Part shown: piece by piece, positions 1 to 64,000 of the stretch
Numbering within the stretch: the stretch's first letter is position 1
Layout: each line of letters begins with the position of its first letter
DNA from: Murinocardiopsis flavida
GTDB lineage: Bacteria > Actinomycetota > Actinomycetes > Streptosporangiales > Streptosporangiaceae
Direction: 5' to 3'
DNA: 64,000 nucleotides
Assembly: GCF_003014485.1 (NCBI RefSeq)
Contig: NZ_PYGA01000013.1
Span: 124,001-188,000 of the forward strand
Made by a program: the position numbers and the translations under genes
The notes under the pieces: model-generated
Databases searched by the model: none
What the model was told of the DNA's origin: nothing
The model's input: the letters and a program-made list of their open reading frames with translations, nothing else

Positions 1-60
1 GCCCTGCGGGGCGGGCGTTCCCGCACGTCGCCGCGGTGCCGGACGCGGTCCCGCGGCCGG

Positions 61-2166
61 TCAGCGGTAGGCGTACGCGGCGAACAGGCGCCGCGCGACG
101 GCGACGGTGTCGCCGCGCGGCTCGGTGGCGTAGCGCTCGCCGCCGCGGCACCAGCCCTCCTCGAAGGCCGTGAGTTCGGCGTCGAACGCCTCGGGGTCGA
201 GCGGGGTGCCGTGCGCCAGCGACGCGGCGAGCGCCTGCGTCCACAGCCGCCAGCGCGGCAGGTGGTAGCCCTCGACAAGGCCCGACCAGTGGCGCCCGGA
301 GTAGTCGTGCAGCCGGCTGCCCGCACGGCCCCACACGGTGATCAGCCGCCGCGCGTTCCACTCGTGCAGCCGCCGCTCCGCCTCTGTCGTGCCCTGCGCC
401 CGGGCGTCGGCCAGCCACGGGCCCAGCAGGAACTCGCGCCGGGTCGCGAGCAGTTCGCCGAGGTCGCCCAGGAGCCCGAGGAACGCCGCGGCGGACTTGT
501 CGGTCGCGGCCGGGTCGCCCGACCGGAACGCGTCGGCCGTCTCGGCCCGCAGTTCGCGGGCGCGCACCGCGAGGACCTGCGCCGTGACGTCGGCGAGGTC
601 CCGGCCGTAGCGGTCGGCGCCCGCCGCCTCCGGCGCGGCGTCCAGCAGCAGCCGCCAGGCGTCGACCAGGTCGGCGGGCTCCCATTCCGGCGGGCCCGAC
701 CCGGGGTGGGGCGGCTCGGCGGGGCTGAGGTCGCCCGTGACGCGCGGCCGCGCCACCACCGCGGAGTTCTGCGGACTGCCGGTGCGCTCCGCCGCGTAGA
801 CCGTCGCCAGCAGGCGGCCCCACGCGTCCTCGGCGGCGCGGACCGGCCGGCCGTACCGGCGCCGCGCGAACCCCCGGAACCACTCCGGCAGATCGGGCGG
901 TTCGGGCTCCCACAGCAGGTCGGCGAAGTGCGCGTACACGGCGGGGTCGGCGCCTTCGGCCTCCATGGTGAGGCCGGCGCCCCGGAACCGCCCCCGGTCG
1001 GGCGAACCGGCGGCCTCGGCGAGCCCGGCCGCGACCGCCGCCGGCTTGCCGTGCATCCCCGGCCGCCCGCCGAAGTTGTGCAGCATGCACCACACCCAGG
1101 GCTTGCCGTGGAACGCGGCGGTCTCCTTCCACAGCGGGCGCTGCTCGGCCCACAGGTCCTGCACGAGCAGGTGCTCGTCGGGGACGGCCGTGAGGAACGC
1201 CCGGATGCGCTCCGCCGTCCAGAACCCGCCCTTGTAGGCGAACGGCCACGACTGGAGCAGCCACACCGCGCCGGGGTCGGCGGCGACCATGGGCTCGTGG
1301 ACGGCGCGCGCGATGGCTGCCAACGCCTCGGGGCTGCCGTCGGGCGGCACCATCTCGATGAACGGGTCGGCGGCGTAGAGGTTCCCCGAACCGAAGCGGC
1401 GGGTCTGCTCCGCCATGAACCGCGCACCCACCGCCCGGAACTCGGCGGACAGCGGGTCGAGCAGGGTGGAGGAGAACTCGAACCAGCGCATCCGGTGCCC
1501 CGCCCCGAGTTGTTCCGGCAGGTGCCCGGCGAACGCCTGGAGCACCGGGGACATGCCGAGTTCACGCTCCCGCTCGATGATGCGCCGGCCCAGGTCCGCG
1601 CGGGCGTCGATGAACGGCTGCGGCAGCGGGCCGCCCCAGTGCTCGGTGCAGCCCATCCACGTGAACGGCAGGTACCCGGACCCGCCGAGGAAGTCGCGGG
1701 TGGCGTCGTCGGCCATGCCGAGCCCGCGCAGCACCGCCTGCCACACGGCCTCCTGGCCGGTCAGGGCGAGCGGGGTGGTGACGCCGTGCATCGCCATCCA
1801 GTCGATCTGGCGCTCCCAGCGCCGCCAGTCCCAGAACGCGGTGGTGTAGCTGAACGTGCAGTAGTTGAAGTGGGTGCGGTGCGCGAAACCGGTGCCGCGC
1901 CGCACCGGGGCGGTCGACGGCAGCCGGTCGGGCGGCTCGACAACGGCGGTGTCCCAGGACAGGTCGGTCCCGCACACCCGGGTCAGGTACCAGCGCAGCG
2001 CGCACGCCTGCGCCACCGGCGAGGACCCGCGCAGCTCCACCCGGCCGCCCTCGGCCGCGACCTCGAACACGTCGCCGGACTCCGGGGCCGGCAGCGGGGC
2101 GGTGGTGAACTCGGCGGCGCGCGCGCCGAGCACCCGCCGCAGCAGGCCGGCGATCCCGTGGGGCAT
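61..2166 (-). CDS. GH89 alpha-N-acetylglucosaminidase
   Basis: Predicted to remove terminal alpha-linked N-acetylglucosamine from glycans, like human NAGLU. About 701 residues. The motif LALTGQEAVWQ (near 134-143), the pair YAADPFIEM (E271) and GAGLTMEAEG (E402), matching the two catalytic glutamates of the family, and MLHNFGG (361-367) are all typical of GH89. No signal peptide is visible (MPHGIAGLLRRVLGAR), so it probably acts in the cytoplasm on imported oligosaccharide. The frame is open far upstream, but the ATG at 2166 has an AAGGAG site lying in the last codons of the permease gene, so I chose it. It is the last gene of the binding protein-permease-permease operon, which fits intracellular hydrolysis of the imported sugar. 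Family assignment is firm; the natural substrate is inferred. Confidence 0.9.
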   Translation of the reverse strand: MPHGIAGLLRRVLGARAAEFTTAPLPAPESGDVFEVAAEGGRVELRGSSPVAQACALRWYLTRVCGTDLSWDTAVVEPPDRLPSTAPVRRGTGFAHRTHFNYCTFSYTTAFWDWRRWERQIDWMAMHGVTTPLALTGQEAVWQAVLRGLGMADDATRDFLGGSGYLPFTWMGCTEHWGGPLPQPFIDARADLGRRIIERERELGMSPVLQAFAGHLPEQLGAGHRMRWFEFSSTLLDPLSAEFRAVGARFMAEQTRRFGSGNLYAADPFIEMVPPDGSPEALAAIARAVHEPMVAADPGAVWLLQSWPFAYKGGFWTAERIRAFLTAVPDEHLLVQDLWAEQRPLWKETAAFHGKPWVWCMLHNFGGRPGMHGKPAAVAAGLAEAAGSPDRGRFRGAGLTMEAEGADPAVYAHFADLLWEPEPPDLPEWFRGFARRRYGRPVRAAEDAWGRLLATVYAAERTGSPQNSAVVARPRVTGDLSPAEPPHPGSGPPEWEPADLVDAWRLLLDAAPEAAGADRYGRDLADVTAQVLAVRARELRAETADAFRSGDPAATDKSAAAFLGLLGDLGELLATRREFLLGPWLADARAQGTTEAERRLHEWNARRLITVWGRAGSRLHDYSGRHWSGLVEGYHLPRWRLWTQALAASLAHGTPLDPEAFDAELTAFEEGWCRGGERYATEPRGDTVAVARRLFAAYAYR

Positions 2167-2171
2167 CTGCG

Positions 2172-3068
2172 CTACTCCTTCGTCGCTCCCGCGGACAGCC
2201 CTTCGGCGAACACGCGTTGCGCGAAGAGGAACACCAGCACGATCGGCAGGGTCATGATCACCGAGGACGCGAGCAGCACGGTGGGGGAGACGTCCTGGTT
2301 GTCGAGCAGCGCGATGCCGATGGACACCGTCCAGCTGTCCCGCGACTCCAGCAGGAACAGCAGCGCGAACAGGAACTCGTTCCACGCCACGATGAACACG
2401 AACAGGCCGGTCGCCGCCAACGCGGGCAGGGCCAGCGGCAGCACGATGTGCCACAGGGTGCGCAGGCCGCCCGCGCCGTCGAGCGCCGCCGCCTCCTCGA
2501 TGCCCTCGGGCAGGTTCTCGAAGAAGTTGCGCAGCATGAACAGCGCCACCGGGACGGTCTGCGCCAGGTAGATGACGACCAGCGCGGCCAGCGACCCGCG
2601 CAGGCCCATGCCGGTGAAGATGACGAACAGCGGGATCGCGATGACCACCGCGGGGAACAGGTACACCGACAGGAACAGCATGCCGAGCAGCCGTTTGCCG
2701 GGGAAGTCGAACCGGCTCACCGCGTAGCCGCCCAGGACGGAGAACAGCAGCGCCAGCACGATGGTCCCCACCGCGACGTACAGGCTGTTCAGCAGGAACC
2801 CGCCGATGTCGTAGCCGCCGGTGTCCATGGACGCCAGCGCGCGCTGGTAGCTGGCGAAGGTGATCTCGCCCAGTGTCGGGAACACCCGCAGCGGGTTGGC
2901 GAGCAGCGACTCCAGCGGCCGCATCGACAGCGCCACCATGTACACCAGCGGCACGACCGTGATGACCAGCAGGAACAGCCGCATCACCCAGGCGAGGACG
3001 CCGAAGACCAGGGTCTCGATCCGGTCGCGGGTCCAGGCCCGCCGTGCCGGGTTCTGCCGCGCGCTCAC
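2172..3068 (-). CDS. Carbohydrate ABC transporter permease, MalG type
   Basis: Inner-membrane permease of a sugar ABC importer, about 298 residues with six predicted membrane helices. The cytoplasmic EAA loop that docks the ATPase is clear (EEAAALDGAGG, near 191-201). The start is the GTG at 3068, which overlaps the stop codon of the preceding permease (GTGA), indicating translational coupling. Its stop lies 5 bp before the GH89 start, whose ribosome site it contains. No ATPase gene is present in this operon; as for many actinomycete sugar importers, a shared MsiK-like ATPase elsewhere is the likely energiser (inference). Confidence 0.92.
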   Translation of the reverse strand: MSARQNPARRAWTRDRIETLVFGVLAWVMRLFLLVITVVPLVYMVALSMRPLESLLANPLRVFPTLGEITFASYQRALASMDTGGYDIGGFLLNSLYVAVGTIVLALLFSVLGGYAVSRFDFPGKRLLGMLFLSVYLFPAVVIAIPLFVIFTGMGLRGSLAALVVIYLAQTVPVALFMLRNFFENLPEGIEEAAALDGAGGLRTLWHIVLPLALPALAATGLFVFIVAWNEFLFALLFLLESRDSWTVSIGIALLDNQDVSPTVLLASSVIMTLPIVLVFLFAQRVFAEGLSAGATKE

Positions 3069-4039
3069 GCCCGGACCCCCTTCCGCGGCTGCGACCGCCA
3101 GACGTAGGCGACCAGCAGCACGCCCATCGTGGCGGACATGACCAGCCCCAGCGCCGAGGCGCCGCCCAGGTCGTTGCGGGCGGTGAGGTACTCGTACACC
3201 TGGACGGCCATCACCTGGGTGCCGCCGGCGCCACCGGTGAGCAGGTAGACGTCGGTGAAGTTCTGGAAGACGAAGATCGCGCGGAGCATCAGCAGCAGGC
3301 TGATGACGCCCCAGAGCTGCGGCCACACGATGTGCCGGAACACCTGGGTCGGCGCTGCGCCGTCGATGCGCGCCGCCTCGACCAGGTCGCCGCCGATGGA
3401 CTGGAGGCGCGCCAGCAGGAACAGGAACGCGAACGCGAACGACCGCCAGACCTCGAACGCGACGACCGTGAGCAGCGCGACCGGCACGGGCACCGCCACA
3501 CCGAGCAGCTCCGGGTGGGCCGTGCGCTGGCTGAGGAACATGATGGGCTCCGACCAGCCCAGCCAGCGCAGGCCGATGGCGTTCACCAGGCCGAACTGGG
3601 GGTCGAGCATGGTCTGCCAGAGCAGGGCCGCCGCCACGACGGGTACCGCGAACGGTACCAGCACCAGGCTGCGCAGCAGCGCACGGCCGAAGAACGCCCG
3701 CCGCAGCGCCAGCGCGGCGGCGAGTCCCAGCGCGATGGAGCCGACCGTCCCCAGGAACGTGTAGGCGATGGTCGCCCCGACGCTCTCCCAGAAGGTCGAG
3801 GAGCTGAGGACGTCGGCGAAGTTGCCCAGCGTGTACGTGGCGTTGAACAGGTTGGCGTAGGGCAGGTCGATGAGGCGGATCTCGGTGACGGCGAGGAACA
3901 GCGTCCAGAAGAACGGGACCACGACGACCAGCGCGATCACCAGGAACGTCGGGGAGACCAGGACGAGGGCGAAGCGCGCGCGCCGCTCGGCGTACCCGGT
4001 CGGGCGGGTGAGCGCCGCGATGCCTTTCTTGGCGTCCAA
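3065..4039 (-). CDS. Carbohydrate ABC transporter permease, MalF type
   Basis: First permease of the same importer, 324 residues. It starts MDAKKGIAAL, has a hydrophobic helix at about 22-45 and five more helices, and carries the EAA loop EAARIDGAAPTQVF near 221-234. It follows the binding protein gene by 76 bp and overlaps the next permease by 4 bp. With that permease it should form the membrane channel for the glycan recognised by the lipoprotein at 4116-5498. Membership in the binding-protein-dependent permease superfamily is secure; the sugar transported is inferred from the GH89 gene and the DasR-like operator. Confidence 0.92.
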   Translation of the reverse strand: MDAKKGIAALTRPTGYAERRARFALVLVSPTFLVIALVVVVPFFWTLFLAVTEIRLIDLPYANLFNATYTLGNFADVLSSSTFWESVGATIAYTFLGTVGSIALGLAAALALRRAFFGRALLRSLVLVPFAVPVVAAALLWQTMLDPQFGLVNAIGLRWLGWSEPIMFLSQRTAHPELLGVAVPVPVALLTVVAFEVWRSFAFAFLFLLARLQSIGGDLVEAARIDGAAPTQVFRHIVWPQLWGVISLLLMLRAIFVFQNFTDVYLLTGGAGGTQVMAVQVYEYLTARNDLGGASALGLVMSATMGVLLVAYVWRSQPRKGVRA

Positions 4040-4115
4040 GACGACCCTTTCGCGTCTGTCGGGCGGCGAGGCGCCGGCGCCTCGCCGCGTGACGAGTGGT
4101 TGCCCTAGCGTTCTG

Positions 4116-5498
4116 CTAGTCGAGGTCGAGTTCCTCCGCGCGCTGCTGGACCTGCTCGGCGGCCTCCTTCGGTGACCGGGTGCCCTCCATGACCTGCTGG
4201 AGCGCCTTGGGGACGACGAACTCGCCGTAGAGCGCCTGGACGAGTTCGCCCCGACCGTCGGAGACCCCCCAGCGCCGGAAGCTCGCCGCGCCGTCGGCCA
4301 CCGAGTCGACGCCGTCCTCGCCGACGAGGTCGACCATGGGCTGCGGGGTGCCCTTGTCGCCGACCTCCAGGTCCTTCCAGGAGTCGATGTAGACCTCGGG
4401 GTCGTCGGCCTCGCCGGGGCGCATGGGGAACTGGCCCTCGGGTGCGATGCCGAGCAGCCCGGTGTAGCCGTCGGTCAGCAGGTACTCGGCGAGCTCCTTG
4501 GCCGGGCCGGTGTCGGTGCGCGCACTGATGCCGAGGTTCAGGGTCTGGCCGAACTGGACGGGCTCGCCGTCGGGGCCGCTGATGCGCTGGACGTAGCCGG
4601 TGTTCTTCGCCAGCCAGCGGGGGTCGTCCTTGCACTTGGGGCAGGACGGCGAGATCTCCGTGGACAGCCCGTTCAGTTCGTCGTACAGGTGCGTCGACCA
4701 CAGCATCATCGCCGCGCCGCCGGAGAGGTACACGGCCCGGGTGGTCAGCTCGTCCTGCGCGCCGCCGGCGGAGAACTCCGTCATCCACTCGGTGTAGCGC
4801 TCGATGACCTCGACGCACTGAGGGGTGTCGAACGCGATCTCGCCGTCGTCGTCGATCAGGTTGCAGCCGTTGGCGAGCGCGAGGTACTCGAAGGACTGCT
4901 GCGTGTAGGGGGTGCTGGTGGAGGTGCCGGCGAGCAGCCCGGCGGTGTCCTTGTCGTGGAGGGTGCGAGCGGCCTTGTCGATGGCGTCGAAGGTGGCGGG
5001 CGGCTCCAGCCCGGCCTGCTCGAACAGGTCCTTGCGGTAGAAGACCACCTCGCCCCAGCCGTCGGTGGGCACCGCCGAGGAGCGGCCGCCCATGTCGACC
5101 AGTTCGAGGGCTGCGGGGTTGAAGGTGTCGCGTCCGAGGGACTCGACCACGGCGTCGGCCGCCTTGACGTCGAGGATGCCGTCGCCCGCCCAGCCCTGGG
5201 TGAGGTCGACGGTGTGGAACAGGATGTCGGGCAGGTCGCCCGCAGCGGCGGCGTTGGTGACCGCGGTGTTGAGGTCGCCGGGGTCGATGGCGACGACCTC
5301 CGTCTCGACACCGGTCTCGGCCGTGAAGTCGTCGAGGACCGACTGGGTGTGCTTGATCTGCTCCGGCAGCACCAGGACGGTCCAGAAGGTGATCTTGCCG
5401 TCCTTGCTGTTGCCTCCGGCCCCGGGAAAGCACGCCGTGGCGAGCAGTACGGCCGCGACCACGGCCAGCACCGCGGGGACTCGGCGGCTCAGGAGCAT
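4116..5498 (-). CDS. Extracellular solute-binding lipoprotein, sugar ABC importer
   Basis: Binding protein of family 1 (MalE/UgpB fold), 460 residues. It begins with a lipoprotein signal peptide, a hydrophobic stretch of about 12-22 ending in the lipobox LATAC (lipidated C23), so it should be anchored outside the membrane. The mature start KITFWTVLVLP and later elements (DLPDILF, FYRKDLFEQAGL, AEYLLTDGYTG) are typical of this family. It is the first gene of the four-gene operon and has a DasR-like palindrome 28 bp upstream. The likely ligand is an N-acetylglucosamine-containing oligosaccharide; this comes from context, not from the binding site. Confidence 0.9.
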   Translation of the reverse strand: MLLSRRVPAVLAVVAAVLLATACFPGAGGNSKDGKITFWTVLVLPEQIKHTQSVLDDFTAETGVETEVVAIDPGDLNTAVTNAAAAGDLPDILFHTVDLTQGWAGDGILDVKAADAVVESLGRDTFNPAALELVDMGGRSSAVPTDGWGEVVFYRKDLFEQAGLEPPATFDAIDKAARTLHDKDTAGLLAGTSTSTPYTQQSFEYLALANGCNLIDDDGEIAFDTPQCVEVIERYTEWMTEFSAGGAQDELTTRAVYLSGGAAMMLWSTHLYDELNGLSTEISPSCPKCKDDPRWLAKNTGYVQRISGPDGEPVQFGQTLNLGISARTDTGPAKELAEYLLTDGYTGLLGIAPEGQFPMRPGEADDPEVYIDSWKDLEVGDKGTPQPMVDLVGEDGVDSVADGAASFRRWGVSDGRGELVQALYGEFVVPKALQQVMEGTRSPKEAAEQVQQRAEELDLD

Positions 5499-5525
5499 GG
5501 AACCCGACCTCCGGGGGACGCGGTA

Positions 5526-5541
5526 TCTGGTCTATACCGCT
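5526..5541. promoter_or_regulatory. DasR-like operator (dre) before the GH89 operon
   Basis: The 16-bp sequence TCTGGTCTATACCGCT keeps the core TGGTCTA-ACC of the dasR responsive element (consensus like ACTGGTCTAGACCACT) and lies in a palindrome CGGTAT-n7-ATACCG at 5521-5539. It is 28 bp upstream of the binding protein start, where a GntR-type repressor would block transcription. DasR responds to aminosugar phosphates, which agrees with an operon that imports and trims an N-acetylglucosamine glycan. No DasR gene is in the window. Confidence 0.65.
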
Positions 5542-5761
5542 TTCCTACGTCCAGCCCGGCACCGGCGTCAATAGTTTCCGCGGCGCGCTCTCACAGTGGG
5601 TTTTCCCGTCCCGATCACCGGTGCACCCGCCGTCGGGTCGGAACACGACCGATGCCCCGGTTCACGGCCGCCGTGCCATCGGTCTCAGGTCAGTGCCAGG
5701 GCCCAGGCGGTGACCAGCAGGGGGCGACGATAGGCCAGAAGGAGGCAGGTGAGGCGGAGCT

Positions 5762-6034
5762 TCACCCACCTGTGCGGCGCCGTTTGTCGCTGCCGTCGGT
5801 GGCGTACTCGCCGAACACCACGAACCATCCGAGGATGTGCACGGGGATGCTCAGCGCCCATGCGAACAACAGCAGCGCGCCCACCACGTTGCCGATGACG
5901 CCGATGGGGTTCTCGGCGAGCGATGCCGGCCCACCTGCGAACAGCGCGAGCAGGGACAGCGGGACGAACACAACGATCGAGGCGATGAGCCCGATGGCAC
6001 AGACGATCCGCAGGAGCCCTTTCCGGTCCTCCAC
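5762..6034 (-). CDS. Small membrane protein, unknown function
   Basis: A 90-residue protein with two or three hydrophobic segments (about 7-33 and 43-75) and a charged C-terminus (SDKRRRTGG). I do not recognise a family. It begins 25 bp after the stop of the YeeE/YedE transporter gene on the same strand and is probably cotranscribed with it, so it may be an accessory membrane subunit, but nothing in the sequence proves this. The downstream gap to the DasR-like site is short and shows no other gene. Confidence 0.6.
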   Translation of the reverse strand: MEDRKGLLRIVCAIGLIASIVVFVPLSLLALFAGGPASLAENPIGVIGNVVGALLLFAWALSIPVHILGWFVVFGEYATDGSDKRRRTGG

Positions 6035-6059
6035 GCGACTTCGACCGGCCTGCCCGTGT

Positions 6060-7349
6060 CTAGCAGACGCTGTCGCTCGGCTTGGGGTTCGCGAGGCCGA
6101 ACACGCCCCGGGCCTTGAGCCCGACCCAGGTCCCGGCGATGGCGACGACGGCCCAAAGCCAGCCGTGCAGGCTGCCCGACGCGATCCCGGCCAGGTAGGC
6201 GCCGATGTTGCAGCCCCCGGCCAGGCGCGCGCCGATCCCCATCAGGATGCCGCCGGCGATCGCCGCGGCGGCGACGTTCCAGCGCAGCCCCGTGTGCAGC
6301 TTCCAGGCACCGGCGGCGGCAGCGGCGATCGCCGCGCCGATCATGATGCCGATGTTGGTCAGGCTGGTCTTGTCGGTGAGGACGGGACCGCTCAGCTGCG
6401 CGGCCTGCTCGGGCTGCTGCCAGAACGCCCACGTCTCGGGGTGCGCCCCGGCGAGTTGCAGCGCCTTCGCCCCCCACAGGTTGAACGCGCTGGTGACCCC
6501 CCACGCCCCACCGGAGACCACGAGGACGGCGGCGCCGAGGGCCGCGAGGACCAGGGCGCCCACCAGCATCGGCCAGCTGCCGCGCAGGATCCGTGCGACG
6601 CCTGCGGCGCTGGGGACGGCGCCGACCGGCGGCGGTGTGCGCCGGTTCTGGTAGAGGCGGCTGCCGACGACGAGGACGCCGAGCGCCGCGATGGTGATGG
6701 CCCAGGACCCGAACCAGCCCACCGAGTCGGCGAGCACAACGGGTTCGAGTTGGGGGAGGTCGTTCACCAGCGGCCAGGCCGCGCTGTACAGCACCGACCC
6801 GACGATGAACCCGCCGAGCGTCAGCACGATGGTGGACTGCCCGGAGCCGACGGCGAACAGCGTGCCGGACGCGCAGGCCCCGCCGAGCTGCATGCCGATA
6901 CCGAACAGGAACGCGCCGAGGAGCAGGGCGACCCCGAGCGGCCCGCCCGATGGCGCGGGCGCCGAACCGAACAGGCCCGTTCCGGTGCCGATGATCAGCG
7001 CGAACAGGGTTGCGGTCGCCCCGAGGAGGAGGGCGTGCGCGCGCAGCCCCGTGCCGTTGCCGACGGCGACGAGCTGGCGCCAGGCCGAGGTGAAGCCGAA
7101 CCGGGAGTGGAACAGCGCGAGACCCAGTCCGCCCCCGAGGAGCAGCAGCACGGCCGGTTGGGCGCCATGGGCGACGGCGACGTAGCCGGCCAGCGCGGCG
7201 AGCCCGGCCACCGCGATCGCGAGCGGCAGCCACCGAACCGGCTCCAGCGCCGCGGGCTTCGGCGGCGGGGTGGACAGGGCGTTGTGGAACAGCAGCCGGG
7301 CAGGTGCGGTGGGCGCTGCGGGCGGCGCGGGAGGTGCGGGTGCGTTCAC
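6060..7349 (-). CDS. YeeE/YedE family sulfur-compound transporter
   Basis: Polytopic membrane protein of about 429 residues with roughly ten helices, in two halves that each hold a conserved cysteine motif: MQLGGACASG in the first half and ARLAGGCNIG in the second. In the thiosulfate transporter TsuA of this family these cysteines pass the ligand through the membrane. The likely role is uptake of thiosulfate or a related sulfur compound. The frame runs far upstream, but the hydrophobic protein starts after a short Pro/Ala-rich segment; I chose the GTG at 7349 (VNAPAPP), with GGAG 9 bp ahead. It is followed at 25 bp by a small membrane protein gene. The exact substrate is unknown. Confidence 0.88.
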   Translation of the reverse strand: MNAPAPPAPPAAPTAPARLLFHNALSTPPPKPAALEPVRWLPLAIAVAGLAALAGYVAVAHGAQPAVLLLLGGGLGLALFHSRFGFTSAWRQLVAVGNGTGLRAHALLLGATATLFALIIGTGTGLFGSAPAPSGGPLGVALLLGAFLFGIGMQLGGACASGTLFAVGSGQSTIVLTLGGFIVGSVLYSAAWPLVNDLPQLEPVVLADSVGWFGSWAITIAALGVLVVGSRLYQNRRTPPPVGAVPSAAGVARILRGSWPMLVGALVLAALGAAVLVVSGGAWGVTSAFNLWGAKALQLAGAHPETWAFWQQPEQAAQLSGPVLTDKTSLTNIGIMIGAAIAAAAAGAWKLHTGLRWNVAAAAIAGGILMGIGARLAGGCNIGAYLAGIASGSLHGWLWAVVAIAGTWVGLKARGVFGLANPKPSDSVC

Positions 7350-7452
7350 GGGAGAGTGCTCCGTGCGGGTCGGGCGGCGGGCGCGGTGCCGTGCCGGAGG
7401 ACATACGTGGGATGCGGGGCCGCGGGACGCGGCCGAGGCAGGGGAGTGGCGC

Positions 7453-7530
7453 TCAGTAGGAAATGCGGCCGGACCGACGGCGACACAGAGCGTCGTCGGT
7501 GCTGGTGAGCGACATGGAGATGAGAACCAT
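7453..7530 (-). CDS. Possible leader peptide before the sulfur transporter gene
   Basis: A 25-codon open frame ending 103 bp before the YeeE/YedE start. It reads MVLISMSLTST..., then DALCRRRSGRISY and a TGA stop. A single cysteine codon followed by three arginine codons near the stop recalls leader peptides that control sulfur genes by ribosome stalling when cysteine is short. No Shine-Dalgarno sequence precedes the ATG, so it would have to be translated leaderless. Length and composition could occur by chance, and I give it low confidence. Confidence 0.25.
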   Translation of the reverse strand: MVLISMSLTSTDDALCRRRSGRISY

Positions 7531-8232
7531 GCGCAAGAAGCGAGTAGGGCTACGCATTGCCGACCATGATAGGCGGGAATGTCGGATTCAGGCAAGGAGT
7601 GCCGGGCGCACCAAGCAGTGACCCCGAACGCACCCCACCAACCCCGCCCCTGCCCCCACCGTCGCCCTCGCCCCATGACCACCCGGCGAACATGACCACC
7701 GCCCGCGGCCGAAAGAGGCGGTGGTGCCACGCCCATGGCGACCTGAGGGGAGGGGGTGGGCTGCCGTCGCGGGCCCTCGCTGCGCGACAATCGCGAAGCG
7801 GCGCAGTAGGGGCGTGCGCAGGCTTCCCGGCAGCCTTGCCCACGTCCGCGGGGGGCAAGGACGCTCTCGCCCCCGGATGCCCTCGCTCCCGGACGCCTGC
7901 GCCCGCTCCGCGTGCAGGTGACCTGTGGCAACAAGCAGCACCGAAGGCGGCGAAGGTTCGAGCTCCGGTTGCATCGGTCGGGGGTGCGCGGGGGCCGGGG
8001 CAGGCGACGGTCGGTGGTGGGCCGGGGTGCGCGATCGACGACGGGCCCCCTCGGGGCCGCCCGCGCCTACCCGCGTCCCTGCGCAGCGAAAAGCACGGCT
8101 ACCAGCGCAGAGCTCCACCCGCGGAGAGTGATTGGCGGTTTATATCCCTTCTGACGGCGCGATTCCCGGCAGAGGGGCGCGGATTCGGACCCCGGAAACC
8201 CCCAACTCGACCCGGCCGAACGCGACCCGTTC
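7531..8232. other. Non-coding gap with a dispersed repeat copy
   Basis: About 700 bp between the divergently placed sulfur transporter and dehydrogenase regions. I see no convincing gene: the open frames here are short, lack ribosome sites and are made of Pro/Arg/Gly-rich filler typical of GC-rich spacers. It contains a copy of the hairpin repeat (7763-7869). The AT-richer stretch near 8130-8150 follows the stop of the gldA-like gene. Confidence 0.6.
7763..7869 (-). repeat. Dispersed intergenic repeat, copy A
   Basis: About 107 bp nearly identical, in inverted orientation, to 50843-50948. Both carry GCGCGACAATCGCGAAGCGG, the hairpin AGGCT-n7-AGCCT and the arms GGGCAAG/CTTGCCC. The two copies are 43 kb apart and lie between genes. 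Confidence 0.8.
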
Positions 8233-9387
8233 CTAGTACGGGTCCGGGGCCTGGGGCGGGTCCAGGTTTGCGCTTTCGCGTGCGCGGCGGCCGATCGACT
8301 CCAGTGCGCGCAGCGCGTCGCGCACGTCGCGGTCGGAGAAGTCGAACGGCAGGTTGTGGATGGTCTCCTCGGGCACCGTTGCCGCCGCGACGATCCGGTC
8401 CAGCACCGCGTCGTCCGCGTCGCCGAGTCCCGCCTCGGTCAGGGTGGTCGGCAGGCCGACCCGCGCGGTGAACTCGGCGAACTTGTCGATCTCCCGCTCC
8501 GGCGCGCCTTCGAGGACCAGCTGGGTCAGCGACCCGATGTTGACCTTCTCCCCGTGGGCGAGGTGGTGGGTCTGGTCGACGGCGGTCAGTCCGTCGTGGA
8601 TCGCGTGCGCGGCGGCGAGCCCCGCCGACTCGAATCCCAGTCCCGACAGGAGCGTGTTCGCCTCGACCACCGCCTCGACATCGGGGGTCACCAGGTCGGC
8701 GCGCACGGCCTCCAGCGCGGGCAGGGCCGACACCCACAGGATGTCCCAGGACAACCGCGCCAGCGCGACGCTCGACCGGGTCTGGATGCCGCCGATCATG
8801 GTCGAGGCGCCGGAGCGCTGGACCGCGCGCGCCTCGATCCACGTCGCGAGGGCGTCCCCCACACCGGAGGCGAGGAACCGGACCGGTGCCTCCGCGACGA
8901 GCTGGGTGTCGACCAGGACCAGATCGGGGTTGCGGGAGTAGAACCGGTAGGACTCGAACGCACCCGCGTCGGTGTAGATCACCGACAGTGCCGAGGTCGG
9001 AGCGTCGGTGGAGGCGACCGTCGCGGCACTGACCCACGAGATGCCGGCGGTGTCGCCCGCGGCCTTCGCCGTGTCGATGGCGGTGCCGCCGCCGAGGCCG
9101 ATGACGACGTCGTGCTTGTCGTCGCGGATCACCCCGGCGACCCGTTCGGCCTCGGCAGCGGTGGGCACCCCGCCGAAGCGCTCGAACACCACAGGCAGGT
9201 CGGCCTCCTTGAAGGAGGTGCCGATGGTGTCCTCGGTCAGGTCCCGGACGACGTCGTCGGAGAGGATCAGCGGGCGCGATCCCAGCCGGGCGACGTGCTC
9301 GCCCAGCGAGCTGAGCGCGTTGCGGCCCTGCACGTAGCGGCTCGGTGAGGCGAAGGCGCGCAGTCTCGCGGGTGCGGGGTCGGTCAT
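8233..9387 (-). CDS. gldA: Glycerol dehydrogenase-like, metal-dependent alcohol dehydrogenase
   Basis: NAD-dependent polyol dehydrogenase of the iron/zinc group-III family, 384 residues. The nucleotide motif VVIGLGGGTAIDTAK and the metal ligands in GVGDALATW (Asp), AAHAIHDGL (His) and HHLAHGEKV (His) match GldA. The start is the ATG at 9387 with AAGGAG ahead; the frame extends upstream without a ribosome site. It lies directly downstream of the LacI regulator on the same strand (225 bp apart), at the edge of the rhamnose cluster. Rhamnose breakdown yields L-lactaldehyde, so it might reduce or oxidise a three-carbon product of the pathway, but ordinary glycerol/dihydroxyacetone metabolism is equally possible. 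Confidence 0.85.
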   Translation of the reverse strand: MTDPAPARLRAFASPSRYVQGRNALSSLGEHVARLGSRPLILSDDVVRDLTEDTIGTSFKEADLPVVFERFGGVPTAAEAERVAGVIRDDKHDVVIGLGGGTAIDTAKAAGDTAGISWVSAATVASTDAPTSALSVIYTDAGAFESYRFYSRNPDLVLVDTQLVAEAPVRFLASGVGDALATWIEARAVQRSGASTMIGGIQTRSSVALARLSWDILWVSALPALEAVRADLVTPDVEAVVEANTLLSGLGFESAGLAAAHAIHDGLTAVDQTHHLAHGEKVNIGSLTQLVLEGAPEREIDKFAEFTARVGLPTTLTEAGLGDADDAVLDRIVAAATVPEETIHNLPFDFSDRDVRDALRALESIGRRARESANLDPPQAPDPY

Positions 9388-9612
9388 GGGTTCCACTCCT
9401 TCGCGCTGGACGGCCGTGCGTCGGCAGGCGCGGCCGCGCCCCGAACCCGTTGTGCGAGCACACCGACGCGGAGCGGACCGCCGCCTCCCTGTGTCCAACT
9501 CACCGCATCCAGCCTGCGGAAACATCCCGCCCAAAGCCAGGAACCACCCAACCGGCGGACACGCGCCCCGGGGCGTCCTGGGGCTTGTGATGCGGGGCGC
9601 CTTCCCCTGGGG

Positions 9613-10659
9613 TCAGGTGCGGTAGGGGGCCGTGGAGCCGCGGACGACGAGTTCGGGGGCGAAGAGCATGCGCTCGTGCCGGTGGCCGGGGTCGTTGAGC
9701 TCGGACAGCAGGAGCCGCATCGCCGCGCGGCCCAGCTCGTACTTCGGCTGGCCGACGGTCGTGAGGCCCGGGTGGACGAGCGCCGCGAAGTCGACATCGT
9801 CGTAGCCGACGACGGAGATGTCGCCCGGTGCGTGCAGCCCGCGCTCGCCGAGCCCTTTGAGCAGGCCGAGCGCGAGTTGGTCGTTGGCGCAGAACACCGC
9901 CTGCGGGCGGCGTTTGGGCCCGCCCCCGAGGACCTCCTCGACGGCCTGCTCGCCGTTCGCCGCGTTCAGCTTGCCGGTCTCGACCAGCCGGACCGCGTCG
10001 TCGGGGTCGATCCCGGCCTCGTCGAGGGCCGTGCGCAGCCCGTTGAGGCGGGTCCGGCACTGCTCCAGGGACAGGGTGCCGCTGAGGAAGGTGATCCGCT
10101 CGTGCCCGAGGCTGACGAGGTGCCGCCCGGCGGCGAGCCCGCCCTCGTGGTTGTCGACGCACACGCTGCATCCGAGGTCGGCGGACACGTCGCCGCGGTC
10201 GAGCAGCACCCACGGGATGCCGCGCTCGCGCAGCCACAGCAGGTCGGACAGGTCGTTGTCGACCGGCATGATCACCGCGCCCGCCGCGCGCTGCTCGGCG
10301 AGGAGGCGCAGTGAGCGCCGCTGCCGCTGGGGATTCTCCGCGGAGTTGAGCAGGACGACGGGGTAGCCGGCCCCTGCGGCCTCGTCCTCGACGCCTTCGG
10401 AGACCTTGGTGAAGAACGGGTTGGTGACGTCCAGGACCAGCAGCCCGATGGAGTCGGTCCGGCCGGACCGCAGGCTGCGCCCCGATGAGTTGCGGACGTA
10501 GTCGAGTTCGTCGATGACCTGTTCCACCCGGAGCCGCGTTGCCTCGGCGACGCGCTCGGGCCGGTTCAACACGTTGGAGACCGTTCCGGGGGAGACCCCC
10601 GCGCGGGCTGCCACGTCGTTGATGCCGACGGCACGTCGGACGTCTTCGGATGAGGTCAC
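9613..10659 (-). CDS. LacI-family transcriptional regulator of the rhamnose cluster
   Basis: About 348 residues: an N-terminal LacI helix-turn-helix (INDVAARAGVSPGTVSNVLN, near 13-32) followed by a hinge and a periplasmic-binding-protein-like sensor domain (DSIGLLVLDVTNPFF; SVVGYDDVDFAALV; LTTVGQP). It is transcribed divergently from the rhamnose transporter operon, and AAACGTT-centred sites lie in the shared promoter and in front of the isomerase, so it is the obvious repressor; the inducer is probably rhamnose or a product. I chose the GTG at 10659, preceded by GGAG at 8 bp. TTGA-n5-TCAA (10730-10742) in its leader may be an autoregulatory site. Confidence 0.88.
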   Translation of the reverse strand: MTSSEDVRRAVGINDVAARAGVSPGTVSNVLNRPERVAEATRLRVEQVIDELDYVRNSSGRSLRSGRTDSIGLLVLDVTNPFFTKVSEGVEDEAAGAGYPVVLLNSAENPQRQRRSLRLLAEQRAAGAVIMPVDNDLSDLLWLRERGIPWVLLDRGDVSADLGCSVCVDNHEGGLAAGRHLVSLGHERITFLSGTLSLEQCRTRLNGLRTALDEAGIDPDDAVRLVETGKLNAANGEQAVEEVLGGGPKRRPQAVFCANDQLALGLLKGLGERGLHAPGDISVVGYDDVDFAALVHPGLTTVGQPKYELGRAAMRLLLSELNDPGHRHERMLFAPELVVRGSTAPYRT

Positions 10660-10729
10660 GTCATGGACTCCGGTATGTGGTGGTCGGCCGGGCCGACAGC
10701 GGCGGCGAGGCTCATGGTCACAGGGCGAT

Positions 10730-10742
10730 TTGAACGTGTCAA
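10730..10742. promoter_or_regulatory. Inverted repeat in the lacI-type gene leader
   Basis: TTGAACGTGTCAA, an imperfect palindrome TTGA-n5-TCAA, lies 71 bp upstream of the regulator start. It resembles a LacI-family half-site pair with an ACGT core and could be an autoregulatory operator; this is inference. Confidence 0.35.
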
Positions 10743-10891
10743 CGGATGGTCCGGATGTGGCCGTTCGTCCGGTGTGCGGTGGAGTCGAACCCCGCCCACT
10801 GGGGCGATCGGGGCGGACGATCGCGCCTCGGATCCGGTGCTGTAGGCCCCCTTGACGCGTTCGTGTGGCCCAGCTTACATTCACGGTCTAA

Positions 10892-10905
10892 TAAAAACGT
10901 TTTAT
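10892..10905. promoter_or_regulatory. LacI-type operator before the rhamnose transporter operon
   Basis: TAAAAACGTTTTAT has the perfect core AAAACGTTTT centred on CG, the classical LacI/GalR-family operator form. It stands out as an AT-rich island in GC-rich DNA, 113 bp ahead of the transporter ATPase gene and 233 bp from the divergent regulator. A tandem duplication of about 25 bp (CGGACGAACCA-GACAAGGCCA unit, 10958-11005) follows between operator and gene. Confidence 0.65.
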
Positions 10906-11017
10906 GCGCTTCGTCGCCGCCCGCGATTGCGACCCGGCCCGGACGAGACCAGCCATGGCCGGACGAACCATGACAAGGCCAACCGGACGAACCACGACAA
11001 GGCCAGAGGAGGACGCC

Positions 11018-12571
11018 GTGGCCCCGCACCCCCCGCCGGACCCGCCCCCGCTCGCCCTGGTCGACGCGGCGAAGTCCTTCGGCATGGTCCGCGCGCTGCG
11101 CGGGGTGTCCCTCGACCTCCGCGCGGGCGAGATCCACGGGCTGTGCGGCGAGAACGGCGCGGGAAAGTCCACCCTGGTCGCGCTCCTCGCAGGGGTCCAC
11201 CAGCCCGATGCCGGGCACATCGAGATCGACGGCGCCCCCGTCGCCCTCTCCGGTCCCGCCGCAGCCCAGCGGGCCGGTGTCGCGGTCATCTACCAGGAGC
11301 CCACCCTCTTCCCCGACCTCTCGGTCGCGGAGAACATCTTCATGGGCCGCCAGCCGCTGCGGGGCGGCCGCCGCATCGACCGGCGCGCCATGCGCACCGC
11401 TACCGCCGAGCTGTTCGCCCGCCTCGGGGTGCGCATCGACCCCGACCGGCCCGCACGCGGCCTGTCGATCGCCGACCAGCAGCTCGTCGAGATCGCCAAG
11501 GCGCTGTCGTTCGACGCGCGCGTGCTGGTCATGGACGAGCCCACCGCGGCACTGTCCGGCGTGGAGGTGCGCCGGCTGTTCGCCGTGGCCCGCGCGCTGC
11601 GCGGCAACGGCGCCGCGATCCTGTTCATCTCGCACCGCTTCGACGAGGTGTTCGCGCTGTGCGACCGCATCACGGTCATGCGCGACGGCGGGCATGTCGG
11701 CACCGGGCGGGCGGCCGACCTCACCGTCGACGCCGTCGTGCGCCAGATGGTCGGCCGCGACATCGCGACCCTGTACCCCGAGAGGACGCCCGCCCCGGGC
11801 GCGCCGGTGCTGGAGGTCGAAGAGCTGGGCCGCCGCGGCGTGTTCAGCGGGGTCGGCTTCACGGTCCGGGCCGGGGAGGTCGTGGCGCTGGCCGGGCTGG
11901 TCGGCGCCGGGCGCAGCGAGGTCGTGCGGGCGGTGTTCGGCATCGACCGCTACGACAGCGGCACCGTCGCGGTCAACGGGCGCCCGCTGCCCCCGAACCG
12001 GCCGGCCGCCGCCATGGCGGCCGGTGTGGGACTCGTCCCCGAGGACCGCCGCCAGCAGGGCCTGGTGATGGAGCTGTCCGTCGAGCGCAACGCCACCCTG
12101 ACCCGCCGTTGGGCGCTGAGCCGGTTCGGCCTGCTGCGCCGCGGCGCCGAGGCGTCGGCCGCCGCCGGGTGGCTCGGCCGCCTGCGGGTCAAGGCGGGCG
12201 ACACCGCCGCGCCGGTCGCCACCCTGTCGGGCGGTAACCAGCAGAAGGTGGTGCTCGCCAAGTGGCTCGCGGGCGAACCCGCCGTGCTCATCGTCGACGA
12301 ACCCACCCGCGGCATCGACGTCGGGACAAAGGCCGAGGTGCACCGCCTGCTGTCGGAGCTCGCGGGGCAGGGCATCGCCGTCCTCATGGTCTCCAGTGAA
12401 CTCCCGGAGGTGCTCGGCATGGCCGATCGGGTGCTCGTGATGCACGAGGGCCGCATCACCGCCGAACTCCACCGCGACGACGCCACCGAGGAGGCCGTCA
12501 TGTTCGCCGCGACCGGGCAGCACGCCGGCGGCACCGCGCCGGGCGGGCCGCCACCTGAGGCGGCCCGGTGA
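11018..12571 (+). CDS. Rhamnose ABC transporter, ATP-binding protein
   Basis: Duplicated sugar-importer ATPase (RbsA/XylG/RhaT class), about 517 residues. The first domain has Walker [10 protein letters not shown] (44-52), a Walker B-type [12 protein letters not shown]; the second has the degenerate Walker [12 protein letters not shown] typical of this class, the signature [10 protein letters not shown] and [11 protein letters not shown]. The GTG at 11018 with AGAGGAGG upstream is the likely start; an in-frame ATG at 10904 overlaps the operator. It is the first gene of an operon with two permeases, a binding protein and, further on, the rhamnose enzymes, so rhamnose is the likely substrate. 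Confidence 0.9.
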
Positions 12572-13617
12572 GCGCCGGATCGGGCACCGGGGCAAGCGCG
12601 CCGGTCGCCGAGCACGGCGGCGGCGACGTCCGCGGGGCGCGGCGGCTGCGCCAGGTCCGCGAGCTCGGCATCCTCCTCGCGCTGGCGCTGATCGTCGCCG
12701 CGACGGCGGTCGCCAACCCGGGGTTCCTGTCCGGGCAGAGCATCCGCGACCTGCTGCTCAGCGCCACACTGCTGACCATCCTCGCTGTCGGCCAGACCCT
12801 CGTGATCGTCACCCGCAGCGTCGACCTGTCCGTGGGCTCGGTGCTCGGGCTGGCGGCGTTCGCCACCGGCACCCTGTTCGCCGCGTTCCCCGGCCTCCCG
12901 GTCGCCGTCGCGGTGCTCGCGGGGGTCGCCCTCGGCGCGGTGTGCGGGGCGGTCAACGGGGCGCTGGTCGCCGTCGCCCGGGTCCCGGCCCTGGTCGTCA
13001 CCCTCGGCACCCTCTACGCGTTCCGTGGCGTCGACTACTGGTGGGCGGCCGGCACCCAGATCAACGCGGCCGACATGCCGGCGTCCTTCCTCGGGCTCGG
13101 CCGCACCGCTGTGCTCGGCGTCCCGGTCCCCGCGCTGGTCGCGCTGGCGGTCGTCCTCGCCGCCGGGTGGTACCTGGCGTCGTACCGCAGCGGGCGGGAG
13201 CTGTACGCCATCGGCTCCGAGCCGCACGCGGCGCGGCTGTCCGGCATCCCGGTCGACCGCAGGATCTTCGCCGCGTTCGTCGTGAACGGGGCGCTGGCCG
13301 GCCTCGCCGGGGTGCTGTACGCCGCGCGCTTCGGCACCCTCGACGCCACCGTCGGCACCGGGCTGGAACTCCAGGTCGTCGCGGCGGCCGTGGTCGGCGG
13401 GGTGGCGATCTTCGGCGGCAGCGGCACCGTCTACGGGGCCGCTCTCGGCGCGGTGCTGCTCACCACGATCGGGTCGGCGCTGCCGGTGCTGCGGGTCAGC
13501 GGCTTCTGGCAGCAGGCCGTCGTGGGGCTGCTGATCCTCGTGGCGATCGGCATGGACCGGATTCTGGCGGTGCGCGCCGCCCGCAGGCTCCGAGGAGGCG
13601 GACCCGATGGCACCTGA
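12568..13617 (+). CDS. Rhamnose ABC transporter permease 1
   Basis: Monosaccharide importer permease of the RbsC/AraH family, 349 residues with about eight to ten hydrophobic helices. Family stretches include [22 protein letters not shown] and [17 protein letters not shown]. The GTG start overlaps the stop of the ATPase gene, and the 3' end overlaps the second permease by 11 bp, so the three are translationally coupled. It pairs with that permease to form a heterodimeric channel, as in the RhaP/RhaQ system of rhizobia. Confidence 0.9.
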
Positions 13618-14686
13618 GGTCACCGAGCGGGACGCGGCGGCGACGGCGGCACCGCCGCCGCGGGGCAGGGCCGTGCGGCGCATCCTCGCGGGACGCGAGT
13701 CGGGCGTGCTCGGCGCCCTCCTCCTGACGGTCCTGGCGGCGTCCTTCCTGGTGGAAGGGTTCGCCACCGGGCGCAACGCCGGGTTCCTGATCCTCGACGT
13801 CGCCGCCATCGCGATCATCGCGCTGCCCATGACGCTGGTCGTCATCACCGGCGAGATCGACCTGTCCGTCGCCAGCACACTCGGCCTGACCAGCGCCGTC
13901 ATGGGCCACCTGTGGGTGGCGGGGCTCCCGCTGGAGACCATCGTCCCGCTGTGCCTGGTGCTCGGCGCGGTCCTCGGCGCCGTCAACGGCCTGCTGGTCA
14001 CGGTCGCGGGGCTGCCGTCGCTGGCGGTGACCATCGGCACCATGGCGCTGTACCGGGGGCTCGCCTACGTGGTCCTGGGCGACACCGCCGTCGCCGACTT
14101 CCCGCCGGCCTGGACCGCCGCGGCGGTCGGCCGCCTGCCCGGCACCGACGTCCCCCAGGTCGCCGTCCTCATCATGGTCCTCGCACTGGCGGTGGGGGTG
14201 CTGCTGCACGCGACCCCCGTCGGGCGCTCGCTGTACGCCATCGGCAGCAACGACGAGGCGGCGCGGTTCTCCGGCATCCCGGTCCGCTGGACCCGGCTGT
14301 GGCTGTTCGTCGCCACCGGGGCGGGCGCGGCGCTCGCCGGGGTGTTCTGGACCCTCCAGTACGGCAGCGCCCGCGCCGACAACGCCAACGGACTGGAGCT
14401 GTCGGTGATCGCCGCGGTCCTCCTCGGCGGCGTCTCCATCTTCGGCGGGCGGGGCGCGCTCCCCGGTGTCATCGGCGGCGTGCTGCTGCTCGGCGCCATC
14501 CGCAACGCACTCCAGCTCGCCGACGTCTCCTCCGACACCCTCAACATCGTCACCGGGCTGCTGCTGGTGGCGTCCGTGGTCGCCCCCAACCTGGTGGCGC
14601 GCCTGCGCGAACGCCGCCCACGATCCGGCGTGCCGCCCGCGCGGCCCCGGACCCCCGATCGTCCCCTCCGCACAGAGGAGTCATGA
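13607..14686 (+). CDS. Rhamnose ABC transporter permease 2
   Basis: Second RbsC-type permease, 359 residues. It shows the family stretches LVVITGEIDLSVASTLGL and LLGGVSIFGGRGALPGV, which align with those of the upstream permease. The N-terminal 30 residues are charged and Ala/Pro-rich, then come multiple membrane helices; the C-terminal tail is Arg/Pro-rich. The ATG at 13607 lies inside the end of the preceding gene, and its own stop overlaps the start region of the binding protein gene, so the operon is tightly packed. Confidence 0.9.
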   Translation: MAPEVTERDAAATAAPPPRGRAVRRILAGRESGVLGALLLTVLAASFLVEGFATGRNAGFLILDVAAIAIIALPMTLVVITGEIDLSVASTLGLTSAVMGHLWVAGLPLETIVPLCLVLGAVLGAVNGLLVTVAGLPSLAVTIGTMALYRGLAYVVLGDTAVADFPPAWTAAAVGRLPGTDVPQVAVLIMVLALAVGVLLHATPVGRSLYAIGSNDEAARFSGIPVRWTRLWLFVATGAGAALAGVFWTLQYGSARADNANGLELSVIAAVLLGGVSIFGGRGALPGVIGGVLLLGAIRNALQLADVSSDTLNIVTGLLLVASVVAPNLVARLRERRPRSGVPPARPRTPDRPLRTEES

Positions 14687-15759
14687 TGTTCCGTTCTCGA
14701 CTGGGTCGCGGCCTCGCCGCGGGCGCCGCAGCGGGCCTGCTGCTGCTCGGCACCGCCTGCGGCGGCACCACCAGGGGCGACGCCGACGGCGCCGGGGAGC
14801 AGAAGGGCGGCGGGAAGGCCGACCCCGACGCGAAGATCCCCGAGGGCCTGAAGATCAGCTACCTGCCCAAGCAGCTCAACAACCCGTACTTCACCTACGC
14901 CAACTCCGGCGGGGAGGAGGCCGTCGAAGAGCTCAAGGGCGAGTACAAGGAGGTCGGCCCCTCGGAGGCCACCGCGTCGTCCCAGGTCAGCTACATCAAC
15001 ACGCTGAGCCAGCAGGGTTCCGACGTCATCGTGATCGCCGCGAACGACCCCAACGCGGTGTGCTCGGCGCTGGGCCAGGCCCAGCAGGCCGGCGCGAAGA
15101 TCGTCACCTACGACTCCGACGCCGACCCCGAGTGCCGCGACATCTTCATCAACCAGGCGTCCGCGAAGGGCATCGCGGAGACCCAGATCAAGCTGATCGC
15201 CGACCAGATCGGCGGCAAGGGCGAGATCGCGTTCCTCTCGGCCACCCCCAACGCCACCAACCAGAACACCTGGCTGGAGCTGATGGAGAAGGAGCTGGAG
15301 AAGGACGAGTACAAGGACATCGAGGTGGTCGACACCGTCTACGGCAACGACGACGACCAGAAGTCCTTCCAGGAGATGCAGGGGCTGCTCCAGTCCCACC
15401 CCGACCTCAAGGGCGTGGTCTCGCCCACGACCGTGGGCGTCGCCGCGGCGGCCCGCTACCTCAGCGATTCCGAGTACAAGGGCGACGTGAAGCTCACCGG
15501 GCTCGGCACCCCCAACCAGATGCGCGAGTACGTCGACAACGGCACCGTCGAGTCGTTCGCCCTGTGGGACCCCAAGGACCTCAGCTACCTCGCCGCGCAC
15601 GTCGGCGCGTCCCTGCAAGCGGGGCGCATCACCGGTGCGGAGGGCGAGGAGTTCACGGCGGGGCGCCTCGGCGACTACGAGGTCGGCGCGGAGGGCGAGG
15701 TCGTGCTCGGCCCGCCCACCGTCTTCGACGCCAAGAACATCGACGAGTACGACTTCTGA
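14686..15759 (+). CDS. Rhamnose ABC transporter substrate-binding lipoprotein
   Basis: Periplasmic-binding-protein type 1 (RbsB/RhaS class), about 357 residues. The signal peptide ends in a lipobox LLLGTAC, followed by a Gly/Asp/Lys-rich linker and the sugar-binding domain beginning ISYLPKQLNNPYF; VIVIAANDP and VTYDSDADPECRDIFINQAS are family-typical. Two ATGs are adjacent (14683 and 14686); I prefer the second because AGAGGAG then sits 5 bp away. The stop of permease 2 overlaps the start. It closes the transporter operon, with a 190-bp gap and a second LacI-type site before the isomerase. Confidence 0.88.
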   Translation: MFRSRLGRGLAAGAAAGLLLLGTACGGTTRGDADGAGEQKGGGKADPDAKIPEGLKISYLPKQLNNPYFTYANSGGEEAVEELKGEYKEVGPSEATASSQVSYINTLSQQGSDVIVIAANDPNAVCSALGQAQQAGAKIVTYDSDADPECRDIFINQASAKGIAETQIKLIADQIGGKGEIAFLSATPNATNQNTWLELMEKELEKDEYKDIEVVDTVYGNDDDQKSFQEMQGLLQSHPDLKGVVSPTTVGVAAAARYLSDSEYKGDVKLTGLGTPNQMREYVDNGTVESFALWDPKDLSYLAAHVGASLQAGRITGAEGEEFTAGRLGDYEVGAEGEVVLGPPTVFDAKNIDEYDF

Positions 15760-15901
15760 CCCGGCCCGCCCGAACCGCGCCGGCGGCCCGGTCCACCGGA
15801 CCGCCGGCGCCCCATGGGCGGACGCGCGCACGCCGCCGCCGGCCGAGGATCCCCCACCCGGATCGAGCGGCCGCACCCGGCCATACGCGCCCGGCGCGGA
15901 A

Positions 15902-15915
15902 TTGAAACGTTGTGA
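15902..15915. promoter_or_regulatory. LacI-type operator before the rhamnose isomerase gene
   Basis: TTGAAACGTTGTGA shares the AAACGTT core with the operator at 10892-10905 and lies 36 bp upstream of the isomerase ATG. It suggests that the enzyme genes have their own promoter under the same regulator. The right half departs from the palindrome, so the site is weaker. Confidence 0.5.
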
Positions 15916-15950
15916 TCGCCGACGAGCCGACCAGAAAGCAGGTGACCGCC

Positions 15951-17117
15951 ATGACCGCCGTCCCCGACGTCAAGGCCGCACTGCGCACCCAGTCCATCGA
16001 GCTGCCCTCCTGGGCGTTCGGCAACAGCGGCACCCGGTTCAAGGTGTTCGCGCAGCCGGGGGTGCCGCGCAGCGCCGAGGAGAAGATCGCCGACGCCGCG
16101 CAGGTGCACGCCTACACCGGGGTCGCGCCGAGCGTCGCCCTGCACATCCCGTGGGACCGGGTGGACGACTACGCCGCGCTCGCCGCGCACGCCCGCGCGC
16201 TCGGGGTCGCCATCGGGACGGTCAATGCCAACGTGTTCCAGGACGACGACTTCCGCCTCGGCAGCGTCGCCAACCCCGACCCTGGGATCCGCCGCAAGGC
16301 GATCGACCACCTGCTGGAGTGCGTGGACGTCATGGACGCGGTCGGCTCGGCGAACCTCAAGCTGTGGTTCGCCGACGGCACCAACTACCCCGGCCAGGAC
16401 GACGTGCGCGCACGCCAGGACCGGCTCGCCGAAGCGCTGCGGGAGGTCTACGCCCGGCTCGGCGGCGACCAGCGCATCCTCCTGGAGTACAAGTTGTTCG
16501 AGCCCGCGTTCTACACCACCGACGTGCCCGACTGGGGCACCGCCTACGCTCACTGCCTGAAGCTCGGCGACAGGGCGCAGGTCGTGGTCGACACCGGGCA
16601 CCACGCGCCGGGCACCAACATCGAGTTCATCGTCGCCCTGCTGCTGCGGGAGGGCCGCCTCGGCGGCTTCGACTTCAACTCGCGCTTCTACGCCGACGAC
16701 GACCTCATGGTCGGCGCGGCAGACCCCTTCCAGCTGTTCCGGATCATGCACGAGGTGGTGCGCGGCGGCGGGTTCGGGCCGGGCAGCGGGGTGGCGTTCA
16801 TGCTCGACCAGTGCCACAACATCGAACCGAAGATCCCCGGGCAGATCCGGTCGGTCCTCAACGTCCAGGAGGCCACGGCGAAGGCGCTGCTCGTCGACGC
16901 GGCCGCCCTCGACGCGGCGCAACGCGGCGGCGACGTCCTCGGCGCCAACGCCGTGCTGATGGACGCCTACGCCACCGACGTCCGCCCCCTCCTCGCCGAA
17001 CTCCGCACCGAGCAGGGCCTCGACCCCGACCCGGTGGCGGCGTTCGCCCGCTCCGGCTACGCCGAGCGCGCCGCGGCGGACCGGGTCGGCGGGCAGCAGG
17101 CCGGCTGGGGCGCCTGA
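15951..17117 (+). CDS. rhaI: L-rhamnose isomerase, RhaI type
   Basis: Converts L-rhamnose to L-rhamnulose; about 388 residues, close to the Pseudomonas-type enzyme. The xylose-isomerase-like barrel shows metal-site motifs LLEYKLFEPAFY, VVVDTGHHAPGTN and GFDFNSRFYADDDL, the last resembling the metal-binding stretch with paired aspartates. I chose the ATG at 15951 (MTAVPDVKAAL), preceded by AGCAGG; the frame is open from 15912, but that start lies in the operator. It stands between the transporter operon and the aldolase gene, so it performs the first step of the pathway. Confidence 0.9.
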   Translation: MTAVPDVKAALRTQSIELPSWAFGNSGTRFKVFAQPGVPRSAEEKIADAAQVHAYTGVAPSVALHIPWDRVDDYAALAAHARALGVAIGTVNANVFQDDDFRLGSVANPDPGIRRKAIDHLLECVDVMDAVGSANLKLWFADGTNYPGQDDVRARQDRLAEALREVYARLGGDQRILLEYKLFEPAFYTTDVPDWGTAYAHCLKLGDRAQVVVDTGHHAPGTNIEFIVALLLREGRLGGFDFNSRFYADDDLMVGAADPFQLFRIMHEVVRGGGFGPGSGVAFMLDQCHNIEPKIPGQIRSVLNVQEATAKALLVDAAALDAAQRGGDVLGANAVLMDAYATDVRPLLAELRTEQGLDPDPVAAFARSGYAERAAADRVGGQQAGWGA

Positions 17118-17228
17118 CCGCACCCCCAGCACCCCCCAGCACCCCCAGCGCCCGCGCACCCCCGCACGCCCCCACCGCACCGACGGCTGCACCGCACCGC
17201 CCCCGTACCGGCGAGAGAGGACCCCGCA

Positions 17229-19283
17229 ATGGCCACGCACGAGACCCACCCGCAGGTGGCCGCGCTGATCGAGCGCTCGCACCGGCTGGGCGCCGACCCG
17301 CGCACCACCAACTACGCGGGCGGCAACACCTCGGCGAAGGGCGCCGCGACCGACCCGGTGACCGGCGGGCCGGTCGACCTGATGTGGGTCAAGGGCTCCG
17401 GCGGGGACCTCGGGACGCTCACTGAGGACGGACTGGCGGTCCTGCGGCTCGACCGGCTGCGCGCGCTGCCCGACGCCTACCCCGGCGACGACCGCGAGGA
17501 CGAGATGGTCGCGGCGTTCGACTACTGCGCGCACGGCAAGGGCGGCGCGGCGCCGTCCATCGACACCGCCATGCACGCGCTGGTCGACGCGGCGCACGTG
17601 GACCACCTGCACCCCGATTCCGGGATCGCGCTGGCGTGCGCAGCGGACGGGGAGCGGCTGACGGCCGAGTGCTTCGGCGCCCGCGTCGTGTGGGTGCCGT
17701 GGCGCCGCCCGGGGTTCCGGCTCGGCCTCGACATCGCCGCCGTCAAGGACGCGCACCCCGACGCCATCGGGGTGATCCTCGGCGGGCACGGCATCACCGC
17801 GTGGGGCGCGACCTCGCAGGAGTGCGAGGCGAACGCCATGGAGATCATCCGCGGCGCCGAGCGGTTCATCGAGTCCGCCGCAGCGGGCGGCGGCCACCCC
17901 TTCGGCCCGGAGGTCGACGGCCACGCGCCGCTCCCGGAACGGCAGCGACACGACCGCGCCGCCGCGCTCCTGCCGGTGCTGCGCGGCCTGGCCTCGACGG
18001 ACACCCCGATGATCGGGCACTACACCGACACAGCGGAGGTCCTGGACTTCCTCGCGCGCGCCGAGCACCCGCGCCTCGCCGCGCTGGGCACCTCCTGCCC
18101 CGACCACTTCCTGCGCACCAAGGTCCGCCCCATGGTCCTGGACGCCGGCCCTCACACGCCCCTGGCGGAGGCGGTCGCGCGGCTGCGCGAACTGCACGCC
18201 GCCTACCGGGACGACTACCGCGCCTACTACGAGCGCCACGCCGGACCCGGGTCGCCGCCCATGCGCGGCGCCGACCCCGCGATCGTGCTGGTCCCCGGTG
18301 TCGGCATGTTCTCCTTCGGCAGGGACGCCCAGACGGCGCGGGTCGCGGGGGAGTTCTACGCCAACGCGGTCAACGTGATGCGCGGCGCGGAGACCGTCTC
18401 CGACTATGCCCCGATCGAGGAGGCGGAGAAGTTCCGGATCGAGTACTGGGCGCTGGAGGAGGCGAAGCTCGCCCGGATGCCCGCCCCGAAGCCGCTGGCG
18501 GCCCGGGTCGCGTTCGTCACCGGCGGCGGGTCGGGGATCGGGCGCGCCACCGCCCGCCGCCTCGCAGCGGAGGGCGCGTGCGTGGTGGTGGCCGACCGCG
18601 ACGCCGAGTCCGCCGCAGCGGTCGCGGCGGAGATCGGCACGGCCGACACGGCGGTGCCGGTGACCGTCGACGTCACCGACGAGGCGCAGATCGCGGCGGC
18701 GCTGCGGGCGGCGGTGCTCGCCTTCGGAGGGGTCGACCTGGTGGTCAACAACGCGGGGCTGTCGCTGTCGCGCCCGCTGCTGGAGACCAGCGCCGCCGAC
18801 TGGGACGTCCAGCACGGGGTCATGGCGCGCGGCTCCTTCCTGGTGGCGCGCGAGGCCGCCCGCGTCCTCATCGACCAGGGGATGGGCGGCGACATCGTCT
18901 ACATCTCCAGCAAGAACGGCGTGGTCGCCGGGCCCGACAACATCGCCTACGGTGCGGCAAAGGCCGACCAGGCCCACCAGGTCCGGCTCCTCGCAGCGGA
19001 GTTGGGCGGGCACGGGGTGCGGGTGAACGGGGTCAACCCCGACGGGGTGGTGCGCGGCTCCGGCATCTTCGCCGGCGGGTGGGGCGCCCGCCGCGCCGCC
19101 GTCTACGGGGTGGCGGAGGCCGACCTCGGCGCGTTCTACGCCCAGCGGACCCTGCTCAAACGGGAGGTCCTGCCGGAGCACGTCGCCGCCGCCGTGTTCG
19201 CCCTGACCAGCGGGAACCTTGGCCACACGACGGGCCTCCACATCCCGGTCGACGCGGGAGTCCCCGCGGCCTTCCTCCGCTAG
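17229..19283 (+). CDS. rhaD: Bifunctional rhamnulose-1-phosphate aldolase / short-chain dehydrogenase
   Basis: A 684-residue fusion. The N-terminal class II aldolase domain (about 1-400) has the zinc-binding HVDHLHPDSG and the phosphate-binding TNYAGGNTSAKG; the C-terminal short-chain dehydrogenase (about 420-684) has the NAD motif TGGGSGIGRATAR, NNAG, and the catalytic Ser...YGAAK set. It should split rhamnulose 1-phosphate to dihydroxyacetone phosphate and L-lactaldehyde and oxidise the latter to lactate, as in other actinomycete and Bacillus fusions. GAGAGGA precedes the ATG. The 110-bp spacer from rhaI is Pro-codon-rich filler. Confidence 0.93.
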   Translation: MATHETHPQVAALIERSHRLGADPRTTNYAGGNTSAKGAATDPVTGGPVDLMWVKGSGGDLGTLTEDGLAVLRLDRLRALPDAYPGDDREDEMVAAFDYCAHGKGGAAPSIDTAMHALVDAAHVDHLHPDSGIALACAADGERLTAECFGARVVWVPWRRPGFRLGLDIAAVKDAHPDAIGVILGGHGITAWGATSQECEANAMEIIRGAERFIESAAAGGGHPFGPEVDGHAPLPERQRHDRAAALLPVLRGLASTDTPMIGHYTDTAEVLDFLARAEHPRLAALGTSCPDHFLRTKVRPMVLDAGPHTPLAEAVARLRELHAAYRDDYRAYYERHAGPGSPPMRGADPAIVLVPGVGMFSFGRDAQTARVAGEFYANAVNVMRGAETVSDYAPIEEAEKFRIEYWALEEAKLARMPAPKPLAARVAFVTGGGSGIGRATARRLAAEGACVVVADRDAESAAAVAAEIGTADTAVPVTVDVTDEAQIAAALRAAVLAFGGVDLVVNNAGLSLSRPLLETSAADWDVQHGVMARGSFLVAREAARVLIDQGMGGDIVYISSKNGVVAGPDNIAYGAAKADQAHQVRLLAAELGGHGVRVNGVNPDGVVRGSGIFAGGWGARRAAVYGVAEADLGAFYAQRTLLKREVLPEHVAAAVFALTSGNLGHTTGLHIPVDAGVPAAFLR

Positions 19284-19690
19284 CCCCCCACCATGCCCAC
19301 GGCCACGGACCCCGGGAACGCCGCGCGCCGCCGCACTGCCGCAGCGCGCCGCCGCCCGTCGACGCCAAGGATCGCCACTGCGCGGAGCGGGCGCAGACGC
19401 CCGAGGGCGAGGGCGTCCTTGACCCCAGAGAACGTTGCCCAGGCTTCCCGGCAGCCTTGCCCAGGTTCGCTGTGGGGAAGGGCGCTCTCGGCACCTCCCC
19501 CCGGCGCCTCGGCACCTGCCCGCAGCGCCTCGGCTCCAGGGCAACGCCGAAATCCGCCCGGAACGTCAAAGGCAGCGGAGCAGCGTGCGGCACCACCATC
19601 GCTCAGGGCACCGAACCCTGGATCCCGGACACCGCAATGGTGGGTCCGGCGATGGACCGCGCCCTCTCGAAAACGACGAGGTGAGGACCC
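19284..19690. other. Non-coding gap with dispersed repeat copy B
   Basis: About 400 bp between the aldolase and kinase genes without a convincing gene. The part 19400-19490 is a diverged copy of the hairpin repeat, holding AGGCTTCCCGGCAGCCTTGC as in copy A. The end has TCGAAAACGACGAG, only loosely like the LacI-type sites, then the ribosome site of the kinase. Confidence 0.6.
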
Positions 19691-21151
19691 ATGACCACAC
19701 GGCCTGATGGCATCTTCGCGGCGGTCGATCTCGGCGCGTCCAGTGGACGCGTGGTCGTGGGGCGGGTCGGTCCGGGCACGCTCGATCCGACGGAGGTGCA
19801 CCGGTTCGCCAACGAGCCGGTGCGGCTGCCCAGCGGCCTCCACTGGGACGTCCTCGGCCTCTACCGGGAGGTCCTGCGCGGCCTGAGCGCCGCGGCGGCG
19901 CACGGGCCCGAGTCCGTCGGCATCGACTCCTGGGCGGTCGACTACGGGCTGCTGGACGCCGACGGCGCGCTGATCGGCGCCCCTTTCCACTACCGCGACA
20001 CCCGGACCGACACCGCGGCGCGCGCCGTCGTGGCGCAGATCGGCGCCACCGAGCTCTACGCGGCGAACGGCCTCCAGTACCTGCCGTTCAACACGATCTT
20101 CCAGCTGGCGGCCTCGCGCGGCACCAGCGCCGTGCGCGGCGCCCGCACCCTGCTGCTCATCCCCGACCTGCTCGGCTACTGGCTGACGGGGGAGCGGGGT
20201 GCCGAGATCACCAACGCCTCGACAACGGGCCTCCTGGACGTCGCGGGGCGCCGCTGGTCGGCGGAGCTGGCGGAGACGGTGCGGCTCCCTCGCGGGCTGC
20301 TGCCCGACCTGCGCGAACCGGGGGACACCGTCGGCCCGCTCCTCGCCGAGCCGCGGCGGGCCACCGGCCTGGACGGTGTCCCGGTGGTGGCGGTCGCCTC
20401 CCACGACACCGCCTCCGCTGTGCTGGGCGTCCCGGCCGAGACCGCGCACTTCGGCTATCTCTCGTGCGGGACGTGGTCCCTGGCGGGGGTGGAACTCGAC
20501 GCCCCCGTCCGCACCGAGGCTGCGCGCGCGGCGAACTTCACCAACGAGCTGGGCGCCGAGGGCACCACCCGGTTCCTGCGCAACATCATGGGCCTGTGGC
20601 TGGTGCAGGAGAGCCTGCGCACGTGGGGCGTTGAGGCCGGGGCCCTACCGGGGCTGCTGGCCGAGGCGGAGCGGGCCGAACCGTTCGCCGCCGTGATCGA
20701 TCCCGACGATCCGCGGTTCCTCCCGCCGGGCGACATGCCCGCACGCATCGCCGAGTTCCTGCGCGAAACCGGGCAGCGGCCCCCCGCCACCCGCGCGGCC
20801 CTGCTGCGCTGCGTCCTGGAGAGCCTCGCGCTCGCGCACCGGTCGGCCATCCGGAGCGCGGCGCGGCTGTCGGGGCACCGGGTCGACGTCGTCCACCTGG
20901 TGGGCGGCGGCGCGCGCAACACGCTGCTGTGCCAGATGACGGCCGACGCGCTGGGCCTGCCCGTCCTCGCGGGCCCGGTGGAGGCCACCGCGATCGGCAA
21001 CCTCCTGGTCCAGGCCCGCGCGGCGGGCCAGGTCGGCGACCGGTGGGCCGCCCGCGGCCTGGTCGCCGACGCCCACCGCCCCCGCCGGTTCGAGCCTGCG
21101 GGCGACGCGCGGGCGTGGGACGCGGCCGCGCGGCGGATCGCCGCCGGATGA
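19691..21151 (+). CDS. rhaB: Rhamnulokinase
   Basis: FGGY-family sugar kinase, 486 residues, phosphorylating L-rhamnulose. The N-terminal ATPase motif AAVDLGASSGRVVVG (near 9-23), GIDSWAVDYGLLD and the second-domain motifs VASHDTASAV and VHLVGGGARNTLLCQ are characteristic of RhaB. GACGAGGTGAGGACCC precedes the ATG. It lies 407 bp after the aldolase gene; with isomerase and aldolase it completes the path from rhamnose to dihydroxyacetone phosphate and lactate. No mutarotase gene is seen nearby. Confidence 0.92.
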   Translation: MTTRPDGIFAAVDLGASSGRVVVGRVGPGTLDPTEVHRFANEPVRLPSGLHWDVLGLYREVLRGLSAAAAHGPESVGIDSWAVDYGLLDADGALIGAPFHYRDTRTDTAARAVVAQIGATELYAANGLQYLPFNTIFQLAASRGTSAVRGARTLLLIPDLLGYWLTGERGAEITNASTTGLLDVAGRRWSAELAETVRLPRGLLPDLREPGDTVGPLLAEPRRATGLDGVPVVAVASHDTASAVLGVPAETAHFGYLSCGTWSLAGVELDAPVRTEAARAANFTNELGAEGTTRFLRNIMGLWLVQESLRTWGVEAGALPGLLAEAERAEPFAAVIDPDDPRFLPPGDMPARIAEFLRETGQRPPATRAALLRCVLESLALAHRSAIRSAARLSGHRVDVVHLVGGGARNTLLCQMTADALGLPVLAGPVEATAIGNLLVQARAAGQVGDRWAARGLVADAHRPRRFEPAGDARAWDAAARRIAAG

Positions 21152-21218
21152 CCCGCGGCACGTCCGGACGCCCCGGGGCGCGTCGGGACGCCCCGGGGGC
21201 GCCGGGTACCACCGTCCG

Positions 21219-21386
21219 CGCCGTTGACTTCAAGCGTGGGTTGTGGCCTCGGCCTCATGCCGGGGTGCAGGCCGAGAGCGTCCTTGCCCCCAGCGGACGT
21301 GGGCAAGGCTGCCGGAAAGCCTGGCTCCTTTCCCCTGGGGTCACGGACGCCCTCGCCCCGGACCCTCGCCTTGGGACACCCTCGCC
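21219..21386 (+). repeat. Dispersed repeat copy C, truncated element
   Basis: It starts with GCCGTTGACTTCAAG, like the terminal repeats of the elements at 50744 and 61194. 21271-21322 differs from 50841-50892 by about one base, and 21320-21386 from 51133-51199 by about two. No right-hand terminal repeat is seen; the copy runs out just before the stop codon of the next gene. Confidence 0.7.
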
Positions 21387-21422
21387 TCTGGACGATCGGA
21401 CACCGGTACCACCAGGCCCCCG

Positions 21423-22646
21423 CTATTGGACGACCTGGGGTTCATCGAAGTAGTGGACCTCCTCGCGCACGATGGACCCGTCGGCGACCGTGTACAGCGA
21501 CATCTTCGTCGTCGAGTGGCGCTTGCCCGTGGGCGTGTAGGTCTCATCGAAGGTGAAGCGGACGGCGAACCGCTCCGCTGCGAGGTACGGGCCGTCGACG
21601 TCGACGCTGTGGATGTCGTAGTCGCCGGTGAGCCGCTCGGCGTTCGCCATGATGTCCTCGATGCCGCGCACCTCCACGTGCTCCCCGCCCGTCTCCAACG
21701 GGGCGACGCGCACCATCTCGGGTGACATGACGCGCATGGCCCGTTCGAGGTCGAGCGCCCGGAACGCGGCGACGTACGTCTCGGCGACCTCCGCGGTGCT
21801 CGGCCGGAACGCGGCGGCGTGGTCGGCGGCCCAGTCGGCGAAGGAGCGCGCGGCGGTCCCGGTCACCTCGTGCACGGTGTCGGTGACGGGCTCCGGGTCG
21901 GTCACCAGGGACGCCCAGTAGTCGAGGGCGCCGTCCACGATGGCGCCGTCGCCCCAATCGGGGAGCATCTGCTCGCGGGCGACCTCGCGGGGCAGCTCCT
22001 CCAGGCGCGCGTCCCTGCCGACGACCTCGCCGATGGTGCGGACCTGCTCGGTCTGGGTCAGCGCCGCGGGGCCGGTGAGGAGGTACTTCGCGCCGGTGTG
22101 CCCGTCCTCGGTCAGCGCGCGCACCGCGACGGCAGCGATGTCGCGCTCGTGGATCATGGAGCGGGCCGCTTCGGCGTAGGGTTCGCGCACCGGGCGGTCC
22201 GCGCGGATGTCCGCGGCCCAGCCCAGCGCGTTGGCGGCGAACCCGACGGGACGCAGGAAGGTCCACTCCAGCCCGGTGGCCTCGATCGCCAACTCGACCG
22301 CGCCGAAGGAGTTGTGCGCGCCCCCGTCGTCCTGCGCGCCGTGCGCGGAGAGGTAGACGACGCGGCGGGCGTGCGCGGCGACCGCCGCGACGACCGGGGC
22401 GACGGTGTCGGCCGAGTAGAACGGCCAGACGAGGAACACCGAGTGGACGCCGTCCAGTGCGGCGGCGAGCCCCTCAGGCTCGGTCAGGTCGCCTCGGACG
22501 ACGTCGACCCCGTCGGGGAGGGCGGCGGCATCCGGGTCCCGGGCGAGCGCCCGGACGGGTGTGCCCTCGCTGTGCAGTTGCGCGACGACGTGCCGGCCGA
22601 CGTTGCCGGTCGCGCCGATGACAAGGATCGTGTTCTGCTCGCCCAT
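21423..22646 (-). CDS. NmrA-like NAD(P)-binding protein fused to a SnoaL-like domain
   Basis: About 407 residues. The N-terminal part (about 1-285) is an NmrA/TMR-type atypical short-chain reductase with the nucleotide motif VIGATGNVGRHV and VVYLSAHGA; the C-terminal part (about 300-407) looks like a SnoaL/NTF2 fold (YVAAFRALDLERAMRVMSPE, VRGIEDIMANAERL). It may act as a redox sensor or a small-molecule reductase; no substrate can be read. The start is uncertain: ATGs at 22658 and 22646 are close, and neither has a strong ribosome site. Inverted half-sites TGACCT/AGGTCA (22733-22756) lie upstream, shared with the adjoining regulator gene end. Confidence 0.8.
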   Translation of the reverse strand: MGEQNTILVIGATGNVGRHVVAQLHSEGTPVRALARDPDAAALPDGVDVVRGDLTEPEGLAAALDGVHSVFLVWPFYSADTVAPVVAAVAAHARRVVYLSAHGAQDDGGAHNSFGAVELAIEATGLEWTFLRPVGFAANALGWAADIRADRPVREPYAEAARSMIHERDIAAVAVRALTEDGHTGAKYLLTGPAALTQTEQVRTIGEVVGRDARLEELPREVAREQMLPDWGDGAIVDGALDYWASLVTDPEPVTDTVHEVTGTAARSFADWAADHAAAFRPSTAEVAETYVAAFRALDLERAMRVMSPEMVRVAPLETGGEHVEVRGIEDIMANAERLTGDYDIHSVDVDGPYLAAERFAVRFTFDETYTPTGKRHSTTKMSLYTVADGSIVREEVHYFDEPQVVQ

Positions 22647-22732
22647 TGGTCTGTCCATCCATTGGATCCGACGGTCGCACCGGGGTTTCGCCCGGTGGCG
22701 AGGGCCCTGTCGGGGCCCATGCGCACATCCTC

Positions 22733-22756
22733 TGACCTGAACAAGACTTGAGGTCA
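22733..22756. promoter_or_regulatory. TGACCT-n12-AGGTCA inverted repeat before the NmrA-like gene
   Basis: Two perfect inverted half-sites separated by 12 bp lie about 87 bp upstream of the NmrA-like start and touch the stop codon of the regulator gene. The same half-sites, 3 bp apart, form the palindrome in front of the regulator itself (23754-23770). Confidence 0.4.
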
Positions 22757-23719
22757 ACCCGGTGTGGCCGGAGTCGCGGGGGGCGGTGTCACGGGGGGCG
22801 GTGTCACGGGGGTCGGAGTCACAGGGGCCGGAGTCGCAGCCGACGACTCCCCGGCGTCGTCGCCCGCCGCTCCGGCCAACCCGCGAAGCGCCTGGGCCGT
22901 GAAGTCGTCCAGCGGGTAGAACAGCTCGATCGCCAGCTCGGACAGCGTCACATCGGCGGGGGCGCCGAACGTGGCCATGGTGCTGAACATCGACAGCTCG
23001 CCCATGGGTGTGCGGACCCGCAGCGGGACCTGCACCGGGCTCGGCCGCGCGGCCGGGGCACCGGTGTCAGGGGGTCCGGCGCCAGGGGATGCGGCGTCCG
23101 AGGGTGCGGTGTCGGGGACATCGGGGACATCGGGCATGGGGTACCGCCGGACCTCCTCGTACAGCGCCAGCAGTTCGGCGTCCCCGGTGGCGTTGACCTG
23201 GCGGTGCAGCCGTTCGAGGAAGAGGGCACGGACCTCGCCGAGGTTCGCCAGCCGTGACGACAGCCCCTCGGGGTGCAGCGTCAGCCGGAACACGTTCGGC
23301 CGCGGCTCCAGGAGGTGCGGCGGTATGCCGTCCATGAGAACGGACATGGCGCGGTTGCCGGTCAGCACGTTCCAGCAGCGGTCGACCACGACGGCGGGGT
23401 ACGGCTCGTGCGTGGTCAGCATCATGTCGAGCGCGGAGCGGACCGACGCCATGTACGCGTCGTCAATGCTGCTCTCCGGGTACTCCGGGCCGAAGCCCGC
23501 CGCCAGCAACAGGGTGTTGCGCTCGCGCAGGGGGACGTCCAGCACAGCGGACAGGCGCAGCACCATCGCCCTGCTCGGCCGTGCGCGGCCGGTCTCCACA
23601 CAGGACAGGTGCCGCGCGGAGCTCTCCGCCAGCAGGGCGAGATCGAGCTGGCTGAGCCTGCGGCGCTGCCGCCACTCCCGCAGCAGGACACCCACCCGGG
23701 ACGGCTGTTCTGCATCCAT
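22754..23719 (-). CDS. Helix-turn-helix regulator with MmyB-like ligand domain
   Basis: About 321 residues. An XRE-type helix-turn-helix (LLREWRQRRRLSQLDLALLAESSARHLSCVETGRARPS, seen at roughly 9-46) is followed by the MmyB/MLTR ligand-binding domain (YPAVVVDRCWNVLTGNRAM, PNVFRLTLHPEGL). An unusual Pro/Asp/Ala-rich insertion lies near 210-235 and the C-terminus is a Thr-Pro repeat tail. The start ATG at 23719 lacks a clear ribosome site; upstream in-frame ATGs exist to 23770. It is divergent from a membrane protein gene, with a palindrome between them, and precedes the NmrA-like gene, which it may control. Confidence 0.82.
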   Translation of the reverse strand: MDAEQPSRVGVLLREWRQRRRLSQLDLALLAESSARHLSCVETGRARPSRAMVLRLSAVLDVPLRERNTLLLAAGFGPEYPESSIDDAYMASVRSALDMMLTTHEPYPAVVVDRCWNVLTGNRAMSVLMDGIPPHLLEPRPNVFRLTLHPEGLSSRLANLGEVRALFLERLHRQVNATGDAELLALYEEVRRYPMPDVPDVPDTAPSDAASPGAGPPDTGAPAARPSPVQVPLRVRTPMGELSMFSTMATFGAPADVTLSELAIELFYPLDDFTAQALRGLAGAAGDDAGESSAATPAPVTPTPVTPPPVTPPPATPATPG

Positions 23720-23753
23720 ACCCGGAGGATATGCCCGGCCGATCATCGCCTCC

Positions 23754-23770
23754 ATGACCTCACAGGTCAT
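23754..23770. promoter_or_regulatory. Palindromic operator candidate between divergent genes
   Basis: ATGACCT-CAC-AGGTCAT is a perfect 7-bp inverted repeat with a 3-bp spacer, between the regulator (start 23719) and the membrane protein gene (start 23852). The position suits autoregulation and control of the divergent gene. Confidence 0.5.
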
Positions 23771-23851
23771 TGAGTGTGTGACCCCAACGCTGTCAGCGTG
23801 TCTCGCGACAAGGGGGTCCGCCCGGATCCCCTACGGAGCGAGGAGGCCCAC

Positions 23852-24280
23852 ATGACGACCACGACCATCCGGCGCCCTGCGGTCGGCGGCACCGGATCGG
23901 AGCTGCTGCGCACCATCCTGCGGGTCGACGGCTGGAGCACCGGCGTGTTCGGCGCCGTCATGCTCGCCGGCGCCGTGTCGCTGAGCGGACCGCTCGGCCT
24001 GCCGACGTCCTGGTCGATCCCCTTCGGGGTCGCCATGCTGGGCGGGGCCGCCGCGCTCGCCCTCATCGCGGGCTACCCGCGGATCCCGGTGCGCCTCGCC
24101 GCGACCGTCGTCGCGGGGAACGCGCTGTCCGGCGCGGCGCTGCTCGTCATCACGTTCACGGGGATCGTGCCGCTCACCGGCCTGGGGATCGCGTTCATGG
24201 TGGTCGGGGCGCTGGTGGTCGCGGTGTTCGCGGGGTTCGAGTACTTCGGGCTCCGGCGCGCGCAGGGCGCCGGGCGCTGA
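23852..24280 (+). CDS. Small four-helix membrane protein, unknown function
   Basis: A 142-residue protein with a short charged start (MTTTTIRRPAVGG) and four hydrophobic segments at about 30-50, 55-75, 80-104 and 108-132. GCGAGGAGGCCCAC precedes the ATG; the frame is open further upstream but without a ribosome site. I recognise no family beyond a generic integral membrane protein. It is divergent from the MmyB-like regulator with a palindromic site between, so it is probably a target of that regulator; its function may be transport or membrane stress, which the sequence does not settle. Confidence 0.7.
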   Translation: MTTTTIRRPAVGGTGSELLRTILRVDGWSTGVFGAVMLAGAVSLSGPLGLPTSWSIPFGVAMLGGAAALALIAGYPRIPVRLAATVVAGNALSGAALLVITFTGIVPLTGLGIAFMVVGALVVAVFAGFEYFGLRRAQGAGR

Positions 24281-24528
24281 CCCGTCCGGCGGGGTCGGCC
24301 CCGAACAGCGGGTGCCGACCAGCGGCGGCACCGCCGCGCCCACGGCGGTGCCGGACGGCGACGGGCCCGCATCGGAATAGGAACAAGAATCCCGCGTAGT
24401 CATCCCCGGCCAGGACCGCCCGATTTCCCGGACACGACGCATTCGGCCGGTTAGCTTCGACTGTGGAAGACCCCTTATCCACGAAGGCCCTTTCCACGAA
24501 GACCCTCTACCCACGCTGGAGGCCGCCG

Positions 24529-24624
24529 GTGGGCAAGCACGAGGATTCGAGCAACCAGGACGGCCACAAGCCTGAGAAGCCCATCCCGCCGCCGCCCCCA
24601 CCGGAGCCGAAGAAGGGCGCGTAG
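24529..24624 (+). CDS. Short peptide gene, candidate RiPP precursor
   Basis: A 31-codon gene: GTG start with TGGAGG 6 bp ahead, ending in TAG whose last base is the first base of the next gene's GTG. The peptide begins MGKHEDSSNQDGHKPEK, then has a run of six prolines and ends PEPKKGA. It is highly charged, without a signal peptide, and holds an Asp-Gly pair (D11-G12), the dipeptide most prone to aspartimide formation, plus D6. It is coupled to a homologue of protein-L-isoaspartate methyltransferase. In imiditides and related RiPPs such a homologue methylates an Asp of a short precursor, which then closes to aspartimide. I infer a similar pair; the proline run could be a recognition tail. Confidence 0.6.
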   Translation: MGKHEDSSNQDGHKPEKPIPPPPPPEPKKGA

Positions 24625-25802
24625 TGGCAGGTTCGAGGCCCGGCGTCCCCGGCGTCCTCGGCGCCTCCGACTCCGCCAATGTCCCCGGCGCCGCGCCGCC
24701 GGAATGGCGGCCGGTCTTCGCTCGGGTACCGCGCGCGTCCTTCATCCCCGCGGTGATCTGGGACGACGACCGCCGCGTCGTCCGCCGCGACCGGGAACCC
24801 GACCGGTGGGCCGCACTCGTCCGCCGCGACGCCCCGGTCATCACCCAGCTCGACGACGGCGACGCCTCCGGCCGCGGGTACGTCTCCTCGTCCGCGTCCA
24901 TGCCCACCGTCGTCGCGATGATGCTGGCCGAACTCGACGTCGCCGACGGCATGCGCGTGCTGGAGATCGGCACGGGCACCGGGTGGAACACGGCGCTGCT
25001 CGCCGCCCGCCTCGGCAGCGAGAACGTCACCTCGGTGGAGATCGACCCCGCCCTGGCCGCGGCCGCCCGCCGGTCGTTGGCCGATGCGGGCTTCCGACCC
25101 ACCGTGGCGACGGCCGACGGGATGGCCGGGTGGCCCGAGAACGCCCCTTACGACCGGGTCATCGCCACCGCTGCCGTGCAGCGTGTGCCGTACGCCTGGG
25201 TGGCGCAGACCCGGCCGGGCGGGCTGGTCCTCACACCGTGGGGCACCGCGTTCCACAACGGAACGCTCCTGCGCCTCCGCGTGCACGGCGACGGCACCGG
25301 CAGCGGACGGTTCGGGGCCGACGTCGGGTTCATGTGGACCCGGTCGGAGCGCACCCCGCACGGCTCGGTCGAGGAGCGGGTCCTCCCCGAGCACGACTCC
25401 GACGCGTCAACGACCGAACTCCACCCCTACGAGCCCGTCGGCGACTTCGACGCGAGCTTCGCCATCGGCCTGCGCGTCCCCGCGATGCTGTCGACCGTGG
25501 TGCACGACGGACCCGCCGCCGACAACCGGTTCACCGTCTACCTGATGGATCCCGCCACCGGATCCTGGGCGTCGTGGCGTGTCACCCCGGAGACCCACGG
25601 CTCCTACCAGGTGCGCCAGCACGGCCGCCGCCGGCTCTTCGCCGAACTCGCCGCCGCATGGCGCTGGTGGGAGGGGGCCGGGCGCCCCGGCGTCGACCGG
25701 TTCGGGCTCACCGTCACCCGGGACGGCCAGTACACCTGGCTCGACCACCCGGAAACCCCCATCGGCCCGCCAACGGACGAGCGGCCGCACCCACCCCGCT
25801 GA
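24624..25802 (+). CDS. Protein-L-isoaspartate methyltransferase homologue
   Basis: A 392-residue protein. The PIMT fold is clear: SSSASMPTVVAMM (88-100), the SAM site MRVLEIGTGTGWN (110-122), VEIDPALAAAARR, and PYDRVIATAAVQRVPYAW. The C-terminal 170 residues are an extra domain not found in housekeeping PIMT (about 210-230 residues), as in RiPP-associated homologues. The GTG start shares a base with the stop of the peptide gene, so translation is coupled. It may form aspartimide or isoaspartate in the peptide encoded upstream rather than repair aged proteins. The family is firm; the biosynthetic role is inferred from the neighbour. Confidence 0.85.
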   Translation: MAGSRPGVPGVLGASDSANVPGAAPPEWRPVFARVPRASFIPAVIWDDDRRVVRRDREPDRWAALVRRDAPVITQLDDGDASGRGYVSSSASMPTVVAMMLAELDVADGMRVLEIGTGTGWNTALLAARLGSENVTSVEIDPALAAAARRSLADAGFRPTVATADGMAGWPENAPYDRVIATAAVQRVPYAWVAQTRPGGLVLTPWGTAFHNGTLLRLRVHGDGTGSGRFGADVGFMWTRSERTPHGSVEERVLPEHDSDASTTELHPYEPVGDFDASFAIGLRVPAMLSTVVHDGPAADNRFTVYLMDPATGSWASWRVTPETHGSYQVRQHGRRRLFAELAAAWRWWEGAGRPGVDRFGLTVTRDGQYTWLDHPETPIGPPTDERPHPPR

Positions 25803-25956
25803 CCTTTCCGCTGCGCCCACGTCAGCGGCCGGGTTATGGTCCGAGATCGGACGCGGCGCCGTGCGGGCGCGGGGGCTGCTGCCGTGCCCCCGCCAGCAGC
25901 CTTCGCCTGGTGCACCGGTGCCCAATGGTGAGTCATGGTGAGTCGCAGGAGGCCGA

Positions 25957-26769
25957 GTGGAGTCCTTGCCGCAGGTGCTGTGGATCGGCGGGCCGCCCGG
26001 GGCCGGGAAGACGACGGTTGCCCGGCGGATCGCGCGGCGGTACGGCGTGCGCTGGTACAACTCCGACGCCCACACCTGGGAGCACCGCGATCGGGCTGTG
26101 CGGGCCGGGAACCCCGCCGCCCGCCGGTTCGAGTCGCTGATGCCGGACGCGCGCGCCGCGGAGCCGCCCGAAGCCCAGTTGGCGATGTCCCTGCACGCCG
26201 AGCGGGGCCCGATGACGGTCGAGGACCTGCGCGCGCTCCCGCCGTCGCCGCTGACCATCGCCGAGGGGACGCAGGTGGTGCCCGGCATGCTCCCGCCGGG
26301 GAGCAGCGCGGTGTGGCTGATGCCGTCCGACGAGGTCCAGCGCGTCCGGCTCGACGGGCGGCACGGCCCGAGCAAGGCGCCTGCGCTCTACCGCCTGCTG
26401 GGGCGGACGATCGCAGCGGAGGTGCGGGAGGCGGGCGCCCGCACGGTCGACGTGGACGGGCTTGGTGTCGAGGAGGCGATCGCGGCGGTCGAGGGCGCTT
26501 TCGCTCGGCGCCTCGCGGAGGGCCCGCGGGCGGCGACCGCCGAGGAGCGCCGCCGGCTCCTGCGCTACGCCAACCGCGCCGTCGTCGCCCAAATCAAGGG
26601 GGCCTTCACCCGCCCATGGTTCACCGGCGATCCTGCCGACGCGGTCGCGGTCTTCGACTGCGAGTGCGCCCGGCCCGACTGCGACGCACTGGTGGAGTGC
26701 GTGCTCGCCGACGGCCCGACCGATGACACCGGCCCGCCGCTCCTCGCGCCGGGTCATCGGGCGGCGTGA
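25957..26769 (+). CDS. P-loop nucleotide-binding protein, kinase-like
   Basis: A 270-residue protein with Walker A GGPPGAGKTTVARRIA (near 11-26) resembling shikimate/adenylylsulfate-type small kinases, followed by a segment without an obvious catalytic signature and a C-terminal FDCECARPDCDALVECVLAD with four cysteines that may bind a metal. AGGAGGCCGA precedes the GTG start. It is 154 bp downstream of the PIMT homologue on the same strand and could be in the same transcription unit, but its function cannot be assigned. Confidence 0.75.
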   Translation: MESLPQVLWIGGPPGAGKTTVARRIARRYGVRWYNSDAHTWEHRDRAVRAGNPAARRFESLMPDARAAEPPEAQLAMSLHAERGPMTVEDLRALPPSPLTIAEGTQVVPGMLPPGSSAVWLMPSDEVQRVRLDGRHGPSKAPALYRLLGRTIAAEVREAGARTVDVDGLGVEEAIAAVEGAFARRLAEGPRAATAEERRRLLRYANRAVVAQIKGAFTRPWFTGDPADAVAVFDCECARPDCDALVECVLADGPTDDTGPPLLAPGHRAA

Positions 26770-26818
26770 GCCCGGATCCGGTCAGGTCGCGGCACCGGGC
26801 GGCGCATTCGGCTGCGGG

Positions 26819-27208
26819 TCAGGTCGCGGCGCGTTCGGCGTCGTTGCGCAGGATGCAGAACTCATTGCCCTCGGGGTCGGCGAGAATCACCCACCCGGTT
26901 CCGTCGGCATGGCGCCGGTCATCGACCTCGGTCGCGCCCAGCGCCAGCAGCCGCGCGAGTTCCGCGTCGCGGCGGCCCTCGACCGGCATGAGGTCGAGGT
27001 GAATGCGGTTCTTCACCTGCTTGGAATCGGGGACCTCGATGAACAGCAGCCGCTGGCCGCCGTCAGGAGCGAAGATCATGCACTCCTCGTGACCGGGCAA
27101 GTTGGGGTCGTCCGGGTCCTCGGCGAAGCCGAGTACGTGGCCCCAGAACACCGACTGCGCGTAGGCGTCGTGGGAGTCGAAGGAGGTGTGCGAGATGAAA
27201 GCCGTCAT
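26819..27208 (-). CDS. VOC-superfamily (glyoxalase-like) protein
   Basis: A 129-residue single-domain protein: MTAFISHTSFDSHDAYAQSVFW at the start, VKNRIHLDLMPV in the middle and WVILADPEGNEFCIL at the end, the usual glyoxalase/bleomycin-resistance-like pattern. The frame continues to a GTG at 27238, but the family normally starts at MTAF. Such actinomycete proteins are usually of unknown substrate. It converges with the P-loop protein gene and is separated from the DUF397 gene by about 100 bp. Confidence 0.8.
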   Translation of the reverse strand: MTAFISHTSFDSHDAYAQSVFWGHVLGFAEDPDDPNLPGHEECMIFAPDGGQRLLFIEVPDSKQVKNRIHLDLMPVEGRRDAELARLLALGATEVDDRRHADGTGWVILADPEGNEFCILRNDAERAAT

Positions 27209-27307
27209 CCGCAGACCATGCGACAGCGAACCATCCACCGTCCACCCATTTACACGAGTAGGCCCTCCGCCTGGTGCAAGGGATGGGAGGGCCCGCCCGA
27301 CGCTGTA

Positions 27308-27499
27308 CTACAGCTCGCCGGTTGCCGCGGCGTCGATGAAGGCGCGGAACTCGGCCGCGTCGAATGCCAGGTGTCCGGCGCTGCGGTTCTGCGTGTCGCG
27401 GACCAGGACGTGTTCGGTCAGGTCCGCGACCTCGACACACTCGCCACCGGTGTTGTTGCTGTAGCTGGACTTGCGCCACGTGTGGGCGTGGGCGTTCAT
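27308..27499 (-). CDS. DUF397 protein, partner of the adjacent DUF5753 regulator
   Basis: A 63-residue protein with the DUF397 pattern WRKSSYSNNTGGECVEVA and VLVRDTQNRSAGHLAF. Its ATG overlaps the stop of the helix-turn-helix gene at 27496-28302 (ATGA), so the pair is translationally coupled. Such pairs are widespread in streptomycetes and relatives (BldB/WhiJ-like and Scr1-type modules); the small protein is thought to work with or against its regulator. Its own activity is unknown. Confidence 0.9.
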   Translation of the reverse strand: MNAHAHTWRKSSYSNNTGGECVEVADLTEHVLVRDTQNRSAGHLAFDAAEFRAFIDAAATGEL

Positions 27500-28302
27500 G
27501 AGAACTCTCCTTCGATATCCGCGATCAGTCGCCGGGATGCTGCTGGGGGGAGGCCGAAGGCCATCAGATCTGAGAACGCCCTCTGATAGTCATCGACCGC
27601 GTCCTGATCCATGGTCGGGTATCCCACGCGGCGCGTTTCCGTGTACAGCAGCCAACCGCTGTTCGGTATCGCATAGAGCGTGAAGGCGTTGGACATTCCG
27701 GGGTGGTACTCGGTCTCGTATGGGATTACCTGAACCGTGACGTTCGGCTTGTCGCAGGATTCCAGCAGCTTCACCAACTGCTTGCGCATCGTCTCACGAC
27801 CACCGATCGGCCGCCGCAGAGAGCCCCCATCGAGGACTGCAAGCAAGCGCGGAGCCCGTTCACCCTCCAGGATGACCTGGCGGTCGAGTCGACCGCGGAC
27901 TAGCTCCTCGATTCGGGAATGCGATTCGTTGGGCAGGCCCGCGATGAGCAGCGCGCGCATGTAGTCCTCGGCTTGGAGCATGCCGGGGATCACCAGGGGA
28001 TGATAATTCCGGATCTCCGTCGCGGCCTTCTCCCGCTTGGCACCCTCGCGGTACCAGAGCGGCAGGCCCGAGTCGGACGAGGTGTCCCACGCGCTCGCCA
28101 GAGCGCCACCGGTGCCGAGCGTCCGGTCGATTCGCTCCATATGGTCCCGTTTGATACCTCGGATGCCGCGCTCCATTGCACTGAGCATCGTGGGCGAAAG
28201 CGAGATGCGTTTCGCCAATTCTTCGAGCGACAGCCCAGCCCTTTCCCGCGATGCGCGAATCTTGACACCGAGATTCACCCACCGCAGCTTGGCTTCTTGC
28301 AC
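27496..28302 (-). CDS. XRE helix-turn-helix regulator with DUF5753 domain
   Basis: A 268-residue protein. The N-terminal helix-turn-helix reads IRASRERAGLSLEELAKRI...MLSAMERGIRGI (about 14-50); the DUF5753 domain follows, with the characteristic YHPLVIPGMLQAEDYMRALL, RLDRQVIL and VTVQVIPYETEYHPGM. GTG start at 28302. It is coupled to the DUF397 gene and divergent from another DUF5753 regulator (start 28528), with about 225 AT-richer bases between. It probably controls the local promoter and, through it, developmental or stress genes; targets are unknown. Confidence 0.9.
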   Translation of the reverse strand: MQEAKLRWVNLGVKIRASRERAGLSLEELAKRISLSPTMLSAMERGIRGIKRDHMERIDRTLGTGGALASAWDTSSDSGLPLWYREGAKREKAATEIRNYHPLVIPGMLQAEDYMRALLIAGLPNESHSRIEELVRGRLDRQVILEGERAPRLLAVLDGGSLRRPIGGRETMRKQLVKLLESCDKPNVTVQVIPYETEYHPGMSNAFTLYAIPNSGWLLYTETRRVGYPTMDQDAVDDYQRAFSDLMAFGLPPAASRRLIADIEGEFS

Positions 28303-28527
28303 CGTAACCGCACTCCTCTGTACTCCTCAAACACCATCACCCCCGCCCTTAACCTTCCCATGAACCTTAGGGTCGAATCTATGGAATTCACTAATGTGTG
28401 CAGTCAGAGTTGGTAGCCAAGTCAGACGGCAGCGCACAGAAGTCAATGTCCCAATCTGAAGAGGGAACGCCACAACGGGCCTGTGCGCGCCATTCTGAAC
28501 CGACTTATTGGCACGAGAGGTCCTGTC

Positions 28528-29490
28528 ATGCACGAGAGCCCCCCGAACCGGCGTCCACCCGTCCAGGACCGCAGGGTTCCACCGTCTGCACAGCCTGCAC
28601 CCTGGTCCGAGTTCGCGCGTGCGTTGCGTCAAGCGCGGGAGAAAGCGCAGCTCTGCCCCGAAGACCTCGCCGATCTGGCGAAGACCTCCGCGACGTTCTT
28701 CACCCAGGCCGAGGAGGGAGAGGAGGACCCCGGCCGGTTCCTTGTCGAATGCGCGGACCGCGACCTGAACCAGAGAGGAGCCCTACTGGACCTGTGGGCC
28801 CGCACCTACATCGCCGTTCACGCCGCCGCCAGGACGGCCGTCGACCGGTTCCAGTCCGAGGCCCGGCACATCCGCGACTACCAGCCGCTCATGATCCCCG
28901 AGTTCCTGCACACCTCCGCTTACGCCCGCGCGGTGGCCGAAGCCGAGGTCGGTTCCGACTCGGAGTCCAACGCGAGCCTGCGCAGCCTGCACTACGCCGA
29001 CCACGGGCCGCCGTCCCTGTGCCTGATCGTGGACGAGACCGCGATCCGGCGGACGGTGGGCACTCACGACATCACGCACGAACAACTCAAACGTCTGCAC
29101 AGTGCTGCGCAGCGACCGCACGTGAGCCTGCACATCATCGCCCGCACCACCCGGCGTCATCCGGGCCTGCGCGCCCCGGCCCGCACCTTGACCTTCGGAC
29201 GGCGGCGCACCATCGCCTACGCCGACCACGCCACGGGCCCCGGCGCGCTGATCACCGAACCGGGCCGGGTCCAGGACTATTGCGACCTGCTGGCCGCGTT
29301 GCAGGGCGCGGCCCTGCCCGTCGATGACTCGCTCGCGCTGCTGGACGATGCCATCGGCACGCCGAAGCGGCGCGCGATCACCACCGGCTCGGGCCCCGAC
29401 CCCCTTGCACCGCACTACGCGGGCAGGACCGGTGCACCCGCGCCCCCTTGGTCCAGCGAGAAGTCCCGCGAGCAGACCAGCCCCGTCTGA
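28528..29490 (+). CDS. XRE-like regulator with DUF5753 domain, degenerate HTH
   Basis: About 320 residues. After a Pro/Arg-rich start (MHESPPNRRPP) comes a helix-turn-helix-like region (FARALRQAREKAQLCPEDLADLAKTSATFF) that has lost the usual Glu-Arg-Gly after the recognition helix, then the DUF5753 domain (YQPLMIPEFLHTSAYARAV, PHVSLHIIART). Its C-terminus is a Pro/Ser-rich tail. GAGAGG lies ahead of the ATG at 28528. It is divergent from 27496-28302 but has no DUF397 partner. DNA binding may be weakened or changed. Confidence 0.8.
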   Translation: MHESPPNRRPPVQDRRVPPSAQPAPWSEFARALRQAREKAQLCPEDLADLAKTSATFFTQAEEGEEDPGRFLVECADRDLNQRGALLDLWARTYIAVHAAARTAVDRFQSEARHIRDYQPLMIPEFLHTSAYARAVAEAEVGSDSESNASLRSLHYADHGPPSLCLIVDETAIRRTVGTHDITHEQLKRLHSAAQRPHVSLHIIARTTRRHPGLRAPARTLTFGRRRTIAYADHATGPGALITEPGRVQDYCDLLAALQGAALPVDDSLALLDDAIGTPKRRAITTGSGPDPLAPHYAGRTGAPAPPWSSEKSREQTSPV

Positions 29491-29533
29491 ACCGTGCAGC
29501 GGCCGGTGCGGTTCCCGCACCGGCCACCGCACG

Positions 29534-30244
29534 CTATCCGTGCAGGCCGGTCGGGGCGGTGATCTCGAACGTGGCCTCCAACTGGGCGGAGATCTCGATG
29601 GTGCCCGGGTCGAGGTCGATGGAGAGTTCCTCCGGCGCGGACCTCGCCCCGCTGGGCGCAGCCGGCGCGGCCCCGTAGGACAGGGCCTGCTGCCGAGGCC
29701 GGGATTCGGCGGAACTCATCCCGGTGTCGGCCAACTCGACCAGCCCGCTGATGTCGGCGCCCAGCGCCTGGGCGTAGTCGCGGGCCCGCTCCAGCGCGGC
29801 GCCCACCGCCTGCTGCCGTACCTGCCGGTGGACGGGCGATCCGTTGCGCAGCGCCCGCCAGGGCCCGGAAACGAGCACCATGTCCTGCTCTGCAAGCCAC
29901 GGCAGCAGTTCCCCGAGGGCGGTGAAGTCGCGGGCGGTCCCGTGCAGCCGGGTGGAGCCGTCGAACGCGCGCTCGCGCTCCACCTTGCGCCGGTCGCGCC
30001 GCGGGTAGACAGCGAAGGTGCCCGTGGTCAGCTCCTCGATTGCGTCGCCCATACCGAGGATGCGCTCGCGGATTTTCGCCGTGTGCTCAGTGAGGCGCTC
30101 CAGCGTGCGGCGGCGGTCCTTGCCGACGGAGTTCACGGTGACGTGGAACCGCGCGATCTCCGGCTCCACCTCCATCCGGGCGACCCCGCGCACCCGCACA
30201 ACGGGCGCGGCGGAGGCGGGCGTGTTCGTCGGCGACTCGGTCAT
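29534..30244 (-). CDS. SIMPL-domain (DUF541) protein
   Basis: About 236 residues with the SIMPL/BP26 pattern: VVRVRGVARMEVEPEIARFHVTV near the start, an alternating strand-helix middle with QQAVGAALERARDYAQALGADI, and a C-terminal IEISAQLEATFEI strand. Unlike most members it has no signal peptide, so it may be cytoplasmic. GGGAG lies 5 bp ahead of the ATG at 30244. It converges with the DUF5753 regulator gene at 28528-29490. The family forms ring- or channel-like oligomers in some bacteria, but no function can be assigned here. Confidence 0.82.
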   Translation of the reverse strand: MTESPTNTPASAAPVVRVRGVARMEVEPEIARFHVTVNSVGKDRRRTLERLTEHTAKIRERILGMGDAIEELTTGTFAVYPRRDRRKVERERAFDGSTRLHGTARDFTALGELLPWLAEQDMVLVSGPWRALRNGSPVHRQVRQQAVGAALERARDYAQALGADISGLVELADTGMSSAESRPRQQALSYGAAPAAPSGARSAPEELSIDLDPGTIEISAQLEATFEITAPTGLHG

Positions 30245-30557
30245 GACTACTCCCACATCGACCCTCGGCCCCCGACCCCCGGTGGCCCAAAGCCCGAATG
30301 GTACCCACGCCCGATCCGAAGGCGCATGGCGCCGAGTCCATGACGCGGTGCGCCCCGCTCACCCTCAACGGCCCGCGACAAGCCCAGACCGCCGCTCCGC
30401 GCGGCCTTTCCCACCGCGGTCCTGGGCGGGGTCGTGGCTATGCGCGGATCGCCGACTCGGGGTGTGGACTCGGCTTCATTGCGGGGGCGGAGGCCGAGAT
30501 CGTCCTTGGCCGCAGCTGACCTGGCCAAGCCCTGGGCACAGGGCCGCCGTCCTCCAT
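30245..30557. other. Non-coding gap with dispersed repeat copy F
   Basis: About 310 bp with no gene seen. Positions 30468-30540 resemble the dispersed repeat: GGCTTCATTGCGGGGG, then GGCCGAGATCGTCCTTGG and ACCTGGCCAAG, matching the layout of copies C and D with many changes. Confidence 0.5.
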
Positions 30558-31169
30558 TCATACAGAAGCTGGAGGAGGGGGCAGAGGTGCGATCTCGCGG
30601 TGGAAGAAGTCGAGGAGCGGCTCGCCTGTTGCGAACAGGTCGGCGAGTTCAGCGATGCATTCGGTGATCACATCGGGGGCGTCGATCCGCCACGCGCCGC
30701 ACGCGGTCCCAGTGGTGTCATAGCGGACCATGTAGAGCACTCGGTCGCCGAGGATGACGATCTCCGGCAACGGTCGGTGCCGCTCCAGATGCACGACGTC
30801 AGGTACCCGAAGCACGCGAAGGGTCTGCCCGGCTTCTGCGAGGAGGCGCAAGAACTGCATCTCCCACTGGAGGTAGGGGCTGACGGGTTTCTCGACGACC
30901 CGGATGCGCCGGGTCTCGACTCCGGTTTCGCGGTCTTTCGCCGCCATGGCTTCGGCCTCGACCCGGTCGGCTGCGTTCAGTTCCAGGGCCCGGCCCCAAT
31001 CACCTGCCGCGAACGCCTCCCAACTCGCATCGCCCGGCTCTCGAAAGGTCTGCCCTCGCTCCAGTTTCCAGAACACGCCATTGACCTGCCCGTACTCGCG
31101 CCAGTAGTCAGCAAGGTAGGCGTCTCGCTCAAGAAGCGTGGCCGGAAGCTCGCTGACCCGCTCAAGCAT
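30558..31169 (-). CDS. DUF6879 protein
   Basis: About 203 residues with the family core VFWKLERGQTFREPGDASWEAF near 31-52, then VVEKPVSPYLQWEMQFL and the end LADLFATGEPLLDFF. AAGGAGATCACCG precedes the ATG at 31169. DUF6879 proteins are usually encoded beside DUF397 proteins and helix-turn-helix/DUF5753 regulators in actinomycetes, and two such regulators lie within 4 kb. Its biochemical role is unknown. Confidence 0.85.
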   Translation of the reverse strand: MLERVSELPATLLERDAYLADYWREYGQVNGVFWKLERGQTFREPGDASWEAFAAGDWGRALELNAADRVEAEAMAAKDRETGVETRRIRVVEKPVSPYLQWEMQFLRLLAEAGQTLRVLRVPDVVHLERHRPLPEIVILGDRVLYMVRYDTTGTACGAWRIDAPDVITECIAELADLFATGEPLLDFFHREIAPLPPPPASV

Positions 31170-31382
31170 CGGTGATCTCCTTCTTGGTTGCGGTCGACGC
31201 GACACAGGGGGATCATCGTGTGCCCTCGTGGGCTCAGTTTGGACTCGGCCAACGCGGGGCGCCGCCAGGATCGATGACGAAGTTCGAAAAAGTTCGGGCG
31301 GTGATGTCGAGAACCCGTGCCCGGCTTCGTCTCCGCTGTGAACGCGACCACAATGGTCGCACCAGCACCGAGGAGAACCACG

Positions 31383-31790
31383 ATGGCCAAGTACCTGCTT
31401 CTCAAGCACTACCGCGGCGCCCCTGCCCCGGTGAACGACGTGCCCATGGACCAGTGGACTCCGGACGAGATCTCGGCCCACATGCAGTACATGAGGGACT
31501 TCGCGACCCGGCTCGAAGGGACCGGCGAGTTCGTCGACGGCCAGGCGCTCGCCCCCGAGGGGACGTTCGTCCGCTACGACGGCGAAGGCCGCCCGCCGGT
31601 CACCGACGGTCCGTTCGCCGAGACCAAGGACCTCATCGCCGGCTGGATGGTCCTCGACGTCGACAGCTACGAGCGCGCCATCGAACTGGCGGGGGAACTG
31701 TCGGCCGCCCCAGGGGCGGGCGGGAAGCCGATCCACGAGTGGTTGGAGGTGCGCCCGTTCCTGGCCGCGCCGCCCACCATCTCGGAGTGA
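31383..31790 (+). CDS. YCII/DGPF-domain protein, partner of the ECF42 sigma factor
   Basis: A 135-residue YCII-related protein: MAKYLLLKHYRG at the start, TDGPFAETKDLIAGWMVLDV with the DGPF motif, and PIHEWLEVRPF at the end. GAGGAGAACCACG precedes the ATG at 31383. It overlaps the sigma factor gene by 4 bp. DGPF proteins are the standard genetic partners of ECF42 sigma factors and are taken to be targets or modulators. No regulon can be deduced here. Confidence 0.9.
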   Translation: MAKYLLLKHYRGAPAPVNDVPMDQWTPDEISAHMQYMRDFATRLEGTGEFVDGQALAPEGTFVRYDGEGRPPVTDGPFAETKDLIAGWMVLDVDSYERAIELAGELSAAPGAGGKPIHEWLEVRPFLAAPPTISE

Positions 31791-32938
31791 CATCCCACGT
31801 GGACGAGGTACTGCTCCGCAGCCTCACCCCGAGCGTGCTCGGAATCCTCGTCCGCCGCGGAGCCGACTTCGCGGCGGCCGAGGACGCCGTGCAGGACGCG
31901 CTGGTCGAGGCGGTCCGCGCCTGGCCGGCCGACCAGCCGCGGGACCCCAAGGGCTGGCTGGTCACCGTGGCATGGCGCCGGTTCCTCGACGCGACCCGGG
32001 CGGACACCGCCCGCCGCAGGCGTGAAGACCACGCCGACGAGGAGCCGACACCCGGCCCCGCACCGGCGGTGGACGACACGCTCCAGCTGTACTTCCTGTG
32101 CGCCCACCCGTCGCTGACGCCGTCGTCCGCTGTCGCGCTCACGCTGCGCGCCGTCGGCGGGCTGACCACCCGCCAGATCGCCCACGCCTACCTGGTGCCC
32201 GAGGCGACCATGGCGCAGCGCATCAGCCGGGCCAAGCGCACCGTCTCCGGCGTGCGGTTCGACCAGCCCGGCGACGTCGCCACCGTGCTGCGCGTCCTCT
32301 ACCTGGTCTTCAACGAGGGTTACTCCGGCGACGTCGACCTCGCCGCCGAGGCGATCCGGCTCACCCGGCAGCTCAGATCCGCTGTCGACCACCCCGAGGT
32401 GGCGGGGCTGCTCGCCCTCATGCTGCTCCACCACGCCCGGCGCGCCGCCCGGACAGCGGCCGATGGCAGCCTGGTGCCGCTCGCCGAGCAGGACCGCGGC
32501 CGGTGGGACACGGTGTCGATCGCCGAGGGCGTGGAGATACTCCAGGCGGCGCTCGCCCGCGACCGGCTGGGCGAGTTCCAGGCCCAGGCCGCCATCGCGG
32601 CCCTCCACGCCGACGCGCCCACCGCAGAGGAGACCGACTGGGTGCAGATCGTGGAGTGGTACGACGAACTCGCGCGCCTGACCGACAGCCCGGTCGTCCG
32701 GCTCAACCGCGCGGTGGCCGTCGGCGAGGCCGACGGACCGCGCGCGGGCCTGGCCGCGCTCGTGGCACTGGACGACGCACTGCCCCGCCGCGCCGCTGTG
32801 GCCGCGTACCTCCACGAGCGCGATGGTGACCTGGCGACGGCGGCGCGGCTGTACGCCGAGGCGGCCCGAAAGGCACCCAACCTCGCCGAACGCGACCACC
32901 TGACCCGCCAAGCCGCCCGCCTCAACACCCGCCGGTAG
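31787..32938 (+). CDS. ECF42-type RNA polymerase sigma factor
   Basis: About 383 residues. The sigma-2 region (AAAEDAVQDALVEAVRAWP, GWLVTVAWRRFLDATR) and sigma-4 region (AVALTLRAVGGLTTRQIAHAYLVPEATMAQRISRAKRTV) are followed by a long C-terminal domain (about 200 residues, ending in TPR-like repeats such as LATAARLYAEAARKAP) that marks ECF42. The GTG at 31787 overlaps the stop of the DGPF gene. There is no anti-sigma gene next door, as is usual for the group, where the C-terminal domain controls activity. Confidence 0.9.
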   Translation: MTSHVDEVLLRSLTPSVLGILVRRGADFAAAEDAVQDALVEAVRAWPADQPRDPKGWLVTVAWRRFLDATRADTARRRREDHADEEPTPGPAPAVDDTLQLYFLCAHPSLTPSSAVALTLRAVGGLTTRQIAHAYLVPEATMAQRISRAKRTVSGVRFDQPGDVATVLRVLYLVFNEGYSGDVDLAAEAIRLTRQLRSAVDHPEVAGLLALMLLHHARRAARTAADGSLVPLAEQDRGRWDTVSIAEGVEILQAALARDRLGEFQAQAAIAALHADAPTAEETDWVQIVEWYDELARLTDSPVVRLNRAVAVGEADGPRAGLAALVALDDALPRRAAVAAYLHERDGDLATAARLYAEAARKAPNLAERDHLTRQAARLNTRR

Positions 32939-33316
32939 CCGCAACGTCCACAGGCCACAGCGCTCGCCGGCAGCCGAAGCGCTCGCAGACCGCAGTGCTC
33001 GCCGGCAGTGCTGCGGGCCCGCGCTTGCACAAAAGCACTACCCGAACGCCGGAGTTACCGGACCCGGACACCCGAACCTGAGGGGTTCGGTCCTTCCCAG
33101 GACCGCCCGCCACCCCCCCGCGACGTCGAAGGCTGTCGCCGCGATTGCGGAGCATCCGCGACGGCAACCCACCCCCTCGTCCCAAGGTGAGCGGGGCCGT
33201 GCTGCCCGCCCCCTTGTCCCGAGGTCAGCGGGGCTGTGTGGACACTCTCGCCCCCACTCAGGCGACAGCGATGCCCAGGCCCCGGGCCGGGTCGGTCCGT
33301 GCGGCGGGCAAAGGCT
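32939..33316. other. Non-coding gap with short repeats and a hairpin
   Basis: About 380 bp between two convergent genes. CCGAACC-n5-GGTTCGG at 33072-33090 may be a terminator. Two imperfect 29-bp units (about 33172-33200 and 33208-33236, sharing GTCCC-AGGT-AGCGGGGC) and a duplicated GCTCGCCGGCAG near 32963 and 33000 are present. No gene is evident. Confidence 0.5.
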
Positions 33317-34363
33317 TCACAGGTCGATGACGACCTTGACGTCGTCCTCTTGCGGGGTGAACGCCTCGTGTGCGCGGGACAGCGGGAGGCGGCGGGTGAT
33401 CAGCCGCTCCAGCCACGCGAGGTCGGCACGGGCGAGCGCCTCGGCGGCCAAGCGGAAGTGGCGGAGGTTGGCGTTGACGGACCCGAAGACCACGTCGTTC
33501 TCCAGCACCATCTCGCGGTTGAGGGCGCCCGTGTCGACACCGACCTTGGGACCGGCGGCGGGGATGCCGGTGAGGCAGACGATCCCCGCGCTCGCTGTGT
33601 GGGTCACCGCGTCGAGGACGACGGCGGTCGCCCCGGTCGCCTCGATGACGACGTCCGGTTCGGCTTCGGCGGCGACCTCCGGGATCGTCCCCGTGTGGTA
33701 GCTCGCGCCCAACGCCGCGACCAGTTCCGGTTTCACCCCTGACGCGGCCCTGTCGAGGACGTGCACCTCCAACCCGCGCTGGACGCCGAGCAGGGCGGCG
33801 AGCAGGCCGATGGGCCCCGCCCCGGTGACCAGCACCCGGCGCGGCGCGAACCAGGCGCGGGCGCCGATCCGCTCAATGTGCTCCCACGCCTTGGTGACGA
33901 CCGTGGTGGGTTCGAGCAGGACCCCGACGCGCTCCAGCGCCGGGTCGAGCTTGACGGCGTAGTCGGCCTCCACGGTCCACTGCTGCGCGCCGAACCCGTG
34001 CCGATCCTTGATGCCTCGTTCGGTGTAGCGGCCGTTGCGACACATGTCGAACTCGCCGTGCGCGCACGCCCCGCACGGCTCGGGGTCGGGCCGCCGGACG
34101 ACGCCGACCACCAGGTCACCCGGTGCGAAGCCGCTCCCGCCGGGCGCCTCGCGCACTCGGCCGAGCGATTCGTGCCCCAGGATCAGCCGGTCCTGTCCCG
34201 GCGGAGCCCAGCCGTAGTCGCCTCGGGCGATCTCCCGGTCCGTGCCGCAGATGCCGAGCGCGATGCCGTCGACGAGCAGTTCGCCCTCGCCGGCAGCGGG
34301 CGCCTCGACCTCGCTCACGCGCACCGAGTCCGTTTCGAGCGGTGCCACCGTCAGAGCACGCAT
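33317..34363 (-). CDS. Zinc-dependent dehydrogenase, glucose 1-dehydrogenase type
   Basis: Medium-chain dehydrogenase of about 348 residues resembling archaeal/actinobacterial glucose dehydrogenase. The catalytic zinc site is seen in LGICGTDREI and LGHESLG, the structural zinc loop in CGACAHGEFDMC, and the nucleotide fold in RVLVTGAGPIGLLAALLG. The C-terminal VFGSVNANLRHF is typical of the glucose dehydrogenase group. AAGGAG lies 6 bp ahead of the ATG at 34363. The cofactor and sugar cannot be fixed by eye. It stands alone, followed by a repeat-rich gap upstream. Confidence 0.85.
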   Translation of the reverse strand: MRALTVAPLETDSVRVSEVEAPAAGEGELLVDGIALGICGTDREIARGDYGWAPPGQDRLILGHESLGRVREAPGGSGFAPGDLVVGVVRRPDPEPCGACAHGEFDMCRNGRYTERGIKDRHGFGAQQWTVEADYAVKLDPALERVGVLLEPTTVVTKAWEHIERIGARAWFAPRRVLVTGAGPIGLLAALLGVQRGLEVHVLDRAASGVKPELVAALGASYHTGTIPEVAAEAEPDVVIEATGATAVVLDAVTHTASAGIVCLTGIPAAGPKVGVDTGALNREMVLENDVVFGSVNANLRHFRLAAEALARADLAWLERLITRRLPLSRAHEAFTPQEDDVKVVIDL

Positions 34364-34809
34364 GTCCATCTCCTTGACCTGCTCCTTGACGTGCGGGGCA
34401 CGCCCCGCGCCGAAGCGCACTGGGAGGCAGGCGTGGCCGAGCAGCGTGGCGGAGTCCTATGTGGCCCTGTCCCTGTCCCTGTCCCATATGCCTCGGCGGT
34501 ACGGTCCCAGGCTGCCCTACGGCCGCCCGCTGCACACGCGCACGGCGATGCGTGTCGTGTCCGGCCCGTTCCGCGCAGCACCGGGCGGGACGTCCTTCCG
34601 CTCTCCGCAGCATCGGCTGCGGCGTCCCCCGCTCCCCGCAGCATCGGCCGCGACGTCCCCCGTTGCCGGGCGGGCACTTGGGGACGGGGGTCGCGCCGGT
34701 CGCGGTGGGTGGTGGTCCGGGGCGGGGCCTGGGATCGTGGGGGGACGGACTACCGCCGCATGGATGACCGCCGCACGGAGTTCCCACGGCCGGAGGAGGC
34801 TGAACGGGT
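34364..34809. other. Promoter gap with imperfect tandem repeats
   Basis: About 445 bp between divergent genes. Three imperfect units of about 31 bp lie at 34570-34663 (CCGCAGCATCGGC-GCG-CGTCCCCC), and CCCTGTCCCTGTCCCTGTCC is at 34463-34482. No gene is seen; the end holds the ribosome site of the cupin gene (GGAGGAGGC). Confidence 0.5.
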
Positions 34810-35571
34810 ATGAGTCCCGGAACGGAAGGGGCCCCACCGCTGCCGGGCGCGATCGGCGTCTCACGTCTGCGCGTCTACGACTGGCCCGGCGCCGACGACT
34901 CCGACGGGTTCTGCGGCGGCTCCCCGCACATGCACCTGACCTGCACTGAAGCCTACGCTGTGATCGGCGGACGGGGATCCGTGCAGACCCTGACCGCCAG
35001 CGGCTCCGCGACGACGCCGCTGCGCGAGGGCGACCTGGTGTGGTTCACACCCGGCACCATCCACCGGCTCGTCAACGACGGCGACCTGCGGATCATGGTG
35101 CTGATGCAGAACGCGGGCCTGCCCGAGGCGGGCGACGCCGTGTTCACGTTCCCCGCCGAGGTGCTCGCCGACCCGGAGGACTATGCGCGGGCGGCGGCGA
35201 TCGCCCCCGATGCGCCCGAGGCGTCGGCGCGCCGCCGCCGGGACCTCGCCGTCAGCGGGTTCACCGCGCTGCGCGAGCGGTGGGCGAAGGGCGAGACCGA
35301 GGCGCTGCCCGACTTCCACCAGGCGGCGCTGGCGCTGGTCGCGCCCAGGTTGGCGGATTGGCGCGAGCGTTTCGAGCACGGACCGGTGGACGACGTCAGG
35401 GCGACGGCCCGCAGGCTCGAAGCCCTCGCCTCGGGCGACCCGTCGTACCTGTCCTCCGCCGGTGTGTACCGCGGCGAATCCGCCGGGGCGTGGGGCATGT
35501 GCGGGCGCCTCGACAAATACGAGAACGGGACATGGGTCGCGACGGACGCCGAATCGAGCCCTGAGGGGTGA
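34810..35571 (+). CDS. Cupin-domain protein
   Basis: A 253-residue protein. The cupin barrel is at about 20-110: SPHMHLTCTEAYAVIGGRGSV and LREGDLVWFTPGTIHRLVN give the two conserved motifs with metal-binding histidines. The C-terminal half is helical and Arg/Ala-rich, with GVYRGESAGAWGMCGRLDKYENGTW at the end. GGAGGAGGC lies upstream of the ATG. Cupins of this type may be sugar isomerases or binding proteins; the substrate is unknown. It is divergent from the zinc dehydrogenase gene, which may hint at a shared sugar, without proof. Confidence 0.75.
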   Translation: MSPGTEGAPPLPGAIGVSRLRVYDWPGADDSDGFCGGSPHMHLTCTEAYAVIGGRGSVQTLTASGSATTPLREGDLVWFTPGTIHRLVNDGDLRIMVLMQNAGLPEAGDAVFTFPAEVLADPEDYARAAAIAPDAPEASARRRRDLAVSGFTALRERWAKGETEALPDFHQAALALVAPRLADWRERFEHGPVDDVRATARRLEALASGDPSYLSSAGVYRGESAGAWGMCGRLDKYENGTWVATDAESSPEG

Positions 35572-35676
35572 CCGGTCCCGGGCGGGCCCCCGGGCTCCCG
35601 GCCCCTGGACCCCCGGACCCCGGGCCCTCGGCGCGGCCGCCCAGCCGCCTGTCCAGCCGCTCCCGACCCGAGGCGG

Positions 35677-36078
35677 TCAGCGGCGCCAGAACCGGTCGGA
35701 CCACCAGTACAGGACGGTCCGGTCGGTCGGCCACGGGCGTTCGGCTTCAAGGGTCTCCTCGAAGTCGTCGACCGCTAGGTCGATCGGCCGCCACGCCTCG
35801 GGCGGTTCCCGTCCGGGCTCCGGCGGCCGCACGCGTTCGCGCCTGCGGTCTTGGGATGCGCCGAACGCGGCGTAGTTCTCCTGTGCTTGGACCAGCGTGA
35901 GCTTGTTGGCGCCGCCGTCGAACAGCGGCCAGCGCACCTGGAGCAGGTCGTCCTCCCAGGAGCACACCGGGCAGATGTAGGACGACCCGGGCGGGTCCGC
36001 GAAGACCCGGTGCCCGCAGCAGGAGCACGGGTAGGGCGGGCCGGGCACCTCAGCGGGCGGCGGTTCGGGACGGGTCAC
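35677..36078 (-). CDS. CPCC-type cysteine-rich protein, candidate immunity protein
   Basis: About 133 residues with a zinc-ribbon-like N-terminus: YPCSCCGHRVF, then SYICPVCSWEDDLLQ, the pattern of the CPCC family, followed by LVQAQENYAAFGASQDRRRE. The GTG start overlaps the stop of the Hint toxin gene by 4 bp, so it is made together with it. CPCC proteins are often encoded next to polymorphic toxins, and the position fits an immunity protein, but the role is inferred. Codon use is like the neighbours. Confidence 0.8.
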   Translation of the reverse strand: MTRPEPPPAEVPGPPYPCSCCGHRVFADPPGSSYICPVCSWEDDLLQVRWPLFDGGANKLTLVQAQENYAAFGASQDRRRERVRPPEPGREPPEAWRPIDLAVDDFEETLEAERPWPTDRTVLYWWSDRFWRR

Positions 36079-37547
36079 GGCAGCGGGTCGCCTTCCTTCC
36101 AGGGCCCTCCGGGCATGGCGTCGAACGTACTCTGCCCGCCGTCGAGTTTGTAGAACGTGATGATCCCCTTGCTGCTCTTCATGCCGTACTCGCCGGTCTC
36201 GGGGTCGAAGTAGCGGACGGCTCCGCCTGCGCGGTCGACCTTGGCGATGACGCCGGGGCGCCCGCCGTCGCAGTCGCACATGAGGTCCTTCGCGGCCTCC
36301 TTGTACTCGATCTGGCTCTCGTAGCGCATCTTCTCGCCGTGCTTCGAGTAGTGATCGTCGAGGTTGCCCTGACCGGTCCACTCGTCGCAGTTCTGCACGA
36401 GGACCGCTTCGTCGGCGGCCCCGATGTAGTAGGTGTTCAGCCCGTCGACCGTGAAGTTGTGGACCTGCTGGTCGGCTGCGCTCCTGGTGCGGACCGAGGC
36501 GACCTCTGCCCACGCTCCGGAGCTCGTCCGCAGGGTGTCGCCCGCGGCGAGGTCGGCGGCGTCGACCCACGCTGCGGCGGCCGGGTCCCAGAACGGGTGG
36601 CTGCCGGTCGCGGTCACCGTGTCGCGGGTGCCGTCGGCTCGCACCACCGCGATTTCGACCAGGGTCTGTGCGCCCGCGCGGCCGAACGTGCGAGTGACCG
36701 GCCGGGGCCCCTCCTCCCCGGTCCGCGGGTCGAAGGCGAGGACCGTGTCGCCGGCCGCGACGTCCTCGATGGCGCGCTCGGTGCCGTCGGCCATGAGTAC
36801 CGGGGTGCCGGGAAGGAAGCTGCTCTTGCACCCGGCGCGCCTGCGCCGCTCCTGAAGCCGCTCCTCCTGCTTGCGCTTCAGTTCGTCGAGCTTCCGCTTC
36901 TGCTCGCGGACCCGCTCCTTGGCCTTGTCCGCGGCCTTGGAGCCCTTGCGCCACTTCTCGAAGAGCTTGTACGCCTTGGGGATCTTGCTGGCGACCTTGA
37001 GGGCCTTGCTCCAGGGGATGGCGTTCAGCGCCGTCCACAGACACGCCTGGATGTCGCCTTCGAGGAAGCACTTCTTTGCGTCGGTGAGCCCGATCAGGTC
37101 TTCGAGTAGCGCCAGCAGTTCCTCATCGAGGTTGCCGTACTCGGAGTCGGCGTCCTCTTGGTCGGCGAGGGCGTCCGCGTACTCCTGCTCGGCGTCCTCG
37201 ACCTCCTGGTCGATCGAGTCGGCGGGTTCGACGTCGGGCCCGCCCTGCCCGTCGGGGGCACCCGAGGACCCTGGGGAGGGCGCTGCACTCGGTTCGCCGG
37301 AGGCGCCTGGATCGCCGGAGCCGGCCGGATCGCCGGACGCCGCCGGGTCGGCGCCGGGTCCGCCGCCCTCGCCGGGCTCGCAGTCGTCGCCGCCGAACAG
37401 CTCGCATGCGGCGCTCGACACCGCCGGGCGCACGTCCGTCGGGAGGCCCGCGTACAGCAGTGCCGACACGATCGCCGCCGCGAGGACCACAAGGGCGGCG
37501 TACTCGATCTTTCCTGCGCCCGATTCGGCCCGCCACACCCAACGCAA
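36075..37547 (-). CDS. Polymorphic toxin with pilin-like start and Hint domain
   Basis: A 490-residue protein. Residues 1-36 (RAESGAGKIEYAALVVLAAA) look like an Flp/TadE prepilin-type signal and membrane helix. A Gly/Pro/Ser-rich linker (57-105), an acidic segment, a helical region with a Lys/Arg/Glu coiled coil (200-238), and a Hint (intein-like) domain follow, running from C240 (CKSSFLPGTPVLMADG) through GSHPFW to VLVQNC (N386, C387). The last 103 residues (DDHYSKHGEKM..., YFDPETGEYGMKSSKGIITFY) resemble small RNase-like toxins. The Hint domain probably cuts off the C-terminal toxin. The start is a TTG with AGGAG 7 bp ahead. The toxin class is tentative. Confidence 0.82.
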   Translation of the reverse strand: MRWVWRAESGAGKIEYAALVVLAAAIVSALLYAGLPTDVRPAVSSAACELFGGDDCEPGEGGGPGADPAASGDPAGSGDPGASGEPSAAPSPGSSGAPDGQGGPDVEPADSIDQEVEDAEQEYADALADQEDADSEYGNLDEELLALLEDLIGLTDAKKCFLEGDIQACLWTALNAIPWSKALKVASKIPKAYKLFEKWRKGSKAADKAKERVREQKRKLDELKRKQEERLQERRRRAGCKSSFLPGTPVLMADGTERAIEDVAAGDTVLAFDPRTGEEGPRPVTRTFGRAGAQTLVEIAVVRADGTRDTVTATGSHPFWDPAAAAWVDAADLAAGDTLRTSSGAWAEVASVRTRSAADQQVHNFTVDGLNTYYIGAADEAVLVQNCDEWTGQGNLDDHYSKHGEKMRYESQIEYKEAAKDLMCDCDGGRPGVIAKVDRAGGAVRYFDPETGEYGMKSSKGIITFYKLDGGQSTFDAMPGGPWKEGDPLP

Positions 37548-37871
37548 CAGTGACTCCTGAACAGACGGTAGTAGCGGGCAGGCCAGAGGGAGACTCTATC
37601 GGCGTGTGCCGCGAAGGAACGGTGCCGGGGTAGGGCATAAGGAATGGTCTCGGGGTAGGGCATAACGGGCGCGCGGGCCCATGGGTGGTCGGCGCGGACG
37701 ACGCGGTCGGCGCGGACATCGGGGGTCGGCCGATCGGACGAGGTGCCGCCCGTGGACCGTCCGGACGGCGGATGCGCCGCGCACCAGCCGCTCACCAGGA
37801 TGGACACCGCGCACTCGCGACAGCCGTCCCGACGGCAGCCCGACGGCAGCACCGACAAGGAGCCGCATCCC
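37548..37871. other. Divergent promoter gap with direct repeats
   Basis: About 320 bp between the toxin and ATPase genes. CGGGGTAGGGCATAA occurs twice (37626-37640 and 37651-37665), 25 bp apart, and GGTCGGCGCGGAC twice near 37686 and 37703. Such spaced direct repeats could be regulator sites. No convincing gene is present before the ATPase ATG at 37872. Confidence 0.45.
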
Positions 37872-38699
37872 ATGAGCCGCACCGCCGCCCCCGGACCGTC
37901 TCCCGCCCCTGAGCCGCCTCCCGCTCCGGAGTCGTCCACTTCCCCCGAGCCGTCCACCGTTCCGGACCGCGCGTCCGCGCCCGCGGTGTCGGCGCGCGGG
38001 CTCACCAAGGTCTACGGCACCGGCGCGACCCCCGTCCGCGCGCTGGACGGCCTGGACGTCGACTTCGACCGGGGCGCGTTCACCGCGATCATGGGGCCGT
38101 CGGGCTCCGGCAAGTCCACCCTCATGCACTGCATGGCCGGGCTCGACACCGCGACGTCGGGTTCGGTGCGCCTCGGCGGTACCGACATCACGGGACTCAA
38201 GGACCGGCAGCTCACCGCCCTGCGCAGGGAACGGGTCGGGTTCGTCTTCCAGGCGTTCAACCTGCTGCCGATGCTCACCGCCGAGCAGAACATCCTGCTG
38301 CCCGCGCAGATCGCCGGCCGCAGGGTGGACACGGCGCGGTTCGACCACGTCGTGGACGCCGTGGGGCTGCGCGACCGGCTCGGACACCTGCCCGCGAAGC
38401 TGTCGGGCGGCCAGCAGCAGCGGGTCGCCGTCGCCCGCGCCCTGCTCGGCGCCCCCGAAGTGGTCTACGCCGACGAGCCCACCGGCAACCTCGACTCCCG
38501 CTCCGGCGCGGAGGTGCTGTCCTTCCTCCGCGATTCAGTGCGCGAACTGGGCCAGACCGTCGTCATGGTGACCCATGACCCGGTCGCCGCCTCCTACGCC
38601 GACCGCGCGGTGTTCCTGCGCGACGGGCGCCTCGTGGACGACATCGCGCACCCCAGCACCGAGACCGTCCTCGACCGGCTCGTCCACCTGGAGGACTGA
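37872..38699 (+). CDS. ABC transporter ATPase, LolD/MacB type, without a permease
   Basis: About 275 residues: a Pro/Ser/Glu-rich start of about 40 residues, then the ATPase with Walker A GPSGSGKST, FVFQAFNLLPMLTAEQN (Q-loop), the signature LSGGQQQRVAVARAL, VVYADEPTGNLDS and the switch MVTHDP. AAGGAG precedes the ATG at 37872. ATPases of this class normally sit next to an FtsX/MacB permease gene; none is adjacent here, the next gene being on the other strand. It may serve a permease elsewhere or be a remnant of a lost cluster. Confidence 0.9.
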   Translation: MSRTAAPGPSPAPEPPPAPESSTSPEPSTVPDRASAPAVSARGLTKVYGTGATPVRALDGLDVDFDRGAFTAIMGPSGSGKSTLMHCMAGLDTATSGSVRLGGTDITGLKDRQLTALRRERVGFVFQAFNLLPMLTAEQNILLPAQIAGRRVDTARFDHVVDAVGLRDRLGHLPAKLSGGQQQRVAVARALLGAPEVVYADEPTGNLDSRSGAEVLSFLRDSVRELGQTVVMVTHDPVAASYADRAVFLRDGRLVDDIAHPSTETVLDRLVHLED

Positions 38700-38838
38700 A
38701 CCCGGCGCCCGGCCCCGCCCGAGGCGGCTGCGGGCTACCGTCCATCGCGACGCGACGCGACGCGACGCGCCCCGACCAGCCGGCCCCGCCCCGCCCGGTG
38801 GCGGGACAGCGGAACAGTGGGCCGGGCCCCGGATACGG

Positions 38839-40014
38839 CTATCGGCGGTGCCACCAGCGGGAGCGGCGCGGCGTCGCGCCGGTCTCCGCGTCGTAGGCGG
38901 CGATCCAGGAGCCGCTGCCGACATAGACCGCGCCATGGGCGACGGTCGGGGCCGTGCAGTCCCGCCCGCCGAGCAGCACCGCGGCCCACACCGGATCGCC
39001 GGTCTTGGCGGAGGAGGCGGACAGCAGCCCGTCCCTGCGCGCCGTGTAGACGGTGGACCCGGCGACCGCGGCCGCCCCATAGGGCCAGGTGTGCTCCTGG
39101 TACCACCTGCGCAGCGCCGTCTTCCGGTCGAACGCGGACAGCATCCCGTTCTGGCCTCCCGTGTAGACCCGGTCGGCGGTGACCGCGGGTTCGGTGAAGC
39201 CCGAGATGTGCTGGCCGGTGGCGATCGTGCGCTTCTGGGTCAGCAGCGTCCACAAGGGTGTGCCGGTCTCGGCGGAGAGTGCGGACAACTCACCGCTGCT
39301 GCTGCCGATGTAGAGCACGCCGTCGCGGACCGCGCCGGTGTCCGGCCCCGCGTTGCGCTCCCGCAGCGCGTGCGACCACAACAGGTCCCCGGTCGCGGCG
39401 TCCAACGCCATGACCTGCGCGGGGTCGCCGTCGGCATGGAGGGCGTCGGCCAATCCCAGCTGGTAGGAGGCCGCGCGGACCTTCATGAAGACCCGGCCGT
39501 CGGCGACAGCGGGCGACGCGGTACCGCACGGCCCTGGCATCGCCGCCCGCCATTGGGTGTCGCCCGTGGCGGCGTCGATGCGGTACAGGGACTCGTCGTC
39601 GCAGCCGACGTAGAGGGCGCCGTCGACAACGGCGGGGGAGGAGCGGACTCCCGCAGGAAGGTCGCGCCGCCACACCACCCGCCCCGTCGCGGCGTCGAGG
39701 GCGAACACCACGCCGGTCCGGACGGGATCCGAGGTCGACGCCGCATAGACCGTGCCGTCGTGCACGGCGACGGCGGGTGCGCCGGCCATGGTCGTCGGGC
39801 CGTTGTGGACGGTGAACCTCCAGCGCCGCTGCCCGGTGCGGGCATCGAGGGCGTAGACCTTGTGGTCGCAGCTCCCCGCGTACACGGTGCCGTCGGCGAC
39901 CACCGGGCTCCAGTCGATCGGTCCGCCGGTCCGCACGCTCCACGGCTGGAATCCGGGCAGCGGGTCGGACGGCTCGAACACTCCGGTGCGCGCCGCATCA
40001 CCGCGGTAGTGCAT
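38839..40014 (-). CDS. PQQ-like beta-propeller repeat protein
   Basis: About 391 residues made of repeated blades of the pyrrolo-quinoline-quinone type: VYALDARTGQRRWRF, VFALDAATGRVVWRR, LYRIDAATGDTQWRA, VMALDAATGDLLWSH, LSALSAETGTPLWTL, ending in AAYDAETG. No signal peptide is visible, and it begins MHYRGDAARTGVF, so it is probably cytoplasmic or exported by another route. AAGGGGAATCCC is ahead of the ATG at 40014. Such propellers may bind proteins or ligands; enzyme activity is not evident. Confidence 0.85.
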   Translation of the reverse strand: MHYRGDAARTGVFEPSDPLPGFQPWSVRTGGPIDWSPVVADGTVYAGSCDHKVYALDARTGQRRWRFTVHNGPTTMAGAPAVAVHDGTVYAASTSDPVRTGVVFALDAATGRVVWRRDLPAGVRSSPAVVDGALYVGCDDESLYRIDAATGDTQWRAAMPGPCGTASPAVADGRVFMKVRAASYQLGLADALHADGDPAQVMALDAATGDLLWSHALRERNAGPDTGAVRDGVLYIGSSSGELSALSAETGTPLWTLLTQKRTIATGQHISGFTEPAVTADRVYTGGQNGMLSAFDRKTALRRWYQEHTWPYGAAAVAGSTVYTARRDGLLSASSAKTGDPVWAAVLLGGRDCTAPTVAHGAVYVGSGSWIAAYDAETGATPRRSRWWHRR

Positions 40015-40280
40015 GGGATTCCCCTTGCCGCTGTGTCCAGTGCGCCCAGCTTTGCGGCGGATTGCCCCAATGGCAAGGAATTTTGGGCCATGGTGCCCGC
40101 CCGGTCGGACCCGCTCGTACGCCGCGGATCCGCCCACCCGGCCGACCCCACCCGGCCGCCCCCGCCCGCCCACCGGCCGGGTCCACCTGCCGCCCAAGCC
40201 GACCCCGCTCACGGCCCCGCCCAAACCCGCGAGCCCGGCGCGGGCCCGCCCGTCAAAAGGGCAGGAACTACCATGGATGG

Positions 40281-40946
40281 GTGTCCTCGATGCTGTATCT
40301 GAGTTTCCTTGCTTTCGCCGTGCTCGTGGTGGTCGCGCCCGGGCCCGACTTCGCCGTGGTGCTGAAGAACTCCATCGCGGCGGGGCGGCGCTCCGGGTTC
40401 GCGGCCGCGGCCGGGGTCGCCAGCAGCAACGTCGTCCACGGCACTGCGGCGGCGTTGGGGGTCAGCGCGCTGCTGACCGCGTCGCAGACCCTGTTCACCA
40501 CGGTGCGCTGGATCGGCATCGCCTACCTGTGCTACCTGGGTGTGCAGGCGCTGCGGGCGGCGTGGCGCGGCGGCTACGCGTCCCCGTCCCACGCGGGCCA
40601 CGTCCCCGGCGGTGTGCTGCGCGGCTGGTCGCAGGGGTTCCTGTCCAACCTCACCAACCCCAAGGTGCTGGCGTTCTACCTGTCGGTGCTCCCGCAGTTC
40701 CTCGGCGGCGGCGAGGTGACCCTGGGCGCCGTGCTGCTGCTGGCGTACTCCCACGCCGCGCTCAGCCTGACCTGGCTGGTGCTGATCGTCGCCCTGCTGC
40801 ACCGGGTGCGGGACTGGGTGGGACGCTCGGCGGTGCGCCGCGCGATCGACACCGGGACGGGCACCGCTCTCCTCGGCTTCGCCGCGGCCCTCGGCCGCCC
40901 CGACGCCGAGCGCGCCGTGCGCTCCCTGGTGGCGGAGGCGGCGTAG
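40281..40946 (+). CDS. LysE/RhtB family amino acid exporter
   Basis: About 221 residues with six predicted helices and the family start LSFLAFAVLVVVAPGPDFAVVLKNSIAAGRRSG, then GFLSNLTNPKVLAFYLSVLPQF. It should export amino acids or derivatives. Start choice between GTG 40281 (VSSMLYL) and ATG 40290 is open; neither ribosome site is strong. The gap of about 270 bp before it, shared with the divergent propeller gene, is Pro-codon-like filler with a short AT-rich stretch near 40078. Confidence 0.85.
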   Translation: MSSMLYLSFLAFAVLVVVAPGPDFAVVLKNSIAAGRRSGFAAAAGVASSNVVHGTAAALGVSALLTASQTLFTTVRWIGIAYLCYLGVQALRAAWRGGYASPSHAGHVPGGVLRGWSQGFLSNLTNPKVLAFYLSVLPQFLGGGEVTLGAVLLLAYSHAALSLTWLVLIVALLHRVRDWVGRSAVRRAIDTGTGTALLGFAAALGRPDAERAVRSLVAEAA

Positions 40947-41038
40947 GCGGCGGAGACTGCGTAGGGCCCGCCTCCCTGCGGCCCAGTACCCTGCCGACTG
41001 CCGGAGCAGGCAGGCAGCCGATCCAGGAGGTACCCCCC

Positions 41039-42001
41039 GTGTACGTCGACCTCGCAGAGCCGGAGCTGCGGAGCTACCGCAGCGCGCAGCACGACCCCGA
41101 CGACTTCGACTCGTTCTGGGCGTCGACCCTCGCCCAGGCCCGCGAGCACGACATCGCGGTCACCGCCGAACAGGTCGACACCGGGCTCTCGACCGTCGAT
41201 GTGTACGACACCGTGTTCTCCGGCTACAACGGCCAGCGCATCAGCGCGTGGCTGGTGCTGCCCGCCGCGCGCACCGGCCCGCTCCCGGCGGTGGTGCAGT
41301 ACCAGGGCTACGGCGGCGGCCGGGCGCACCCGCTGGACCACCTGGTGTGGGCGTCGGCCGGGTACGCGCACCTCGTCATGGACACCCGCGGGCAGGCGTC
41401 GGCCTGGGGCGGCGGCGTGACACCCGACCCGGACGGCGGCGGCCCGCAGTCGCCGGGCGTCATGACGCGGGGCATCGAGAGCCGCGAGACGTACTACTAC
41501 CGGCGGCTGATCACCGACGCGGTCCGCGCGGTCGAGGCGGTCCGCGGCATGGAGTCGGTCGACCCCGACCGCGTCGCCGTCGTCGGTGGCAGCCAGGGCG
41601 GCGCGCTGGCGCTGTCCGTGGCGGGGCTGGTCGGCGGCCTGCGGCTGGTCAGCGCGCGCGTGCCGTTCCTGTGCGACTTCCCGCGCGCCACCGTCATCAC
41701 CGACGACCTGCCCTACAAGGAGATCGGCAGCTACTTGGCCGTCCACCGGCACAAGGTGGCGCAGGTCCACGACACGCTGAGCTACTTCGACGGGGTCAAC
41801 TTCGCCCGGAGGGCGAGCGCGCCGGCCCGGTTCTCCGCCGCCCTGATGGACCCGGTCACCCCGCCGTCCACGGTGTTCGGCGCGTACAACGCCTACGCCG
41901 GTCCCAAGGAGATGGCGGTGTGGCCCTACAACGGGCACGAGGGCGGCGGCGTGGAGTCCACCGCCGCCGACCTGGTGGCGCTGCGCGGCGCGTTCGGCTG
42001 A
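41039..42001 (+). CDS. Acetyl-xylan esterase / cephalosporin C deacetylase-like hydrolase
   Basis: An alpha/beta hydrolase of the AXE1 family, about 320 residues. The nucleophile elbow GGSQGGAL (S185), the acid in MDPVTPPST (D271) and the histidine in NGHEGGG (H300) make a complete triad; the start VYVDLAEPELRSYR...DFDSFWASTL and YQGYGGGRAHP are typical. CCAGGAGGTACCCCCC precedes the GTG start. No signal peptide is seen, so it deacetylates sugars or drugs inside the cell. It is downstream of the LysE gene by about 90 bp. Confidence 0.9.
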   Translation: MYVDLAEPELRSYRSAQHDPDDFDSFWASTLAQAREHDIAVTAEQVDTGLSTVDVYDTVFSGYNGQRISAWLVLPAARTGPLPAVVQYQGYGGGRAHPLDHLVWASAGYAHLVMDTRGQASAWGGGVTPDPDGGGPQSPGVMTRGIESRETYYYRRLITDAVRAVEAVRGMESVDPDRVAVVGGSQGGALALSVAGLVGGLRLVSARVPFLCDFPRATVITDDLPYKEIGSYLAVHRHKVAQVHDTLSYFDGVNFARRASAPARFSAALMDPVTPPSTVFGAYNAYAGPKEMAVWPYNGHEGGGVESTAADLVALRGAFG

Positions 42002-42070
42002 ACCGCGGGACGGGCGGATGACCGGACGGCCAGATGGCCTGCCGGACGACGTCCGGGCCGCCGGCCGAGC

Positions 42071-42110
42071 CCGCGCCCGCGGCGCCACAAGGTCGGCGCC
42101 GCGGGCGCGG
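42071..42110. terminator. Strong GC-rich hairpin between convergent genes
   Basis: A perfect 16-bp inverted repeat (CCGCGCCCGCGGCGCC, loop of 8 bases, complementary arm) lies between the esterase gene (ending 42001) and citrate synthase (ending 42180). It lacks a T-run, as is usual for actinomycete terminators, and could serve both strands. Confidence 0.65.
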
Positions 42111-42179
42111 CGGGGCCGTACGGACGCGCCCGCCGCGCGCCCCGGGTCCCGCCGTCCGGTGGCCCGGCCGTCCGGTGGC

Positions 42180-43475
42180 TCAGCCGTGCCCGGGGTAGTC
42201 CCGCTTCGCCGGGCCGGTGTAGAGCTGGCGCGGCCTGGCGATACGCGGGTTGGACTCGGCGTGCTGCTCGCGCCAGTGCGCGATCCAGCCCGGCAGCCGC
42301 CCGATCGCGAACAGCACGGTGAACATGTTCGACGGGAAGCCGAGCGCCCGGTAGATCAGACCGGTGTAGAAGTCGACGTTGGGGTACAGCTTGCGGTCGA
42401 CGAAATAGGGGTCGTTGAGGGCGATCTCCTCAAGCTTCAGGGCCAGCTCGAACAGCTTGTCGTCGCGGCCGTGGCGCTCCAGGATCTGCGTCGCGAGCTT
42501 CTTGATCTCCTTGCTGCGCGGGTCGAAGTTCTTGTAGACGCGGTGCCCGAACCCCATGAGCCGGGTCTCGCTGCTCTTGTCCTTGACCTTGGCGATGAAC
42601 CGGTCGACGTCGCCGCCGTCGCGCTCGATCTCGGTGAGCATCTCCAGGACGGCCTGGTTGGCGCCGCCGTGCAGCGGGCCCGACAGGGCGTTGATCCCGG
42701 CGGAGACGCTCGCGAACAGGTTGGCGCCGGAGGAGCCCACGACCCGCACGGTCGCCGTCGAGCAGTTCAGCTCATGGTCGGCGTGCAGGATGAGCAGCAG
42801 GTTCATCGCCCGCGCGTAGAGCTCCTTGGTCTCCTGGTCGAAGTCCTCGTCGCCGAAGAGCATGTGCAGGAAGTTCTCGACGTAGCCCAGCGACAGGTCG
42901 GAGGAGATGGACTCCTTGCCGGTGGAGTTGCGGTACAGCCGCGCGGCGACCTTGGGAAGCTGCGCGATGAGCTGCGCCGTCGCGGTCTCGACCTGGTCGG
43001 GGTCCTCGGGGTCGGCGTTGTCGGTGTGGAACGCGGCGAGCCCGCTGGCGGCGATGGACAGCGACGCCATGGGGTGGCCGGAACCGGGGCAGGTGTCCAC
43101 GAGCAGGCGCAGCCCGGAGGGCACCGCGGAGTGGCGCCGCAGTTCGTCGTTGAAGGCGGCGAGCTGGTCGGACGTCGGCAGCTCGCCGTGGATCAGCAGG
43201 TAGCAGACCTCGACGAACGAACTCTGCGTGGCGAGCTGCTCGATCGGGTAGCCGCGGTAGCGCAGGATCCCGGCGTCGCCGTCGATGTAGGTGATATCGG
43301 ACCGGCAGCTCGCGGTGTTGCCGAACCCGGGGTCGAACGTCGTCAGCCCGGTCTCGGACAGCAGCGGTTTGATGTCGATCGAGGATTCGCCCTCGGTCCC
43401 GGTCAGGGTGTCGAAGGATCGGGTCTGCGAACCGAAGCGCAAGGACACCTGTTGTCCGTTCGTCATCTCGGTCAT
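42180..43475 (-). CDS. gltA: Citrate synthase
   Basis: Condenses acetyl-CoA and oxaloacetate at the entry of the citric acid cycle. About 431 residues, the size of the hexameric type II enzymes. The catalytic regions are intact: LSGPLHGGANQAVLEM, MGFGHRVYKNFDPRS and NVDFYTGLIYRALGFP, with an N-terminal zinc-ribbon-lacking extension common in actinobacteria. Starts at 43475, 43466 and 43499 are all possible; I use 43475 (MTEMTNGQQV). Expected to be constitutive, with a 336-bp upstream gap. Confidence 0.95.
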   Translation of the reverse strand: MTEMTNGQQVSLRFGSQTRSFDTLTGTEGESSIDIKPLLSETGLTTFDPGFGNTASCRSDITYIDGDAGILRYRGYPIEQLATQSSFVEVCYLLIHGELPTSDQLAAFNDELRRHSAVPSGLRLLVDTCPGSGHPMASLSIAASGLAAFHTDNADPEDPDQVETATAQLIAQLPKVAARLYRNSTGKESISSDLSLGYVENFLHMLFGDEDFDQETKELYARAMNLLLILHADHELNCSTATVRVVGSSGANLFASVSAGINALSGPLHGGANQAVLEMLTEIERDGGDVDRFIAKVKDKSSETRLMGFGHRVYKNFDPRSKEIKKLATQILERHGRDDKLFELALKLEEIALNDPYFVDRKLYPNVDFYTGLIYRALGFPSNMFTVLFAIGRLPGWIAHWREQHAESNPRIARPRQLYTGPAKRDYPGHG

Positions 43476-43811
43476 GTCGGGATGGTGCCCTTCCATCATC
43501 CGGCGAGCGGTCCGGCTCGCCGCGTTATTTGTGGTCGGCCGCGCGGGCCGGGTTTCTTGGCCGATTCCGGGCGCCGGAAGCAGCCAAGGAACGCGCCCTA
43601 CGCGCCGGTCAATACCGTAGATGTGTCCTGCGGTACCGCTTACCTACCCCACCGCTTAATTCGGATGTCATGTATCACCCCGGAAAAGGCGGAGGTAAAT
43701 CTCTCTCTGGTAAAGAACCGCGCACTGCACACGGGCGGGCTGCGGTTGGCGCGTGCTACTGGGCGTGTCGGCCGCATGGGTTCCGCGCGCGGGTGTTTCG
43801 GCCGGGCCCGT
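43476..43811. other. Upstream gap of the citrate synthase gene
   Basis: About 336 bp, somewhat lower in GC near 43600-43720. It should hold the citrate synthase promoter on the minus strand and the end of the response regulator unit. I see no gene and no clear operator. Confidence 0.4.
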
Positions 43812-44495
43812 TCACTCCTCGTCGAGGAGGCCGTTCAGGTGCGCCCACCGTGCCACCTCGACCCGGTTGCGCGCCGCGAGCTTCGTGTGGACGCTCGTGA
43901 GGTGGGTCTTCACCGTGCTCAGGGAGATGAACAGGCGCGCCGCGACCTCGCTGTTGGTGAGCCCCGCCGCCACTGCCCGGACCACGTCGGTCTCCCGCTC
44001 GGTGAGCCCGGCACCGGCGGCGGCACCGGCAGCGGTGCGGCCCGCGTCGGCGGATGCGCGGTCGCCGGGGGCCGTGAAGTGCTTCAGCAGCCGGACCGTG
44101 ACGCTCGGGGACACCAGCGCGTCGCCGCGTGCCGCCGCGCGAACCGCCTCGATCAGCAGCGCCGGCCCGGCGTCCTTGAGGAGGAAGCCCGTTGCGCCGC
44201 CCTCCAACGCCGCATAGACGTACTCGTCGAGGTCGAAGGTCGTCGCGACGACGACCCGCAGCGGGTCGGCGATGCCGCGCCCGGCGATCCGCCGGGTCAC
44301 CTCCAGGCCGTCCAGACCGGGCATGCGGATGTCGAGCAGGCAGACGTCGGGCCGCAGTGAGCGGGCGAGCGACAGCGCCGTCGCCCCGTCGCCCGCCTCC
44401 GCCACCACCTCGATGTCGGGTTCGGCGTTCAGCATGAACCGGAACCCGGTCCGGACGAGGTGCTGGTCGTCGGCGAGGAGGACGCGGATGGTCAT
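43812..44495 (-). CDS. NarL/LuxR-family response regulator
   Basis: About 227 residues: a receiver domain with phosphorylation site D55 (VCLLDIRMPG), VVVATTFDLDEYVYAAL and the conserved Lys in FLLKDAG, then a LuxR helix-turn-helix (LTERETDVVRAVAAGLTNSEVAARLFISLSTVKTHL). A Gly/Ala-rich linker joins the parts. Its ATG overlaps the stop of the sensor kinase by 4 bp. Partner of that kinase; target genes are unknown. Confidence 0.93.
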   Translation of the reverse strand: MTIRVLLADDQHLVRTGFRFMLNAEPDIEVVAEAGDGATALSLARSLRPDVCLLDIRMPGLDGLEVTRRIAGRGIADPLRVVVATTFDLDEYVYAALEGGATGFLLKDAGPALLIEAVRAAARGDALVSPSVTVRLLKHFTAPGDRASADAGRTAAGAAAGAGLTERETDVVRAVAAGLTNSEVAARLFISLSTVKTHLTSVHTKLAARNRVEVARWAHLNGLLDEE

Positions 44496-45805
44496 TGGGC
44501 CCGCTCCTCTCCCCGTGCGGCGGCAGCCGGTTCCGGTGCGCCGCCGGGTTCGGCCGCCGCGGGCAGCGGCAGCCGGGCCCGCAGCAGCCAGCCCGGGCCG
44601 TCGGACGCCGGGCCCGCGGTACACGACCCGCCGAGGAGCCGGGCACGTTCGCCCATCCCCACCAGGCCGTACCCGTGGCCGCCGCCGCGCACGGCGGCGG
44701 TGCGCCCGTCGTCGGCCACGTCCACCCGCACCTCGGAAGCGTCGGCCCTCGCCCGCACCAGGATCCGCGTCGCATCGCGGGCATGGCGCAGTGCGTTGGT
44801 GACGCCTTCCTGCGCGATGCGCGCCACCGCCGACCCGGTTGCGGGCGGCAGGTCCGCCAGCGGACCCGCCGTTTCCACCACGACGCCGGGCCGTCCATCG
44901 TGGGCCGGGCGCTCCAGGTCCGCCAGCGCGGCGGCGGTGTCGCGGGGTGCCGACGCCGTCTCACCGGGGTCGCGCAGCGCGGCGACCATCGCGCGCATGG
45001 CGGCGAGCGCACGTGCCCCCGCCGCCTCGATCTCCGGTAGCGCCTCGCGGACCAGCTCCGCGTCGTCGCGCGCCTCCGCGTGGCGCAGCGCCTGGACCTG
45101 CACCACGATCCCGGTGACCTGGTGTGCGACGACGTCGTGGAGTTCTCGTGAGATCGCCAGCCGCTCCTCGCGGCGCACCTCCTCGATGCGCTGCCGCTGC
45201 CGGAACCGGCGCCACCGCAGGACGCAGCCGGGGACGAGCAGCATCACGCACGGCTGGATGCTCCGCCCGAGAAAGCCGAGGAGACCCAGCTGCTCCAGCG
45301 TGGGCACGTCGCGCCAGGCCCCGGAGACGATGGTGAGAACGGCCGCCAGCACGGCCGGCGCCGCAACGGCAGGGCGATGGCGCACTATGACCACGGTGAC
45401 GGCGAGGAGCACCGCCAATGTCTCGGTGGTACCGAACCAGTAGCCGTAGGGCCCCTGCGGCCGGGTCCAGAGGACGGTGGAGGCGGCGAAAGGGACCAGC
45501 GGAGCCAGCGCCGCAGCCGTGGCGGCAAAGGCGGGCCGCCGTCGCAGGGCCAGCGCGGCCAGCGCGAACAGGGCGGTGATGCCGCCGGAGGCGGCGGGGA
45601 CGAAAGTGGCGGTGGAGAAGGGCGGGGCCTGCCACAGTTCCGCGGGGATGCCGGGCGCCATCAAGGCGCCCCGGAGGTCCAGCGCGAAGGTCCCGGCGAG
45701 GACCACGGCCGCCGTCGTGAACATCGCCGCGGAGCCCGTCACGGACCCCGCAACGGACGGCACGGCCGAGCGCAGGCGGGCGGGGAGACCTGTCGAGGCG
45801 GACAC
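44492..45805 (-). CDS. Sensor histidine kinase, NarL-type partner
   Basis: A 437-residue membrane kinase. Five or six hydrophobic segments between 25 and 200, then a HisKA_3 domain with the phosphorylated His in ISRELHDVVAHQVTG (H223), and an ATPase domain (IAQEGVTNALRHA, VRVDVADDGR, GYGLVGMGERARLLGG). The N-terminal part is membrane-embedded without a large extracellular sensor, so it may sense a membrane-soluble signal or envelope stress. It is coupled to the response regulator. No transporter is adjacent, unlike bacitracin-type systems. Confidence 0.92.
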   Translation of the reverse strand: MSASTGLPARLRSAVPSVAGSVTGSAAMFTTAAVVLAGTFALDLRGALMAPGIPAELWQAPPFSTATFVPAASGGITALFALAALALRRRPAFAATAAALAPLVPFAASTVLWTRPQGPYGYWFGTTETLAVLLAVTVVIVRHRPAVAAPAVLAAVLTIVSGAWRDVPTLEQLGLLGFLGRSIQPCVMLLVPGCVLRWRRFRQRQRIEEVRREERLAISRELHDVVAHQVTGIVVQVQALRHAEARDDAELVREALPEIEAAGARALAAMRAMVAALRDPGETASAPRDTAAALADLERPAHDGRPGVVVETAGPLADLPPATGSAVARIAQEGVTNALRHARDATRILVRARADASEVRVDVADDGRTAAVRGGGHGYGLVGMGERARLLGGSCTAGPASDGPGWLLRARLPLPAAAEPGGAPEPAAAARGEERAQ

Positions 45806-46091
45806 GCGCCAAGGCTAATGCGGTGGTCGGCGCGCCGCCTCGGCCGACCGACCGACCCGACCCCCGACGTCCGTCCAGTGCGCGCAGTGGCACGTCGCCG
45901 CGTCCCCGGGGCGGCCCTGCCGCAGTGCGGGACGCAGCAGGGCCTGAGTCCGGTGGTCGGGAAGCCGGTGGCAGGTAGGGGTACCGCTGGTCGGGCGGGG
46001 CGGTGGATGCTCGGGAGGCCGGTGGTCAGATCGACACCACAGTCGGCGGGCCAAGAGGCTGATGGGGTGCCGTTCTGGTCTGTCCCGATCA

Positions 46092-46144
46092 GGATGTGCT
46101 TCGGCGGTCGCTGCTGCGCAGCAGCGACCGCCGAAACACGTCCT
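46092..46144. terminator. Long near-perfect inverted repeat after the methyltransferase gene
   Basis: The core TTCGGCGGTCGCTGCTGC and its complement pair over 18 bp at 46100-46135, and the arms extend with few mismatches to 46091-46144 and more loosely beyond (about 46066-46185). It lies just after the stop of the methyltransferase gene (46179) on the minus strand and probably acts as its terminator. GTCGCTGCTGCGCAG also occurs near 51106 in the element at 50744-51385, so it may derive from the same repeat family. Confidence 0.6.
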
Positions 46145-46178
46145 CACGGCCGAATCAGGACCGGAACCCCAACAGCCT

Positions 46179-46808
46179 TTACGGGAGGCGGGCGAGCAGG
46201 TGGGCGTCGAGGAAGCCCCGCTCGGAGGCCGGGTCGTGGATCAGCCGGGCGAACTCGGTGAGCCCGGCCCCGGTCAGCGACTCGGCGAACCGGCCCACCG
46301 GCCAGCTGTAGGCGGGCGCCACCTTGTGGTCGAAGCGGACCGGCTCAGGCCCGTCGGTCGCGAAGAACGAGACCAGGAGCAGGCCCGCTGGCGCCAGGAC
46401 GCGCGCCTGCTCGGCGAGCAGTGCGGGCAGTTCATCGGGCGGGGTATGGATCATCGAGTAGTGGGCGAGCACGCCGCCGAGCGCGTCGTCCTCGACCGGC
46501 AGGGACTCCATCCGCGCCGCGTCGAACCGCAGCGCCGGATGGGCCCGCTGGGCGTGGCCGACCATCGCCGGGGAGAGGTCGAGCCCGAAGGCGTCGAGCC
46601 CCAGGTCGTGCAGCATGGCCGTCAGATGCCCGGGCCCGCACCCGACGTCGGCGGCCCGCGGGTTCCCCGTCCCGCGCACCAGCTCGGCGAAGGTGCCGAT
46701 CATGTTCCGCGAGAAAGGATGCGTCTCCAGCCGATCGGCGAACATCGACGCGTACAGATCAACGACCCCGTCGTAGGCCGCCCTGGTCTCGTCCTGGTGC
46801 TCCGTCAC
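46179..46808 (-). CDS. Class I SAM-dependent methyltransferase
   Basis: About 209 residues: AADVGCGPGHLTAML (motif I), AFGLDLSPAMVGHAQRAHP, VLAHYSMIH and AGLLLVSFF are the classical UbiE/methyltransferase-11 elements. The substrate cannot be read. The frame extends upstream through a 9-bp tandem repeat that would encode Gly-Thr-Pro repeats; I chose the GTG at 46808 (VTEHQDETRAAYDG) because the domain begins there, though no ribosome site is clear, so it may be leaderless or start elsewhere. Confidence 0.82.
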   Translation of the reverse strand: MTEHQDETRAAYDGVVDLYASMFADRLETHPFSRNMIGTFAELVRGTGNPRAADVGCGPGHLTAMLHDLGLDAFGLDLSPAMVGHAQRAHPALRFDAARMESLPVEDDALGGVLAHYSMIHTPPDELPALLAEQARVLAPAGLLLVSFFATDGPEPVRFDHKVAPAYSWPVGRFAESLTGAGLTEFARLIHDPASERGFLDAHLLARLP

Positions 46809-46832
46809 GGAAGGGAAGTTAGCATCCGCACC

Positions 46833-46890
46833 CGTCCCCGGTGTCCCCGGCGTCCCCGGCGTGCCCGGCGTGCCCGGCGTCCCCGGCCTC
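46833..46890. repeat. Nine-base tandem repeat upstream of the methyltransferase gene
   Basis: About six copies of CCCGGCGTC-like units (variants CCCCGGTGT, CCCCGGCGT, GCCCGGCGT). It is open in the methyltransferase frame but lies upstream of the chosen start. Slippage could vary copy number between strains. Confidence 0.6.
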
Positions 46891-47107
46891 GCGCCGCCCC
46901 TGGGGGATCGTCCGCCCGGCCTCGCGATCGCGGGAAAGGGCTTTGGACGCTTTTTCGGTGCCAGGTGCGGCGCAGGTCGTGCGCCTGGAACAAATGCACC
47001 CAAACTGTGATGCGCTTCACATTCCCGGGCTGTAACGTGCGGAGCGGGCTGCTTGTCCTACGGGCGTCACCGACACCAACGCCGGTGCCTGACCTTGGGA
47101 GACTGAG

Positions 47108-48313
47108 ATGAGCAACGGCCACCACCGCATCGTCGTCCTCGGCGCCGGCTACACGGGCATGTTGAGCGCCATCCGCCTAGCACACCGAACACGCCGGACC
47201 GGGGTGCGGATCACCCTGGTCAACCCGTCGAGCGGGTTTGTCGAGCGGCTCCGGATGCACCAGATCGCCACCGGGCAGCAGCTGGCCGACCACCGGATCC
47301 CCGACCTCCTCGCGGGCACCGGCGTCACATTCGTCCAGGGCACCGTCACCGCCATCGACCCCGATGCCCGGCAGGTCACCGTCGACGGCGCCGAAATCCT
47401 CGAATACGACACGCTCGTCTACGCGCTGGGCAGTTCCACCGACACGAGCAAGGTCCCCGGCGCCGACACCCACGCCTTCGCCCTCAACAGCAGGGCGATG
47501 GCCGCCCGGTTCGCCGCCCGGATCGCCGAGGTCGCCGAGTCCGGCGGGACCGTTGCCGTCTGCGGCGGCGGCCTGACCGGCATCGAGGCGGCCACCGAGA
47601 TCGCCGAGAGCCACCCCGGCCTGCGCGTCACCCTGATCACCATGAACGAGCCCGGCGGGATGATGGGGCCCAGGGCCCGCGCCTACCTCTACCGCACACT
47701 GAAGCGCCTCAGAATCACCCTGGAGACCGGCGCCCGCATCAACAAGGTGCTGCCCGGCGCCGTCGAACTGGCCGACGGCCGGCACATCCGGGCCGACGCC
47801 TGCCTCTGGACCACCGGCGTCAAGGTGCCGCCGCTCGCCGCCGACTCCAAGATCGCCACCGACGACCGCGGCCTCATCCTGGTCGACGACACGCTGCGGT
47901 CGGTGTCCCACCCGAACGTCCACGCCGTCGGCGACGCAGCGGCCGTCCGCCTGCCCTGGGGGCAGATCCACGGCACCTGCCAGAGCGGGCTGCCCACGGC
48001 CCAGCACACCGCCGACACCATCGCCCGGCTCGTGCGCGGCAAGGCCGCCAAGCCGTTCCGCTTCGGCTACTTCCACCAGCCGGTCAGCCTCGGCCGCCGC
48101 GACGGCGTCATCCAGTTCACCAACGCCGACGACAGCCCCCGCCGGATGTACCTCACCGGCTGGAGCGCCCTCACGTACAAGGAGCTGGTCAGCTCCAGCC
48201 CGATCCTGACCTACAGGCTCAGCAAGCACTTCAATTCCACCAGCATCATCACCAAGGGCGGCCGCGCCACCCGCCGCAAGCGGAACCAAGCGCGCCGGAC
48301 TTCGAAGTCGTGA
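47108..48313 (+). CDS. FAD-dependent pyridine-nucleotide oxidoreductase, NDH-2-like
   Basis: About 401 residues with FAD motif IVVLGAGYTGMLSAIRLA, second nucleotide motif TVAVCGGGLTGIEAATEIA and the FAD-binding end NVHAVGDAAAVRLPWG. It resembles type II NADH dehydrogenases and related membrane-associated oxidoreductases. The ATG at 47108 follows GGGAGACTGAG. The ECF41 sigma gene is 70 bp downstream on the same strand; ECF41 groups typically regulate such an oxidoreductase next to them. TGTAAC-n17-TGTCC (47031-47058) could be its promoter, though this is weak. Confidence 0.88.
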   Translation: MSNGHHRIVVLGAGYTGMLSAIRLAHRTRRTGVRITLVNPSSGFVERLRMHQIATGQQLADHRIPDLLAGTGVTFVQGTVTAIDPDARQVTVDGAEILEYDTLVYALGSSTDTSKVPGADTHAFALNSRAMAARFAARIAEVAESGGTVAVCGGGLTGIEAATEIAESHPGLRVTLITMNEPGGMMGPRARAYLYRTLKRLRITLETGARINKVLPGAVELADGRHIRADACLWTTGVKVPPLAADSKIATDDRGLILVDDTLRSVSHPNVHAVGDAAAVRLPWGQIHGTCQSGLPTAQHTADTIARLVRGKAAKPFRFGYFHQPVSLGRRDGVIQFTNADDSPRRMYLTGWSALTYKELVSSSPILTYRLSKHFNSTSIITKGGRATRRKRNQARRTSKS

Positions 48314-48382
48314 CCCCGGTCCCCGAAGCCGTGACCCCGGACCTTCGCCACCCGAACCGCGTGCCTATGGCGGCATGAGCCG

Positions 48383-49276
48383 ATGACCGCCGACGCGCCA
48401 GAGCCGGACCCCTACATCGAACACCGCAGGCTGCTGTTCGCCACCGCGTACCGCATGCTGGGCAGCGTCGCCGACGCCGAGGACGTCCTCCAAGACGCCT
48501 GGCTGAACTGGAGCGCAGTGGACCGCGGCTCGATCCGCCACCCCAAGGCGTATCTGGTGCGCACGGTCACCAACCTGTCGTTGAACCGGCTCACCTCGGC
48601 GCGGGCGACCAGGGAGGCGTACTTCGGCACGTGGCTCCCCGAACCCCTGCTGACCTCTCCCGACATCGCAGCGGAGACCGAGTTGGCCGACACCATCTCC
48701 ATCGCGATGATGGTCGTCCTGGAGACCCTCGGCCCCGTCGAACGCGCGGTCTTCCTGCTCCGCGAGGTCTTCGGCTACTCCTACGCCGAAATCGCCGAGA
48801 CCGTCCGGCGCCGCGAGCCGACCGTCCGCCAGATCGCCTACCGCGCCCGCGAACACGTCCGGAAGCGCCGCCGCCGCTTCGACGCCGACGACGCCCAGCG
48901 GCGCCGGGCCACCTCCCGGTTCATCGAGGCGTGCGCGGGCGGCGACGTGCACGCGGTCGTGGAACTGCTCGCCCCCGAGGTCACCGCCTGGTCCGACGGC
49001 GGCGGCAAGGCCACCGCCGCCATCCGTCCCCTGCACGGCGCCGACCGCGTCAGCCGGTGGATCCTGGGATTCCTCCGAAAGCCCGAGCTGGCCGACCTGA
49101 CCATGGAGCCGGCCGTCATCAACGGCGAACTCGGCGTCCTTGCGGTTGTCGGCGGACGCGTCGTCGGCGCCCTCTCGTTCGACCTCGTGGACGGCCGCAT
49201 CCAGAACCTGCGCTTCCAGGTCAATCCCGACAAGCTCGGCGGCCTTACCCACGAGAACGGCTTGGCGCGCTCGTGA
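48383..49276 (+). CDS. ECF41-type RNA polymerase sigma factor (SigJ-like)
   Basis: About 297 residues: sigma-2 (LLFATAYRMLGSVADAEDVLQDAWLNW), sigma-4 (VERAVFLLREVFGYSYAEIAETVRR), then a SnoaL-like domain with the signature WSDGGGKATAA and the C-terminal NPDKL (VNPDKLGGL), both diagnostic of ECF41. In this group the fused domain, not a separate anti-sigma factor, controls activity. The oxidoreductase gene just upstream is the likely target. ATG at 48383. Confidence 0.93.
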   Translation: MTADAPEPDPYIEHRRLLFATAYRMLGSVADAEDVLQDAWLNWSAVDRGSIRHPKAYLVRTVTNLSLNRLTSARATREAYFGTWLPEPLLTSPDIAAETELADTISIAMMVVLETLGPVERAVFLLREVFGYSYAEIAETVRRREPTVRQIAYRAREHVRKRRRRFDADDAQRRRATSRFIEACAGGDVHAVVELLAPEVTAWSDGGGKATAAIRPLHGADRVSRWILGFLRKPELADLTMEPAVINGELGVLAVVGGRVVGALSFDLVDGRIQNLRFQVNPDKLGGLTHENGLARS

Positions 49277-49338
49277 GCGACGGACGGGGTATCACCGGGT
49301 CCGGCCTGGGACGGGCGTGCGCACCAACGATCCGGCTG

Positions 49339-49353
49339 TACCCTTTGGGGGTA
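49339..49353. promoter_or_regulatory. CsoR-like operator overlapping the DUF6153 start
   Basis: TACCC-n5-GGGTA (49339-49353) resembles copper-sensing CsoR operators and shares its arms with the site at 51561-51577. The last base is the first base of the DUF6153 ATG, so bound repressor would cover the start region; a leaderless transcript is possible. Confidence 0.5.
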
Positions 49354-49874
49354 TGAGCGGAGTGGTGGAGCGGCACGGACACCGGGCGCGCGGCGCCTGG
49401 GCGCACCTGCTGCTGCTCGTCCCCCTGCTCCTCGGTGTCGCGGCCATGCACACGTTCGGGCATCCGCATGAACCCGGGCCCGCGCCGCAGGCGGCGGCCG
49501 CCGGAGCCCACTCCACCGGGCACGGTTCCGCGGCGTCCGTACACGGGTCCGACCGTGGTCCGGCGGCGTCCGTGCACGAGTCCGACCGTGGTCCGGCGGC
49601 GTCCGTGCACGAGTCCGGCGCCGATCACGGTTCCGCGGCGTCCGCGCATGGCACCGACGCCCGCGGCAGTGCGGAACCGCCGCCCATGGACCCCATGACG
49701 ATGTGCCTCGCCGTCGTCGGCCTCGCTGTCCTGCTGCTGGGCGCGGCGGCCACCGTCCTGCGCCTGCCCGCCCTGCGGCGCCGCCCGCCGGGCACCCGCC
49801 TGCGGACGGTGCTGCGCACCCTGCCGCCGCCCGCGCCGCCCTCACTCGCACGCCTTCAGGTGATGCGGGTCTAG
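49353..49874 (+). CDS. DUF6153 membrane protein
   Basis: About 173 residues: helix 1 at about 17-35 (HLLLLVPLLLGVAAMHTFGH), a His/Ser/Asp-rich loop with repeats of SVHESDRGPAA (about 55-95), a second helix (MTMCLAVVGLAVLLLGAAATVL) after PPPMDPMTM, and an Arg/Pro tail. Histidines and methionines may bind copper. The CsoR-like palindrome at its start and the DUF305 gene next to it suggest a copper-linked role. The tandem repeats of about 30 bp (49518-49640) encode the His-Glu-Ser repeats. Confidence 0.75.
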   Translation: MSGVVERHGHRARGAWAHLLLLVPLLLGVAAMHTFGHPHEPGPAPQAAAAGAHSTGHGSAASVHGSDRGPAASVHESDRGPAASVHESGADHGSAASAHGTDARGSAEPPPMDPMTMCLAVVGLAVLLLGAAATVLRLPALRRRPPGTRLRTVLRTLPPPAPPSLARLQVMRV

Positions 49875-49990
49875 ATGCCCGGCCGGGCGCTCGAACGCGC
49901 GCCCGGCGGCACCGACCCGTTCACCACAGACCGCGCCGCCCCGGACCCGTACCGTCCGGTCCGGACGCGTGCGCAGACAAGGAAGCGACC

Positions 49991-50704
49991 ATGAACAAGC
50001 GTGCTATTGTGCTGCTCTCCACCGCCATGGCGGGGACCCTGCTGCTCTCCGCCTGCGGGGGAGCCGCCGAGGACGACCCCGCGCCCGCGGCGGAGTCGAA
50101 GCAGTCGGCCCGGCACAACAAGGCCGACGTCGAGTTCGCGCAGATGATGATCCCGCACCACGAGCAGGCCGTGGAGATGGCCGAGCTGGCGGAGACCCGC
50201 GCCGGTGCCGACGTCCGCTCGCTGGCGAAGGAGATCGACAAGGCCCAGGGGCCGGAGATCAAGCAGCTCACCGGGATGCTGGAGTCCTGGGGTGAAGAGC
50301 CGCTGGAGTCGATGGACCACTCGATGGACGGCATGCTCACCGACGCGCAGATGACGGAGTTGGAGCAGGCCGACGGCGACGCCTTCGACAAGGCGTTCGT
50401 CGATTCGATGATCGAGCACCACGAGGGTGCGGTCGACATGGCGCAAAGCGAGCTCGACGACGGGGAGAACCCGGAGGCGAAGAAGCTCGCCGAGGACATC
50501 GTGTCCACCCAGAACGACGAGATCACCCGAATGCGCGAACTCCTCGGCGAATCCCCGACGGACGACGGCGGTTCGGGCGAGGGTTCCGGTGATTCCGGCG
50601 ATGGTTCCGGTGAGGGTTCCGGTGATTCCGGCGATGGTTCCGACGACGGCTCCGGTGATTCCGGCGATGGATCTGACGGCGGCTCCGGCCACGGCGGGCA
50701 CTGA
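49991..50704 (+). CDS. DUF305 lipoprotein, copper-associated
   Basis: About 237 residues. The signal peptide ends in the lipobox LLLSAC, then the DUF305 domain with two copies of the His-His motif: FAQMMIPHHEQAVEMAELA and FVDSMIEHHEGAVDMAQSEL. The C-terminus is a repeated SGDSGDGSGEG tail from a 30-bp repeat (about 50571-50690). DUF305 proteins occur near copper and metal resistance genes in actinomycetes. It follows DUF6153 by about 116 bp and precedes the CopB gene, so the three form a copper-response group. Confidence 0.88.
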   Translation: MNKRAIVLLSTAMAGTLLLSACGGAAEDDPAPAAESKQSARHNKADVEFAQMMIPHHEQAVEMAELAETRAGADVRSLAKEIDKAQGPEIKQLTGMLESWGEEPLESMDHSMDGMLTDAQMTELEQADGDAFDKAFVDSMIEHHEGAVDMAQSELDDGENPEAKKLAEDIVSTQNDEITRMRELLGESPTDDGGSGEGSGDSGDGSGEGSGDSGDGSDDGSGDSGDGSDGGSGHGGH

Positions 50705-50743
50705 TCCGACATGAGGGGCGGCGCGGACGACTCCGCGCCGCCC

Positions 50744-51385
50744 CGATGCCGTTGACCCAACAGGCGCGAGGGTTGTTCGCGGCCCGGTGCCCCGAGCGGA
50801 GGGGGTGTGTTGTGACCTCGGCTTCATACCGGGGGTAAGTGCCGAGAGCGTCCGTGCCCCCAGCGGACGTGGGCAAGGCTGCCGGAAAGCCTGCGCACGC
50901 CCCTACTGCGCCGCTTCGCGATTGTCGCGCAGCGGGGGCCCGCGACGGCCGAAGCAGACCTGGGGTTCGACGCCAGGCCCCGCCACGCACTGATCGCGCG
51001 GCGGCGGTGCTGCGGTGCCGGCGCGGGCTGGGCGCCTGGGCGTGGTTGCGGTGGGTTCCGTGCGGTGCTGAGCCCGGCGGCCATAGTGCAGGATGTGTGT
51101 CGGCCGTCGCTGCTGCGCAGGCTCCCCGGCAGCCTGGCTCCTGTCCCCTGGGGTCACGGACGCCCTCGCCCCGGACTCTCGCCTTGGGACACCCTCGCCC
51201 CCGGACGGCCTCGCCCCGGACTCTCGCCCCTGGACGGCCTCGCTGCGGGCTCTCGCCTTGGGACACCCTCGTCCTGGGATGCCTGGGATGCCCGTGCCCG
51301 CTTCTGCGCAGTGCCGCGCAGCGGCAGCCCTTCTATCAGCCAGGTCGGTGAGCACGCGTTCGTTCCCGTTAGGTCAAGGGCATTG
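50744..51385. mobile_element. Composite non-coding element with terminal inverted repeats
   Basis: The left end CGATGCCGTTGACCCAAC and the right end (complement CAATGCCCTTGACCTAAC) are inverted repeats like those of the element at 61194-61335. The 10 bp outside the ends agree at 8 of 10 positions (CGCGCCGCCC at 50734, CGTGCCGCCG at 51386), which fits a decayed target duplication. The 642-bp interior has no transposase gene. It holds parts nearly identical to copies A (7763) and C (21271-21386), so it is a mosaic of the dispersed family. The gap between DUF305 and CopB genes, 50705-51614, otherwise holds only the CsoR-like site. Confidence 0.65.
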
Positions 51386-51560
51386 CGTGCCGCCGGGTGC
51401 TTCGCATCCGGGGCGCCAGCTCACCCCCGGTCGGCCCACGTGCAGCGGTCATTCGGCGGTCACAGGGCGAAAGGCGGCGGCGAAGGCGGGTGAAGGTCGG
51501 GGCGGGCTGTTAAGGCCCGATCGCATGGCGGCTTGCGTCGGGTGGATCCATGCTGTAGAT

Positions 51561-51577
51561 ATACCCCTATAGGGTAT
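51561..51577. promoter_or_regulatory. CsoR-like copper operator before copB
   Basis: ATACCCCTATAGGGTAT is a near-perfect palindrome (ATACCC-n5-GGGTAT) of the form bound by the copper sensor CsoR (TATACCCC-GGGGTATA type). It is 38 bp upstream of the copper ATPase ATG, in an AT-rich island. The CsoR gene is not in the window. Confidence 0.75.
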
Positions 51578-51614
51578 TTGGATCGGGATGGACGAAGGCG
51601 CTGGAGGATCGGTT

Positions 51615-53822
51615 ATGGCGGACCACACAGGCGGCCACAAGGGCGGTGGTGTGCATGCGGAAAACGCGGGGCACGCCGAGCACGAGGGCGGCCAGACGGT
51701 CCATGGGGCCCCCGATGGCCACGAGGGTCATAGCGGGCACGCGGGCGACGGTGACCACAGCGGGCACGCGGGCCACGACGACCACAGCGGCCACGGCAGT
51801 CACGGCGGGCATGCCGACCACAGTGGGCACGGCGGCCACGGCGGGCATGCGGGCCATGGCGATCACGCCGCCATGTTCCGCACCCGCTTCTGGTGGAACC
51901 TCGCCCTCTCCATCCCCGTGGTCTTCACCAGCCACATGATCGCGGGATGGTTCGGCTACCACGTCCCCGGCGCGCTCACCTGGGTCGCACCCGTCCTCGG
52001 TGTCGTCGTGTTCGTGTACGGCGGCTGGCCGTTCCTCAGCGGGGCGGTCGGCGAACTCCGCTCCCGCGCCCCGGGCATGATGACGCTGGTGGCGCTCGCC
52101 ATCACGGTCGCGTTCGGCGCGAGCCTGCTGAGTACCTTCGGTGTCGTCGGCATGGCGCTGGACTTCTGGTGGGAGCTGGTGCTCCTCGTCGTCATCATGC
52201 TGCTGGGCCACTGGCTGGAGATGCGCGCGCTCGGGCAGGCGTCCGGCGCGCTGGAGGCACTGGCCGACCTGCTCCCCGACACCGCCGAACGCGTCACGGC
52301 CGACGGCGGCGTCGAACAGGCGCGGCTCGCCGACCTGAACGTCGGCGACACGGTCCTCGTCCGCTCGGGCGGCCGGGTCCCGGCCGACGGCACCGTCACC
52401 GAGGGGCGGGCCGCCGTCGACGAGTCGATGATCACCGGTGAGTCCCGCACCGTCACCCGCAGCGAGGGCGACCGGGTGGTCGCCGGCACCGTCGCCACCG
52501 ACTCCGCTCTGCGCGTCCGCGTCGACGCCACCGGCGACGACACCACCCTCGCCGGGATCCACCGCCTCGTGGCCGAGGCGCAGGAGTCGCGGTCCCGCGC
52601 CCAGGCGCTCGCCGACCGCGCCGCCGCGCTGCTGTTCTGGTTCGCTCTGGTCGCCGGGGCGATCACCTTCGCGGTCTGGTCGCTCATCGGGGACTTCACC
52701 TCCGCCGTCGAGCGGACCGTCACGGTCCTGGTCATCGCCTGCCCCCACGCCCTCGGCCTGGCGATCCCGCTGGTCATCGCCATCTCCACGTCGATGTCGG
52801 CACGCGCCGGGATCCTCGTCAAGGACCGCCTGGCCCTGGAGCGCATGCGCTCCGTCGACACCGTCCTGTTCGACAAGACCGGCACCCTGACCAAGGGCGC
52901 GCCCGTCGTTACCGAGTTCGCCGCCGCCGAGGCCAACGACGAGGACCGCGTCCTCGCCCTCGCGGGGGCAGTGGAGGCCGACTCCGAGCACCCGCTCGCG
53001 AAGGCCGTGGTCCGCGCGGCCCAGGAGCGGGGGGACGTCCCGCGCGCCACCGACTTCCGCTCCCTCACCGGGCGCGGCGTGCAGGCGCAGGTGGACGGCG
53101 CCCCGGTGTCCGTCGGCGGCCCCGCGCTCCTCGCCGACAACGGGCTGTCCGAACCCGCCGGGCTCGCACCCCGCATCCAGGACTGGCGGGACACCGGGGC
53201 GACCGTCCTGTACGTCATCAGCGGTGGCGGCGTCGCCGGGGTGCTGGCGCTCGCCGACGAGGTGCGCCCGGAGTCCGCAGAGGCGGTGCGCGACCTCCAG
53301 CAGCGGGGCGTGCGCGCCGCGATGGTCACGGGCGACGCCCGCAACGTCGCCGACTCCGTCGCCCAGCGGTTGGGCCTGGACGAGGTGTTCGCCGAGGTCC
53401 TGCCGGAGGAGAAGGACGGGGTCGTCCGCGACCTCCAGCAGCGGGGGCAGCGGGTCGCCATGGTCGGCGACGGGGTGAACGACGCTCCGGCGCTGGCACG
53501 GGCCGACGTGGGGATCGCGATCGGCGCCGGCACCGACGTCGCCATCGAGTCGGCCGGTGTTGTGCTGGCCTCCGACGACCCTCGCGGCGTGGTGTCGGTC
53601 CGGCTGCTGTCGGCCGCCGGGTACCGCAAGATGGTGCAGAACCTCGCCTGGGCCGCCGGGTACAACGTGCTGTCGGTGCCGCTGGCGGCCGGGGTGCTCG
53701 CCCCGATCGGGTTCATCCTGCCGCCCGCGGTGGGCGCCATCGTGATGAGCGTGTCGACCATCGTGGTGGCCCTCAACGCCCAGCTGCTCCGCCGGGTCGA
53801 CCTGACGCCGGGTCGGGACTGA
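51615..53822 (+). CDS. copB: Copper-exporting P1B-type ATPase, CopB type
   Basis: About 735 residues. A His/Gly/Asp-rich N-terminus (about 1-85, DHSGHGGHGGH type) replaces the usual Cys-x-x-Cys metal domains. The core is complete: actuator TGES (MITGESRTV), the membrane motif IACPHALGLAIP with CPH at 376-378 that marks CopB, DKTGT with phosphorylated D420, SEHPLAKAV and GDGVNDAPAL. CPH pumps are linked with Cu(II)/Ag export. The ATG at 51615 has GGAGG 7 bp ahead; an earlier in-frame ATG at 51588 is less likely. Under the CsoR-like operator at 51561. Confidence 0.93.
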   Translation: MADHTGGHKGGGVHAENAGHAEHEGGQTVHGAPDGHEGHSGHAGDGDHSGHAGHDDHSGHGSHGGHADHSGHGGHGGHAGHGDHAAMFRTRFWWNLALSIPVVFTSHMIAGWFGYHVPGALTWVAPVLGVVVFVYGGWPFLSGAVGELRSRAPGMMTLVALAITVAFGASLLSTFGVVGMALDFWWELVLLVVIMLLGHWLEMRALGQASGALEALADLLPDTAERVTADGGVEQARLADLNVGDTVLVRSGGRVPADGTVTEGRAAVDESMITGESRTVTRSEGDRVVAGTVATDSALRVRVDATGDDTTLAGIHRLVAEAQESRSRAQALADRAAALLFWFALVAGAITFAVWSLIGDFTSAVERTVTVLVIACPHALGLAIPLVIAISTSMSARAGILVKDRLALERMRSVDTVLFDKTGTLTKGAPVVTEFAAAEANDEDRVLALAGAVEADSEHPLAKAVVRAAQERGDVPRATDFRSLTGRGVQAQVDGAPVSVGGPALLADNGLSEPAGLAPRIQDWRDTGATVLYVISGGGVAGVLALADEVRPESAEAVRDLQQRGVRAAMVTGDARNVADSVAQRLGLDEVFAEVLPEEKDGVVRDLQQRGQRVAMVGDGVNDAPALARADVGIAIGAGTDVAIESAGVVLASDDPRGVVSVRLLSAAGYRKMVQNLAWAAGYNVLSVPLAAGVLAPIGFILPPAVGAIVMSVSTIVVALNAQLLRRVDLTPGRD

Positions 53823-53970
53823 CCGCGCGGCGGGGGCGGGGCGAGGCGGGGACGGAACGGTAATCGACGGGTGGGCGGCCGCAACGCGGGGCCGCCCGCT
53901 CCGTCGTCCGGCCTGCGGAACCGCGGACCGGACGAGGGAGGGGGAGTGGGCACGCCCGAGATCAAAGGTC

Positions 53971-54075
53971 GGCAAGGGTGCTTATATCAGGCGCTCTCTC
54001 CGATTGAGCTACACCAGACCGAAGCCGGGACGGGAATCGAACCCGCGATCTCCTGAGCCCGAAGTATCCCTCGCC
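53971..54075 (-). ncRNA. Circularly permuted tRNA-like RNA (candidate)
   Basis: On the minus strand, an outer stem GGCGAGGG/CCCTTGCC encloses, in order: stem strand TCAGG, a 5-base variable loop AGATC, a T arm GCGGG-TTCGATT-CCCGT, an acceptor-like stem CCCGGC-TTCG-GTCTGG closed by a UUCG loop, TGTA, a D arm GCTC-AATCGGAGA-GAGC, G, and the partner strand CCTGA. The T loop and the D loop GG are canonical, so the tRNA elbow could form, but 3' and 5' halves are in reversed order and the anticodon loop is split by an open internal loop. No U33 is at the expected place, so ordinary decoding is doubtful. The 13-bp direct repeat CCCGAGATCAAAG flanks it (53955-53967, 54112-54124). It is not a standard tRNA gene; permuted tRNA precursor, tRNA-like regulator, or relic of recombination are open. 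Confidence 0.6.
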
Positions 54076-54369
54076 TGCGCACCGGGCGCGCCGCGTTCAT
54101 GGGGTGCCCCTCCCGAGATCAAAGCCGACCACGGAGGGGTTTTCAGATGAATGAAGTATCCGAGGTCTTCGCACCGGGAGGCGCACTCCGCACGATAACC
54201 CGCCGCACGGGTACGGCGCACCCGTGTTTTCCGCGCGGAGGGGTTCGTGCGGGGCGGTCCCGCGTAGTGCGGTCCGCGCTGCCCGGACCGGCGTAGTGCG
54301 GGTCCGGGCAGCGCGAATTGGCGCAGTGCGGCCTTCGCGCAGCGGTGGGGCGGCAGGCGCCGCCCCACG

Positions 54370-55251
54370 TCAGTCGATGATCGGGTCGTCGAGCACTTGG
54401 CCGAGCACCCGCCGCTGCGTCCCTTCGGGGTCGGGGCTGGACAGGCCGCCCATGGTCGCCAGCGCCTTCCACAGGGCCCACCCGCGTGCCCGTCGCCAGG
54501 TGTCGTCGGGCAGGCCGACGGCCTCCCGGAAGACCTTCCGCTCGGCCCCGGTGAAGTACGTCCAGGCCATGACGAGGTCGCAGGCGGGGTCGCCGACGCC
54601 GCAGGTGCCGAAGTCGATGACGGCGGACAGCCGCCCGTCGGTGGTGAGGAGATTGCCCACGGAGACATCGCCGTGGAACCACGTCGACGGGTACGGCCAG
54701 GCCGAGGTGAGCGCGCTCGCCCAGATGGCGCGGCAGGCGTCGAGGTCGAGGTCGGCGTCGTCCTTGAGCCGGTCGAGGGCGATGTCGACCTGGTCGCTGT
54801 ACGCGCTGGGGTGGCAGCCGCGGAAGAAGGAGTGGCGGCCGCTCGCCGGGCCGTGCTGCGCGGGGACCTCCCGGAGGGCGGTCAGGAGCCCCCCGAGATC
54901 GCGCGCCAGCTGGGACCGGTCGACGTCCGCGGCGGCTTCGACGGTGTCCCCGGGCAGCCAGCGCCGCACCGACCACGGATACGGATAGTCGGCCGATGGG
55001 CGGCCGGTCGCGACCGGTACGGGAACGGGGACCGGCAGGTGCTCGGCGAGTGTGGGTAGGCAGCGGTCCTCCTTCTCGACGGCTGCCACGTAGCCCTCGG
55101 CACTGGGCAGGCGTACGGCCAGGTCGTCGCCGAGTCTGAAGGTCCGGTTGTCCCAGCCTTGGCGTGCGACGGGACGGACGTGGAGGTCGCCCCACTCGGG
55201 GAACTGCGCGGTGATCAGGGAGCGTACGAGGTCGGCGGTGATGTCGTTCAC
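54370..55251 (-). CDS. Aminoglycoside phosphotransferase-family protein
   Basis: About 293 residues with the APH fold: QGWDNRTFRLGDDLAVRLP near 25-43, the catalytic loop TWFHGDVSVGNLL (HGD...N) and the metal site AVIDFGTCGVGDPACDL. The family includes aminoglycoside kinases and many kinases of unknown small molecules; substrate residues cannot be read, so resistance is not implied. The GTG at 55251 (VNDITADLV) is the probable start. It is alone on its strand, with the permuted tRNA-like element downstream and a TetR gene divergent. Confidence 0.85.
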   Translation of the reverse strand: MNDITADLVRSLITAQFPEWGDLHVRPVARQGWDNRTFRLGDDLAVRLPSAEGYVAAVEKEDRCLPTLAEHLPVPVPVPVATGRPSADYPYPWSVRRWLPGDTVEAAADVDRSQLARDLGGLLTALREVPAQHGPASGRHSFFRGCHPSAYSDQVDIALDRLKDDADLDLDACRAIWASALTSAWPYPSTWFHGDVSVGNLLTTDGRLSAVIDFGTCGVGDPACDLVMAWTYFTGAERKVFREAVGLPDDTWRRARGWALWKALATMGGLSSPDPEGTQRRVLGQVLDDPIID

Positions 55252-55464
55252 GCGCCTACTCTGCGGGAGACCCCGGGCGACGCGCACCACGTTTTCCGGG
55301 CCCCGCCGGAGACCTGCCCTGCGACGGCCTGTCCTGTACGGCTGCCGCTCCGCGCGAAGCGCGAGCGGGCCGTGAAGGCGTCCTCCTCGCGTTCGTAAAG
55401 TCGAGGAAGTTGGGGGCAGCGGTAGGCCGTGGGCCGGTCGGTGTCCTCGGGCGCCTGCGGTACG

Positions 55465-55503
55465 TTACAACGAGCACGGTAATTATTACACTAACCGTTG
55501 TAA
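55465..55503. promoter_or_regulatory. Inverted repeat and AT-rich promoter before the TetR gene
   Basis: TTACAACG at 55465-55472 and its complement CGTTGTAA at 55496-55503 are 23 bp apart, with TAATTATTA between, 17 bp upstream of the TetR start. Likely an autoregulatory operator and promoter. Confidence 0.5.
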
Positions 55504-55519
55504 TGTGGAGGGGTACGCG

Positions 55520-56170
55520 ATGGCAGCGAACCGGACGGCGCAGGGGCGTCCCCGCGGGGGACTGGCCGATAAGCGCCGGGCGATCCTGGCCGGCGCCCTG
55601 ACCGTGTTCGCGCGCGACGGGTACACCCGCGCGAGCATCGACGCGATCTCGGCGGAGGCCGCGGTCTCGACCCGGACCGTCTACAACCACTTCACCAACA
55701 AGGCGGAGCTGTTCGGGACCGTCATCCAGGAGAGCGCCACGAGGGCCGCCGAGGCCCAGATCGTCATCATCGACCGCTACCTGCGCAAGGTCACCGACGT
55801 CGAGGCCGACCTCATCGACTTCGGCACAGCATGGGTCTCCACCGTCCCCGAACTCGCCGAACACTTCTCCCTCGTGCGGCAGGTGCGCGCCGAGATCGGC
55901 CACATCCCGACCGAGGCGATCGACGCCTGGCAGGAGACCGGGCCGCGCAGGGTGCGCGGTGAACTCGCCCTGCACCTGCGCCGGGTCGCCGACCAGGGCA
56001 TCCTCGCCATCGACGACGCCGAGCGCGCCGCTCTGCACCTCATGGCACTGGTCTCCGCCGAAACGCACACCCGCCCCTACGCCGATCCCACCGAAGCGGA
56101 GACCGCCGCGACGGTCACCGCGGGCGTTCGGGCCTTCCTGCACGGCCACCTTGTACGAGACCGCGCCTGA
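55520..56170 (+). CDS. TetR-family transcriptional regulator
   Basis: About 216 residues: an N-terminal TetR helix-turn-helix (FARDGYTRASIDAISAEAAVSTRTVYNHFTNKAELF, about 32-66) and a TetR_C-type ligand domain (LVRQVRAEIGHIP, MALVSAETHTRPY). GGAGGGG lies 7 bp ahead of the ATG at 55520. It is divergent from the phosphotransferase gene, from which it is separated by about 270 bp containing the inverted repeat described at 55465. Its ligand is unknown; the phosphotransferase gene is a candidate target. Confidence 0.88.
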   Translation: MAANRTAQGRPRGGLADKRRAILAGALTVFARDGYTRASIDAISAEAAVSTRTVYNHFTNKAELFGTVIQESATRAAEAQIVIIDRYLRKVTDVEADLIDFGTAWVSTVPELAEHFSLVRQVRAEIGHIPTEAIDAWQETGPRRVRGELALHLRRVADQGILAIDDAERAALHLMALVSAETHTRPYADPTEAETAATVTAGVRAFLHGHLVRDRA

Positions 56171-56387
56171 CCACGGTTCAGCAGGGCCGAGGTCGTCGAA
56201 CCGCCCCGGGAGTCAGGGGCGAGGCGCCGGTTCGCGCTTCTTCAATCCGGGGGGTTTCGGCTTTTCGGGGTCGGTCCGTTTGCTGGGCGGCCTTGCCGAC
56301 GGGCCGCATTCGGTTGGTCTGTGGTGAAAAGCGGCAACGACGGCGGGAATGGGTCTGGGCCCCGGCGGCATCGAGCGCATTTCCCCG

Positions 56388-56447
56388 CTGATCTTGACAA
56401 AACCGTTCCCTTAGTCGCGATTGAGAGAACGGTTTTGTCAAGATCAG
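56388..56447. repeat. 21-bp perfect inverted repeat between convergent genes
   Basis: CTGATCTTGACAAAACCGTT plus C (56388-56408) and its exact complement (56427-56447) flank an 18-bp loop; with the adjacent TTCCCC/GGGGAA the arms reach about 27 bp with one base inserted. It lies between the TetR gene (end 56170) and the membrane protein gene (end 56507). It is far richer in AT than its surroundings and may be a small inserted hairpin, also usable as a terminator. No gene is seen in the rest of 56171-56506. Confidence 0.7.
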
Positions 56448-56506
56448 CAGGGGAACCGTGCCTGGAGCGGGCACTGGACCGCGGCCACGCGCCCGGCCGT
56501 TCGCGC

Positions 56507-56953
56507 CTATTCGCTCCGGGTGAGGGGCTGCTGCATCGACCACGCCAGCATCTGGCCGACGCCGCCGAACAGGGCCAGCCCCAGCGGCACATGCACGATC
56601 AGGCTGCTGGAGCCGCCCATCGCCGACTGCACGAACCCGAGGAGCAGCAGGAGCAGGCTCACGAACACGGGCCACACCGCGCCGCGGCCGGGCCGCCAGT
56701 AGAGGATGGCGACGATGAGTTGGATGAGGCCCGCGAGGTGCACCACGCCGGCACCGGTGCCGTGCAGGGCCTGCTGCCCCGCGACACCGTCGAGCAGGCC
56801 GCCGGCTGTCACGGCTTGCAGGAGGATGGCCGCCAGGTGGAGGGCGAGGATCGTGCGCATCGCGAGCACCCAACCGCGCGCGGGGTGCGTCGGGGCGGTC
56901 GGTGCCGCGGACTTCGATTCCGGTGGACCTTGTAAGGGAGCGCTGTTCGACAT
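56507..56953 (-). CDS. Four-helix membrane protein, unknown function
   Basis: About 148 residues: a polar start (MSNSAPLQGPPESKS) and four hydrophobic helices at about 30-50, 65-85, 88-108 and 115-135. I see no motif that identifies a family. Start at the ATG 56953 is probable; the frame continues to 57052. It faces the TetR gene with the 21-bp inverted repeat between. Confidence 0.65.
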   Translation of the reverse strand: MSNSAPLQGPPESKSAAPTAPTHPARGWVLAMRTILALHLAAILLQAVTAGGLLDGVAGQQALHGTGAGVVHLAGLIQLIVAILYWRPGRGAVWPVFVSLLLLLLGFVQSAMGGSSSLIVHVPLGLALFGGVGQMLAWSMQQPLTRSE

Positions 56954-57181
56954 GGCCACCAGCCTTGTCGCGGTGCCGCCGAACCGCGTCGCCCGGCGGA
57001 CGTCACTCCCACTACGCACCCGCGCGTAGACCCCGTACGACAGGGGAAGCACGCCGACGGACCGCCACCCCGCGGACCGGCGCTGCCTCTGATCAGACGC
57101 GCGGTCGACGGGCGACGACGCGTTCGCGGGACTCGGGGAACCCGGGTGCGAAGGGTCCGGTCGAGGCCCCCGCGAACGGCG

Positions 57182-57415
57182 TCACTCGGACTCGATCAGC
57201 GTCCGAAGGTGGCGTGCGCTCTCGGCCGTCAGGGTCCGGAACGGCGACCGGAGCTCTACCGCGGTCCAGTCCGGGAACACGTCGAAGTCGTCACCGAAGT
57301 CGATCACCAGCGATTCGTATTCGGACCGGCGTGAGTTCCGGAAACCCCGCTTTCTCGTCGGTGAAGGCGGCCGGAAGCGGGGAGATTCGGAGGAGGGTGT
57401 GCGGCTCGACATCAC
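57182..57415 (-). CDS. Small hypothetical protein
   Basis: About 77 residues: an Arg/Ser/Pro-rich start, then SEYESLVIDFGDDFDVFPDWTAVELRSPF and TAESARHLRTLIESE. The frame overlaps the stop of the upstream gene (57412) by 4 bp, which suggests coupling. I do not recognise a family and the Arg/Ser-rich start raises doubts that the first part is translated. If real it forms a two-gene unit divergent from the DUF5753 regulator. Confidence 0.4.
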   Translation of the reverse strand: MMSSRTPSSESPRFRPPSPTRKRGFRNSRRSEYESLVIDFGDDFDVFPDWTAVELRSPFRTLTAESARHLRTLIESE

Positions 57416-57738
57416 AAACCCCGCACCATCGGCTGCATGTCCGGCCGGTAGGGGAGTTCCCGGGACACATAGGCCGCCGCCGCGTACTCGTCTCCGATGG
57501 ACGCGACACCGGCGTACTGGACTCCCGCATGCTTGCCCGCCCCGGGGCGTTCGACGCGATGCCAGTAGGTACCGATCTCCGTCGAGCGCAGCGCCAAGAC
57601 CAGGTGCGCACGGCTGCGCGTGCAGTGGACCGCCGCAGCCGAGTGGTCAATTCGTATCGAATCCATCCGAAGCGGTTCGAGTGCGTGGATAAGCCTCGTG
57701 ATCGCGGCGGAAACGTCGGCGGGAATTTGTTTGTTCAT
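57412..57738 (-). CDS. Small hypothetical protein beside the DUF5753 regulator
   Basis: About 108 residues, start MNKQIPADVSAAITRLIHALEP, with RAHLVLALRSTEIGTYWHRV and VSRELPYRPDMQPM. No known motif. I chose the ATG at 57738; the frame extends to 57858 without a ribosome site. It is divergent from the DUF5753 regulator gene and may belong to the same defence- or development-related module, but this is only position. Confidence 0.55.
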   Translation of the reverse strand: MNKQIPADVSAAITRLIHALEPLRMDSIRIDHSAAAVHCTRSRAHLVLALRSTEIGTYWHRVERPGAGKHAGVQYAGVASIGDEYAAAAYVSRELPYRPDMQPMVRGL

Positions 57739-57829
57739 GCCAGCCACATTGTGACTCCGCGCCTGGACCGGCAATGACTTCCAGTAATCGAAGCATAACG
57801 GCGAAATAAGTAGTCGTGGGTGGTCGTTA

Positions 57830-57846
57830 TGGAGCATCGTGCTCCA
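57830..57846. promoter_or_regulatory. Palindrome at the start of the DUF5753 regulator gene
   Basis: TGGAGCA-TCG-TGCTCCA is a perfect 7-bp inverted repeat ending one base before the ATG at 57848. A repressor binding there would block its own gene; it also argues that the GTG at 57839 inside it is not the start. Confidence 0.5.
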
Positions 57847-57847
57847 C

Positions 57848-58648
57848 ATGGGAGACATGGGAACCTGGCAGGCGTTCGGAGCCGAAATTGCAGCGACCGC
57901 TAAGCGGGTCGGGATGTCTCAGGCGGAGCTTGGGCGTAAGACGGGTTGGTCCCGACAGCAGATATCGGCCCTGCAAAGGGGCACGCGAACCCCACAGAAA
58001 GGGCAGGTCGCGGCCATTGATGAGGCATTGGGACAGAACGGCGCATTGCTGCGGCAATGGTCGAATCTCATTGGCCGTAGCGACATGCCTTCGTGGTTCC
58101 GAAAAATAGCCGTCCTAGAGCGCACCGCCACAGACCTCACCGAGTTCCAACCGTTGGTGGTTCCGGGACTGCTACAGACTGAGCACTACGCGACCGCAAG
58201 CATCGGTGCCGGGGCGCTGGCGCCCCGAGACCTCGACTCGGTGGTGAAATCCCGCTTGGAAAGACGGGCCAACCTCCTCGACGGGGTCCGGCTCCGGTTC
58301 CTGATCAGTGAGGCGGCCATCCGAACCACGGTCGGGACCGCAGGGATCATGGCGGAACAGGTGCGGCAACTCATCACCCTTGCCGAACAGGACGTTCGTA
58401 TCGGGGTCCTGCCAGACGACATCCCCCAGCATCCCGCGCGGGTGCCCGCTCTGCGGCTGATGAGTTTCGCCGACCGGCCCCGGCTCGGGTACGTGGAGCA
58501 TGCTTTGGGAGGGGACCTGGTAGATGAGGAGGAGTTGATCAGTAGGTTGGACGTGTTGATGAGCGCGGTGCTTGCGGAGGCTCTCTCACCCAAAGCAAGC
58601 ATTGACCTACTTCGGAAGGTAGCGGCTGATTTCGATGCACTGGCATAA
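57848..58648 (+). CDS. XRE helix-turn-helix regulator with DUF5753 domain
   Basis: About 266 residues: helix-turn-helix VGMSQAELGRKTGWSRQQISALQRGTRTPQKGQ, then DUF5753 with FQPLVVPGLLQTEHYATASI, RLERRANLL and DVRIGVLPDDIP. The start may be ATG 57848 or 57857; both follow the palindrome. It overlaps the DUF397 gene by 14 bp. This is the third DUF5753 regulator in the window and, unlike the one at 28528, has an intact helix-turn-helix and a DUF397 partner. Confidence 0.88.
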   Translation: MGDMGTWQAFGAEIAATAKRVGMSQAELGRKTGWSRQQISALQRGTRTPQKGQVAAIDEALGQNGALLRQWSNLIGRSDMPSWFRKIAVLERTATDLTEFQPLVVPGLLQTEHYATASIGAGALAPRDLDSVVKSRLERRANLLDGVRLRFLISEAAIRTTVGTAGIMAEQVRQLITLAEQDVRIGVLPDDIPQHPARVPALRLMSFADRPRLGYVEHALGGDLVDEEELISRLDVLMSAVLAEALSPKASIDLLRKVAADFDALA

Positions 58649-58811
58649 GAGTTCGTACAGCGATCAGCAGGGCGGGAATTGCGTTGAGGTCGCCGAGACC
58701 GAGTCAGGCGCGTACGTGCGGGACACGCAGAACCGCGAGAATGCGACCCTCGCGTTCGGCGGAGCCGAGTGGGCTTCGCTCGTGGCCGACCTGAAGACTG
58801 GCGCGCTGTAA
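58635..58811 (+). CDS. DUF397 protein
   Basis: A 58-residue protein, too short for most length cut-offs: MHWHKSSYSDQQGGNCVEVA, then YVRDTQNRENATLAFGGAEW and a TAA stop. It matches DUF397 throughout, like the copy at 27308-27499. The start lies 14 bp inside the end of the regulator gene, so the two are co-translated. Expected to work with that regulator; mechanism unknown. Confidence 0.88.
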   Translation: MHWHKSSYSDQQGGNCVEVAETESGAYVRDTQNRENATLAFGGAEWASLVADLKTGAL

Positions 58812-58931
58812 CCCACCGCGAACCACGAGAGGCACCGGAGCCTCCTCCGGTGCCTCGTCCGGTCCTACCCCCCTGTGCCCTCTCATGTCGGCTCCTGCGC
58901 GGCACGGCGTCCTCGGACTGAGGTCCCGGTG

Positions 58932-61046
58932 CTAGCCGACTTTCCACAGGTGTACGGTGCCGTCGCTGTGGCCGGCGGCGACTGTGCCGCCGTCCGGGCT
59001 GAACCCCACCGAATCCACCCGCTCCTCGGCCGAGAACACGGCGTTCTCTTTCCAGGTGTCGGTGTCCCATAACCGCACGGTTCCGTCGCCGTCGCCGGTG
59101 GCGAGTGCGGCGCCGTCCGGGCTGAATGCCAGCGAGAACGTGCATACCCGCTTCGGGAGCGTGGTGTCCTCCGCCCAGGTGCCGGTGTCCCACATCCGCA
59201 CGGTGCCGCTTGAGCACGCGGCGAGCTTGGATCCGTCCGGGCTGAACACCACCGACTCGAACGAGGGGTCGTTCTTGGCGATGATGTCGATCTCGTCGCC
59301 GGTGTCGGTGTCCCACAGGCGGATGGCCCCGCCGTCGCTGTCCTCGAACACCTCGGCCGTGTCGACCGCCGTGCCGGTGGCGAGGGTCGCGCCGTCCGGG
59401 CTGAACGCCAGCGAGGTGATGTAGTCCGGGGGTCCGCTGAGTTTGTCGGTCTCCTCCTCGGCGTCGGTGTCCCACAACCGCACATTGCCGACCGGGTCGC
59501 TGGTGGCGAGGGTGGTGCCGTCGGAACTGAACGCCACTGAGGTGATCCACTCGTCGTCGGCGAGGGTGCTGGTCTCCTCCCAGGTATCGCTGTCCCACAG
59601 CTGGACCGATTCGTGGGCGGTGGCGAGCCTGGAGCCGTCGGGGTCGAACGCCACCACAGGGGACCCCATGGTTTGCAGGCTCTTGTCGTCGATGAGGGTG
59701 GTGGTCTCTTTCCAGGTATCGGTGTCCCACAGCCGCACGGAGAATTTCGTGTCGCTGGTGGCGAGTGTGGTGCCGTCGGGGCTGAACACCACCGAGTTCA
59801 CCGCATCCTCGTGTCCGGTGAGGGTGGCAGCGGGTTCGGGGGGCGCGGCGGGGGAGCCGGGCCGGTCGTCCTCGCCTCCGGTGCGCAGGGCGACGACGCC
59901 CGCGGTGATGACGGTGGTGACCACCGCGAGGGCGGCGGCGATGAGCCAGGCCCGCTTCAGCCGCGGCCGCACGGGTCCGTCGGTCGGTCTGTCGGCCGCA
60001 GTGTGCGGCAAGGGGGCGCTCGTGGCGGGTCCGGCCGCCACGAGGGTCGGGGCCGGAGGATGCGTGGCGGGCTCGGCCGCCGCGAAGGTCGGGACCGGGG
60101 CGCCCGTGGCGGGTTCGGCTTCTATGAAGGTCGGGGCCGGAGGACGCGTGGTCGGTTCGGACCCTCCGGGACCTTCGGAGGGCCGGGCGGTGTCGGGTGG
60201 CCGCCCGACGACCCCGACGCCCTCGACGCCCCCGACACCCCCGGCGTCAATGGTGCCGAAGCGGGCGAGGACCGCCTCGGGGGTGGGCCGCTGGTCCGGG
60301 TCGGGGTTCCAGCAGCCGAGGATGACCTCGCGGGTGCGGGGGTCGACATCGCCCGGGTCGGGGGGCGGGCCGATGAGGCGGCGGACCGTCGCGGCCATGG
60401 AGTCCCCGTTGAAGGGGTTGTCGCCGGTGGCGGCGTAGGCGAGGACCGTACCGAGGGAGAACATGTCCGAAGCCGGACCGACGTGGGAGTTCTCAGTCTG
60501 CTCGGGCGACATGTAGGGGAGGGTGCCGAACACCGCTTCGCGGGTGGTCAGGCTCTCGGAGTCCAGCGGCCGGGCGATACCGAAGTCGATGATGCGGGGC
60601 CCGTCATCGCTGAGGATGATGTTCCCCGGTTTGAGATCGCGATGGACCAGCCCGCGGTCGTGCACCGCCTTGAGCCCCTCGGCCAGCCCGACCGCCAGCG
60701 CGTACAGGGCGGGCGGCATGATCGGGCCGCCGTCGCGAACCGCCTGGTGCAGCGTTGGGCCGGGGATGTAGGCGGTGGCGATCCACGCGGGATCACCCGC
60801 AGGGTCGGCGTCGACGACCGGGGCCGTGTGGAACCCGCCCACCCGGCGCGCGGCATCGACCTCGCGGGCGAATCGGACGCGGAAGTCGCCCTCCCGCACC
60901 AGTGCGGGGCGGATGACCTTGACGGCGACGTGGCGCCCCGAAGGAGTGGTGGCGAGATAGACCCGGCCCATACCGCCTTCGCCCAGACGGTGGGTGAGTT
61001 GATAGCCGCCGATGCGCGCGGGATCGGACGGCTCCAGCGGCTCCAC
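58932..61046 (-). CDS. Membrane Ser/Thr protein kinase fused to a WD40 propeller
   Basis: About 704 residues. The kinase domain (about 12-265) has GEGGMGRVY (22-30), K43, HRDLKPGN with D137, DFGIARP with D155 and the activation-loop end GTLPYMSPE, all intact. An Ala/Pro/Thr linker with about three 17-residue repeats (299-345) leads to a membrane helix (about 366-387) and seven WD40 blades (SVVFSPDGTTLATSD, VRLWDTDTW type) to the end. The propeller is presumably outside the membrane and may sense or bind a ligand. The GTG at 61046 (VEPLEPSDPARIGGY) is the usual start of such kinases, with GGAG 9 bp ahead; an ATG at 61115 is an alternative. Confidence 0.9.
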   Translation of the reverse strand: MEPLEPSDPARIGGYQLTHRLGEGGMGRVYLATTPSGRHVAVKVIRPALVREGDFRVRFAREVDAARRVGGFHTAPVVDADPAGDPAWIATAYIPGPTLHQAVRDGGPIMPPALYALAVGLAEGLKAVHDRGLVHRDLKPGNIILSDDGPRIIDFGIARPLDSESLTTREAVFGTLPYMSPEQTENSHVGPASDMFSLGTVLAYAATGDNPFNGDSMAATVRRLIGPPPDPGDVDPRTREVILGCWNPDPDQRPTPEAVLARFGTIDAGGVGGVEGVGVVGRPPDTARPSEGPGGSEPTTRPPAPTFIEAEPATGAPVPTFAAAEPATHPPAPTLVAAGPATSAPLPHTAADRPTDGPVRPRLKRAWLIAAALAVVTTVITAGVVALRTGGEDDRPGSPAAPPEPAATLTGHEDAVNSVVFSPDGTTLATSDTKFSVRLWDTDTWKETTTLIDDKSLQTMGSPVVAFDPDGSRLATAHESVQLWDSDTWEETSTLADDEWITSVAFSSDGTTLATSDPVGNVRLWDTDAEEETDKLSGPPDYITSLAFSPDGATLATGTAVDTAEVFEDSDGGAIRLWDTDTGDEIDIIAKNDPSFESVVFSPDGSKLAACSSGTVRMWDTGTWAEDTTLPKRVCTFSLAFSPDGAALATGDGDGTVRLWDTDTWKENAVFSAEERVDSVGFSPDGGTVAAGHSDGTVHLWKVG

Positions 61047-61193
61047 CCCGGCTGTCTCCCTCCAAGGCGCTCGGAACCGGTCCGGAGCGCAATCTTTCCC
61101 CGCCACGCTCGGCATGGCGCCCTTATCGTAGCCACAGCGAATTCGGGCACGCACGACATGTCACCGGATCGCAACCGATGCCTCGAACGTCCC

Positions 61194-61335
61194 CAATGCC
61201 GTTGACTTAACGGGGGCGAGGGCGATTCAACGACCTTGGTGGCCTTGGGCGGCGGGGGTCGGCTGCCGCGACGGCAACCTCCGTCTCCACCCGGGCCCAC
61301 GAGCACTCCATCGCTCACTAAATCAACGGCATTGC
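61194..61335. mobile_element. 142-bp MITE with 10-bp target duplication
   Basis: The ends CAATGCCGTTGACTTA and complement CAATGCCGTTGATTTA are inverted repeats (about 12 bp perfect, 15 of 16). The sequence CGAACGTCCC is found directly before (61184-61193) and directly after (61336-61345), a perfect target-site duplication. The interior has no coding capacity. It is a non-autonomous element that would need a transposase in trans; 10-bp duplications occur in IS4-type families, which I suggest as the source by inference. Confidence 0.85.
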
Positions 61336-61441
61336 GAACGTCCCCTGACACGCGCGCGGGGCCGCCGGATCTCCCCCGATCCGACGGCCCCGCGCTTCCA
61401 CAATGGTCTTACTTGTTGCTCCTCAGAGTCCCTCAGGGCCC

Positions 61442-63850
61442 TCAGGCGGCGACGGCCGCCGCGCTGTGCGCGGGCTCAAGGGCGATCTCAAGGACCTCCC
61501 GGACGTCGCTCACCGGGTGGACGGTGAGCTGGGTCAGGACGTCCTCGGGGACGTCGTCCAGGTCGGGCTCGTTGCGCGCCGGGATCAGCACCGTGGTGGC
61601 GCCCGCCCGGTGCGCGGCGAGCAGCTTCTGCTTCACCCCGCCAATGGGCAGCACACGGCCGGTGAGGGAGACCTCGCCGGTCATGGCCACCTCCGAGCGC
61701 ACCGGCCGCCCCGACAGCAGCGACGCCAGTGCCGTGGTCATGGTGACCCCGGCGCTCGGCCCGTCCTTGGGGATGGCGCCCGCGGGGACGTGGACGTGCA
61801 CGCCCCGTTCCTTCAGGTCGCCCACCGGCAGCTCCAGCTCCGCACCGCGCGAACGCAGGTACGACAGCGCGATCTGCGCGGACTCCTTCATGACGTCGCC
61901 GAGCTGGCCGGTGAGGTTGAGCCCGCTCGCCCCCGACTCGGCGTCGGCGAGCGACGCCTCGACGAACAGCACGTCCCCTCCCGCGCCCGTGACGGCCAGC
62001 CCGGTGGCGACGCCGGGCACGGACGTGCGCTCGGCCGACTCCGGGGTGTGCTTGGGCCGCCCGATGTAGTCGCGCAACTGGGCGTCGCCGATGGCCACCG
62101 GCAGGTCCAGTTCGCCCAGCCCGGAGCGCGCGGCGACCTTGCGCAGGATTCGCGCGATGGAGCGCTCCAGCGAGCGCACCCCCGCTTCCCGCGTGTACTC
62201 GGCCGCGACGCGGCGCAGCGCCTCGTCGTCGACGGCGACCTCGGAGCTTTCGAGCCCGGCCCGTTCGAGCTGGCGCGGCAGCAGGTGGTCGCGGGCGATC
62301 TCGACCTTCTCCTCCTCGGTGTAGCCGTCGAGCTCCACCAGCTCCATCCGGTCCAGCAGCGGGCCGGGGATGGACTCCAGGGAGTTCGCCGTGGCGAGGA
62401 ACACCACGTCCGAAAGGTCGAGGTCGACCTCCAGGTAGTGGTCCCGGAAGGTGTGGTTCTGCGCCGGGTCGAGCACCTCCAGCAGCGCCGACGCGGGGTC
62501 GCCGCGGAAGTCCGCGCCGAGCTTGTCGACCTCGTCCAGCAGGATGACGGGGTTCATCGTGCCCGCCTCCTTGATGGCGCGGACGATGCGGCCGGGCAGC
62601 GCGCCGACGTAGGTGCGCCGGTGGCCGCGGATCTCCGCCTCGTCGCGGACACCGCCCAGGGCGACCCGGGTGAAGGAGCGGCCCATGGCGCGGGCCACCG
62701 ACTCGCCCAGCGAGGTCTTGCCGACACCGGGCGGGCCCACGAGGGCGAGCACGGCGCCGCTGCGGCGGCCGCCGATGACGCCGAGGCCGCGGTCCTGGCG
62801 GCGCTTGCGCACCGCGAGGTACTCCACGATGCGCTCCTTGACGTCGTGGAGCCCGGCGTGGTCGGCGTCGAGGATCTCCCGCGCCGTCGCGATGGAGTCG
62901 GCCGCCTCGGAGTCCTCGGTGCGCGTGTTCCACGGCAGGTCGAGGATGGTGTCGAGCCAGGTGCGGATCCAGCCGGACTCCGGGTTGGAGTCGCCGGCCC
63001 GCTCCAGCTTGTCGACCTCGGCGAGGGCGGCCTTGCGCACGTCGCCGGGGAGGTCGGCCTCCTCGACGCGCTGCCGGTAGTCGTCCTCCTCGTTGCCGGG
63101 CTTGCCGTCGAGCTCGTTGAGCTCCTTGCGGACGGCTTCGAGCTGGCGGCGCAGCAGGAACTCGCGCTGCTGCTTGTCGACGCCCTCTTGGACGTCCTTG
63201 TTGATGGTCTCGGTGACGTCGAGTTCGGCGAGGTAGTCGCGGGTCCAGGCGGTGATCCGCTCCAGCCGCTCACCGACGTCGTAGGTCTCCAGCAGCTCGA
63301 CCTTCTGCGCGGTGCTGAGGAACGGGGAGTAGCCGCCGCGGTCGGCGAGCTTGCCGGGGTCGTCGAGCTGCTGGATGGCGTCGAGCAGCTGCCACGCGTT
63401 GCGCTTCTGGAGGTAGGCGCCGAGGAGCGTCTTGTACTCGCGGGCCTGCTCCTGGAGCTTCCCGGAGTAGCCGCCTTCGGGGGTGTCGTCGTGGGTGGCG
63501 GCCTCGACCCACAGGGCGGCGCCCGGCCCGGTGGTCCCGCTGCCCACGCGGGCGCGGGAGATGCCGCGCACCACGGCGGCGGGTTCGCCGCCGGGGGTGC
63601 GGCCCACCTGCTCCACGACCGCCACGGTTCCGACGGCGGTGTAGGAGCCGTCGATGCGGGGAACCAGGAGCACCTGGGCTGCGGGGGCCGAGCGGATGCC
63701 CGGTGCCGCGGCGGACCGCTCGGCACCGGCCTGGGCGGCCTCGATGGCGGAGCGCACCTCCGTTTCGGAGATGTCGACCGGGACGACCATCCCGGGCAGC
63801 ACCGCTTCGTCATCGAGGGGCAGGACCGGCAGTGTCAGCGTCTCGCTCAT
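61442..63850 (-). CDS. lon: ATP-dependent Lon protease
   Basis: About 802 residues. The N-terminal substrate-binding domain begins [19 protein letters not shown]; the ATPase has [27 protein letters not shown] and [20 protein letters not shown]; the protease domain has the catalytic dyad KDGPSAGV (S699) and [10 protein letters not shown] (K742). AAGGAGG precedes the ATG at 63850. It degrades misfolded and regulatory proteins in the cytoplasm. A HAIR operator lies 13 bp upstream, so heat-shock control by HspR is likely, as in Streptomyces. Confidence 0.96.
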
Positions 63851-63862
63851 GAACCCTCCTTG

Positions 63863-63881
63863 TTGAGTCACTCAGACTCAA
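63863..63881. promoter_or_regulatory. HAIR operator (HspR site) before lon
   Basis: TTGAGT-n7-ACTCAA at 63863-63881 matches the HspR inverted repeat CTTGAGT-n7-ACTCAAG at all 12 core positions. HspR represses lon, dnaK and clpB in actinomycetes. The site lies 13 bp upstream of the lon ATG, inside or next to the promoter. The rest of the window to 64000 shows no gene. Confidence 0.85.
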
Positions 63882-64000
63882 TAAAGAAGAGCCCGGGTTT
63901 GTTCCTCGCTTCGTGTTCGCCCACAGCGATGTCCCGCAGTGTCCCGAATCGGTGACACCGCGGTACCGGGATCCGCCGTGCCGCGCGTCCTTTTGCCGGG

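Follow-up and report, generated by a model that had tools for sequence, protein, structure and literature searches.

A probable orphan pair of tandem Y RNAs, one with a permuted tRNA-like domain, in Murinocardiopsis flavida

What kind of RNA carries the two halves of a tRNA in reverse order? On the minus strand of the window (the whole stretch of 64,000 nucleotides analysed here, positions 124,001 to 188,000 of contig NZ_PYGA01000013.1 of Murinocardiopsis flavida), the T-arm half of a tRNA-like body comes before the D-arm half, and copies of a 13-bp repeat lie on both sides. A sequence-only reading saw in this a circularly permuted tRNA-like RNA, perhaps a decayed gene or a tRNA mimic. The observation is confirmed and the interpretation is partly supported: the topology is indeed permuted, and the suggestion of a mimic was right, the mimic being a Y RNA of the YrlA type. 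We put at about 85% the probability that the window holds two bacterial Y RNAs in tandem, a short one and one of the YrlA type, which most likely act as extra Y RNAs in trans. The YrlA-type RNA extends the known YrlA class by a new, orphan member, and this identity explains its permuted-tRNA look (features in Table 1).

The identification could be based on Rfam or on a model of the RNA's own relatives. At the gathering threshold, Rfam gave no match in the window. With an E-value threshold, the YrlA model (RF02553) matched positions 54074-53969 of the minus strand over its full length (E 3.4e-7), with a score of 38.8 bits where the gathering cut-off is 69 bits. DNA and YrlA searches of related genomes found many relatives, none above that cut-off, which was reached in 0 of 121 family genomes; the low score is therefore treated as a limit of the model, and the present cut-off misses Y RNAs across a whole actinobacterial family. 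Since the cut-off is missed, membership among the YrlA and bacterial Y RNAs rests on a second covariance model, R1, and on genomic linkage. R1 was built from an alignment of 37 relatives with the window copy left out, and its training copies were picked by DNA or YrlA similarity and not by closeness to the TROVE domain (see below). The consensus of this alignment comprises a terminal stem, an inner Y stem, a T-arm, an acceptor-like stem, and a D-arm, and 20 of its 35 pairs show compensatory changes. R1 matched the window RNA at 102.3 bits, through the non-tRNA flanks and covarying stems at both of its ends, and matched a second unit directly upstream; the next match had an E-value of 3.2. The match to a model that excludes it, these compensatory changes, and the exact spacing of the split stem (below) show that the observed arrangement exceeds what chance would give. 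When the window copy was aligned with four copies from its own genome (contig C3) and from genome G057, 94.9% of the pair cells were standard and 16 pairs had changed on both sides, and neither value was reached by any of 500 shuffles; the inner Y stem was fully paired in all five copies.

Table 1. Features of the Y RNA pair (positions in the window; basis of each call in the last column)
Feature	Positions	Strand	Basis and remarks
Short Y RNA, upstream unit of the tandem, no tRNA-like domain	54099..54187	-	R1 45.8 bits, E 2e-8; folding z -3.04; motif match
First 13-mer CTTTGATCTCGGG, 3' strand motif of short Y RNA	54112..54124	-	Sequence, motif match, R1
YrlA-type Y RNA with permuted tRNA-like domain	53942..54095	-	Extent is that of the model match; R1 102.3 bits, E 1.3e-20; RF02553 38.8 bits
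Terminal stem, 5' strand GGCGCGCCCG	54083..54092	-	Partner 53949-53958, 10 bp; read from sequence; covaries in relatives
Inner Y stem, 5' strand GGCGAGGG	54068..54075	-	Sequence and five-copy alignment; 8 bp with 3' strand, one G-U included
Split anticodon-like stem, 3' strand TCAGG	54052..54056	-	Fixed-spacing test, re-dealing control; 5 bp with CCTGA
T-arm GCGGG-TTCGATT-CCCGT	54030..54046	-	Sequence, R1 match
Acceptor-like hairpin, CCCGGC (54029-54024), UUCG loop, GTCTGG (54019-54014)	54014..54029	-	Sequence, R1 match; 5 of 6 paired, one mismatch; this copy's weakest part
D-arm GCTC-AATCGGAGA-GAGC	53993..54009	-	Sequence, R1 match
Split anticodon-like stem, 5' strand CCTGA	53987..53991	-	Fixed-spacing test
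Inner Y stem, 3' strand CCCTTGCC	53971..53978	-	Sequence and five-copy alignment
Second 13-mer CTTTGATCTCGGG, 3' strand motif of YrlA-type RNA	53955..53967	-	Sequence, motif match, R1
Terminal stem, 3' strand CGGGCGTGCC	53949..53958	-	Read from sequence; covaries in relatives

The long end-formed stem of a Y RNA is present in the window RNA as two stems that together make 18 bp and covary in relatives, and the T-, acceptor-like, and D-arms that it encloses stand in the permuted order that characterises YrlA. The elements named in the sequence-only reading are all there: the order of the halves, the exact pairing of TCAGG with CCTGA, the UUCG-capped acceptor-like stem with its single mismatch (its register is also shifted), the missing U33, and the likeness to a split anticodon loop, which is borne out by the exact tRNA spacing of the split stem. 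What was taken for an outer 8-bp stem is the inner Y stem; the 10-bp terminal stem beyond it had been missed, as had the short Y RNA upstream, which has the same flanking motifs as the YrlA-type unit. In an energy test, the short unit folded better than its own shuffles; the YrlA-type RNA alone was not significant (z -0.73), and its minimum-energy fold as a whole puts the tRNA-like arms in the wrong places. A search for a sigma-70-type promoter and a terminator at the locus gave no match, which is weak evidence because the group is GC-rich.

The involvement of the Ro60 system was examined via the TROVE domain (PF05731), the domain of Rsr/Ro60, in the 121 family genomes. TROVE was present in 51 of the 52 genomes with strong R1 matches (60 bits or more), and of 99 strong matches, 91 were no more than 8 kb away from it. 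In named actinobacteria and in viral contigs, the Y RNA matches at rsr loci form a cluster just upstream of rsr and in the same direction; in the window's own genome, an array on contig C3 runs short unit, YrlA, YrlA, and then directly rsr. This is the genome's only TROVE match. The window lies on another contig, C13, where the TROVE search gave no match, so its copy is not beside rsr. RtcB occurs in 109 of the 121 genomes and is hence uninformative (that of the window's genome is on contig C2, not beside rsr). The pair's neighbours are instead a P-type ATPase and an APH-family phosphotransferase. The ATPase (51588-53822, plus strand) ends 120 bp from the Y RNAs, converging on them, and has a long N-terminal stretch rich in His, Gly, and Asp (HAGHGDHSGH...) that probably binds metal. 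Elsewhere in the window, a reading frame at 49703-50704 (plus strand) has a MIPHHEQAVEMA-type stretch followed by a long Gly/Ser/Asp repeat tail (GDGSGDSGDGS) that continues to its end.

Seven other strong matches, in six further genomes, lie on contigs without TROVE; because some of these contigs are short, only those in G007, G006, G084, and G113 are clear orphans. The orphan copies have no common neighbour gene (MFS transporters, an IS605-type transposase, an HNH protein, and others were found), and no syntenic copy of the window pair was seen. Orphan Y RNAs with unrelated surroundings were located at L107:7540-7695, L108:7283-7564, L109:7275-7429 (with the IS605-type transposase nearby), and L110:7003-7135.

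A simple explanation of the permuted order would be that of a true circularly permuted tRNA gene whose transcript is processed to a working tRNA. Such a gene has a complete anticodon arm and tRNA ends from which a mature tRNA is made, and the window RNA has neither an anticodon nor CCA, only a 4-nt loop at the place of the tRNA ends. The permuted arms and the exact tRNA spacing of the split stem are what this explanation accounts for; a long covarying Y stem running through the anticodon loop, 55 matches making up an ordinary tRNA set in the genome, and relatives linked to rsr all speak against it and make it very improbable. The ordinary tRNA search called no tRNA in the window, and ARAGORN found no tmRNA there. 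Another explanation, still less probable, is that pieces of two unrelated tRNAs were joined by chance, or that a pair of tandem tRNAs left a relic here. It has in its favour that tandem tRNA genes, with their T-then-D order, do give weak YrlA matches (e.g., 33.6 bits at C7:83621 in the same genome). However, tandem tRNA genes are not the explanation for the window, because the R1 match runs through both non-tRNA flanks, and the covarying stems contradict it too; the possibility of chance-joined fragments, raised by the sequence-only reading as a potential refutation, is thereby contradicted. Confusion also occurs in the opposite direction: ARAGORN calls a tRNA in 53 of 286 rsr-linked Y RNA units, and in the record of Streptomyces phage Alone3, the interval annotated as tRNA-Ser(gct) (SEA_ALONE_36; L305:1774-1847) falls within a Y RNA unit, upstream of a gene for a Ro-like protein. 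Caution is thus needed with tRNA finders, which label some Y RNAs as tRNAs, even in public phage records. As for the 13-bp repeats, two identical copies 157 bp apart might suggest insertion or circle integration; but each of the tandem units has this 13-mer as its 3' end motif, the upstream copy falls within the short Y RNA, and units in other genomes end with the same motif (GATCTCGGG). The repeat is therefore the 3' strand common to two tandem Y RNAs and no insertion scar, and the chance that it marks an integration is minimal.

A serious rival to a probably functional old orphan accepts the identification: the pair might be a decaying array that lost its rsr, or a stray copy, and no longer work. 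This is suggested by the contig without a TROVE gene, by the imperfect acceptor-like stem, by the lack of any syntenic copy seen, and by the unrelated neighbours of orphans elsewhere. However, at about 75% identity to the copies of its own genome, the window copy has kept the Y stems, T-arm, D-arm, and split stem all paired, pairs have changed on both sides relative to those copies, and the short unit still folds well. We consider decay unlikely on balance, with a real share of the probability. The sub-cut-off Rfam score, the absence of an adjacent rsr, the imperfect acceptor-like stem, and, weakly, the lack of a promoter or terminator match count against the preferred explanation, that of a tandem pair of Y RNAs acting in trans.

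How the tRNA is mimicked can be seen from the relatives. A survey of 238 distinct Y RNA units with a T-arm revealed two designs. In the in-line design, found in 94 of the 238, a 7-nt loop is closed by a perfect 5-bp stem, and exactly 4 or 5 nt separate this hairpin from the T-stem that follows, as in tRNA; when the 3' strands were dealt anew, the mean number was 17 and the maximum 27. Although the loops were picked by the stem alone, U33 is present in 91 of the 94, C or U at position 32 in 93, and A38 in 91; A34 occurs in only one and stop anticodons in none, there are 26 different triplets, and 48 loops are identical to loops in the tRNAs of the window's genome, counts that are not independent because many sequences are related (60 of the 94 arms are distinct). 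The TTC of the TACTTC motif is here part of the anticodon stem. The in-line stem-loops of the relatives are anticodon arms, and they are the most interesting by-product of the analysis; no report of such arms in Y RNAs was found in the literature searched, which did not cover the main YrlA papers. The in-line design is absent from the window.

In the split design, the anticodon stem is divided across the Y stem, one nucleotide after the D-stem and five before the T-stem. Among the 67 units without an in-line arm, 42 have a split stem at exactly this tRNA spacing, and other spacings gave 0-3; in a slightly wider set, 44 of 94 were observed against a mean of 2.6 and a maximum of 8 when strands were dealt anew. 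This split design is that of the window RNA, which does lack U33.

Many rsr-linked Y RNAs (L145-L304), just upstream of rsr, have an in-line anticodon arm before the T-arm (e.g., L145:4811-4962, L148:4803-4955, and L172:4580-4728). Their anticodons correspond to Asn, Lys, Ser, Met, Pro, Asp, Glu, Arg, and others, and the triplet varies by species within Streptomyces and likewise within Nocardiopsis. Some array units (L148:4803-4955, L225:3645-3797, and L038) have Glu-like (GTCGTCTAGCGGCC) or Gln-like (GTGGTGTAA) D-arms, accompanied in a few cases by the matching Glu or Gln anticodon. Descent of the in-line arm from the cognate tRNA is unsupported: in a ranking against the tRNAs of one genome only, the cognate came top outside the loop in 10 of 73 cases, with about 6 expected by chance.

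The YrlA stem is known to tether Rsr, and its tRNA-like domain binds the exonuclease PNPase and is modified by tRNA enzymes (PMC8394870). In the window RNA, the two ends form a stem (terminal 10 bp plus inner 8 bp) that enters the tRNA-like body at the place of the anticodon loop, and because it enters there, the body runs T-arm, acceptor-like hairpin, D-arm. By analogy with the known system, the stem may bind the Ro60-like ring protein Rsr encoded on C3, and the body may dock partners such as PNPase or tRNA-modifying enzymes; the window pair would then most likely act in trans, as an additional source of Y RNAs for the Rsr that C3 encodes. On this basis, we infer a function for the pair.

A broader proposal, tentative and on the whole rather doubtful, is that the Y RNA arrays of actinobacteria form panels of permuted tRNA mimics in two designs. 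In one, as in the window, the Y stem leaves the body through a split anticodon loop; in the other, there is a whole anticodon arm whose triplet varies among related species, with U33 and A38 retained. Held on Rsr, with dispersed copies such as the window pair adding to them in trans, these mimics could serve as decoys for enzymes that cleave or modify the anticodon loops of tRNAs, or as sensors of such enzymes. Competitive inhibition of an anticodon nuclease has been proposed as a role, without being tested there (PMC7790460), and the decoy idea for the in-line arms is offered as a hypothesis only. The finding matters in that an apparent permuted tRNA is resolved as a Y RNA belonging to the Ro60 system, and in that complete anticodon arms in many Y RNAs lead to a directly testable question, whether such arms shield genuine tRNAs from anticodon nucleases or act as guides in RNA repair.

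Comparison with known systems places the window RNA as follows. Like tmRNA, it mimics part of a tRNA, but it has no visible tag reading frame or tRNA-type acceptor end. Like the circularly permuted tRNA genes of algae and archaea, it has the 3' half of the tRNA-like body before the 5' half; it differs from them in lacking an anticodon and CCA, in its 4-nt acceptor loop and its long Y stem, and its kind has a different partner gene and a different evolution. The sequence-only reading knew of no actinobacterial precedent for such a gene; Y RNAs, however, have been reported from Mycobacterium smegmatis (PMC4726728). The short unit resembles Y RNAs without a tRNA-like domain in having only a Y stem and motifs, in tandem with the YrlA-type unit, and was classed by these features within actinobacteria. 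With YrlA (RF02553; the structure of the Salmonella tRNA-like domain is 6CU1, named in PMC8394870), the window RNA shares the end-formed stem followed by T-arm, acceptor-like stem, and D-arm; the family lies beside rsr, whereas the window copy does not and scores below the Rfam cut-off. To this plan it adds a conserved terminal stem with the GGTGCGCAGG and GATCTCGGG motifs and a TACTTC motif.
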